Shown here: positions 1 through 37,812 of the stretch, piece after piece
Numbering within the stretch: the first letter of the stretch is position 1
Layout of the letters: the number at the start of each line of letters is the position of its first letter
DNA from: Actinomycetota bacterium
GTDB lineage: Bacteria; Actinomycetota; Actinomycetes; S36-B12
Assembly (NCBI GenBank): GCA_017856385.1
Contig: JAFMFD010000014.1
Coordinates: 1-37,812, forward strand
Length of the DNA stretch: 37,812 nucleotides
Reading direction: 5' to 3'
Notes under the pieces: generated by a model
What the model saw: only the letters and a program-made list of their open reading frames with translations
What the model was told of the DNA's origin: nothing
Databases searched by the model: none
Program-made: the position numbers and the translations under genes

Positions 1-456
1 CACCGTCCCGCGCGGTGGGGGCTCGGCGTCGGGTGCGAGCCGCAGACGGATCGGCACCTGCGTGAGCGTGGTCGTGCCTCGCGCAGTGACCGACCGCGTG
101 AGCAACCGAACCGTCAGCGAGTCACGGGCCCACCACTGCGCGGACGGCGGCGCACGATGCAGTCGAGGCTCTCCCGCGATCGCCCCGACGACGTGCGCGG
201 ACGCTCCCTCGTGCACCCACTGCGCCACCGGATCGGCCCGCCAGGTCGCAACGCCTGCGGCCGCGATGCCGAGCAGGACGAACAGAACGGCCAGACATGC
301 CGACAGTCTTGCCGTCGGCCGGACGATCGCCACGAGTGCGGCCGCTGCTGCTGCGAGCACGAACGCGATCACCGCCGCGCGCACTCCGCCGGCGAGGGTC
401 AGCCCGGCGCCTGCCCAGAGGGCCGCCGCGGGGATCAGCAGCCGGCCATCGATCAC
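1..456 (-). CDS. comEC: ComEC N-terminal part (DNA uptake channel), cut by window edge
   Basis: The minus-strand frame is open from a GTG at 456 to the window edge and gives 152 residues. It starts VIDGRLLIPAAALWAGAG and has about three hydrophobic helices in the first 75 residues, then a soluble stretch. This matches the N-terminus of ComEC (membrane helices followed by the DUF4131 region); the competence core and any metallo-hydrolase domain would lie outside the window. The GTG overlaps the comEA stop codon by 4 bp (GTGA), which implies translational coupling. In the family, ComEC forms the inner-membrane channel for single-stranded DNA during transformation. Recognition rests mainly on position after comEA plus the helix pattern. 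No frameshift is seen in the visible part. Confidence 0.8.
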   Translation of the reverse strand, partial: MIDGRLLIPAAALWAGAGLTLAGGVRAAVIAFVLAAAAAALVAIVRPTARLSACLAVLFVLLGIAAAGVATWRADPVAQWVHEGASAHVVGAIAGEPRLHRAPPSAQWWARDSLTVRLLTRSVTARGTTTLTQVPIRLRLAPDAEPPPRGTV

Positions 457-1232
457 ACGCGGACCAGCGGACGCAACTGCGCGAGAATCGCCTCGCCGAT
501 CCCGGACACCTCCCCGAGCTCGGCGACCGACGAGAACCTGCCGTTCGAGGTGCGCCACGCGAGGATGCGCCCGGCGAGGACCGGACCGACGCCCGGCAGC
601 GCATCGAGCTGCTCCAGCGTGGCGGCGTTGAGGTCGACGACTGCGGGGGCACCTGCGCTCGCGGTGGCCGGTGCCCCGGGAGCCGCCGCAGTGTCCGTCA
701 CGACGATCTGCTCACCGTCGACGACGATCCGCGCGAGGTTGACGCTCTCTGCGGTCCCCTTCGCCGTGACCCCACCGGCGGCGGCGAGCGCGTCGGCGAC
801 CCGTGATCCGGGCGCCAGGTGGACGAGGCCGGGACGCCGGACGGCGCCGGAGACGTGCACGACGACCTCGACGGCCGGGGTAACGGTCAAGGCGACGGCC
901 GGAGCGTCCTCGACCGCCCCAGGATCGGCATCCGCGAACGGCACGCCCGACTGCAGGAGCTCGGGCACAGGTGTCGCGTCACGCGGTCGGGACTGCCAGG
1001 TGAGGTATCCGACCACTCCTACAAGGAGTAGCACCAGCAGGACCAGCCCGCGCAGCGCGGGCCGGCTCCAGGGGCCGAGGATCACCCGCGGGCGGCCCTG
1101 CTCCGAGGCCCCGAACTCCTCGTCCCCGAACTCGTCTCGACCCATTCCAACCGGGCGCCACGGGTGGACGATGCGCGCGAGGCGGCTCTCCGCGCGTGCG
1201 CGCACGGTGCGGGACCGGTCCGGGAGGGGCAT
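453..1232 (-). CDS. comEA: ComEA-type DNA-binding protein with SLBB and helix-hairpin-helix domains
   Basis: 259 aa. A basic cytoplasmic N-terminus of about 60 residues is followed by one membrane helix (about 61-80), a linker, an SLBB domain (about 120-180, VHVSGAVRRPGLV) and a C-terminal double helix-hairpin-helix domain (about 197-259, VDLNAATLEQLDALPGVGPV). This is the standard actinobacterial ComEA layout. The protein binds incoming double-stranded DNA outside the membrane and passes it to ComEC, whose gene overlaps the 3' end. A TAGCGT box 7 nt before the ATG suggests a leaderless transcript. Whether the organism is naturally competent cannot be told from these two genes. Confidence 0.93.
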   Translation of the reverse strand: MPLPDRSRTVRARAESRLARIVHPWRPVGMGRDEFGDEEFGASEQGRPRVILGPWSRPALRGLVLLVLLLVGVVGYLTWQSRPRDATPVPELLQSGVPFADADPGAVEDAPAVALTVTPAVEVVVHVSGAVRRPGLVHLAPGSRVADALAAAGGVTAKGTAESVNLARIVVDGEQIVVTDTAAAPGAPATASAGAPAVVDLNAATLEQLDALPGVGPVLAGRILAWRTSNGRFSSVAELGEVSGIGEAILAQLRPLVRV

Positions 1233-1239
1233 GGTCGCG

Positions 1240-1245
1240 ACGCTA
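1240..1245 (-). promoter_or_regulatory. -10 box of comEA (leaderless)
   Basis: On the minus strand TAGCGT is followed by 7 nt and then the comEA ATG. This spacing puts the transcription start on or beside the start codon. No ribosome binding site is visible in the gap. No clear -35 box was found. Confidence 0.6.
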
Positions 1246-1328
1246 GGCAGGCGGGGCAGCGCCTGCGCCCACCGAGCCGCTCCCTGTGGAGAGCCGCCCG
1301 AGGAGCGTCACCCTGTGGAGGGCCTTGC

Positions 1329-1928
1329 CTACGTGCCCCGCCCCTGCCACGCCTGCCGGATGTTCCCCTGGTGACGAGCAAGCACGAGGATCCCGAGGGC
1401 CACGGCGAACCACAAGTCGGCCGCGTCCGTCCAGCCCATGGCCCAGCCGACGATGCCGCTCACGATCAGCGCAACCGCACCGGCCACCGCACCGAGCCCG
1501 ACTCGGTGCGTGAGGACCACGACGATGCCGAAGGCGATCAGGACAGGGACCGCGAGCAGTGGCTGCACGCCGAGGATGGCGCCGAGGGTCGTGGCGACGC
1601 CCTTCCCGCCCCGGCCCTTCAGGAACGGTGACGTGATGTGCCCGAGCACGGCCGCCAGTCCCGCGAGCTCACCGGCGGCCTGCCCGACCAGCGCCCCGAA
1701 CACGACGGCGGGCACGAAACCCTTGAGGATGTCCAGGGCCCCGACGAGGACCCCCCAGCGCGGACCCATGGCCCGCGCGGCGTTGGTCGCACCCGGGTTG
1801 CCCGATCCGACGGACTGAAGGTCGACGCCGAGGGCACGGGCGATGATCGCCGCCGGGTTGATGGCGCCGACGAGGTAGCCGATGACGATCGCCAGCAGCC
1901 ACCCCACCACGTCCGGCAGCGTGGTCAT
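1329..1928 (-). CDS. plsY: Glycerol-3-phosphate acyltransferase PlsY
   Basis: 199 aa integral membrane protein with at least five hydrophobic helices. It carries the three PlsY signatures: SGNPGATNAAR (about 42-52), GHITSPFLKGRGGKGVAT (about 95-112) and RHQGNIR near the C-terminus. PlsY transfers an acyl group from acyl-phosphate to the 1-position of glycerol-3-phosphate, the first step of phospholipid synthesis. The length is usual for the family. The start codon overlaps the degV stop by 4 bp (ATGA), so the two genes are probably co-translated. About 96 nt separate its stop from comEA. Confidence 0.95.
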   Translation of the reverse strand: MTTLPDVVGWLLAIVIGYLVGAINPAAIIARALGVDLQSVGSGNPGATNAARAMGPRWGVLVGALDILKGFVPAVVFGALVGQAAGELAGLAAVLGHITSPFLKGRGGKGVATTLGAILGVQPLLAVPVLIAFGIVVVLTHRVGLGAVAGAVALIVSGIVGWAMGWTDAADLWFAVALGILVLARHQGNIRQAWQGRGT

Positions 1929-2791
1929 GGCAGACGCGTCCCCCCGACGACGTCCGGCGACACGATGACCGCGACCATGCCCGGACCCACGTGCGCCCCG
2001 ACGACCCCGCCGACGGGTGCCAGGACGATCTGTGCCTGCGGAAGGCGTGTTCGCAGCTCGTCCGCGAGGGCGCCCGCGCGCTCGGGGGACGCAAGGTGCT
2101 GCACCGCAACATCGACACTCGAGTGACCCGACGCCTGCTCCACGGCTAGGTCGGCGAGGCGCGCGAGAGCCTTCCCCGCGGTGCGCAGCTGCTCCAACTT
2201 CTCCACTCGCCCATCGACGACGGTCAGCAGGGGCTTGACCTGAAGCGCCTGGCCGACCGCAGCACGTGCACTGCTCACCCGCCCGCCGCGGCGCAGGTAC
2301 TCCAGCGTGTCGACGTAGAAGTAGGTCCGGGTGACGGCTGCACGGTCGCGGATCACCTGCGCCACGGTGGCTGCGTCAGCACCGTCACGAGCAGCGCGAG
2401 CACCCGACACCACTGCGAAGCCCTCCCCCATGGCTATCGAGCGCGTGTCGACGACCTCCACCTGCAGCGCGCAGTCACGTGCAGCGAGGACAGCCGACTC
2501 GTACGTGGCCGACATGGCGGATGAGAGCGTCGCCACGACGATCGCCGTCGCCCCGGTCGCCTGGGCCTGCGCGAACGCCTCGCTGAAGCGCGCCGGGGCC
2601 GGTCGGCTTGTCGTGACCGGCTGCCACTCACTGAGTGCCTCGGCCACGCGCTCGGCCTGGGCATCCTCGGTCTCGTCGTAGGGCTGGCCGGCGACGATGA
2701 CCTGGACGGGGACGACCGCGATCCCCAACTCGGCGGCCCAGCCGCGCGGCAGGTAGCTCGTGGAGTCGGTGATGACGGCGACCCCGGGCAT
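1925..2791 (-). CDS. DegV family fatty-acid-binding protein
   Basis: 288 aa from the ATG at 2791. It begins MPGVAVITDSTSYLPRGWA, the typical DegV opening with the conserved TDS(T/S) loop, and contains the later family segment VDTLEYLRRGGRVS (about 180-193). DegV/FakB proteins bind one fatty acid and, in firmicutes, present it to a kinase; no FakA-like gene is visible here. Co-transcription with plsY fits a role in lipid supply. A GTG three codons upstream is possible, but TAGGGT sits exactly 7 nt before the ATG, which favours a leaderless start at the ATG. Confidence 0.93.
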   Translation of the reverse strand: MPGVAVITDSTSYLPRGWAAELGIAVVPVQVIVAGQPYDETEDAQAERVAEALSEWQPVTTSRPAPARFSEAFAQAQATGATAIVVATLSSAMSATYESAVLAARDCALQVEVVDTRSIAMGEGFAVVSGARAARDGADAATVAQVIRDRAAVTRTYFYVDTLEYLRRGGRVSSARAAVGQALQVKPLLTVVDGRVEKLEQLRTAGKALARLADLAVEQASGHSSVDVAVQHLASPERAGALADELRTRLPQAQIVLAPVGGVVGAHVGPGMVAVIVSPDVVGGTRLP

Positions 2792-2798
2792 GCACGGC

Positions 2799-2804
2799 AC
2801 CCTA
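2799..2804 (-). promoter_or_regulatory. -10 box of degV (leaderless)
   Basis: TAGGGT on the minus strand, 7 nt before the ATG at 2791. The box overlaps the alternative GTG start, which argues against that start. Confidence 0.55.
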
Positions 2805-2831
2805 TCCGCGGCGACCGCGGCTCACCTCGCG

Positions 2832-4025
2832 TCAGTGGGCAGCAATCGCGGCCTTCACCGCCCTGGCGGCCGAGGTCGGCACGACCTCCTGCACCACGAT
2901 GCGAGCGGAACCCACCCATGACGCAGCCTCGACCATGGCCCGTGCCGTCCCCTCGATCGCCGCCGGAGTCGACGACTCGAGGGTGACGCGACGCGCGACG
3001 AGCGTGCGCCCCTCACGCTTCGGATCGACGCGAGCGACCAGCCGTCCACGGTGCAGCACCGGCATCGCGAAGTACCCGTGCACGCGTCGTGCCGCGGGCG
3101 TGTAGGCCTCGATGCGATGCCGCATGCCGAAGATCCGCTCAGCACGATCGCGGTGCCACACCAGCGGGTCGAACGGAGAGAGCAGCGTCGTGCGATGACG
3201 ATCGCGTCCACCCTCCTCCAGCCATGCGAGCGCACGCGGGTGCGCCCATGCCGCGGGCCAGCCGCGCACCGACACCGGCACCAGGCCGACCGCCTCCGCG
3301 TGCCGGGCCACGTCGGCGACGGCGATGCGGTGCACGTCGGCGATGTCGGAGGCCGTGCCAATGCCCATGAGCCGCCCCCCGGCCTCGACGAGCGCAGCGC
3401 GGCACTCGTCATCCGTGCGCTCATCAGCGAGGAGGCTTCCAGGCACGACGGACTCGGCGAGCTGGTACGTCCGGCGCCAGCCCTCCCGACGTGAGACCAC
3501 GACCTCACCGGAGTCGAGCAGCCACTCGAGCGCGATCTTGGCGTCGGACCACTGCCACCAGTCAGACCCGCTCTTCGCACCGCCGATGTCCGCGGTCGTG
3601 ATCGCGCCGCGCTCTCGCAGCACGGCACGCAGGTCCGCCAGGTCGTGGCGCGGAGGACCGTGCCATCGGGCGCCCTTCGCCAGGTACTCCCGTCTACGGA
3701 ACGCGAAGAGCGGCCACGACTCCATCGGCAGGATGCACGCCGCATGCGACCAGTACTCGAAAGCATCGCCACCCCAGTACGCACCCTCGATCGCCGGGCG
3801 TGTCACGGACCCGAAGCGCGCGTAGGCGATGAGCTCGTGGGAGCGCGCCAGGACGCTGATGGTGTCGAGCTGGACGGCGCCCAGGCGACGCAGCATGTCC
3901 GCGACGATGGCGACCTGACGTCCCGTCGACGCCGACGCGGCCTGCGACGGTGTCGGCACACCTGACATCAGCCCGGCCGACCACAGGGCGATGCGCCGTG
4001 CGTCTGAGGGGTCGACCGACAGCAC
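2832..4025 (-). CDS. YcaQ/AlkZ-like winged-helix DNA glycosylase (HTH_42 family)
   Basis: 397 aa from a GTG at 4025, chosen because the family opens with a D-ARR-A-- segment (here SDARRIALWSAG) and because it lies 16 nt after the leuS stop. The protein fits the winged-helix HTH_42 superfamily (COG3214), which includes Streptomyces AlkZ and E. coli YcaQ, glycosylases that unhook DNA interstrand crosslinks. The segment LGAVQLDTISVLARSHELI (about 49-67) carries a Q-L-D triad (Q52, D54), the QxD form of the catalytic motif of the YcaQ-like branch, followed by the usual R-H. A repair role is therefore likely but is inferred from family knowledge. The more cautious name is winged-helix DNA-binding domain-containing protein. 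Confidence 0.85.
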   Translation of the reverse strand: MLSVDPSDARRIALWSAGLMSGVPTPSQAASASTGRQVAIVADMLRRLGAVQLDTISVLARSHELIAYARFGSVTRPAIEGAYWGGDAFEYWSHAACILPMESWPLFAFRRREYLAKGARWHGPPRHDLADLRAVLRERGAITTADIGGAKSGSDWWQWSDAKIALEWLLDSGEVVVSRREGWRRTYQLAESVVPGSLLADERTDDECRAALVEAGGRLMGIGTASDIADVHRIAVADVARHAEAVGLVPVSVRGWPAAWAHPRALAWLEEGGRDRHRTTLLSPFDPLVWHRDRAERIFGMRHRIEAYTPAARRVHGYFAMPVLHRGRLVARVDPKREGRTLVARRVTLESSTPAAIEGTARAMVEAASWVGSARIVVQEVVPTSAARAVKAAIAAH

Positions 4026-4041
4026 CTGTGCGCCCGGGCCG

Positions 4042-6513
4042 TCAGGCGGGCACGATGTTGACGAGCTTCGGCGCCCGGACGACGACCGTCCGGATGGCCG
4101 CGCCGTCGAGGGCCTTGATCGCCCCCGGTGCCGCGAGCGCGAGATCGCGGAGGTCTTCCTCCGAGATCGACGGCGGGACCTCGAGCCGGTCACGAACCTT
4201 GCCCCCGACCTGCACGACGCACGTCACGGTGTCCTCGACGAGCAGCGCCGGATCGACCGCGGGCCAGCCGGCGAGGAACACCGTCGGCTCGTGGCCGAGC
4301 CTGGACCACATGTCCTCCGCGGTGTACGGGGCCACGATCGACAGCATGATCGCGATCGCCTCCACCGCCTCGCGAACCGCCGGATCCGCTGCACCGCAGC
4401 CGGAGTCGATCGCCTTGCGCGTGGCATTGACCAGTTCCATAGTGCGGGCGACCGCGACGTTGAACCGGAAGGTCTCGACGGCGATGGCTGCGTCGTGGAC
4501 CGCGCGGTGGGTGGCCTTTCGCAGCTCCACGTCGCCCGTCGACGGATCGGCGCCCGGCATGCTGGTCACGTCTCCGGAGAGGCGCCAGGCCCGGGCGAGG
4601 AACTTGCGCGAGCCGGAGGGTGAGACGTCGGCCCAGTCGATGTCGTCCTCGGGTGGCCCGGCGAAGACCATCGTCAGGCGGATCGCGTCGACGCCGTGCT
4701 CGGCAAGCTCGTCGGAGAGCCGCACCAGGTTGCCACGCGACTTGCTCATCGCCGATCCGTCCATCACCACCATGCCCTGGTTGAGCAGCCGGGTGAAGGG
4801 CTCGGTGAAGTCGAGCATGCCCATGTCGTGCAGCACCTTGGTGAAGAACCTCGAGTACAGCAGGTGCAGGATCGCGTGCGTCACCCCGCCGACGTACTGG
4901 TCGACGGGAAGCCACTCGCGCACGAGAGCAGGATCGAAAGCAGCAGCGGCGTTGTCCGGATCCGCGTAGCGCAGGTAGTACCAGGACGAGTCGACGAAGG
5001 TGTCCATGGTGTCGGTGTCGCGGGTTGCCGGACCGCCGCAGGATGGGCAGGCGGTGTTGACCCAGTCGCTCGCGCCGCCGAGGGGGGACGTGCCCTTGGG
5101 CTTGAGGTCCAGGCCCTCGGCCGGTGGGAGGGTCACCGGGAGCTGGTCGTCCGGCACCGCCACCTCGCCGCACGATGGGCAGTGGACGATCGGGATGGGG
5201 GTGCCCCAGTAGCGCTGGCGCGAGATCAGCCAGTCACGCAGCCGGTAGTTGACCGCCGGCTCCCCCGTGCCACGCTCCACGAGCAGCTCGAGGATGCGCG
5301 TGATCGCATCCGCCTTGCCGAGGCCGTCGAGCGGGCCGGAGTTGATGTGCGGTCCGTCGTCCGCCGTGGCGATGCCGGTGACCCGCGGATCCTCGTCGGA
5401 CTCGACCACCACGACCACCGGCAGGCCGAACGCCCGCGCGAAGTCCAGGTCCCGCTGGTCGTGCGCAGGCACCGCCATGATCGCACCAGTGCCGTAGTCG
5501 GCGAGGACGTAGTCCGAGGCGTAGATGGGCAGCCGCTCCCCGTTGACCGGGTTGATCGCGTACCGGTTGAGGAACACCCCGGACTTCTCGCGCGAGGAGT
5601 CGAGGCGGTCCATCTCGGAGATCTGCTTGACCCGTTCGAGGTAGGCGACGAACTCGCTCTCGGCCGCCGTGCCCGCAGCCAGTTCAGCGGCAAGGTCGGA
5701 GTCGGCGGCCACGACGAAGAAGGTGGCGCCGTAGAGCGTGTCGGGCCGCGTGGTGTAGACCGTGACCGGCTCGTCGCGACCCTCGATCGCGAACTGGACC
5801 TCGGCTCCGGTCGACCGGCCGATCCAGTTGCGCTGCATCAGCAGCACCTTTTCGGGCCACTTGCCCTCGAGCTCGCGCATGTCGTCGAGCAGGCGGTCCG
5901 CGTAGTCGGTGATGCGCAGGTACCACTGCGTCAGCTTCTTCTTGGTGACCGCGGTGTCGCACCGCTCACACAGGCCCGCGACGACCTGCTCGTTGGCGAG
6001 GACAGTCTGGCAGTTGGGGCACCAGTTGACGTTGCTGTCTTTGCGGTAGGCGAGTCCCCGCTCGAACATTCGCAGGAAGAACCACTGGTTCCAGTGGTAG
6101 TACTCGGGGTCGCAGGTGTTGAACACGCGATCCCAGTCGAAGGAGCACGCGTACCTGCGCATCGAAGCCTTCTGCTGCGCGATGTTCTCGTACGTCCAAC
6201 GAACCGGGTCCTCGCCGTTCTTGATCGCCGCATTCTCGGCCGGAAGTCCGAACGCGTCCCACGCGATGGGATGCATGACGTTGAAGCCGCGCTGCACCCA
6301 GTACCGGGCGATGACGTCGCCGAGCGCGTACGCCTCGGCATGTCCCATGTGGAGGTCGCCCGAGGGATACGGGAACATGTCGAGGACGTACTTCTTCGGG
6401 CGGGGGTCATCCGCGCGGCCGGAACGGAAGGGGGCGAGCTCGTCCCAGATGGGCAGCCACCTGTCCTGGATCGCCATGACGTCGTAGGCGTCGCGGACCT
6501 CCGCAGAGTCCAT
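4042..6513 (-). CDS. leuS: Leucyl-tRNA synthetase
   Basis: About 823 aa. Class I synthetase charging tRNA-Leu in the cytoplasm. The ATP-binding HIGH motif is HMGH (about 55-58). A zinc ribbon follows (CPNC...CERC, near 150-175), then the editing domain, a second Cys pair (CPSCG) and AMSKSRGN near 585, the AMSKS form usual in actinobacterial LeuS. The C-terminal anticodon and leucine-specific regions are complete. The start is not certain: AAGGAG at 6527-6532 lies 13 nt before the ATG at 6513 and 4 nt before an in-frame GTG at 6522. The YcaQ-like gene follows after 16 nt. Confidence 0.97.
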
Positions 6514-6567
6514 CGCTGCCACCGTGCTCCTTCGGGACCGGCTCGCCTTCGAGACCAACGAGCGCCC

Positions 6568-6573
6568 ACCCTA
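6568..6573 (-). promoter_or_regulatory. leuS: Candidate -10 box of leuS
   Basis: TAGGGT on the minus strand in the short gap between the IPT-domain gene and leuS. It predicts a leader of about 45-50 nt carrying the AAGGAG ribosome binding site. No -35 match was recognised. Confidence 0.4.
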
Positions 6574-6586
6574 CCCAGCGGTGCCG

Positions 6587-7708
6587 CTACCCCACGGGCT
6601 GCCCGGACGGCTCGACCTCGGGCGGCTCGGTCTCAGGCGGGTCGACGGCGGCGGGCTCGTCCGGGACGGTGATCACGTAGTCGACCGCGTCGCGCAGCTC
6701 CGCCGAGGGCTGGCCGGGATTGGTGACGACGACGGAGGCCGGGCCCGTCAGCCCCGCGGGAGCCAGCGCCCGGATCGTCGAGTCGTCGACCACAGTGACT
6801 GCGGTCGCCGGGCGCCCATTGACCGTCACAGTCGCACCCGGGTCGAATCCCGTGCCGGTCAGCACGATCAGCGTGCCGCCGTCAGCGCTGAGCTCGCTGG
6901 GCGCCACGGACGAGAGCGTCGGTCCGCGGACGTACTCGAAGCCCGCGGCGAGGACCGCCGAGGGGGCCCCCGGGTTGCGCACGACGACGTCCACCCGCCC
7001 GACCCTGTGGCTCGGCGTCACGGCGACGATGCGGGTGTCGTCGAGGACGTCCACCTCGGTCGCGCGCTCACCGCCAAGCACGACTCGCGCGCCGGGAGCG
7101 AAGCCTGTGCCGACGATGGTGACGGCCGTTCCCCCGGCGACGGGCCCGGAGTTCGGACGCACCGCGATCACCACGCGCGGGGGCTGGTCGGCGTATGCGA
7201 ACACTCCCTCCACCGCGATCTGCGGCCTCCCTCCCGCGGTGACCTCGATCATCGCTGGCCCCGGCAGCCCGGGTGGGGTCACCACCCGCGCGGTCTCGTC
7301 GTTGATGACGTCGACGCGCACCGCTGCGCGTCCGCCGATGGTCACCGCCAGCGGCTCGGTGAAGCCCGTGCCTGCGAGGACGATCGCCTCGCCGCCGTTC
7401 ATGGAGCCGACGTCAGGACGCACCTCGGTCACGCGCACGAGTCCAGCGGGTGCCTGGTCCTGCGCAGGCAACTCGTCGGCGAGGGCCTCCTGCGGAGACG
7501 ACGGACTCTGGGCAGTCGTCGGACTCGCGTCTCTGGCGGGCGCCTGCTCGGTCGCGTCAGGCGACTCCCGGCCGCTCAGGGCGACAACGGCGAGAGCGCC
7601 GACCGCACCCACCAGAAGCACGGTGATCACGATGACGACGACGGTGCGCCCGCCGGTGCGGCGACGATGGCGAGCGGCCTGCCGACCCATGCGCTGCTCG
7701 TGGCCCAC
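6587..7708 (-). CDS. Membrane-anchored protein with three IPT/TIG domains
   Basis: 373 aa. A basic N-terminus (GRQAARHRRRTGGR) precedes one membrane helix (about 22-46), then an extracellular Ser/Thr/Pro/Ala linker and three IPT/TIG immunoglobulin-like repeats (about 93-172, 177-258, 262-343). Each repeat has the pattern V-P--G---GGT-V-I-GTGF-PGA-V--GG--A. The tail is rich in Pro and Glu. IPT/TIG domains are found in surface receptors and surface polysaccharide-binding proteins, but no ligand can be read from the sequence. The GTG start is supported by GGAGG about 6 nt upstream (7714-7719 region). A TAGGAT box at 7736-7741 could be its promoter. It is divergent from the EamA transporter. Confidence 0.85.
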   Translation of the reverse strand: MGHEQRMGRQAARHRRRTGGRTVVVIVITVLLVGAVGALAVVALSGRESPDATEQAPARDASPTTAQSPSSPQEALADELPAQDQAPAGLVRVTEVRPDVGSMNGGEAIVLAGTGFTEPLAVTIGGRAAVRVDVINDETARVVTPPGLPGPAMIEVTAGGRPQIAVEGVFAYADQPPRVVIAVRPNSGPVAGGTAVTIVGTGFAPGARVVLGGERATEVDVLDDTRIVAVTPSHRVGRVDVVVRNPGAPSAVLAAGFEYVRGPTLSSVAPSELSADGGTLIVLTGTGFDPGATVTVNGRPATAVTVVDDSTIRALAPAGLTGPASVVVTNPGQPSAELRDAVDYVITVPDEPAAVDPPETEPPEVEPSGQPVG

Positions 7709-7735
7709 TGCTCGCCTCCCGGCTCCGACCCGACG

Positions 7736-7741
7736 ATCCTA
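7736..7741 (-). promoter_or_regulatory. Candidate -10 box of the IPT/TIG gene
   Basis: TAGGAT on the minus strand, about 28 nt before the GTG start and upstream of the GGAGG ribosome binding site. Spacing is reasonable for a leadered transcript. Confidence 0.4.
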
Positions 7742-7797
7742 GATCGACGCCGCGGGCAGCAGGACGCTACGCGCGCACCCGGCTGTGGTGCGCGCAC

Positions 7798-7803
7798 TAG
7801 CCT
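7798..7803 (+). promoter_or_regulatory. -10 box of the EamA transporter (leaderless)
   Basis: TAGCCT followed by 7 nt and the ATG at 7811, with no ribosome binding site in between. It matches the leaderless pattern of other genes in this window. Confidence 0.55.
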
Positions 7804-7810
7804 GCGACCC

Positions 7811-8689
7811 ATGCCCCGCCGCGCATTGCTGCTGTTCGTCACGCTCGGGGTCATCTGGGGCATCCCGTACCTGCTGATCAAGGTCGCCGTCACGGAGATG
7901 GATCCCGCGTTCGTCGTGTTCATCCGCGTGGCCCTCGGTGCCGCCGTGCTCATGCCGATCGTGCTCGCGCGTCGTCAGCTCCACCTGCTGCGCGGGCGAT
8001 GGCGCTGGGTGCTCGCCTTCGCCCTGACGGAGATCACCTTCACCTTCCTCGCCCTCACGTGGGCCGAGGAGCGGATCTCCAGCTCCCTCGCCGCCCTTCT
8101 CGTCGCGTCCGTGCCAACGGTGGGCACCGTGCTGGCGTGGCGCTTCGGCCTCGACGCGCACATCACGCGCACGCGCATTGCCGGGCTCGCCCTCGGCTTC
8201 CTCGGTGTCGGGTGCCTGGTCGGGTTCGATGTCAGTGGTGGCACGGCACTCGCCGTCGCCGCGGTGGGAGTCACGGTCCTGGGCTACGCGATGGGGCCGA
8301 TCATCATCGAGAAGCGGCTGTCCGACGTACCGAGCCTTCCGGTGATCGCGGTGTCGCTGGCGATCAACTCCGTGATCTACCTGCCGTTCGGCATCGCGGC
8401 ATGGCCGACGAAGGGGGCATCCGCGACAGCCTGGACATCGGTGGTCGTGCTCGGGGTGCTGTGCACTGCACTGGCGTTCGTCGCGCTCTTCGCGCTGATC
8501 GGCGAGGTAGGGGCGCCTCGTGCCCAGGTGATCACCTACATCAACCCGGCCGTCGCCGTGGTCCTCGGCGTCGCCGTCCTGTCCGAGCCGGTGACGCTCG
8601 GACTGGCGATCGGATTCCCGCTCGTCCTGCTGGGCTCATGGCTCGGCACGCGTTCCGGGCCGGTGTTGGAGGCCGAACCGCACCCCTGA
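7811..8689 (+). CDS. EamA/DMT-family transporter
   Basis: 292 aa with about ten hydrophobic helices in two EamA repeats (about 1-140 and 150-285). The opening MPRRALLLFVTLGVIWGIPY with a W-G-P/S-Y turn, and the second-repeat segment with TYINPAVAVVLG and a following G-P/E motif, are typical of drug/metabolite transporter superfamily exporters. Substrates in this family include amino acids, metabolites and drugs; none can be assigned here. Start chosen at the ATG because TAGCCT lies 7 nt upstream. It is the only plus-strand gene between leuS and the unknown island and may mark the island's left side. Confidence 0.9.
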   Translation: MPRRALLLFVTLGVIWGIPYLLIKVAVTEMDPAFVVFIRVALGAAVLMPIVLARRQLHLLRGRWRWVLAFALTEITFTFLALTWAEERISSSLAALLVASVPTVGTVLAWRFGLDAHITRTRIAGLALGFLGVGCLVGFDVSGGTALAVAAVGVTVLGYAMGPIIIEKRLSDVPSLPVIAVSLAINSVIYLPFGIAAWPTKGASATAWTSVVVLGVLCTALAFVALFALIGEVGAPRAQVITYINPAVAVVLGVAVLSEPVTLGLAIGFPLVLLGSWLGTRSGPVLEAEPHP

Positions 8690-8786
8690 TCGGCCCGTCA
8701 GGTGGTGGCGCAAGTGACGAGCGGTGCACTGCAGAAGCCATGTGACTGACGGGGCTGGATTTCCTTGAATTTCTTGGCAAAACCTC

Positions 8787-8815
8787 TTGATCGGTAGTTG
8801 ACGCGGAGGTAGAAA
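8787..8815 (+). promoter_or_regulatory. Candidate promoter of the structured RNA
   Basis: TTGATC (8787-8792), a 17-nt spacer, then TAGAAA (8810-8815, followed by T). Transcription would begin near 8822, just at the first hairpin of the RNA. The surrounding 8755-8820 stretch is clearly more AT-rich than the rest of the window, as expected for a promoter. A weaker alternative is TTGGCA at 8774 with TAGTTG at 8795 (15-nt spacer). Confidence 0.5.
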
Positions 8816-8821
8816 TCTCTC

Positions 8822-9076
8822 ACCGCACCGAAAGGAGCGGGTCGGTCGGAAAGGCAGCCGAGCACCAAGGGCCCGAAAGGGCCGGAGGAGAACCCCCGGT
8901 GCAGGGGGGCGGAAGCCGGAACGGGCGAGGAGTCGGGAACGACGCCGGCGACCTGGCAACAGGGAGCGAGCAGCGCGGAGGGCACAGGCCGCGCGGCCCC
9001 GGGAGACCGGGCGGTGAAGGAAGTGGCTCCACGGGAAGACCCCTCGAACTCATACTTCGAGGGGTCTTCCTCTTTT
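8822..9076 (+). ncRNA. Candidate structured non-coding RNA with multiple GNRA hairpins
   Basis: Between a TTGATC-N17-TAGAAA promoter and an intrinsic terminator lies a purine-rich stretch with no convincing reading frame but with dense hairpins. They are 8823-8840 (6 bp plus A-A mismatch, GAAA loop), 8870-8883 (5 bp, GAAA), 8893-8908 (5 bp C/G), 8932-8943 (GTCG-GGAA-CGAC), 8952-8963 (CCTG-GCAA-CAGG), 8973-8994 (6 bp) and 8998-9011 (CCCGG-GAGA-CCGGG). Five of the loops are GNRA tetraloops, the kind used for tertiary docking. Longer helices are possible: 8915-8919 with 8945-8949 around the GGAA hairpin, and 8862-8866 with 8898-8902 around the second GAAA hairpin (the latter competes with the C/G hairpin). 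I could not match it to RNase P RNA, tmRNA, SRP RNA or a named riboswitch. The terminator makes it an independent plus-strand transcript, not a leader of the next gene. Function unknown. Confidence 0.65.
9034..9076 (+). terminator. Strong intrinsic terminator of the structured RNA
   Basis: A perfect 15-bp stem (9034-9048 with 9056-9070), a 7-nt loop CTCATAC, then TCTTTT. The U-tract is on the plus strand only, so it ends transcripts arriving from 8822 and separates them from the gene at 9215. Confidence 0.92.
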
Positions 9077-9179
9077 CTAGCGCACCCCCCCGCCGATGAG
9101 GCTGCGCCACGCCGGGGGCCCACCACCGCGGCGCAAGACCCGGCCTTGGGCGAGGCCCGTCACAACTGTGGCCAGCCAA

Positions 9180-9208
9180 CTGACTGCCAGGCGTGCGGTA
9201 GGTACGGT
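9180..9208 (+). promoter_or_regulatory. Leaderless promoter of the 1104-aa protein
   Basis: CTGACT (9180-9185), 17-nt spacer, TACGGT (9203-9208), 6 nt, then GTG at 9215. The paralogous gene downstream has the same CTGACT box and the same 6-nt distance from the -10 box to the start. Confidence 0.6.
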
Positions 9209-9214
9209 GGGCAG

Positions 9215-12200
9215 GTGCCGGATCCCTCCCAGCCCGTCAAGGACGACGCTGAAGCACGCAAGCAGAAGGCCCAGCAGCTCGACGAGTACCGGGCCTACGC
9301 CGCATCTCGCCCCAACACCAGCATGACGGACGACGAGAAGGTCGAGTACATGAAGTCGCGGTCGAAGACCGCGAAGCGCGACATGTTCACCAAGCCGGAG
9401 TACGACCCGGAGGCCGTCAACGAGATGATCGCGCGCAAGGACCAGGCTGCGCTGCACCAGACCGGATCCACGTCGGGCACCCGGACTGCGCAGAAGGTCG
9501 GTCGCGGCGCCAAGACCACGCAGGAGGTCGCCTCCTCGATCGGAGGCGAGTTCGTCGACAAGGCCACCGGCCTGCCGATCGCCAGCACCGTCGACGCCCT
9601 TGCCCTCGGCACCGAGGCGACCACCATGAAGATGGCCATGAACGACCCGCGGCGCAAGGAGAAGGCCCGCACCACGCAGGCGACCGCAGCTGAGATGCAT
9701 GAGCAGGGGCACGACGCGGTGAAGGTCCTTCGCTCGGACCTCGAGGAGTTCCACAAGTCAGGCGGCACCACGCCCTCGGACAGCAGCCCGCGACTCGAGA
9801 CCGGCTCCGGCCTGGCGGCCTTCAAGGCCGCCGGGGAGACCGTGCGCGCGCACAACAACGCCAGGCGTGCAGCGATCGCCTCAGGCGGCGTCAACGACCT
9901 CATTCAGCCGATGTCGATGGACCACACGCTCGGCGACGAGGTGGCCACGATCGGGGGCAAGGCCGTCGTGGACGATGGCACAAAGATCGACAGCTCGTAC
10001 ACCGCGGCCGTGCGCCAGAAGAAGGACGTGCGCAAGGGCGAGATCAAGCAGGGCAAGCAGGAGCTCAAGGACCGCCAGGCTGCGCGCCAGCGCGGTGAGG
10101 CGGACGCCGAGTTCGACACCCACATGCAGGGGCTCGCGGCCGAGAAGGCGCAACACGGCGCCGAGCTCGACACCCTCAAGCAGGCCCAGAAGTCCCGCGA
10201 CCGCCTGGGCAGGACCGTGGCGGGCTACAAGCTGACCGACCAGGAGCTCGCGGACCAGAAGGCGGCGAAGGGAGAGGTCGCGCGACTGGACAAGCAGATC
10301 TCCACCGCCCACGACACCCACGTCGCCGGGCTCACGGAGAGCCTGACCGCGCTTGAGGCGACGGGACGCCAGCAGAAGGAAGCCGACCGCAATCGTGGCC
10401 GCACGAGCATCTTCAGCAGCAAGCAGAGGTTCTCCAAGAAGGACGAGATGGCCACGCTCGAGGCACAGCGAGATGCCATTCGCGCGACGCAGACCTCGAA
10501 GATCCAGACCAAACTCGATGGCGCGACCGCAGCCCTTGCATCGACGACGGATCCGCGGCGCAAGCAGATGATCCAGGACCAGATCGCCATGCATAAGGAG
10601 CACCTGGCGAAGTCGAAGTCGGATCCGACCTTTGTCGCTCGCCAGCACCTCGGCGCGGATGACCGCGCCAAGCTCCAGGACACGCTCTCACAGCTGGGCA
10701 CCCTGCAGCGCGAGAAGGACACCGGTCTCACCGCTGACCAGCAGAAGGAGCACGACCGGATCCGTGCGTCGATTGATGCGGCCAAGCAGGGTGGCACTGC
10801 CGGTGCCAGTGCCGAGGATCTCAAGGCGCGTGAAGAGCATCAGGCCTCGCTTGCCAACTTCGACAACCTCAGCAAGCACGGCCTGACCCTCGAGCAGTCG
10901 GAGCGCAAGGCCACCCTCAAGAAGCGCATGGCGAGCATCAACAAGACGGAGAAGACGAAGCTGACGGAGCAGGAGCGTGCGGACCTCGCGGGCCTGGTCA
11001 GCGAGCGCAAGCAGCTCAAGGGCATGAACAAGAAGGCCGCGAAGTTCGAGAAGACCCACCGCGACGAGACAGTCAGCATGGGTCGTGTCGGCGGCGTGGG
11101 CACCGATCACAACGAGGCCCGGGACATCACGAGCACGTCAGACAGCATCGCGTCGTCCATCAACAAGGGCGCCTCGAAGCTGCATGGAGCCGGCGAGATC
11201 GTCGAGGGCGACCTCGACAAGGGCCGTGAGGCCCTTGCCAAGGGCGATGCGACCAAGGCCCAGTTGATCGCGGGTTCGAAGGTCGGCCAGAACGTCGCCG
11301 GGATTGTGGGCGGTGCCCTAGGCGTCGAGGGGATCGACTCCGCGATCGAGAAGGTCGGCCAGGGGATGCAGGGCGCGGGCAACCTCATCGGAGGGGCCAC
11401 CTACGAGGCGGCCAATCGCGCGCTGTTCGCCAAGAACGCGCGCTCCATGATCGAGGACGATCAGGGCAAGACCGGCAGATTCCACGAGGTCAACACCGGC
11501 GTCATCGACTTCCACGGCGCGGACGCTGAGGCCTTCGGCAAAGGCGGTGTCACGGAGGGCGCCAAGCAGCTGGCCAGCGTGCTGCACGAGCCCCTGTCGG
11601 ACGCGTTCGGCGACGATGTGTCGAAGGCACTGTCACCGGTGACCAATGCAGTCCAGGAGCACGTGCTCGATCCCGCGAGTGCAGGGCTGCAGCAGCACGT
11701 GCTCGACCCGGCCACGAAGGCCCTCGCACCCGTGACCGACGCGATCAGCGAGGCGCCCAAGGCCCTCCACGAGAACGTCATCCAGCCCGCGAGCCAGGCC
11801 CTCGGCGATGCGGGCCAGGCCATAGGCGACGCGGGACAGGCCGTGCACGAGAACGTCATCAAGCCCGCGGGCCAGGCCATGGGCGACGCGGGACAGGCCG
11901 TGCACGAGAACGTCATCAAGCCCGCGGGCCAGGCCCTGCAGCAGCACGTCCTCGATCCGATCGCGGAGCCCCTCGCGCCGGTGACCGAGGCGGTCGGCGG
12001 TGCGGCGGCGGCCGTGCATGAGAACGTGATCCAGCCCGCGAGCCAGGCCCTGCAGCAGCACGTCCTCGATCCCGCAATGCAGGCGCTCGCCCCCGGGGAC
12101 GGGGACTCCGGGAGCTCGCTGGACTCCGCCGTCGGCGCGGTCAAGGAGCACGTGGTCGACCCGTCGGTGGCCGCGGCCCAGGAGATGGCCCAGGAGAAGG

Positions 12201-12529
12201 GCCAGGAGGCCGTCCAGGAGAAGGCCATGGAGATGTGGGCCAACCGCGATGCGCCGGAGGAGCGCACCGATCCCAAGCCCGACACCAAGCCCGCGGCTCC
12301 ATCGACCGGTCCCACGCCGGCACCCGCTCCCACCCCGGCTCCCGGTCCTGCCCCCGGCCCGAAGCCAGGTCCCACACCCCCGGGTCCCACGCCCGCGCCG
12401 CCTGCCAAGAAGCTCAGCTGGTGGCAGCGTGCCGTTCGGGCGGTCAAGCGCGGCGTGAGCGCTGTCGGGCGAGGGGTGAGTCGCGGGTGGAACCGCCTGA
12501 AGGGCCTGTTCTCCCGCTCGTCGCCCTGA
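9215..12529 (+). CDS. Large helical protein of unknown function with N-terminal tag motif and HENV repeats
   Basis: 1104 aa from the GTG at 9215. This start is chosen because the product then opens PDPSQP, matching PNPSHA of the downstream paralog, and a -10 box lies 6 nt upstream; an upstream in-frame ATG at 9014 would run through the terminator. Visible parts in order: an N-terminal motif at 27-54 (AYAASRP-TSM-D-EKV-YM---SKTAK) shared with the paralog at the same positions; a small-residue-rich helical segment (about 95-140); a long Lys/Gln/Asp/Ala-rich region with coiled-coil character (about 260-640); a Gly/Ala-rich segment (about 690-740); repeats of the type V-ENVI-PA-QAL and LQQHVLDPA--ALAPVT (about 809-960); a Pro-rich linker (about 1019-1064); and a basic Trp-containing amphipathic tail (1067-1104). 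There is no signal peptide and no enzyme motif I recognise. A scaffold, tape-measure-like or exported cargo protein is possible; none is shown. Confidence 0.85.
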   Translation: MPDPSQPVKDDAEARKQKAQQLDEYRAYAASRPNTSMTDDEKVEYMKSRSKTAKRDMFTKPEYDPEAVNEMIARKDQAALHQTGSTSGTRTAQKVGRGAKTTQEVASSIGGEFVDKATGLPIASTVDALALGTEATTMKMAMNDPRRKEKARTTQATAAEMHEQGHDAVKVLRSDLEEFHKSGGTTPSDSSPRLETGSGLAAFKAAGETVRAHNNARRAAIASGGVNDLIQPMSMDHTLGDEVATIGGKAVVDDGTKIDSSYTAAVRQKKDVRKGEIKQGKQELKDRQAARQRGEADAEFDTHMQGLAAEKAQHGAELDTLKQAQKSRDRLGRTVAGYKLTDQELADQKAAKGEVARLDKQISTAHDTHVAGLTESLTALEATGRQQKEADRNRGRTSIFSSKQRFSKKDEMATLEAQRDAIRATQTSKIQTKLDGATAALASTTDPRRKQMIQDQIAMHKEHLAKSKSDPTFVARQHLGADDRAKLQDTLSQLGTLQREKDTGLTADQQKEHDRIRASIDAAKQGGTAGASAEDLKAREEHQASLANFDNLSKHGLTLEQSERKATLKKRMASINKTEKTKLTEQERADLAGLVSERKQLKGMNKKAAKFEKTHRDETVSMGRVGGVGTDHNEARDITSTSDSIASSINKGASKLHGAGEIVEGDLDKGREALAKGDATKAQLIAGSKVGQNVAGIVGGALGVEGIDSAIEKVGQGMQGAGNLIGGATYEAANRALFAKNARSMIEDDQGKTGRFHEVNTGVIDFHGADAEAFGKGGVTEGAKQLASVLHEPLSDAFGDDVSKALSPVTNAVQEHVLDPASAGLQQHVLDPATKALAPVTDAISEAPKALHENVIQPASQALGDAGQAIGDAGQAVHENVIKPAGQAMGDAGQAVHENVIKPAGQALQQHVLDPIAEPLAPVTEAVGGAAAAVHENVIQPASQALQQHVLDPAMQALAPGDGDSGSSLDSAVGAVKEHVVDPSVAAAQEMAQEKGQEAVQEKAMEMWANRDAPEERTDPKPDTKPAAPSTGPTPAPAPTPAPGPAPGPKPGPTPPGPTPAPPAKKLSWWQRAVRAVKRGVSAVGRGVSRGWNRLKGLFSRSSP
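11825..11935 (+). repeat. 57-bp in-frame tandem duplication
   Basis: A 57-bp unit starting at 11825 is repeated at 11882; the first 54 bp of the two copies are identical. It encodes 19 residues, GDAGQAVHENVIKPAGQA(M/L). The near identity at DNA level, including third codon positions, shows a recent duplication inside the older, diverged HENV repeat region. Confidence 0.9.
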
Positions 12530-12553
12530 CCGCGGCCTAGCTGCCCTGACTTC

Positions 12554-12583
12554 CTGACTCGGCCATGCCCTTGGCGCTAGCGT
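12554..12583 (+). promoter_or_regulatory. Leaderless promoter of the 563-aa paralog
   Basis: CTGACT (12554-12559), 18-nt spacer, TAGCGT (12578-12583), 6 nt, then ATG at 12590. It almost duplicates the promoter layout of the gene at 9215, so both genes may respond to the same control. Confidence 0.6.
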
Positions 12584-12589
12584 GGGGCC

Positions 12590-14281
12590 ATGCCCAACCC
12601 CTCGCACGCTGCTACCGAAGAGACGGCGCTGCTGGCGCAGCACGGCCCCGCGTCGGACGCGAGCAGCGCCTACGCGGCGTCGCGCCCGACGACGAGCATG
12701 TCGGACGAGGAGAAGGTCCAGTACATGCTCGCAAAGTCGAAGACGGCCAAGAAGTACGGCAACATGAACTGGGGGAAGAAGAGCCCGAGCACCGCATCAC
12801 GCCCGGCCACGAGTTCCGGCATCACGTCTCAGCGGGCCGCCGATGCCTACGCGGCCCACGAGGCCTCGCGCCAGCAGTGGCGCGCCGACAACATGACCCA
12901 GTTCGATCCGGCCTCCATGGACAACGGGATGCTCCACCAGGCCGCGAGCGCCATGGCCCATGACCCGCACGACGACACCAACGAGCTCGGTCTGAAGAAG
13001 GGGGTCTCGGGAGGCGGCCTCGCCGCAGGAGCGACCGATCTCGGGCTGACGATGTCGGGGACGCTGCCCTTCAGTCCCGTGGGCGCCGCCATGGCCGGCA
13101 AGGGCCTGGTTCGCGACATGGCCGACATGTACCGCGAGCGCGATGGCGGTGCGCACATCGAACCGGTCGCCAAGGCGCAGCACGAGGTGCGCCAGGAGGT
13201 CGCCGCCACCCGTCAGCAGTACGCCGCCGCCGAGGAGTTCCGGAAGCAGCACGCCTCGGAGCCACGCTCCGAGGACAACGCCGATATGCACGACCTCGCC
13301 GGCAAGCTGCGCGGGCAGGCGAACTGGTCCAAGGCCCGCGTGGGCGTCATGGGCGGCATGAAGGTCGACAAGGCCAAGCGCGACGAGGGCATGAACAGCA
13401 GCCCCGTTCGCGAGATGACCCCCGAGCAGCAGAGGGTCTACGAGGAGATGGACGCCGACGCCTCCAAGCGGGAGAAGGGCACTACCGACTACCTAGGCGC
13501 CGCAGCACAGGGCCTGCGCGCGGGTTCGGAGGCCCTGGAGATCTCCTCACTGGCCCAGATCCCCCTGGCCGGCAACACGCAGAAGTACGTCAAGAGCGGC
13601 CAGCGTGGCGCAGCGGCGCTGAGCCACGCATCCGACGCCGTGTCCAGCACCGTGGGCCTCGCCGGTCCTCAGGCGACCGTTGCCAAGATCGGAGTCGGTG
13701 CTGGCGGCCTGCTCCTGGCGAACGCCGGCCAGGCACTTGCGAGCGGTACGGCCTCCGCGCAGGACGATCGCGACATGGCGCGCGAGAAGCTCGACGCGCG
13801 CGACCAGGGCACCGGCCTGGAGCAGATCGCGGAGCGGGGCTTCCGGCCCAAGCACGTCGAGGCCTCAGCTCCGGTGCTGCGCACCTTCGAGGATCCCGAC
13901 AAGCGCAGCTACTTCGACCGCATGAAGGACTTCGCGTCGAATACGTGGAACTCCGTCAAGAGCGGCGCAAGCAAGGCGTGGGATGCCACGAAGTCCGTCG
14001 CCAGCGCAGCCTGGGAGGGCACCAAGTCAGTGGCCGGGAAGGCCTGGGAGGGCACCAAGGCGGCGGGCAGCGCAGCGCTCAACGCCACGATGTCCGCGGC
14101 GAGCTACGTAGGAAGCGGGATCGCCAGCGGGGCACGGGCCATCGGACGGGGAGCCAGCGCAGCCGGGGAGAGCATCGCCTCCGGCGCACGCTCGTTGGGC
14201 AACTCGGTGATGAACGGCCTGAAGGGCATGGGACGGCTGCGCCGGCCCGGCCGTCGCCCGGCCCGCTCGACCGCCCGTTAG
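12590..14281 (+). CDS. Paralog of the 1104-aa protein, ending in nine amphipathic 11-residue repeats; function unknown
   Basis: 563 aa. The N-terminus (PNPSHA, then AYAASRP-TSM-DEEKV-YM-AKSKTAK at 27-54) matches the preceding protein in sequence and exact position (21 of 28 identical over 27-54). The middle holds small-residue-rich segments that could be buried or membrane-associating helices (about 140-180 and 305-390), separated by charged linkers. From W453 to about 551 the protein runs in nine 11-residue units, starting WNSVKSGASKA, WDATKSVASAA, WEGTKSVAGKA, WEGTKAAGSAA. It finishes with the basic tail RRPGRRPARSTAR. Such 11-residue amphipathic repeats are known from lipid-surface proteins (alpha-synuclein, perilipin) and LEA proteins. 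Membrane, lipid-droplet or nucleic-acid binding would fit, but this is inference. No signal peptide or catalytic motif is seen. Confidence 0.87.
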   Translation: MPNPSHAATEETALLAQHGPASDASSAYAASRPTTSMSDEEKVQYMLAKSKTAKKYGNMNWGKKSPSTASRPATSSGITSQRAADAYAAHEASRQQWRADNMTQFDPASMDNGMLHQAASAMAHDPHDDTNELGLKKGVSGGGLAAGATDLGLTMSGTLPFSPVGAAMAGKGLVRDMADMYRERDGGAHIEPVAKAQHEVRQEVAATRQQYAAAEEFRKQHASEPRSEDNADMHDLAGKLRGQANWSKARVGVMGGMKVDKAKRDEGMNSSPVREMTPEQQRVYEEMDADASKREKGTTDYLGAAAQGLRAGSEALEISSLAQIPLAGNTQKYVKSGQRGAAALSHASDAVSSTVGLAGPQATVAKIGVGAGGLLLANAGQALASGTASAQDDRDMAREKLDARDQGTGLEQIAERGFRPKHVEASAPVLRTFEDPDKRSYFDRMKDFASNTWNSVKSGASKAWDATKSVASAAWEGTKSVAGKAWEGTKAAGSAALNATMSAASYVGSGIASGARAIGRGASAAGESIASGARSLGNSVMNGLKGMGRLRRPGRRPARSTAR

Positions 14282-14440
14282 CCCACAAGCCCGTTTCTCC
14301 CGCGTCGCGGGACAACTGAGCCAGACAGCCCCGAAATCGGGCCCACAAGCTCGTTTCTCCCGCGTCGCGGGACAAACGAGATAAACGGGTGGAAGAGCGG
14401 GGTGCGAAGGTGAGTTCTCCCGCGTCGCGGGACAAACGAG
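14281..14440 (+). repeat. Three palindromic repeats with exact 60-bp period
   Basis: The 21-nt core (TTCTCCCGCGTCGCGGGACA followed by A) occurs at 14295-14315, 14355-14375 and 14415-14435, unchanged and 60 bp apart. It folds as TCCCGC-GTC-GCGGGA, extended in the middle copy to a 31-nt hairpin by CTCGTTT/AAACGAG with one mismatch. Copies 1 and 2 also share the left flank GCCCACAAGC; copies 2 and 3 share parts of the right flank. The period and palindrome resemble a type I-E CRISPR array, but the shared flanks and absence of cas genes point to a degenerate 60-bp tandem repeat. The last copy stops 12 nt from the 3' end of tRNA-Ala. Confidence 0.85.
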
Positions 14441-14447
14441 AAAAGGG

Positions 14448-14520
14448 TGGAGCTGAGGGGACTCGAACCCCTGACCCCCTCCATGCCATGGAGGTGCGCT
14501 ACCAGCTGCGCTACAGCCCC
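14448..14520 (-). tRNA. tRNA-Ala (GGC anticodon)
   Basis: Reading the minus strand from 14520: acceptor GGGGCTG pairs with CAGCTCC, the D-arm is GCGC-AGCTGGTA-GCGC, the anticodon arm is CCTCC-ATGGCAT-GGAGG (anticodon GGC), and the T-arm is AGGGG-TTCGAGT-CCCCT. The discriminator base is A. The template continues CCC rather than CCA, so the tail must be added enzymatically. A short T-run follows on the minus strand, then the 60-bp palindromic repeats. A TATCGT box about 20 nt upstream of the 5' end may be its -10. Confidence 0.97.
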
Positions 14521-14572
14521 GTACCGGGGTCGAAACGATACACGATGGCCTGAGGACCTCCTCCGGCCCCGG

Positions 14573-15235
14573 CTAGCGGTCGTCGGCCAGTGCGGGCACC
14601 GGCAGGGTGCCGGCGTTGTACTCCTGCAGGCGCCAGGCCGGCCCGTACGCCTGCTGCCCTTCCGGCGCCACGTTCTCCACGAGCACCGACCACGCGCAGT
14701 TCGAGAGCACGCCGAGCGACGCCCAGTGATCCGGTGGCAGCTCCAGCAGTGCCCCGATGGCGGCACGGGCCGAGCCGCCGTGCGTGGCCACGATAAGCGT
14801 CTGTCCCGGGCCGACCGCCGCCAGTGCATCGTCGATCGCGGCCACCATGCGCTCGGCGACCTCGACCCGGGTCTCTCCCCCTCCAGGGCGGACTTGTGAC
14901 CCGGCCGACCAGCGCGCGAGCTCGTCACCGAACCGCGCCTCCAGCTCGCCTCGCGTTAAGCCCTCCCACTCCCCCGCAAACGTCTCACGCAGTCGCGAGT
15001 CCGGGTGGACGGGCATCCCGACAAGCGCTCCAAGGGCCTCCGCGGTCTGCTGCGCTCGCACAAGGTCCGAGCAGACGATCCTGTCCGGTCGCAGGCCGGT
15101 GAGCAGCTCCGCGGCGCGTGCCGCCTGCTCGATCCCGACCTCGTCCAGCGGCACGTCCGTCTGGCCCTGGAAGCGGCGTCCGGCATTCCAGGCCGTCCGG
15201 CCGTGGCGCCACAGGACGATGCGGCGCGCAGTCAC
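14573..15235 (-). CDS. Histidine phosphatase / phosphoglycerate mutase family protein
   Basis: 220 aa from the GTG at 15235, which overlaps the rsfS stop (GTGA). It begins TARRIVLWRHGRTAWNAGRRFQG with the catalytic RHG motif (His 11) and has the second active-site histidine in THGGSAR (about 150). The intermediate segment CSDLVRAQQTAEAL is typical of the branch. Family members are phosphatases or mutases. In actinobacteria this gene regularly follows rsfS and is sometimes called glucosyl-3-phosphoglycerate phosphatase-like, but the substrate is not readable here. A longer start at 15295 would overlap rsfS by over 60 bp and is less likely. Confidence 0.9.
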   Translation of the reverse strand: MTARRIVLWRHGRTAWNAGRRFQGQTDVPLDEVGIEQAARAAELLTGLRPDRIVCSDLVRAQQTAEALGALVGMPVHPDSRLRETFAGEWEGLTRGELEARFGDELARWSAGSQVRPGGGETRVEVAERMVAAIDDALAAVGPGQTLIVATHGGSARAAIGALLELPPDHWASLGVLSNCAWSVLVENVAPEGQQAYGPAWRLQEYNAGTLPVPALADDR

Positions 15236-15615
15236 GACGCTGAGCCGGGCGACGTGACCGAAGCGGGCAGCGGGATGCTCGGGCAGTCCTTCCACAGGCG
15301 CTCGATGGCGTAGTGGATCCGCTCCTCCGCCTGCTGCACGTGCACGACGATCTCGCCGAAGTCCAGGAGGACCCAGCGGCCCTCCTTCTCCCCCTCGCGG
15401 CGCAGCGGCTTGGCGCCGAGGCCGCGCAGCCGCTCCTCGATGGCATCGACAACCGCGCGCACCTGGCGGTCATTGGCCGCTGAGCACAGCACGAAGGCCT
15501 CAGTGATCGCGAGCTGCTCGCTGACGTCGAGGGCCACGATGTCGGTCGCCAGCTTGTCGGCAGCGGCCTCCGCAGCAGCGCGGACGAGGTCGACGGCCTC
15601 GGGAGCCGCGCTCAT
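15232..15615 (-). CDS. rsfS: Ribosomal silencing factor RsfS
   Basis: 127 aa. Compact RsfS/Iojap fold with the conserved stretches DIVALDVSEQLAITEAFVLCSA (about 25-46), NDRQVRAVVDAIEE and GRWVLLDFGEIVVHVQ (about 79-95). RsfS binds ribosomal protein L14 on the large subunit and blocks subunit joining when nutrients are short. The gene sits between nadD and the phosphatase gene, the usual actinobacterial order, and is translationally coupled to the latter. The C-terminal tail after IERLWKDCP is somewhat extended. Confidence 0.95.
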   Translation of the reverse strand: MSAAPEAVDLVRAAAEAAADKLATDIVALDVSEQLAITEAFVLCSAANDRQVRAVVDAIEERLRGLGAKPLRREGEKEGRWVLLDFGEIVVHVQQAEERIHYAIERLWKDCPSIPLPASVTSPGSAS

Positions 15616-15688
15616 TCGTTGTCCTCGGTCATGGCGTGCCAGCCTCTCACATCGACGTCTGTTGAGCAGCCCACGAGTCGACGCATGC

Positions 15689-16312
15689 TCACGAGGAGCC
15701 TGCGCCCGACTGCTGATAGAGCCCGTACTTGGCGATCAGGTGGGCGACGCCGGACGGTACGAGATAGGTCACTGGAGCACCGGCGCGCACGCGGGCACGG
15801 ATGTCGGTCGACGAGATGGACAGCGCCGGCACCTCGAGCAGGGATACCTGCGCGTGCGGCAGGCCGGGGTCGGCCAGCTCGTGCCCCGGCCGGGTGACTC
15901 CGACGAGATGCGCGGAGGCCAGGAGCTGCTCGACATCGCGCCAGCCGAGGATCTCCGACAGCGCATCGGCCCCGGTGATGAAGTACCACTCGACGTCCAC
16001 GCCGGGATGGTCGTGATCGAACTCCGCACGTAGGTCGCGCAGCGTGTCGACCGTGAAGGTCGGCCCCGGCCGGTCGATGTCGACGCGAGTGACCCGGAAC
16101 CTCGGATTCGACGCCGTCGCGACGACGGTCATCAGGTAGCGGACCTCCGCGGGGGCTCGGCCGTCACCCGCCTTGTGGTAGGCCTCACCGGTCGGGCTGA
16201 AGATCACTTCGTCGAGCGCGAAACGGTGCGCGACCTCGGACGCGGCCACGAGGTGTCCCTGGTGGATCGGGTCGAAGGTTCCGCCCATGATCCCGATGCG
16301 GCGAACGCTCAT
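15689..16312 (-). CDS. nadD: Nicotinate-nucleotide adenylyltransferase NadD
   Basis: 207 aa. The nucleotidyltransferase signature [12 protein letters not shown] (about 10-21) and the C-terminal [10 protein letters not shown] motif (about 166-175) are intact. NadD makes deamido-NAD from nicotinate mononucleotide and ATP in NAD synthesis. Length is normal. It lies 16 nt after the 48-aa membrane gene and 73 nt before rsfS, so these may form one unit. Confidence 0.96.
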
Positions 16313-16328
16313 GAGCGTCTGCAGGATC

Positions 16329-16475
16329 TCAGTCGCCGACCTTGATCATCAGCGTAAGGACCAGCAGGCCGAGCAGGACGGCGAGGGCGATGCCCCCGAA
16401 CATGTAGGGACTCGGGGCACTGTGCTCGGCGACCTCCTCGCTGGCGAGGATTAGGGCGGTGCTGATCGCGCTCAT
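16329..16475 (-). CDS. 48-aa single-helix membrane protein, conserved position
   Basis: Short frame starting ATG at 16475 with GGAGG four nt upstream. The product opens [20 protein letters not shown], then [20 protein letters not shown], and ends TLMIKVGD. One clear membrane helix spans about 26-44, with an acidic/His N-terminal part. Actinobacteria often have a similar tiny protein with an SPY--GG-A start to the helix just before nadD, so I regard it as real and missed easily because of size. Function unknown; it is probably co-transcribed with nadD. Confidence 0.8.
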
Positions 16476-16502
16476 GGAACCTCCGGGTCACGTGGCCTGT
16501 CC

Positions 16503-16522
16503 AGGCCCACTTTAGTGGGCCT
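16503..16522 (-). terminator. Hairpin between proA and the 48-aa gene
   Basis: AGGCCCAC-TTTA-GTGGGCCT forms an 8-bp stem with a 4-nt loop in the 64-nt gap after proA. There is no U-tract on the minus strand, so it may be a weak or factor-assisted terminator, or a 3'-end stabiliser. Confidence 0.45.
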
Positions 16523-16539
16523 CACGGGCGGAACGTGCC

Positions 16540-17832
16540 TCACGTGCGGATGTGGCCGTCGCCGGTCACAACGTAGGTCGTGGTGGTCAGCTCGGCCAGG
16601 CCCATGGGACCACGGGCGTGCAATTTCTGGGTCGAGATGCCGATCTCCGCCCCGAAGCCGAACTCCCCACCGTCGGTGAACCGAGTCGAGGCGTTGACCA
16701 TCACGGCGGCCGAGTCGACGCCGGCGATGAAGGTGGCGATCGCACCCTGACTGTCGCTGACGATGGCCTCGGTATGGCCTGAGGACCAGCGGCGGATGTG
16801 TTCCAGGGCATCCTCGATGCTGTCGACGATGCCAGCAGCGATGTCGAGCGAGTAGTACTCCGCGGCCCAGTCGTCGTCGGTCACGGGTGCGAACGGGATC
16901 CGCGCGCCCGTGGCATGCAGCGCGAACCGGTCGTCTCCGTGGATGGTCACACCGGCCTCGCCGAGGGCCGCCAGGGCACGCGGCAGGAAGGCGTCGGCGA
17001 TCTCGCGGTGGACGAGCACCGTCTCGGCCGCGTTGCACACGCTCACGCGCTGCGCCTTGCTGTTCATCAGGATGGCGACCGCCTTGTCGAGATCGGCGTC
17101 CTTGTCTATGTAGACGTGGCAGTTGCCCACGCCCGTCTCGATCACCGGCACCGTGGAGTTCTCGACGACGTTGCGGATGAGTGCCTCGCCCCCTCGCGGG
17201 ATGAGCACGTCGACAAGCCCTCGAGCGGTCATGAGGTGCGTCACCGACTCATGGGTCTCGCCGGGGACGAGCTGGACGGCGTCGGCGGGCAGTCCGGAAT
17301 CGACGAGGGCCGAGCGCATGACCTCCACGAGAGCCGCGTTGCTGGATGCGGCGGAGGACGAGCCCCGCAGGAGCGCGGCATTGCCGCTCTTGAGGCACAG
17401 GCCCGCCGCATCGACGGTGACGTTCGGACGGGCCTCGTAAATCATCCCGACGACACCGAGTGGCACGCGGACCTGCCGCACCTGCAGACCGTTGGGCAGC
17501 GTGTAGCCGCGCACGACCTCGCCCACCGGGTCCGGAAGCCCGGCGAGGTCGCGCAGGGCCCGGGCGATCGCCGCGATGCGCGCCTCGGTGAGGGTGAGCC
17601 GGTCGACGATGGCCTCTGCCGTCCCCGCCTCACGGGCGCGCAGCACGTCGACCTCGTTGGCGGCGACGATCCGCGCCGACGACGCATCCAGCGCACCGGC
17701 CATCGCCAGCAGGGCCGCATCCTTGGCATTGCGCGTGAGCGACCTGAGGATCACGGCGGCGGCGCGCGCGCGTTCTGCGGCCTGACGCACCAGGGTGCGC
17801 TCGTCGCGGGAGGTGTCGAGCGTGCTCGTCAT
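16540..17832 (-). CDS. proA: Gamma-glutamyl phosphate reductase ProA
   Basis: 430 aa. It reduces glutamyl-5-phosphate to the semialdehyde with NADPH, the second step of proline synthesis. The aldehyde-dehydrogenase-like fold shows [19 protein letters not shown] (about 125-143), [11 protein letters not shown], and the catalytic cysteine in [15 protein letters not shown] (about 258-272). The ATG at 17832 is preceded by TATCGT at 7 nt, a leaderless start, so proA has its own promoter although proB lies just upstream. Confidence 0.97.
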
Positions 17833-17839
17833 ACCGGTG

Positions 17840-17845
17840 ACGATA
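17840..17845 (-). promoter_or_regulatory. proA: -10 box of proA (leaderless)
   Basis: TATCGT on the minus strand, 7 nt before the proA ATG; no ribosome binding site is present in the gap. Confidence 0.55.
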
Positions 17846-17863
17846 CCGACATCCCCGGCTGCC

Positions 17864-18265
17864 TCAGAACGGGATGACCCGCCCAGCGGCCACAAGGCCC
17901 GGTCGCTCGTGGATGTACCGGCCGCGTCGGTGGAAGGTCTCCCGGTCGACGACCTCGACGCCGACGACGCGCCAGCGGGGCAGCTGGGCCGTGACGATGT
18001 GCTCATCCCACAGCAGGACGGCCATCCGCAGGGCCGATGCGACGTCGCCGGCCTCCTCCCAGTACCGGACCTCCGCGCGCTCGGTCGAGTACCGCCCGGC
18101 GAGCAGGAACGGGTGCTCCTCGCTGAGCCGCTCGAGCGCGGACTTGATGACGCCGGGCTCGACTGCCGCACCGGCCACGGTGAGGGTGACGTGCCACATC
18201 TCGCGGGCGCCGGCGGGCTCTCCCGGATCCACCGCATGCAGGTGACGCGTCTCATCCCGTTCCAT
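17864..18265 (-). CDS. Conserved hypothetical protein between proB and proA
   Basis: 133 aa, soluble. It has a weak N-terminal extension, then [24 protein letters not shown] (about 24-47) and the block [25 protein letters not shown] followed by [22 protein letters not shown] do not recognise a catalytic motif. The pattern of a ~100-residue alpha/beta protein with R-YW-E-GD and WRVVG-EVVDR is familiar from unannotated actinobacterial genes near proBA, so it is probably conserved. AGGGGG 6 nt upstream supports the ATG at 18265. It sits 21 nt after proB and may be co-transcribed with it. Confidence 0.75.
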
Positions 18266-18286
18266 GCGCCACCCCCTGCCCTTGCG

Positions 18287-19417
18287 CTAGGTCGTCATGA
18301 TCACCAGGTCATCGCGGTGGACGACCTCCCGCTCATACTCGGGACCGAGTTCGCGGGCGAGGTCCCTGGTGGACCGGCCCAGCAGACCCGGCAGTTCCTG
18401 TGCGTCAAAGTTGACCAGACCACGGGCGATCGTGGTGCCGTTTTCGTCCAGAAGCTCCACCGGATCTCCGGCACTGAACGAGCCCTCGATCGACGTGATA
18501 CCCGCAGGCAGCAGTGACTTGCGCAGGTCGACCACGGCGCGTACTGCGCCGGCGTCGAGGCGCAGCCGACCCACGGGTGTCGTCGCATGCTCCAGCCACA
18601 GCAGCCGGGTCGAGGTGCGTCGGCCCGTGGGGTGGAAGACGGTGCCGACGTCGGCCGCGGTGAGCGCCTCGCGCACCTGCTCGGCGGAGGTGAGCAGCAC
18701 CGGGATCCCGGCCGACGTGGCGATGCTCGCCGCCTCGACCTTGGTGGCCATGCCCCCCAGCCCGACCCCGGAGCCCACGCCGCCGATGCTGACCGCATCG
18801 AGGTCGGCAGGGCCCGTCACCTCGCGCACCAGGCGTGCCCCCGCCCTGCTCGGCGGACCGTCGTAGAGGCCGTCGACATCGGAGAGCAGGACGAGCGCGT
18901 CGGCCTGCACCACGTGGGCGACGAGGGCCGCAAGTCGATCGTTGTCGCCGAATCGGATCTCGTCGGTGGCGACGGTGTCGTTCTCGTTGACGATGGGCAC
19001 GACCCCGAGGTCGAGCAGTCGGAAGAGTGTGCGCTGCGCGTTGCGGTAGTGCGATCGACGGATGACGTCATCGGCGGTGACGAGCACCTGCCCGACGGTC
19101 AGGCCGTGACGGCCGAAGGCCCCGCTGTAGTGGGCCAACAGCATGCCCTGACCGACCGAGGCTGCGGCCTGCTGCGTCGCGAGGTCGCGCGGCCGTCGGG
19201 TCAGCCCCAGCGACGGCAGACCGCTGGCGATGGCACCGCTGGACACCAGCACGACCTGATGGCCGGCAAGACGTCGGCCCGCGACCTGCTCCACCAGTGC
19301 GTCGACCCGCGCACCGTCGACGCCCTTCCCGGGAAGCGTGAGGGACGACGAGCCCACCTTGACCACGACGCGAGGCGCCTGAGCGATGCGTCGGCGCAGG
19401 TCCTGCTCCGAGCTCAT
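18287..19417 (-). CDS. proB: Glutamate 5-kinase ProB
   Basis: 376 aa. It phosphorylates glutamate at the first step of proline synthesis and is normally feedback-inhibited by proline. The amino acid kinase domain (about 12-260) shows [30 protein letters not shown] and [12 protein letters not shown]-terminal PUA domain (about 280-360) is present, as in long-form ProB. Its start overlaps the obgE stop by 4 bp (ATGA), so it is translated in the rplU-rpmA-obgE-proB series. Confidence 0.97.
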
Positions 19418-20796
19418 GACGCACCCCCACCGAGGAGATCCTCGGTGCGCGCATCCAGGCGGACATCCGTGCCGCGGGGACCGGACATGCCCGCGTCCCC
19501 CGCGATGATGCTGGGGTACCAGTCGAAGACGACGGCGTCGGTCTCCGGGCCGATCATGACCGCGACACCGGGAGTGGCACCCATGGCCAGCAGGCGCTCC
19601 TCGACGCCGAGCCGCGCCAGCCGGTCGGCCAGGTACCCCACGGCCTCGTCATTGGCGAAGTCCGTCTGCCGCACCCATCGCTCCGGACGGACACCGCGCA
19701 CGCGGTATCCGTCGGCCTCCCGGGTGACGCTGAACCCTGACTCGTCGACGGGCGCCGGGCGCAGGACGATCCGCGCCTCCTCGGCCGGAGCGGCCTCACG
19801 GGCCCGCACCACGAGGTCGGCCATGGCGAACGACAGTGCACGCAGGCCCTCGTGGGTCGCGGCGGAGATCTCGTAGACCGGGTATCCGCGCTCCTCGATG
19901 ATGGGACGCACGAGATCGGCAAGCACGCGCGCATCGGGCACGTCGATCTTGTTGAGGGCCACGAGGCGCGGCCGATCCGCGAGGCCGCCGTACTGCTCGA
20001 GCTCGGCCTCGATGACATCGAGATCGTCGATCGGATCGCGACCCGGATCCATGGTCGCGCAGTCGAGCACGTGCACCAGGACGCTGCAGCGCTCGACGTG
20101 ACGCAGGAACTCCAGTCCCAGTCCGCGACCCTCGCTGGCCCCCGGGATGAGTCCGGGCACGTCGGCGACGGTGTAGACGACATCGCCCGCAGTGACCACG
20201 CCGAGGTTGGGCACGAGCGTGGTGAAGGGGTAGTCGGCGATCTTGGGGCGGGCTGCCGACATGGCGGCGACGACGCTGGACTTGCCCGCGCTCGGGAAGC
20301 CCACCAGCGCGACGTCCGCCACGGTCTTCAGTTCCAGGACGACGTCGCGACGATCGCCCGGCTCGCCGAGGAGCGCGAAGCCGGGGGCCTTGCGCCGGGG
20401 AGACGCGAGGGCGGCATTGCCCAGGCCGCCCCGACCGCCCCGGGCGATCACGTAGGTCGCACCCGGGCCGACGAGGTCGGCGAGGACCTCACCCTCGGGA
20501 GTGGCGACGACCGTGCCGCTGGGAACGCGCAGGACGATGTCCGCTGCCTCGGCACCGTTGCGGTGGCCACCCTGACCGGGACGGCCGTTGCCCGCCTTGC
20601 GATGGGGTCCGTGGTGGAACTCCAGCAGCGTCGTCACTCCAGGATCGACGACCGCGACGACGTCGCCCCCTCGACCGCCGTTGCCGCCGTCCGGACCGCC
20701 GAGCGGCTTGAACTTCTCACGCAGGACCGAGGCGCACCCATTGCCGCCGTCGCCACCCTGCGCGTGCAGGGTGACCCGGTCGACGAAGGTGGCCAT
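19414..20796 (-). CDS. obgE: Ribosome-associated GTPase ObgE/CgtA
   Basis: 460 aa. The Obg glycine-rich N-terminal fold (1-158: [23 protein letters not shown]) is followed by a GTPase domain with G1 GFPSAGKSS (about 166-174), DVPGL (about 213) and NKID (about 283). The C-terminal OCT domain (about 350-430, ending [10 protein letters not shown]) is present. Obg couples 50S subunit assembly to GTP and ppGpp levels. Gene order rplU-rpmA-obgE is near universal. 130 nt separate it from rpmA, with a hairpin in the gap. Confidence 0.97.
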
Positions 20797-20874
20797 CTGC
20801 GCATCCTCTCAGGCGGTGCGGACCGGTCCGCGGCAGACAGGGCGCTGCGCGGCCTGTCGATGGGGCGGACACGG

Positions 20875-20909
20875 CAGGAGGGCGGACCGAAGATCGGCCC
20901 GCCCTCCTG
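20875..20909 (-). terminator. Large hairpin between rpmA and obgE
   Basis: CAGGAGGGCGG (20875-20885) pairs perfectly with CCGCCCTCCTG (20899-20909), with partial pairing inside. It lies just after the rpmA stop. There is no U-tract, so it probably attenuates or stabilises rather than fully terminates, giving more ribosomal protein mRNA than obgE mRNA. Confidence 0.55.
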
Positions 20910-20926
20910 GTGCGATGTCTGCGGAA

Positions 20927-21178
20927 TTACTCGGTGACGATGCTGACCACCCGGCGGCCGCGCATGGTCCCGAACTGGACCGCACCGGCAGCGAGGGCGA
21001 ACAGGGTGTCATCGCCGCCACGGCCGACGTTGGCGCCCGGGTGGAAGTGCGTGCCGCGCTGGCGCACGAGGATCTCGCCGGCGTTGACCTGCTGGCCGCC
21101 GAACCGCTTGACCCCGAGCCGCTGGGCGTTCGAGTCGCGTCCGTTGCGGGTGCTGGAGGCGCCCTTCTTGTGTGCCAT
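20927..21178 (-). CDS. rpmA: 50S ribosomal protein L27
   Basis: 83 aa. It begins [20 protein letters not shown] and holds the family signature [17 protein letters not shown]. The N-terminus reaches the peptidyl-transferase centre; there is no firmicute-type cleaved prepeptide. It lies 5 nt after rplU, the standard pairing. Confidence 0.98.
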
Positions 21179-21183
21179 CTACG

Positions 21184-21498
21184 TCACTTCCCCGGGGTGA
21201 TGCCGGTGACCTTGACCGCAGTGAGCTCCTGACGGTGCCCCTGGCGGCGGCGGTAGCCGGTCTTGTTCTTGTAGCGGAGGATGTCGATCTTGGGACCACG
21301 ACGGTGGTCGACGATCTCGGCGGTGACCGAGGCCTTGGCGAGGGCCGTGGGGTCGGAGGTCACGGCCTCGCCGTCGACCAGCAGCAGGACGGGCAGGGCC
21401 AGCGTCGCGCCGGGCTCGCCGACCTGCCGGTCGAGCACCACGACGTCGCCGACCGCGACCTTCTCCTGCCGGCCGCCGGCACGAACGATGGCGTACAC
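21184..21498 (-). CDS. rplU: 50S ribosomal protein L21
   Basis: 104 aa, opening [20 protein letters not shown] and ending in the conserved basic region [22 protein letters not shown] start with AGGAG 7 nt upstream. A candidate promoter and a small leader hairpin lie in the gap after rne. Confidence 0.98.
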
Positions 21499-21525
21499 CG
21501 TGAACTCCTGTCGTCTGGGATGCGG

Positions 21526-21560
21526 TCAGGCGATGGCCTGAGGCACAAGGGGAAAGGATA
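21526..21560 (-). promoter_or_regulatory. rplU: rplU promoter -10 and leader hairpin
   Basis: On the minus strand TATCCT (21555-21560) could drive a leader of about 50 nt. The leader holds a 6-bp hairpin TCAGGC-CATC-GCCTGA (21526-21541) ahead of the AGGAG site. Ribosomal protein leaders are often autoregulated, but this hairpin is too small to claim a known type. Confidence 0.4.
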
Positions 21561-21580
21561 CGGAAGGCCTTCAGCGGGGG

Positions 21581-23971
21581 TCAAACCGACCCCGCCGGGA
21601 CCTCCTCGGGGGTCTGGACTTCCTCAGGGGAGGCGTCTTCGGGGGACTCGAGGGACTCGACCGACTCCGCGGCCTCGCTGGCCGCGAGCGCCCGGGCCGC
21701 CGCCTCGGCGGGGTCCACGAAGCCGGCGGGCTTGCGGCCCTTGGGCGACTCGTGGTGGTGGTCCCCATGCAGGGACACGCGGATGCCCCGGCCGTTGCAG
21801 TGGTCGCAACTCGTGGAGAAGGACTCGAGCAGCCCCGAGCCGATCCGCTTGCGGGTCATCTGCACCAGCCCCAGCGACGTGACCTCGGCCACCTGGTGCT
21901 TGGTGCGGTCCCGGCCCAGGCACTCGACGAGTCTGCGCAGGACGAGATCGCGATTGCTCTCGAGCACCATGTCGATGAAGTCGACGACGATGATGCCGCC
22001 GATGTCGCGCAGCCTGAGCTGCCGGACGATCTCCTCAGCGGCCTCGAGGTTGTTGCGCGTGACGGTCTGCTCGAGGTTCCCGCCCTGACCGGTGAACTTG
22101 CCCGTGTTGACGTCGACCACCGTCATGGCCTCGGTGCGGTCGATGACCAACGAGCCGCCGGACGGCAGGTGCACCTTGCGATCGAGCGCCTTCATCAGCT
22201 GCTCGTCCACGCGGTACTCCGCGAAGACGTCCGAGGGGCCCGTCCAGTGCTGGAGGCGATCGGCGAGGTCCGGGGCGACGGCGCCGATGTAGGCGCTCAG
22301 GGCCGTCCACGCGCCATCCCCCGCGATGACGAGCTGGTTGACGTCCTCATTGAAGATGTCGCGCACGACCTTGATCGCGAGGTCGGGCTCGCTGTAGAGC
22401 AGGCTCGGGGGCGCAGCGGACTTCGCCGCCGCGGAGATGTCCTCCCACTGCGCGGCCAGCCGTGCGACATCGGCCTCGAGCGCCTCCTCGGGTGCGCCCT
22501 CAGCGGCCGTGCGCACGATGACGCCGGCCTCCTCGGGCATGACGCGCTTGAGGACCTTCTTGAGCCGGCTGCGCTCGCTGTCGGGCAGCTTGCGGCTGAT
22601 GCCGGTCATCGCACCGTCCGGCACGTAGACGAGGAACCTGCCAGGCAGTGAGACCTGGCTGGTGAGCCGGGCACCCTTCTGACCCACGGGGTCCTTGGTG
22701 ACCTGCACGAGCACCGGGTCGCCGGACTTCAGAGCGAACTCGATGCGCTTGGGCTGGCCCTCCAGGCCGGCGGCGTCCCAGTTCACCTCGCCGGCGTACA
22801 GCACGGCATTGCGACCGCGGCCGATGTCGACGAAGGCCGCCTCCATGCTGGGCAGCACGTTCTGCACTCGGCCGAGGTAGACATTGCCGACCATCGAGGA
22901 TGACGACCCCCGGGTCACGTAGTGCTCGACGAGGACGCCGTCCTCCAGCACCGCGATCTGCGTGCGGTCCCCCTCCTGGCGCACGACCATGACGCGGGTC
23001 ACCGACTCGCGGCGGGCGAGGAACTCGGCCTCGGTCAGGATCGGCGCACGTCGGCGGCCGGCTTCACGGCCCTCCCGACGACGCTGCTTCTTGGCCTCCA
23101 GTCGCGTCGAGCCCTTCAGGCCCGCGACGTCGTCACCGCCCTTGGAGCGCGGCTCGCGCACCCGCGTGACGGTGTTCGGCGGATCGTCCGGCGAGCCCTC
23201 GGCATCCTCTCCCGAGCCACGGCGGCGGCGACGACGCCGACGGCGCGTGGCACCCGACTCCTCGTCGCTGCCCTCGCCGGACTCGCGATCCTCATCGGTG
23301 TCGTCCTCGTCCGAGCCCGCTGCACCGTCCTCGTCGCCACCACGGCGACGGCGACGGCCACCGCGGCGACGGCGACGGCGACGGCTGTCGCCGGACTCCT
23401 CGTCGTCAGCGTCAGCGTCGGCCTCCTCGGACACCTCGGACACCTCGGCTGCGTCGTCGGCGGCGGGCACGTCCGCGGCCACGTCCTTCGCCGAGCGGCG
23501 ACGGCCACGGGCGCGAGCCGGGCTCGCCTCCTCGGCAGACTCCGTCGCCTCGGTCGCCTCGGCGGGCGCCTGGAACAGGGGTGCGACGAATGCGGGGGCA
23601 GCCGTCGGGCTCGCGGACGCCTCGCCCGCGTCGGCGGCGGACGCACGGGGCGTCCGCGCGCGGGAGGCCCGCTTGGGCTTCGCCCCTGCCTCGTCCGCGG
23701 ATGGGGAGGCCAGAGCGTCGGAAGCGGGTGCTTCGGTCGCGGGCGCGTCGGCGGCCGGGACCTTCAGCTTCTTGGCCCGCGACGCCCGCTTGGGCTTCTC
23801 CGGTACGGGCGCGTCGCCGTCGGGCTGCTCGGTCACCGCCGCATCAGGGCTCGGCGGACCGGCCGGTCGACTGGCCGCGCGCCGACGCGTGCGGGGTGCG
23901 GGCTTGGCGGCACTGTCTGCCGTGGAATCTGCCGCTGAATCCACGGCGGGGTCGAGGATCTGGTCGTCCAC
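21581..23971 (-). CDS. rne: Ribonuclease E/G with long low-complexity N-terminus
   Basis: 796 aa from the GTG at 23971, chosen because AAGGAG lies 9 nt upstream; a TTG at 24043 would be the longest option. Residues 1 to about 310 are low-complexity: Ala/Pro/Glu-rich, acidic runs and arginine blocks (RRRRRRRGGRRRRRGG), the actinobacterial counterpart of the RNase E scaffold region. The catalytic part starts near 320 with an S1 domain, then the DNase I-like site with DVNTGKFTG (about 622) and DFIDM (about 664), and the zinc-link CDHCNGRG (about 723). It ends with an acidic tail. The enzyme cuts single-stranded AU-rich RNA in mRNA decay and rRNA/tRNA processing. Confidence 0.95.
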   Translation of the reverse strand: MDDQILDPAVDSAADSTADSAAKPAPRTRRRAASRPAGPPSPDAAVTEQPDGDAPVPEKPKRASRAKKLKVPAADAPATEAPASDALASPSADEAGAKPKRASRARTPRASAADAGEASASPTAAPAFVAPLFQAPAEATEATESAEEASPARARGRRRSAKDVAADVPAADDAAEVSEVSEEADADADDEESGDSRRRRRRRGGRRRRRGGDEDGAAGSDEDDTDEDRESGEGSDEESGATRRRRRRRRRGSGEDAEGSPDDPPNTVTRVREPRSKGGDDVAGLKGSTRLEAKKQRRREGREAGRRRAPILTEAEFLARRESVTRVMVVRQEGDRTQIAVLEDGVLVEHYVTRGSSSSMVGNVYLGRVQNVLPSMEAAFVDIGRGRNAVLYAGEVNWDAAGLEGQPKRIEFALKSGDPVLVQVTKDPVGQKGARLTSQVSLPGRFLVYVPDGAMTGISRKLPDSERSRLKKVLKRVMPEEAGVIVRTAAEGAPEEALEADVARLAAQWEDISAAAKSAAPPSLLYSEPDLAIKVVRDIFNEDVNQLVIAGDGAWTALSAYIGAVAPDLADRLQHWTGPSDVFAEYRVDEQLMKALDRKVHLPSGGSLVIDRTEAMTVVDVNTGKFTGQGGNLEQTVTRNNLEAAEEIVRQLRLRDIGGIIVVDFIDMVLESNRDLVLRRLVECLGRDRTKHQVAEVTSLGLVQMTRKRIGSGLLESFSTSCDHCNGRGIRVSLHGDHHHESPKGRKPAGFVDPAEAAARALAASEAAESVESLESPEDASPEEVQTPEEVPAGSV

Positions 23972-24114
23972 GAGGACGTACTCCTTAGTAGTGGGAGGCA
24001 ATGCCTCATCCACCGGTTCCGGGAGGGGCGTGCCCCTCGTCAAGTCTGGTCAGGTGCGAAAGGACGGGCGCGCAGTGGCGCGGCCCCTCGGTTCCGCCGG
24101 CGAGGCCGCGTCCG

Positions 24115-24864
24115 TCAGGCCGGGTCCGCGGGAGCCCGATCAGGATCGAACGGGTCACGAACCGTCAGGCCGTCTGCGTCGAGCGGCCCCTGCGCCAGCC
24201 TGGTGATCCGTACCGGGATCGGCGGCACGAGGCCCGCCACCCCACGCAGGGCGGACAGGACATCGTCGGGTCGCACGGACGGTGTGCCGTGACGCACGAC
24301 CAGCAGCAGTATCGCACAGCCCGATTCGGGCGACTCGCTGCACTCGGCCCGGAGCACGGCTCCCCGCGCGTCGAAGGTGCGCAGACCGTTCTTGGTCATG
24401 CGCTCGACCATCGCCTCGTCCACAGCCATAAGGGCGTCGACCGCCGCTGCGAGGGCGTCCTGGGGCACCTCGGGGAGTTCGAGCTGCCAGCACGAGGCCT
24501 CCAGCCGCTGGGCGAAGTCCGGGGTGGAGCCGACCACGACCTCCAGGACGTCCAGGCCCTCCGGCAGGGCCGCATCGAGGGCGGCCCGGACGGCCTCGGG
24601 GTCGCAGGGCGAGGTCACCCCCAATTCGACGTACTCCGCCTCGCTCGCAACGCCGGTCGCGGCGGAGTTGGCATACGAGATCCTCGGGTGGGGCGAGAAG
24701 CCGGCGCTGTAGGCCATCGGGATGCGCGCCCGGCGCACGGCACGCTCGAGGGCCCGCTGGAAGTCGCGATGGCTGGAGAAGCGCAGCCGGCCGCGCTTGG
24801 CATAGCGGACGCGAAGACGCTGGACGGTCGGCGCGAGGTCACGCGCCGGGGGTTGGGGGGGCAC
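24115..24864 (-). CDS. DUF2344 / TIGR03936 family protein
   Basis: 249 aa. It begins with the family pattern VQRLRVRYAKRGRLRFSSHRDFQRALERA (about 14-42) and has AYSAGFSPHPRISYANSAATG (about 51-71). The domain is normally encoded next to, or fused with, the radical SAM protein that lies 3 nt upstream here, so they probably act together. In RNA-modification-like radical SAM systems it may bind the substrate, but the reaction is unknown. Confidence 0.92.
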   Translation of the reverse strand: MPPQPPARDLAPTVQRLRVRYAKRGRLRFSSHRDFQRALERAVRRARIPMAYSAGFSPHPRISYANSAATGVASEAEYVELGVTSPCDPEAVRAALDAALPEGLDVLEVVVGSTPDFAQRLEASCWQLELPEVPQDALAAAVDALMAVDEAMVERMTKNGLRTFDARGAVLRAECSESPESGCAILLLVVRHGTPSVRPDDVLSALRGVAGLVPPIPVRITRLAQGPLDADGLTVRDPFDPDRAPADPA

Positions 24865-24867
24865 CCG

Positions 24868-26829
24868 TCAGGACCCCTGCCCCGCCAGGACACTCGAGGG
24901 GCGCAGCTCGGGCATGGGGAGCGAGACCACTCCCGTGGGGCCGACCTGGATCTGGGTGTCCATCTGGTCGCAGACCCCGCAGTCGAAGCACGGGGTCCAC
25001 CGGCAGTCGTCGACCGCGATCTCGGACAGGGCGTCCTGCCAGTCGTCCCAGAGCCACTCGATGTCCAGGCCCGAGTCGAGGTGCTCCCATGGCAGCACCT
25101 CGCTGCGCTGGCGCTCGCGGGTGGTGAACCAGTCCACGTCGACAGGCTGCTCGGCGAGAGCGACGTCGGCGGCCGCCATCCAGCGGTCGAACGAGAAGTG
25201 CTCGCTCCATCCGTCGAACCGGGCGCCGTCGCGCCAGGCCTGCTCGATGACCGCACCGACACGTCGATCGCCGCGGGAGAGCAGTCCCTCGACGATGCCC
25301 GGCTTGCCGTCGTGGTAGCGCAGGCCGATGGCCTTGCCGTACTCGCGATCGTTGCGGATGGCGTCCTTGAGCTGGCGGAGACGTGCATCCGTCGACTCGT
25401 GGTCCAACTGCGCGGCCCACTGGAAGGGGGTGTGGGGCTTGGGGACGAACCCGCCGATCGAGACCGTGCATCGGATATCGCGGCGACCGCTCGCTTCACG
25501 ACCGGCCCGGATCACGTCGCGTGCCAGCGTGGCGATCTGCATGACGTCGTCGTCAGTCTCGGTCGGCAGCCCGCACATGAAGTAGAGCTTGACCTGGCGC
25601 CAGCCGGCGGCGTAGGCGGTCGTCACCGTGCGGATGAGGTCGTCCTCGGTCACCTGCTTGTTGATGACCTTGCGCATCCGCTCGCTGCCCCCCTCGGGGG
25701 CGAAGGTCAGGCCGCTGCGCCGTCCATTGCGGGATAGCTCGTTCGCGAGGTCGACGTTGAACGCGTCCACGCGCGTGCTCGGGAGGGAGAGCGAGACCTG
25801 GCTCTCCTCGTAGCGGTCCGCGAGGTTGCGGGCGACGTCCGCGATCTCGGAGTGGTCGGCACTCGACAGCGAGAGCAGGCCCACCTCCTCGTAGCCGGTC
25901 CTGGCAAGGCCGTTCTCGACCATCTCGGCGATACCGGTGATGCTCCTCTCGCGCACCGGTCGCGTGATCATGCCCGCCTGGCAGAACCGGCAGCCGCGCG
26001 TGCATCCGCGGAAGATCTCCACGCTCATGCGCTCATGCACCGTCTCGGCCAGCGGGACGAGCGGGGCCTTCGGGTACGCCCAGTCGTCTAGGTCCATCAG
26101 GGTGTGCTTGCGCACGCGCCAGGGGACGTCCGGGTGCGAGGGTGCCACGCGCTGGATGCGGCCATCGGGCAGGTAGTCGACCTGGTAGAACCGCGGCACG
26201 TAGACCGCACCCGTGCGGGCCAGCTCCAGCAGCAGGCCTTCGCGACCGCCCGCACGTCCCGACGCCTTCCAGTCCCGGACGACGTCGGTGATGAGCAGGA
26301 CAGCCTCCTCGCCGTCGCCCATGACCGCGGCATCGATGAAGTCGGCGATCGGCTCAGGATTGAAGGCCGCATGGCCGCCCGCCACGACGATCGGATGGCT
26401 CGCGTCGCGGTCCAGGGCGTGGAGCGGGATGCCGGCGAGGTCAAGAGCGGTGAGCATGTTGGTGTAGCCGAGTTCGGTCGCGAAGGACAGTCCCAGCAGG
26501 TCGAAGTCGCCCACCGGACGATGGCCGTCGACGGTGAACTGCGGCACGTCATGCGTCCGCATGAGGGCCTCGAGGTCGGGCCACACCGCGTACGTCCGCT
26601 CGGCCAGCACGTCCTCGCGCTCGTTCAGCACCTCGTACAGGATCTGGACACCCTGGTTGGGCGCACCGACCTCGTAGGCGTCCGGGTACATCAGAGCCCA
26701 TCGCACGTTCGTGGTGTGCCAGTCCTTGGTCACCGCGTTGACCTCGCCGCCCACGTACTGGATCGGCTTGGTCACGAACGGCAGCAGCCGCTCGAGGCGG
26801 TCGAAGATGCTGGCTCCGTCGGTCGTCAC
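24868..26829 (-). CDS. B12-binding-type radical SAM protein (TIGR03960 family)
   Basis: 653 aa from the GTG at 26829, supported by TATCCT 6 nt upstream (leaderless). An N-terminal cobalamin-binding-like region (about 40-200) is followed by a radical SAM core with the 4Fe-4S motif CTRGCRFCQAGM (about 276), and a C-terminal part with a second Cys cluster, CFDCGVCD. It forms a two-gene unit with the DUF2344 protein. The family is widespread beside rne and rplU; its product is unknown. Confidence 0.94.
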   Translation of the reverse strand: MTTDGASIFDRLERLLPFVTKPIQYVGGEVNAVTKDWHTTNVRWALMYPDAYEVGAPNQGVQILYEVLNEREDVLAERTYAVWPDLEALMRTHDVPQFTVDGHRPVGDFDLLGLSFATELGYTNMLTALDLAGIPLHALDRDASHPIVVAGGHAAFNPEPIADFIDAAVMGDGEEAVLLITDVVRDWKASGRAGGREGLLLELARTGAVYVPRFYQVDYLPDGRIQRVAPSHPDVPWRVRKHTLMDLDDWAYPKAPLVPLAETVHERMSVEIFRGCTRGCRFCQAGMITRPVRERSITGIAEMVENGLARTGYEEVGLLSLSSADHSEIADVARNLADRYEESQVSLSLPSTRVDAFNVDLANELSRNGRRSGLTFAPEGGSERMRKVINKQVTEDDLIRTVTTAYAAGWRQVKLYFMCGLPTETDDDVMQIATLARDVIRAGREASGRRDIRCTVSIGGFVPKPHTPFQWAAQLDHESTDARLRQLKDAIRNDREYGKAIGLRYHDGKPGIVEGLLSRGDRRVGAVIEQAWRDGARFDGWSEHFSFDRWMAAADVALAEQPVDVDWFTTRERQRSEVLPWEHLDSGLDIEWLWDDWQDALSEIAVDDCRWTPCFDCGVCDQMDTQIQVGPTGVVSLPMPELRPSSVLAGQGS

Positions 26830-26835
26830 GCCCCG

Positions 26836-26841
26836 AGGATA
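26836..26841 (-). promoter_or_regulatory. -10 box of the radical SAM gene (leaderless)
   Basis: TATCCT on the minus strand, 6 nt before GTG at 26829, in the 46-nt gap after rodA. It implies a promoter separate from the mre/rodA transcript. Confidence 0.5.
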
Positions 26842-26875
26842 CCCAGCGGTGGCGGTGCGGCCCTCACAGAAGCCG

Positions 26876-28048
26876 TCAGGCCCCTGCGCGGACCGCATGC
26901 AGTCGGACGTTCTGCAGCAGGCCGACGGCGATCCATGTCGCCATCATCGAGGTCCCGCCCGCCGACACGAGGGGCAGCGGGATCCCGGTGATCGGCATGA
27001 TGCCGAGGGACATGCCGACGTTCTCGAACGCCTGGAAGGCCAGCCAGGCGATGACCCCGGTGGCGACCAGGCGGCCGTACATGTCGTCGGCACGGAACGC
27101 GATCACGACGGCGCGCCAGAGGATGATGCCGATGAGCAGGAGCAGGACGGCACTGCCGACGAATCCCAGCTCCTCGCCGACGACGGTGTAGATGAAGTCG
27201 CTCTCGTTGACCGGGACGAACCGGCCCTGGGTCTGCGGTCCCTCGAACAGGCCGTGACCGGACCAGCCGCCCCCGCCGATCGCGATACGCGCCTGGTTGG
27301 CGTTGTACGCGGCGTCGGTCACGTCCTCCGAGGGATTGATGAAGGACGTGAGCCGCTGGACCTGGTACTCCTTCAGCAGGCCGAGCTGGACTGCCACGAG
27401 GATGCCGACCACAGCGCCGCCGATAAGGCCCACGACCCATCGGGTGCGGGCACCGGAGACGGCGATGATCGACAGTGCAACCGTGCCGAGGATGAGGACC
27501 GTCCCGGTGTCGTTCTGCACGAGGATGATGAGCACGGGCAGGACCGCCACCGCCACGGCGAGCAGCACGTCCCGATCACTCGGCTCGTCGACGATGTCGC
27601 GCTTCTCGGACAGCAGCACCGCCATCATCAAGATGACGGCAACCTTGGCGAACTCCGACGGCTGAATCGTCATGCCTCCCGGCAGGTCGATCCACGCCCT
27701 CGCACCGGCGATCGTCGTGCCGATGCCGGGAATGAACGGCATCAGCAGAAGGATGATCGACGCGACGTAGATGAAGGGCGTGTAGGCGCGCAGCGAGCGG
27801 TAGTCGACCCGAGAGGCGAACCAGCCGAGCGCGAGTCCGATGCCGACGGTGACGAGGTGGCGCTTGAGGTAGGACTGCGGATCCCCGTCGGCGGCCATGT
27901 CGGCGCGACTGGCCGACCACACCAGCACCGATCCGAAGATCGTCGTCGCGAGGGCGGCGATCAGCAGGATCCAGTCCAGGTCGCGCCAGTAACCGCTCTG
28001 CCGCATGAGCGAGCGCACGGCCGGGTCGCGGGCCACCGTCTGGCTCAT
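26876..28048 (-). CDS. rodA: Peptidoglycan glycosyltransferase RodA (SEDS family)
   Basis: 390 aa with about ten membrane helices. SEDS signatures include GARAWIDLPGGMTIQPSEFAK (about 115-135), the AYNANQARIAIGGGGWSGHG region and the C-terminal GIPLPLVSAGGTSMMA. RodA polymerises glycan strands from lipid II in partnership with the class B PBP encoded just upstream, whose stop it overlaps by 4 bp. It belongs to the elongasome cluster mreBCD-mrdA-rodA. Confidence 0.96.
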   Translation of the reverse strand: MSQTVARDPAVRSLMRQSGYWRDLDWILLIAALATTIFGSVLVWSASRADMAADGDPQSYLKRHLVTVGIGLALGWFASRVDYRSLRAYTPFIYVASIILLLMPFIPGIGTTIAGARAWIDLPGGMTIQPSEFAKVAVILMMAVLLSEKRDIVDEPSDRDVLLAVAVAVLPVLIILVQNDTGTVLILGTVALSIIAVSGARTRWVVGLIGGAVVGILVAVQLGLLKEYQVQRLTSFINPSEDVTDAAYNANQARIAIGGGGWSGHGLFEGPQTQGRFVPVNESDFIYTVVGEELGFVGSAVLLLLIGIILWRAVVIAFRADDMYGRLVATGVIAWLAFQAFENVGMSLGIMPITGIPLPLVSAGGTSMMATWIAVGLLQNVRLHAVRAGA

Positions 28049-30195
28049 GATCGTGATCCTGCCGCACGGATGTCCGGGACGCCGGCGTCGCTCCCCCGCG
28101 GCACCACGGGGGTACCGTCACGTCGCACCGCCGGGAGGCGCTCCAGCGGGGCTCCACCGACGAGGACGCTGGCTCCCGGGTTCACCGACGAGCCGCGCAC
28201 CCCGAAAAGCGCCTCCAAAATGGCGCGAACACTCGGCCCGGAGGTCTTGGAGCCGGTCCCGCCCTCGGTGACCATCATGACCACCGCGTACTTCGGGGCG
28301 TTGGCCGGCGCGTAGGCGGCGAACCACGAGGTCGCTGCCTTGTCGCCCGTCACCTGCGCCGAGCCGGTCTTCGAGGCGACCGGGAGGACATCAAGGGGGA
28401 AGCCCGCGAACGGGGTCTCGCCCGACCCGTCTGTCGTGACGCCCGGCAGCGAGTTACGCAGGAAGCGCAGTGTCCGCTTCGACGCGTCGACGCGCCGGGT
28501 GACGATCGGCTCGAACTCCTCGACCACCTCGCCGGTCGCCGAGATGATGCCCTTGGCCACCTGGGGCTGGTAGAGCGTCCCGCCGTTCGCGATCGCCGCG
28601 TAGACCATGGCCATCTGGAGCGGCGTGACGGTGGTGTCACCCTGGCCGATGACCGCGTTGAGCGCGTCACCCGCTCGCCACTGGAAGCCGTCCGTGCAGT
28701 TCTCGCGATCGAGGGCCGTGTAGTAGTCGGCCAGCTTCGGGTTGGTCTTCCGGGTCTCCGGGTAGCCCTCCTCGGCGTTGCGGCACCAGGCGTCCTTCTT
28801 GGCCTCCCAGTTCTCGTACTTGAACTGCCGGCTGGCGACCCGGCCCGAGGCCTCGCCCGGAAGGTCGATGCCGGTCGGCGACCCGAGCCCGAAGGTCCGG
28901 GCCGCCTCGGCGATGGGATCCGGTGCGTCGACGGCGGCATCGGGGCCGCCGGCCTCCTGCCACATGCGGCGGGCGATCTCATAGAAGACGGTGTTGCACG
29001 AGACCTCGAGGGCGCGCGTGAGCGAGATGGGCCCGTAGGCGTTGGACTCGAAGTTGCGGAAGGTCTGCGCACCGATCTTGACGCGGGACGGGCACGGGTA
29101 GATGCCGTAGAGGTCGAAGTTGTCGTTGCCGGCGGCGGCGGTGCTGATCGCCTTGAAGGTCGAGCCCGGCGCGAACTGCCCCTGGTAGGCATTGGACGAG
29201 AGCGAGGAGTCGTCCATCAGCTGCTCGTACTGCCGCTTGGTCACGCCGCCGATCCAGATATCCGGGTCGTACGTCGGGTAGCTCGCCATCGCGAGGACCC
29301 TGCCGGTGTCGACCTCGACGACGACGGCGGCACCCGACGTGCCGGCGAAGTCCTGCGACTGGGCGCGACGCACCGCGGCCACGAGCTGCTGCTCGACGAC
29401 CGACTGGAGCCGGGCGTCGATGCTCGTCACCAGGTAGTCACCCGGCTTCGGCTCGCGCTGCTCGAGCGTGCCGGTGACGTTGCCCGCCGTGTCCACGGCG
29501 AGGGTCGTCACCCCGGGCTTGCCACGAAGGATGCCGTCGTACTGCCTCTCCAGCCCGGATCGGCCCACCACGTCGGTGCGGCGGAGCCGGTCGTAGGCCT
29601 CGGTCTGACCCTGCTCATCGAGCTGCTCCTCGGTGACCGGGCCGAGGTAGCCGAGCATGTGGGCGGCGTTCACGTTGAAGGGCGACGGGTACTGGCGCAC
29701 GGCCTGCAGCTTCGCCGTGATGCCCGGGAACTCCCGGCGCCGCTCCATGATGCTGAGCGCGGTCTGCGTATCGACATCGGTGGCCACCGGCACCGGCTGG
29801 TAGGTCGACCCGTTCCAGCAGATCGGCGGCGGCTTGGCACCCTCGGCGCCGCAGGTGAGCAGTCGGTCGGCGATCTTGTCGCGCGGCATGTCGAGGATGC
29901 GGGCGAGCCGGGTGATCACGGCCGCACCGCCGTTCGGCTCCTGCGCCAGGGCCTGGCGGTCGACCGTGACCACGACCGTCGTGCGATTGGAGATCAGCGG
30001 GCGCCCCGCCTGATCGAGGACCAGGCCGCGGACCGCGGGCTCGGCGACCTCGCGCACCGTGTTGTCCGCCGCGGCCGCCCGGTACTCGGCCCCCTCCAGC
30101 ACCTGCAGGTAGAACGACCTGGCGACGAGGGTCGCGAGCAGAGAGACCACGAGCACGGCGAGGACGAGCAGGCGCAGGTTAGAGCGCTGGCTCAC
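28045..30195 (-). CDS. mrdA: Penicillin-binding protein 2 (class B transpeptidase)
   Basis: 716 aa. One N-terminal membrane helix (about 7-28) is followed by the pedestal (starts RGLVLDQAGRPLISNR) and a transpeptidase domain with SxxK in GSTFKA (about 343), SCN (about 397) and KTG in ASKTGSAQ (about 608). All catalytic residues are present. It cross-links peptidoglycan during lateral growth with RodA. 152 nt separate it from mreD; that gap has no clear promoter. Confidence 0.96.
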   Translation of the reverse strand: MSQRSNLRLLVLAVLVVSLLATLVARSFYLQVLEGAEYRAAAADNTVREVAEPAVRGLVLDQAGRPLISNRTTVVVTVDRQALAQEPNGGAAVITRLARILDMPRDKIADRLLTCGAEGAKPPPICWNGSTYQPVPVATDVDTQTALSIMERRREFPGITAKLQAVRQYPSPFNVNAAHMLGYLGPVTEEQLDEQGQTEAYDRLRRTDVVGRSGLERQYDGILRGKPGVTTLAVDTAGNVTGTLEQREPKPGDYLVTSIDARLQSVVEQQLVAAVRRAQSQDFAGTSGAAVVVEVDTGRVLAMASYPTYDPDIWIGGVTKRQYEQLMDDSSLSSNAYQGQFAPGSTFKAISTAAAGNDNFDLYGIYPCPSRVKIGAQTFRNFESNAYGPISLTRALEVSCNTVFYEIARRMWQEAGGPDAAVDAPDPIAEAARTFGLGSPTGIDLPGEASGRVASRQFKYENWEAKKDAWCRNAEEGYPETRKTNPKLADYYTALDRENCTDGFQWRAGDALNAVIGQGDTTVTPLQMAMVYAAIANGGTLYQPQVAKGIISATGEVVEEFEPIVTRRVDASKRTLRFLRNSLPGVTTDGSGETPFAGFPLDVLPVASKTGSAQVTGDKAATSWFAAYAPANAPKYAVVMMVTEGGTGSKTSGPSVRAILEALFGVRGSSVNPGASVLVGGAPLERLPAVRRDGTPVVPRGSDAGVPDIRAAGSRS

Positions 30196-30347
30196 CGGGT
30201 GCCTCCCGTCGCCATCGGTCGTGATGGACGGACCGTCTCGTCAACCGGTCCGGGAACGACGGTACGACGCGATCACCCCGAGAGCCGTTCCCGGCACCCG
30301 GTTATGCCCTATTCGTCTGGAAAATCCCCAACGGCATCCCGCTCGGC

Positions 30348-30863
30348 TCACGCCGTGACCAGAACCTCGGGCGTGGCCCGCCGCACGACCCATGTGGTGA
30401 GCAGGATCATGCCCGGCGCGAGGATCAGCCCGTACAGGGCCGCGGTCAGCACCAGCGACGGCATCTGCTCCCAGTCCACCCGGTCACTGCCCAGCAGCGT
30501 GTCGAGGCCCGCGGTCAGGAGTACCGCCGCCCCCGTCGAGAGCCCGACGATCCCCATGAGCAGCGGCACGGTCCGGTCGCGGGGATCGACCGCGAACCCG
30601 GTGATGACGCCGATCAGCACGTACACGATGGCGTTGACCCCCAGCAGCGTGTCCCCCGGCGGGGCGAGGTCGATGAGCACGCCCGCGGCGAATCCGGCAA
30701 CGGCACCCTGCACCGGACCCATCGCGAGCGCCAGCGCCACCACCGTCACCACGACGAGATCGGGCGTGGCGCCCGGGATGCCCAGTCGGCTCAGCAGCGT
30801 GACCTCGACGAGCACCGCCGCGAGGGTGAACGTGAGGATGATCAGCGCCTGCCGCCAGATCAC
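30348..30863 (-). CDS. mreD: Rod shape-determining protein MreD
   Basis: 171 aa, five to six hydrophobic helices, opening MIWRQALIILTFTLAAVLVEVTLLSRLGIPGATPDLVVV, typical of MreD with the P-DLV segment. It is an inner-membrane elongasome partner of MreC. The start overlaps the mreC stop (ATGA). Confidence 0.92.
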   Translation of the reverse strand: MIWRQALIILTFTLAAVLVEVTLLSRLGIPGATPDLVVVTVVALALAMGPVQGAVAGFAAGVLIDLAPPGDTLLGVNAIVYVLIGVITGFAVDPRDRTVPLLMGIVGLSTGAAVLLTAGLDTLLGSDRVDWEQMPSLVLTAALYGLILAPGMILLTTWVVRRATPEVLVTA

Positions 30864-31879
30864 TGCTCAGCCTCGCTCCCGGCGACCTCGTCGACCGGCA
30901 CCGCTGCGGTCTCCTCCGCGGGAGCGGACGAGGCGGTCGCATCGGGGGCCGGCTCCTCGTCGCCGGCCGCCGCGTCACCGTCCCCGCCTAGCGGCGCCGG
31001 GCTCGGGATGATGCTCACGTCGCCCCTGGCCGGCAGCACCGAGTCCCTTGGGTCCTCGCGCGGGGGCTTGGTGACGACTCCGACGATGCTCAGGGTCGAC
31101 ATGTCGGCGTACGGGCGCACGGTCGCGATGCGCGTGAGCATGCCGCCGGTCCCGCGCACCTTGACGACCTCGCCGATGGGCAGGCCCGGCGCATAGGGGC
31201 GACCACCCTTCGAGCCGAACGTCACCAGGGCGTCACCCACCCGGATGTCGGCCATCGGGTCCAGCAGCTCGAACTCCAGCGAGTCCTGGCTCCCGGTGCC
31301 TGCGACGATGCCGATCTCGTCGGTGCCCGCCACCCGACCGCCGACCGCGGAGCCCTGATCGACGAGCAGGACCACGGTGGACGTGCTCGCCGTCGTCTTC
31401 AGGACGCGACCGACGAGGCCCGCGCCATTGATCACCGACATGTCCTGCTCGATGCCGTCATTGCGTCCCGCGTCGATCGTCACCGTCCACGAGAAGTCCT
31501 GGGCCGGTCCGACCGCGATGACCTCCGCCGGCACGAATCGGTACTGCCCGACGCTGGCCACCCGGAGCAGGCCGTCCAGCGCCGCAGCACGGGCGCGGTC
31601 ATTGGTCAGGATCTGCAGTTCGGTCTGCAGTCGCTCGTTCTCCGCCGAGAGCTCCTCGATCTGGCTCGACTGGTCGCGCAGGGTGGAGAACCACGACCCC
31701 GCACCGATGACTGGGGAGAACACTGTGGCAGCTGCACGCTCGAGGCCGCCGAGCACATTCGCGCCGGCTGAGCGCACGGTCGCGAACGGTCCCTCGCCTC
31801 CGCGCAGATCGAGGATCACGAAGGTGAGGGACGCCACGACGAGCACCGCGAGGAGGACGCGCGTCCGGCGGGAGAACAT
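30860..31879 (-). CDS. mreC: Rod shape-determining protein MreC
   Basis: 339 aa. An N-terminal membrane helix (about 7-25) is followed by a coiled coil (about 70-95, LSAENERLQTELQIL) and the MreC beta-barrel core (about 110-270). The C-terminal tail is Pro/Ala/acidic-rich and probably disordered. MreC links MreB to PBP2 outside the membrane. It begins 48 nt after mreB. Confidence 0.94.
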   Translation of the reverse strand: MFSRRTRVLLAVLVVASLTFVILDLRGGEGPFATVRSAGANVLGGLERAAATVFSPVIGAGSWFSTLRDQSSQIEELSAENERLQTELQILTNDRARAAALDGLLRVASVGQYRFVPAEVIAVGPAQDFSWTVTIDAGRNDGIEQDMSVINGAGLVGRVLKTTASTSTVVLLVDQGSAVGGRVAGTDEIGIVAGTGSQDSLEFELLDPMADIRVGDALVTFGSKGGRPYAPGLPIGEVVKVRGTGGMLTRIATVRPYADMSTLSIVGVVTKPPREDPRDSVLPARGDVSIIPSPAPLGGDGDAAAGDEEPAPDATASSAPAEETAAVPVDEVAGSEAEQ

Positions 31880-31927
31880 GCGTCAAGTGTGGCGTGCGGG
31901 CCCGTGGCGCGCGAGGACGCCCCGCGG

Positions 31928-32974
31928 CTACCGGCGCGGCTCGGAGATGAGCACCTGCTGGAGGGCGTCGAACTCCTCGACGCACTTCCCCGAGCCGAGC
32001 GCGACGCAGTCCAGGGGGCGCTCGGCGATGATGATCGGCATCCCGGTCTCGTGGCGCAGGCGCTCATCGAGGCCGCGGAGCAGCGCGCCACCGCCGGTGA
32101 GCACGATGCCCCGGTCCATGATGTCGCCGGACAGTTCCGGCGGTGTCCGGTCGAGGGTTGCCTTGACGGCGTCGACGATGGCATTGACCGGCTCGTCGAT
32201 GGCGCGGCGGATCTCCTCGGCCGAGACCACGATGGTGCGGGGCAGGCCGGTGATGAGGTCACGGCCGCGGATCTCGGCGTGCGGCTCGTCGGGCATCGGG
32301 AATGCCGAGCCGATCGCGACCTTGATCTCCTCCGCCGTACGCTCGCCGAGCATCAGCGAGTACTCCTTCTTGACGTACTGGATGATCGCATTGTCGAGCT
32401 CGTCGCCGCCCACGCGGACCGACAGGCTGGTCACGATGCCACCGAGCGAGATGACGGCGACCTCGGAGGTGCCGCCGCCGATGTCGACGACCATGTTGCC
32501 CGTCGGCTCGTGCACCGGCAGGCCTGCGCCGATGGCCGCGGCCATGGGCTCCTCGATGATGAACACCTTGCGCGCCCCGGCGGCATAGCCGGCGTCCTTG
32601 ACCGCACGCTGCTCAACCCCGGTGATGCCCGAGGGCACGCACACGATGAGCCGGGGCTTGGCCAGGTGCCGACGGCGGTGCACCTTCTGGATGAAGTAGC
32701 GGAGCATGCGCTCGGTCGTGTCGAAGTCGGCGATCACGCCGTCCTTGAGGGGTCGGATCGCGACGATGTTGCCGGGCGTCCGCCCGATCATCCGCTTTGC
32801 CTCGGACCCCACGGCGAGGATTCCGCCGGTCGTGCTGTTGATGGCGACGACCGAGGGCTCGTTGAGGACGATGCCGCGCCCGCGCACGTAGACAAGGGTG
32901 TTCGCCGTGCCGAGGTCGACGGCCATGTCGCGGCCGACGAACGACGAGCCACCGAAGGTGGATGAAGCAGCCAT
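31928..32974 (-). CDS. mreB: Rod shape-determining protein MreB
   Basis: 348 aa from the ATG at 32974. Actin-like ATPase with phosphate 1 [13 protein letters not shown] (about 19-31), phosphate 2 [18 protein letters not shown] and the adenosine segment [15 protein letters not shown]. It forms filaments that steer lateral wall synthesis. GGAAGGG lies about 10 nt upstream. An upstream in-frame ATG at 33010 would add 12 residues that are not family-like. Confidence 0.97.
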
Positions 32975-33053
32975 GGGGAACTGGCCCTTCCGCGCGGGGT
33001 CTGGACCCCCCATGGTAGCCGCCCCCGGCCCCCGGCCCCCTCGCGTGGGCGCG

Positions 33054-34433
33054 TCAGGCCGCGCCGAGGCGCTGCGCCCGCTCGACCTCGGTGCGTCGCA
33101 GGTACGCCTCGAGGCGCTCGGCGGTGGCGACATCGGCGGGCAGGTCGAAGGCCCGCGTGGCGACCGCTGCCAGGTCGGCGCGGTAGTCGTGCCCCCGGCT
33201 CTCGAACAGGCCCGGGCGCACGTGGGTCGCGAACATGGTGTCGACGAACGCCTCGGCGAACGTGATGCCCGGCTTCCAGATCATCCCTGCGGGGACATTG
33301 CGCCCGCGCGTGCCGTCGGTCGGCAGCCATGCAGGACGACGCAGCAGGAGCGCAGGCCGGAAGCGTACGACGGGGTCGCCGTCGTGCTCGAGGAACCACA
33401 CGCGCACCGGGTGGGGCGTGGTCGCGGGCAGCTGCTCGGGCCGATCGACCGTCCAGGACTCCCCGGAGCACAGCGCGTGGAAGCCGTCCGAGCGCTCCCC
33501 GCCCGGCGTGCCCACCCACAGGGCGGCGGCAATGCCGTACCGGTCAAGGTCGGCGGGCCCGAGCGGGATCGCGGTCTGCTGGACCTCGGCGCCGAGGCTC
33601 TCGCCGTACAGCAGCAGGCGCGGACGCGTCGAGCGGTCGCGCAGCTCGGCGGCGATCGCATCGAGGAGCAGCCGCTGAGTGTGCGCACCTTCCTGGACCT
33701 TGGCCAGCGAGAGGAAGGACGGGAGGAGCCCGTAGCCGATAGCGACCGCCGCCGCATCGCCGCGCGTGAGCACCTCGAGCACGTCGACGGGAAAGGAGTT
33801 CGCGTAGCCGGTGCCGGCCGGCGCCTGGATCAGCAGGTTCGCGCGATCGAAGGCGCCCGTGCGCCGAAGCTCGCTCATCGCCAGGCCGACGCGCTGCTCC
33901 GCAGTGTCCGCGGCGTCAGCACCGACGAACACCCGCACCGGCGAGGAGACCGGATCAAGACCGGTCACCTCACGGATGGCGTCCGGCGTCGAGACGTAGT
34001 TGACGAATCGGGCACCCTCCCGCCCCAACTCGGTCACCGTGACGGTCGACGCCCCCGAACCGGAGACCTCGGGGTCGGCAGGCGGGGTGCGATACGCCTC
34101 GTCCAGGTCGCGTCCCTGCTCGACGAGGCCGCCGAGCACCCGACGGACCGCCGTCGTGCCGGCGATCGCGAGCCCGCCTGCCACCGCTGCGCCCACGACG
34201 ACAGGGGTGATGGTCGTGATCGGCCCCGGACCGCGCCCGGTCGCGGCGCGCAGCAGGGACAGCGACATGCCCGTCTTCAGCCCGACGACTCCCCCCGCAA
34301 GGCCGCCGAGCACGAGCGGGAACCCCGTGCGCACCCGGGCCGGCCACTCGACGAGGGTCGGCCCGCGCGAGGCCGCGGCGACAGCGGCGCCGACGGCGAG
34401 TCCGACGCCGAGGCCGACCGCAGCAGGCTTCAT
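33054..34433 (-). CDS. Membrane alpha/beta-hydrolase family protein (Abhydrolase_9-like)
   Basis: 459 aa. Hydrophobic helices occupy about 1-95, followed by a soluble domain with [26 protein letters not shown] (about 145-170) and the nucleophile elbow [14 protein letters not shown] (about 268-281, G-E-S-L-G). Later blocks [19 protein letters not shown] and [10 protein letters not shown], and the C-terminal histidine region (HDYRADLA), fit the actinobacterial alpha/beta-hydrolase family with an N-terminal membrane domain. The substrate is unknown; a lipid or wall ester is plausible. It starts 21 nt after ndk and is probably co-transcribed with it. Confidence 0.85.
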
Positions 34434-34454
34434 GGTGAGCAGACGACCAGGGGC

Positions 34455-34862
34455 CTAGAGGCCGGGGAAGAAGAGCGCGACCTCGCGGGCCGCCGACTCC
34501 GGGGAGTCCGAGCCGTGGGTCACGTTGTTCTGCATCTCGGTGGCGAGGTCACCGCGGATCGTGCCCATCTCCGCCTTGGCGGGGTTGGTCGCACCCATCA
34601 TGTTTCGCCACTGCACGATCGCGTCCGGACCCTCGATGACCGCGGCGACCAGCGGGCCACTGGTGATGAACTCGACGAGGTCGGCGAAGAAGGGCTTCTC
34701 GCGGTGCTCGCCGTAGTGCGACTCGGCGACCTCGCGCGTCAGGGTGCGCAGCTCCATCGCGACGATGCGGAAACCCTTGCGCTCGATGCGGCCGATCACC
34801 TCGCCGACGAGGCCACGGGCCACGCCGTCGGGCTTGATGAGGACGAGAGTGCGCTCGGACAC
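34455..34862 (-). CDS. ndk: Nucleoside-diphosphate kinase
   Basis: 135 aa, opening [20 protein letters not shown]. The phospho-acceptor histidine lies in [12 protein letters not shown] (about 117). It balances NTP pools. GTG start with AGGAG 8 nt upstream; TAGGAT at 34899-34904 is a likely -10 box giving a leader of about 30 nt. Confidence 0.97.
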
Positions 34863-34898
34863 GAAGGGCTCCTAGATGAGGGGGGTGCGACGGCCGTC

Positions 34899-34904
34899 AT
34901 CCTA
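34899..34904 (-). promoter_or_regulatory. ndk: Candidate -10 box of ndk
   Basis: TAGGAT on the minus strand, about 37 nt before the GTG start, leaving room for the AGGAG ribosome binding site. Confidence 0.45.
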
Positions 34905-34915
34905 CTGAGGGAGCC

Positions 34916-34943
34916 GGGGGTGCGAAGCGTGCGGAGCACCCCC
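34916..34943 (-). terminator. Hairpin after the toxin gene
   Basis: GGGGGTGC (34916-34923) pairs with GCACCCCC (34936-34943), loop of 12 nt. It directly follows the toxin stop codon and precedes the ndk promoter, so it probably insulates ndk. No U-tract. Confidence 0.5.
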
Positions 34944-34944
34944 A

Positions 34945-35331
34945 TCACGAGGAGAGCCGGCGGATGCTTCCCGCCACCAAGATCGCCGCGATCTCGGGAA
35001 CGTCGTCGATGCTCCCGTCAGCCACAGAGATGACGAGGTCGTATGCCTCGTCATTCGTGAGTGTCAGTACCCACCCGTTGAGTCCGAGGAAGGCGATAAC
35101 GCTCGCGAGGCCGAGGCGCTTGTTGCCATCGACCAGGGCGTGGTTGTTCACGATGGAGTGCAGAAGCGCAGCAGCCTTCGCGTGCACGGTCGGATAGGCA
35201 TCTTCACCGAACAACGATGTCTGCGGCCGCGCAGCGGCGGCCTCGAGCAGGCCGAGATCGCGGACACCCACGTCACCGTCGACCACTCGCGCGGCGATAC
35301 GCAGGAGGTCCTCGACGCTGAGGAAGATCAC
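34945..35331 (-). CDS. Doc/Fic-type toxin
   Basis: 128 aa. Fic-fold core motif HALVDGNKRLGLA (about 63-75), preceded by HAKAAALLHSIVNNH. The N-K-R ending is the Doc form; Doc proteins of phage P1 type phosphorylate elongation factor Tu and stop translation. The start codon overlaps the antitoxin stop by 4 bp (ATGA). Length matches Doc toxins. The usual Phe in H-x-F is Leu here, a mild deviation. All other key residues are intact, so the protein is probably active. Confidence 0.92.
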   Translation of the reverse strand: MIFLSVEDLLRIAARVVDGDVGVRDLGLLEAAAARPQTSLFGEDAYPTVHAKAAALLHSIVNNHALVDGNKRLGLASVIAFLGLNGWVLTLTNDEAYDLVISVADGSIDDVPEIAAILVAGSIRRLSS

Positions 35332-35531
35332 TGGCCGAGCCGACGAAGAGCGTCCTCGTACCGCGGCAGGTGCTCGTCCAGGACTCGATCGAGCTCGTCA
35401 CGCTGGGCATGGCGGACCAGGTACTCATCCACCGCGTCGCGAACGGTCTCCTGCATCGATCGGCCTTCGAGGGCGGCCCGGGCCCGCAGGGCCTCGTGGG
35501 TCGCCTCGTCCAGTCTCAGCGTCATGGCCAT
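35328..35531 (-). CDS. Ribbon-helix-helix antitoxin
   Basis: 67 aa. Residues 3-42 form a ribbon-helix-helix DNA-binding domain (MTLRLDEATHEALRARAALE, then GRSMQETVRDAVDEYLVRH). The acidic/basic C-terminal helix probably wraps the toxin. It lies directly behind a large palindromic operator, and TACCAT sits 6 nt before the ATG, so the operon is very likely autoregulated. A second ATG two codons in is possible. Confidence 0.9.
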   Translation of the reverse strand: MAMTLRLDEATHEALRARAALEGRSMQETVRDAVDEYLVRHAQRDELDRVLDEHLPRYEDALRRLGQ

Positions 35532-35537
35532 GGGGGG

Positions 35538-35580
35538 ATGGTATCAGGGTGATACCACGATGCGGTATCACCCTGATACC
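35538..35580 (-). promoter_or_regulatory. Operator/promoter of the toxin-antitoxin operon
   Basis: Two perfect 17-bp inverted arms (35540-35556 and 35564-35580) flank 7 nt. Each arm is itself a palindrome, GGTATCA-N3-TGATACC, so four identical half-sites are present. The -10 box TACCAT (35538-35543) overlaps the arm nearest the start. Ribbon-helix-helix dimers bind such short palindromes in pairs, so the antitoxin is the expected ligand. Confidence 0.9.
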
Positions 35581-35589
35581 ACTCGGGGG

Positions 35590-35925
35590 TCAGGACGCCG
35601 CGCGCTCGGCCTTCATCCGGTCGACGCGAGAGCCGAGGTAGATGGCCGTCCACCACAGCGCCACGAAGATCGCGCCGATCACCAGCATCGCCCAGCCGAC
35701 CACCACGGCGCTGGCAAGCACGACCACCTGCAGGATCCACCCCACCGTGAGCCCGCCGCGCCGGCCCACTAGTCCGGCGCCGAGGATAAGGAGCACCATC
35801 AGGCCGATCCCGATCCCCCACGCGAGCGCGGTGTTGCGTACCGCGCCGTCCGAAGTCGCCAGGGACGTGGCCAGCAGGACGACGATCACCTCGATGCCGA
35901 GGACCGAGCGGCACAGGACGTTCAC
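35590..35925 (-). CDS. DUF4233 membrane protein
   Basis: 111 aa with four hydrophobic helices, opening MNVLCRSVLGIEVIVVLLA and containing GWILQVVVLASAVVVGWAM. It matches the actinobacterial DUF4233 family, regularly found between folC and ndk. The start overlaps the folC stop (ATGA). Function unknown. Confidence 0.9.
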   Translation of the reverse strand: MNVLCRSVLGIEVIVVLLATSLATSDGAVRNTALAWGIGIGLMVLLILGAGLVGRRGGLTVGWILQVVVLASAVVVGWAMLVIGAIFVALWWTAIYLGSRVDRMKAERAAS

Positions 35926-37271
35926 GGGGCACCTCCAGCCAGCATCATCCGGGCCTCTCCGACCAGCACCACCGAGCCGGTGACGAGAACTCCGCCCGCA
36001 TACTGCCCCGACTCCTCGGCGAGCGCGATCGCACGATCGAGCGCGTCGGCGAGCTCCGGCTCGACGAACACCCGGTCGGCGCTGAACACCTCGGCGGCGA
36101 GCGACCCGAGGGCGTCGGCGTCCAGGGCGCGCGGCGAGACCGGTGCGGTGACGACGACGCGGTCGAGCACCGGCTCCAGCGCCGTGAGGATGCCGAGCGC
36201 GTCCTTGTCGGCCAGCACGCCGACCACCCCCACCAGGTGGGTGAAGTCGAATGAGTCCTCGAGGGCCCGGGCGAGGGCCTGCGCGCCGTGCGGGTTGTGC
36301 GCGGCGTCGACCACGACGGTGGGCCCCCGCCGGACCACCTCGAGGCGGCCCGGGGAGGCCACGGTGGCGAAGCCCTCGCGCACGACATCCGCGTCAAGCG
36401 CGCCGACCCCGCCGAGGAAGGCCTCGACAGCGGCCAGCGCCACGGCGGCGTTGTGCGCCTGGTGCTCCCCGAACAGCGGCAGGAAGACCTCGTCGTACTC
36501 CGCGGCGAGGCCCTTCAGGACCAGCACCTGGCCACCGACCGCCATGCTGCGCGCCAGCACGCCGAACTCGATGCCCTCGCGCACCACGGAGGCATCCACC
36601 TCGACCGAGCGCGCCAGGAGCACCTCAGCCACCGAGACCTCCTGCTGCGCGAGCACCGCGATCGCGTCGAGCTTGATGATCCCCGCCTTCTCGCGGGCGA
36701 TCAGCTCGATCGTGTCGCCGAGGTACTCGCGGTGGTCCAGGCCGATCGGCGTGATGACGCTCACGGTGCCGTGGGCCACGTTGGTCGAGTCCCAGCCCCC
36801 GCCCATACCCACCTCCACGACGGCGACGTCGACCGGCGCATCGGCGAACGCCGCGAAGGCCAGGGCGGTGAGGATCTCGAAGTACGACAGCGGCGCGCTG
36901 CCGTCGGCGAGGGAGTTGGCGTCCACGACGGCCACGTAGGGCTCGACCTCCGCCCACGTCGCCAGGAGGCGCTCCGCGGAGATGGGCTCACCTTCCAGGC
37001 AGATGCGCTCTCGGGCGTCGGCCAGGTGCGGCGACGTGAACAGCCCGGTGCGCAGCCCGTGGGCGCGCAGCAGGGACTCGATCATCCGGGCCGTCGACGT
37101 CTTGCCATTGGTGCCCGTGACGTGGATGACCGGGAACGAGGACTGGGGAGTGCCGAGCAGGTCGGTGAGCGCGGCGATACGCGCGAGGGTCGGCTCGATG
37201 ACGTTCTCCGGCCACCGATTCTCGAGCGCGGCCCACAGCGCGGCGAGGTCGTCCTGCGCGGAGTCGGGCAC
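35922..37271 (-). CDS. folC: Folylpolyglutamate/dihydrofolate synthase
   Basis: 449 aa from the GTG at 37271. The Mur-ligase-type P-loop VTGTNGKTST (about 56-65), TSPHLADARERI, and the C-terminal VVVDAAHNPHGAQALARAL are all present. It adds glutamates to folates and may make dihydrofolate. The GTG is preferred because TAGACT lies exactly 7 nt upstream; an ATG at 37289 is six codons longer but would place the -10 box inside the coding region. Confidence 0.95.
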   Translation of the reverse strand: MPDSAQDDLAALWAALENRWPENVIEPTLARIAALTDLLGTPQSSFPVIHVTGTNGKTSTARMIESLLRAHGLRTGLFTSPHLADARERICLEGEPISAERLLATWAEVEPYVAVVDANSLADGSAPLSYFEILTALAFAAFADAPVDVAVVEVGMGGGWDSTNVAHGTVSVITPIGLDHREYLGDTIELIAREKAGIIKLDAIAVLAQQEVSVAEVLLARSVEVDASVVREGIEFGVLARSMAVGGQVLVLKGLAAEYDEVFLPLFGEHQAHNAAVALAAVEAFLGGVGALDADVVREGFATVASPGRLEVVRRGPTVVVDAAHNPHGAQALARALEDSFDFTHLVGVVGVLADKDALGILTALEPVLDRVVVTAPVSPRALDADALGSLAAEVFSADRVFVEPELADALDRAIALAEESGQYAGGVLVTGSVVLVGEARMMLAGGAP

Positions 37272-37276
37272 GTCAT

Positions 37277-37366
37277 CGAGTCTATTCATCCGCGAGCGGG
37301 CGGTTGGCGGGCCGCCAGACCGCCCGATCACCCCGATAAGCGCCCGCTCGCGGATGAATAGACTCG
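37277..37366. promoter_or_regulatory. Divergent folC/valS promoters in a perfect 26-bp inverted repeat
   Basis: The arms 37277-37302 and 37341-37366 are exact inverted copies separated by 38 nt. Each arm carries ATGAATAGACTCG, so each supplies a TAGACT -10 box pointing outward: 37279-37284 for folC (7 nt to GTG) and 37359-37364 for valS (8 nt to ATG). No good -35 was seen at 17 nt in either direction. Confidence 0.85.
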
Positions 37367-37372
37367 CGGCTC

Positions 37373-37812
37373 ATGAGCACCCGCCGCCTGCCCGAGAAGC
37401 CGACCCTGGACGGCATCGAGGCAAGGTGGGCGAAGGCGTGGGAGGAGCAGGGCACCTACCGCTTCGACCGGACCAAGGTGCGCGAGCAGGTCTACTCGAT
37501 CGACACCCCGCCGCCCACCGTCAGCGGATCCCTCCACGTCGGGCACGTGTTCTCCTACACGCACACCGACTGCATGGCCCGCTACAAGCGCATGCGCGGC
37601 CTCGAGGTGTTCTACCCGATGGGCTGGGACGACAACGGACTGCCGACCGAGCGCCGGGTGCAGAACTACTTCGGCGTGCGCTGCGACCCGAGCCTGCCCT
37701 ACGACCCCTCGTTCACTCCCCCTGAGGCGCCCGACGAGAAGAACCAGGTGCCCATCTCGCGCCGCAACTTCGTCGAGCTGTGCGAGCGGCTCACCGTCGA
37801 GGACGAGGTGGC
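37373..37812 (+). CDS. valS: Valyl-tRNA synthetase, N-terminal part, cut by window edge
   Basis: The first 146 residues are present. The HIGH motif is HVGH in GSLHVGHVFSYTHTD (about 53-67), followed by MGWDDNGLPTERRVQNYFGV, the form found in actinobacterial and archaeal-type ValS. The rest, including KMSKS, lies beyond the window. The ATG is 8 nt after a TAGACT box, so the transcript is probably leaderless. Confidence 0.96.
   Translation, partial: MSTRRLPEKPTLDGIEARWAKAWEEQGTYRFDRTKVREQVYSIDTPPPTVSGSLHVGHVFSYTHTDCMARYKRMRGLEVFYPMGWDDNGLPTERRVQNYFGVRCDPSLPYDPSFTPPEAPDEKNQVPISRRNFVELCERLTVEDEV

Follow-up and report, generated by a model that had tools for sequence, protein, structure and literature searches.

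The locus described here lies in the window, the whole stretch of 37,812 nucleotides that was analysed, where its neighbours are leuS, an EamA transporter gene, genes for unknown proteins, a histidine phosphatase gene and nadD. The locus comprises a promoter, a putative RNA gene and a terminator (Table 1). The promoter, of sigma-70 type and read from the sequence of the forward strand, has a -35 box TTGATC (8787-8792), a 17-nt spacer and a -10 box TAGAAA (8810-8815), and was found where a sequence-only reading of the window had placed it. Seven nucleotides downstream of the last -10 base, the A at 8822 is invariant in 39 homologues and is likely to be the transcription start. The predicted end of the RNA is set by the terminator, for which the same reading had claimed a perfect 15-bp stem followed by a U-tract. 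A terminator is present, but its stem (9033-9048 with 9056-9071) has 16 bp, and the T-tract that follows the stem and its loop CUCAUAC (9049-9055) is weak.

Table 1. Features of the RNA locus, in window coordinates.
Feature	Position	Strand	Remarks
A/T-rich UP-like stretch	8750..8786	+	before the -35 box; GTGAC repeats further upstream
Promoter	8787..8815	+	homologues retain a TTG and a TAGAA-like box
RNA gene, about 253 nt	8822..9074	+	predicted ends: start from the invariant A, end from the terminator
H1 hairpin, GNRA loop	8824..8839	+	from the comparison and covariation alignment
P2 long-range helix region	8842..8928	+	8842-8848 with about 8924-8928; covariation; closes the domain holding P3 and H4
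H4 hairpin	8892..8909	+	loop GUGC 8899-8902 pairs with the H6 loop (kissing pseudoknot)
H5 hairpin, GCAA loop	8953..8962	+	
H6 hairpin	8974..8993	+	loop GCAC 8982-8985 pairs with the H4 loop
H7 hairpin, GAGA loop	8999..9010	+	GNRA in relatives
H8 terminator hairpin	9033..9071	+	the loop CUCAUAC (9049-9055) hardly varies within the class
GCCACGCC / GNCACGCC motif	9106..9113	+	42 nt beyond the end of the terminator core

A long listed open reading frame that begins at GTG 9014 runs across the 3' end of the RNA. This overlap is mechanical, and the protein probably starts near 9215, as judged by its paralogue at 12590. The two frames (9014-12529 and 12590-14281) encode related long, coiled, repeat-bearing proteins with a TSMxDxEKVxYM motif near the N-terminus. 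Neither matched a Pfam family significantly, and a perilipin-like match stayed below threshold.

The GCCACGCC motif behind the terminator recurs in most Nanopelagicales loci, 42-47 nt beyond the terminator core, a TTTATA-like stretch lying between the two. A reverse-strand promoter at this place is doubtful: its spacing is not that of sigma-70 promoters, and some loci lack the -10-like part.

Fold of the RNA and its kissing pseudoknot

The minimum free energy of 8787-9090 was -148.9 kcal/mol; dinucleotide-shuffled sequences averaged -129.8 +/- 5.8 kcal/mol, and none of 100 was as low (z -3.3). The opposite strand also folded well (z -3.0), as expected because the region is rich in hairpins; the direction of the RNA is given by the promoter and the terminator and is that of the forward strand. 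Five hairpins with GNRA caps had been reported in the earlier reading. We counted the same number, with stems of at least 3 bp, in the body (8822-9033), where shuffles gave 0.45 on average and none of 2000 gave as many. Among these hairpins, H1, H5 and H7 are common to relatives. The GGGCCC-GAAA-GGGCCC hairpin at about 8869-8883 lies inside an insertion that is present in only a subset of them.

Alignment A3, with 39 distinct homologues from one Nanopelagicales family in 278 columns, contains eight helices with 50 pairs, the loop-loop pseudoknot included, and 92.3% of cells are paired. Changes on both sides were found in 34 of the 50 pairs, compared with 19.7 in shuffles and at most 18 with slid partners, counts that lean towards these helices since they were picked on A3 itself. 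When all column pairs of A3 were searched for covarying helices, the terminator, P2, H4, H1, H7, P3 and H5 ranked highest. The H4-H6 loop contact was recovered too, among other combinations that scored similarly.

The kissing loops of a given homologue fitted each other better than swapped loops (p = 0.0007, in a comparison that ignores relatedness and carries no tree correction), and some pair through quite different letters, such as AUGCUG with CAGCAU (L015) or AAUGUUG with CAACAUU (L020 and L053). Relatives with bodies that cannot be aligned to that of the window, from Nocardioidaceae, Intrasporangiaceae and other Actinomycetes, keep the promoter style and the terminator hairpin, and several have an equivalent pseudoknot of different sequence. 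By eye, complementary segments stand at the equivalent place in Propionibacteriales (L083, L124 and L130; GGUGACG with CGUCACC or CGUCAC), in L129 and L062 (GGGUGUCA with UGACACC) and in L096 (GUAACG with CGUUAC). The Intrasporangiaceae body (four loci: L087, L107, L055 and L105) is built of tandem near-repeat hairpins with CUUCGG or CCUCGG caps, followed by the same terminator.

The loop of the terminator hardly changes. It reads CUCAUAC, rarely CUCAUGC, in 32 distinct terminator hairpins that had first been chosen by a pattern containing the loop, and both sides change in 9 of their 15 stem pairs. From this set we built R1, a covariance model limited to the terminator; the search with it is the stronger evidence that the loop is constant. 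It found the loop on new stems (CCAA/TTGG, GGGAA/TTCCC, TGCGA/TCGCA and CCAT/ATGG). A family with large genomes (f25) has the loop CCCUUAC behind a similar promoter (L170). At L170, two terminator sites lie about 4.1 kb apart, the stronger of which has the loop CCCUUAC behind an RNA-like region, and other genomes of f25 are similar.

CUCAUAC has the form of an anticodon loop and is one base off the CUCAUAA found at tRNA-CAU-like sites of the window's own genome. With some 45 tRNAs, the chance of such a likeness is several per cent, and we take it as a lead only. A tRNA copy was rejected: the tRNA-CAU-like loops of the genome are CUCAUAA and not CUCAUAC, and ARAGORN placed no tRNA over the CUCAUAC sites.

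Relatives, upstream sites and genomic setting

BLASTN over 59 related genomes gave matches in 25, all of one family and a few of them to the terminator only. With each species represented by one genome, a scan for the pattern CCCTYRRACTCATRCTYYRAGGG gave 84 stretches, mostly from records titled Candidatus Nanopelagicales or unplaced Actinomycetota; the others came from Phycicoccus, Knoellia, Pedococcus, Nocardioidaceae, other Propionibacteriales and a Sporichthyaceae MAG. Judged by these relatives, the window would itself belong to the order Nanopelagicales. With a limit of E <= 0.01, R1 matched 133 of 395 genomes of the Actinomycetes class, and these belong to 70 of the 137 genera. Many of the weak matches are due to chance. 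Of 20 retrieved sites, most that scored under about 42 bits showed a different loop, and nearly all that scored higher had CUCAUAC behind an RNA-like region. Outside the Actinomycetes class, R1 gave weak matches alone, which were treated as chance. Three sites (L075, L082 and L102) were left out as members, being ends of protein-coding genes with the loop CUCAUGC. One locus (L110), titled as a Bifidobacterium breve MAG, has an RNA and neighbour genes of Nanopelagicales type, and the MAG is probably mislabelled.

The DNA upstream of the promoter differs between lineages. An A/T-rich stretch precedes the Nanopelagicales promoters, and GTKAC repeats were observed 41 times in 38 homologous upstream regions of this group, compared with 9.7 expected. 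Outside Nanopelagicales, the most enriched upstream 7-mer, which emerged unprompted, was GTCCACA, present in 19 of 24 regions with 1.5 expected. The DnaA box of actinobacteria, TTGTCCACA, has this 7-mer as its core. Most of these regions have 2-5 DnaA-box-like sites, compared with 0.15 per 180 bp over whole loci. Arrays of such sites (TGTGGAC or TTGTCCACA), often 11-13 bp apart, were found at L062, L129, L155, L170, L171, L173, L174, L175, L178 and L183-L185, and outside Nanopelagicales they usually precede the promoter. From the sequence of the boxes, DnaA would be expected to bind there. The arrays are missing upstream of the RNA in Nanopelagicales, and the boxes are therefore not essential to the RNA class.

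The neighbouring genes differ as well. Many relatives have the RNA beside tgt and olefin-type genes, and elsewhere it stands beside genes of ABC-F, helicase, groEL, radA or DUF445 type (all named by sequence reading). Intrasporangiaceae have it near a tRNA gene, nadD and a histidine phosphatase gene. The window shows the same setting, which suggests an old shared location. A functional tie to the two unknown proteins downstream, proposed in the sequence-only reading, did not hold up, as the RNA adjoins other genes in relatives; our search found no functional link of the RNA to any gene. Since the neighbours vary from genome to genome, action in trans is most likely, and we consider it very probable that the RNA is both stand-alone and trans-acting.

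Comparison with described RNAs and possible modes of action

At gathering cut-offs, Rfam 15 had no family match in the window. At E <= 10 there was a single match, to the terminator part, at 20.7 bits against a cut-off of 55, and in 19 related loci Rfam found tRNA only. No description of the RNA turned up in the literature searched, which was covered in part. Together with the homologues and the covariation, the Rfam result bears out the initial proposal that the structured RNA is undescribed, stand-alone and served by a promoter and a terminator of its own. The window's RNA has every feature by which we delimit the proposed class, namely the promoter, covarying helices, the kissing pseudoknot and the CUCAUAC terminator loop. 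Judged from sequence, this is a new class of RNA, absent from Rfam and conserved across many actinobacterial families. To our knowledge, few stand-alone structured RNAs of actinobacteria have been found beyond tmRNA, RNase P, 4.5S, 6C, Ms1 and CoRP.

6S RNA is also stand-alone, of similar size and made from a strong promoter. However, its covariance model gave no match at E <= 10, and the fold has no long bubble-bearing duplex, covariation instead backing several short hairpins and a pseudoknot. The 6C model found nothing in the window's own genome or in the other searched genomes of its family, and gave three sub-threshold matches in another family. The ornate RNAs OLE, GOLLD and ROOL are large and stand-alone, with many hairpins and a pseudoknot, and were of unknown function when found. 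The window's RNA, in contrast, has only about 250 nt, occurs in Actinomycetes and has no Rfam match to any of them. Ms1 of mycobacteria (scr3559 in Streptomyces) is likewise actinobacterial, stand-alone, about 230-300 nt long, under its own promoter and outside 6S. It is defined by a neighbouring HAD-IB hydrolase gene and by binding to the RNA polymerase core in the absence of the primary sigma factor (PMC9130861). The window locus does not have the neighbours of Ms1 (HAD-IB hydrolase and oxidoreductase genes), and the HAD-IB genes of its genome are on other contigs, so that Ms1 was rejected by synteny; the kissing pseudoknot and the constant terminator loop also set the window's RNA apart. 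CoRP RNA of Corynebacterium glutamicum is another lineage-specific, structured actinobacterial RNA that family models miss. It differs by its description: about 500 nt long, known from Corynebacterium alone and bound to RNA polymerase (PMC11077062).

By comparison of homologues we could establish, at the level of sequence, the promoter, the helices, the pseudoknot, the constant loop, the upstream arrays and the variable context. We propose that the locus is the gene for a trans-acting structured RNA of an undescribed Actinomycetes class which works by docking to a protein, a reading to which we give an even chance. The RNA would be made in large amount, as is plausible for a promoter with an A/T-rich UP-like stretch and, outside Nanopelagicales, a DnaA-box-like array. 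The body would fold as a pseudoknotted scaffold, and a conserved partner would recognise and hold the terminator hairpin with its anticodon-like CUCAUAC loop. That the loop is the main contact site seems probable to us, and we lean, with less assurance, towards a protein over another RNA as the partner. At the upstream sites, DnaA or another factor that uses them may couple synthesis to replication or growth, a suggestion that we regard as tentative. In its widest form the proposal is an Actinomycetes-wide class with DnaA or same-site control in many lineages, a body free to change around the kissing pseudoknot, and the CUCAUAC hairpin as docking site for a conserved RNA-binding partner; that all of this holds together is rather doubtful.

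The class spans freshwater plankton (Nanopelagicales), Nocardioidaceae and Intrasporangiaceae. The near-invariant exposed loop and the DnaA-box-like arrays at the promoter offer a direct experimental handle: culturable hosts exist (Phycicoccus, Knoellia and Pedococcus), loop and pseudoknot can be mutated, and a partner can be sought by pull-down. As far as we know, actinobacteria mostly have neither Hfq nor ProQ. Study of this RNA could reveal an RNA-binding protein in such bacteria, or connect the control of replication with an RNA.

The window's RNA could also be a small RNA that pairs through CUCAUAC with GUAUGAG in mRNAs, which would suit a loop that is constant, exposed and of U-turn type while its stem varies. 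We consider this unlikely, though it fares best among the alternatives. The window's own genome contains 39 copies of GTATGAG, compared with 35 of the reversed control, and the only genuine-looking start-codon site among the inspected flanks, that of rnc, is absent in the 19 relatives whose rnc start region was read. With neither enrichment nor conservation, we rejected mRNA targeting through the loop complement. Pairing with 23S rRNA was likewise rejected, as its readable stretches contain no GTATGAG.

Slightly less likely still is an abundant RNA that, like 6S, Ms1 or CoRP, occupies RNA polymerase and tunes transcription with growth phase. The size is similar, and each species has been proposed to have one abundant polymerase-associated RNA, possibly other than 6S and Ms1 (PMC11077062), which fits. 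In three genomes of the window's family, moreover, there is hardly space for Ms1 between the HAD-IB/tadA locus and the gene that follows it. However, the fold lacks a long 6S-like duplex with a central bubble, and Nocardioidaceae and Intrasporangiaceae, which both have the RNA, are also listed with predicted Ms1, so that the two seem to coexist.

Dense DnaA-box-like arrays in many lineages could mean that selection acts mainly on DNA, for example on a cluster of DnaA sites beside a strong terminator, with the RNA incidental. This is very improbable, since Nanopelagicales keep the RNA without the boxes, and it is at the RNA level that covariation and the constant loop operate. A cis-acting leader or attenuator, suggested by the long same-strand gene downstream in the window, is more improbable yet, as a strong terminator with a constant loop closes the RNA and the downstream genes of relatives differ or sit on the other strand.

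The window's own genome also has a second, shorter copy of the RNA at its tgt locus (L169, G000:C12:8055-8091). This copy has the CUCAUAC loop and an H4-like hairpin and loop, for which we saw no H6 partner; it might contact the long RNA in trans.
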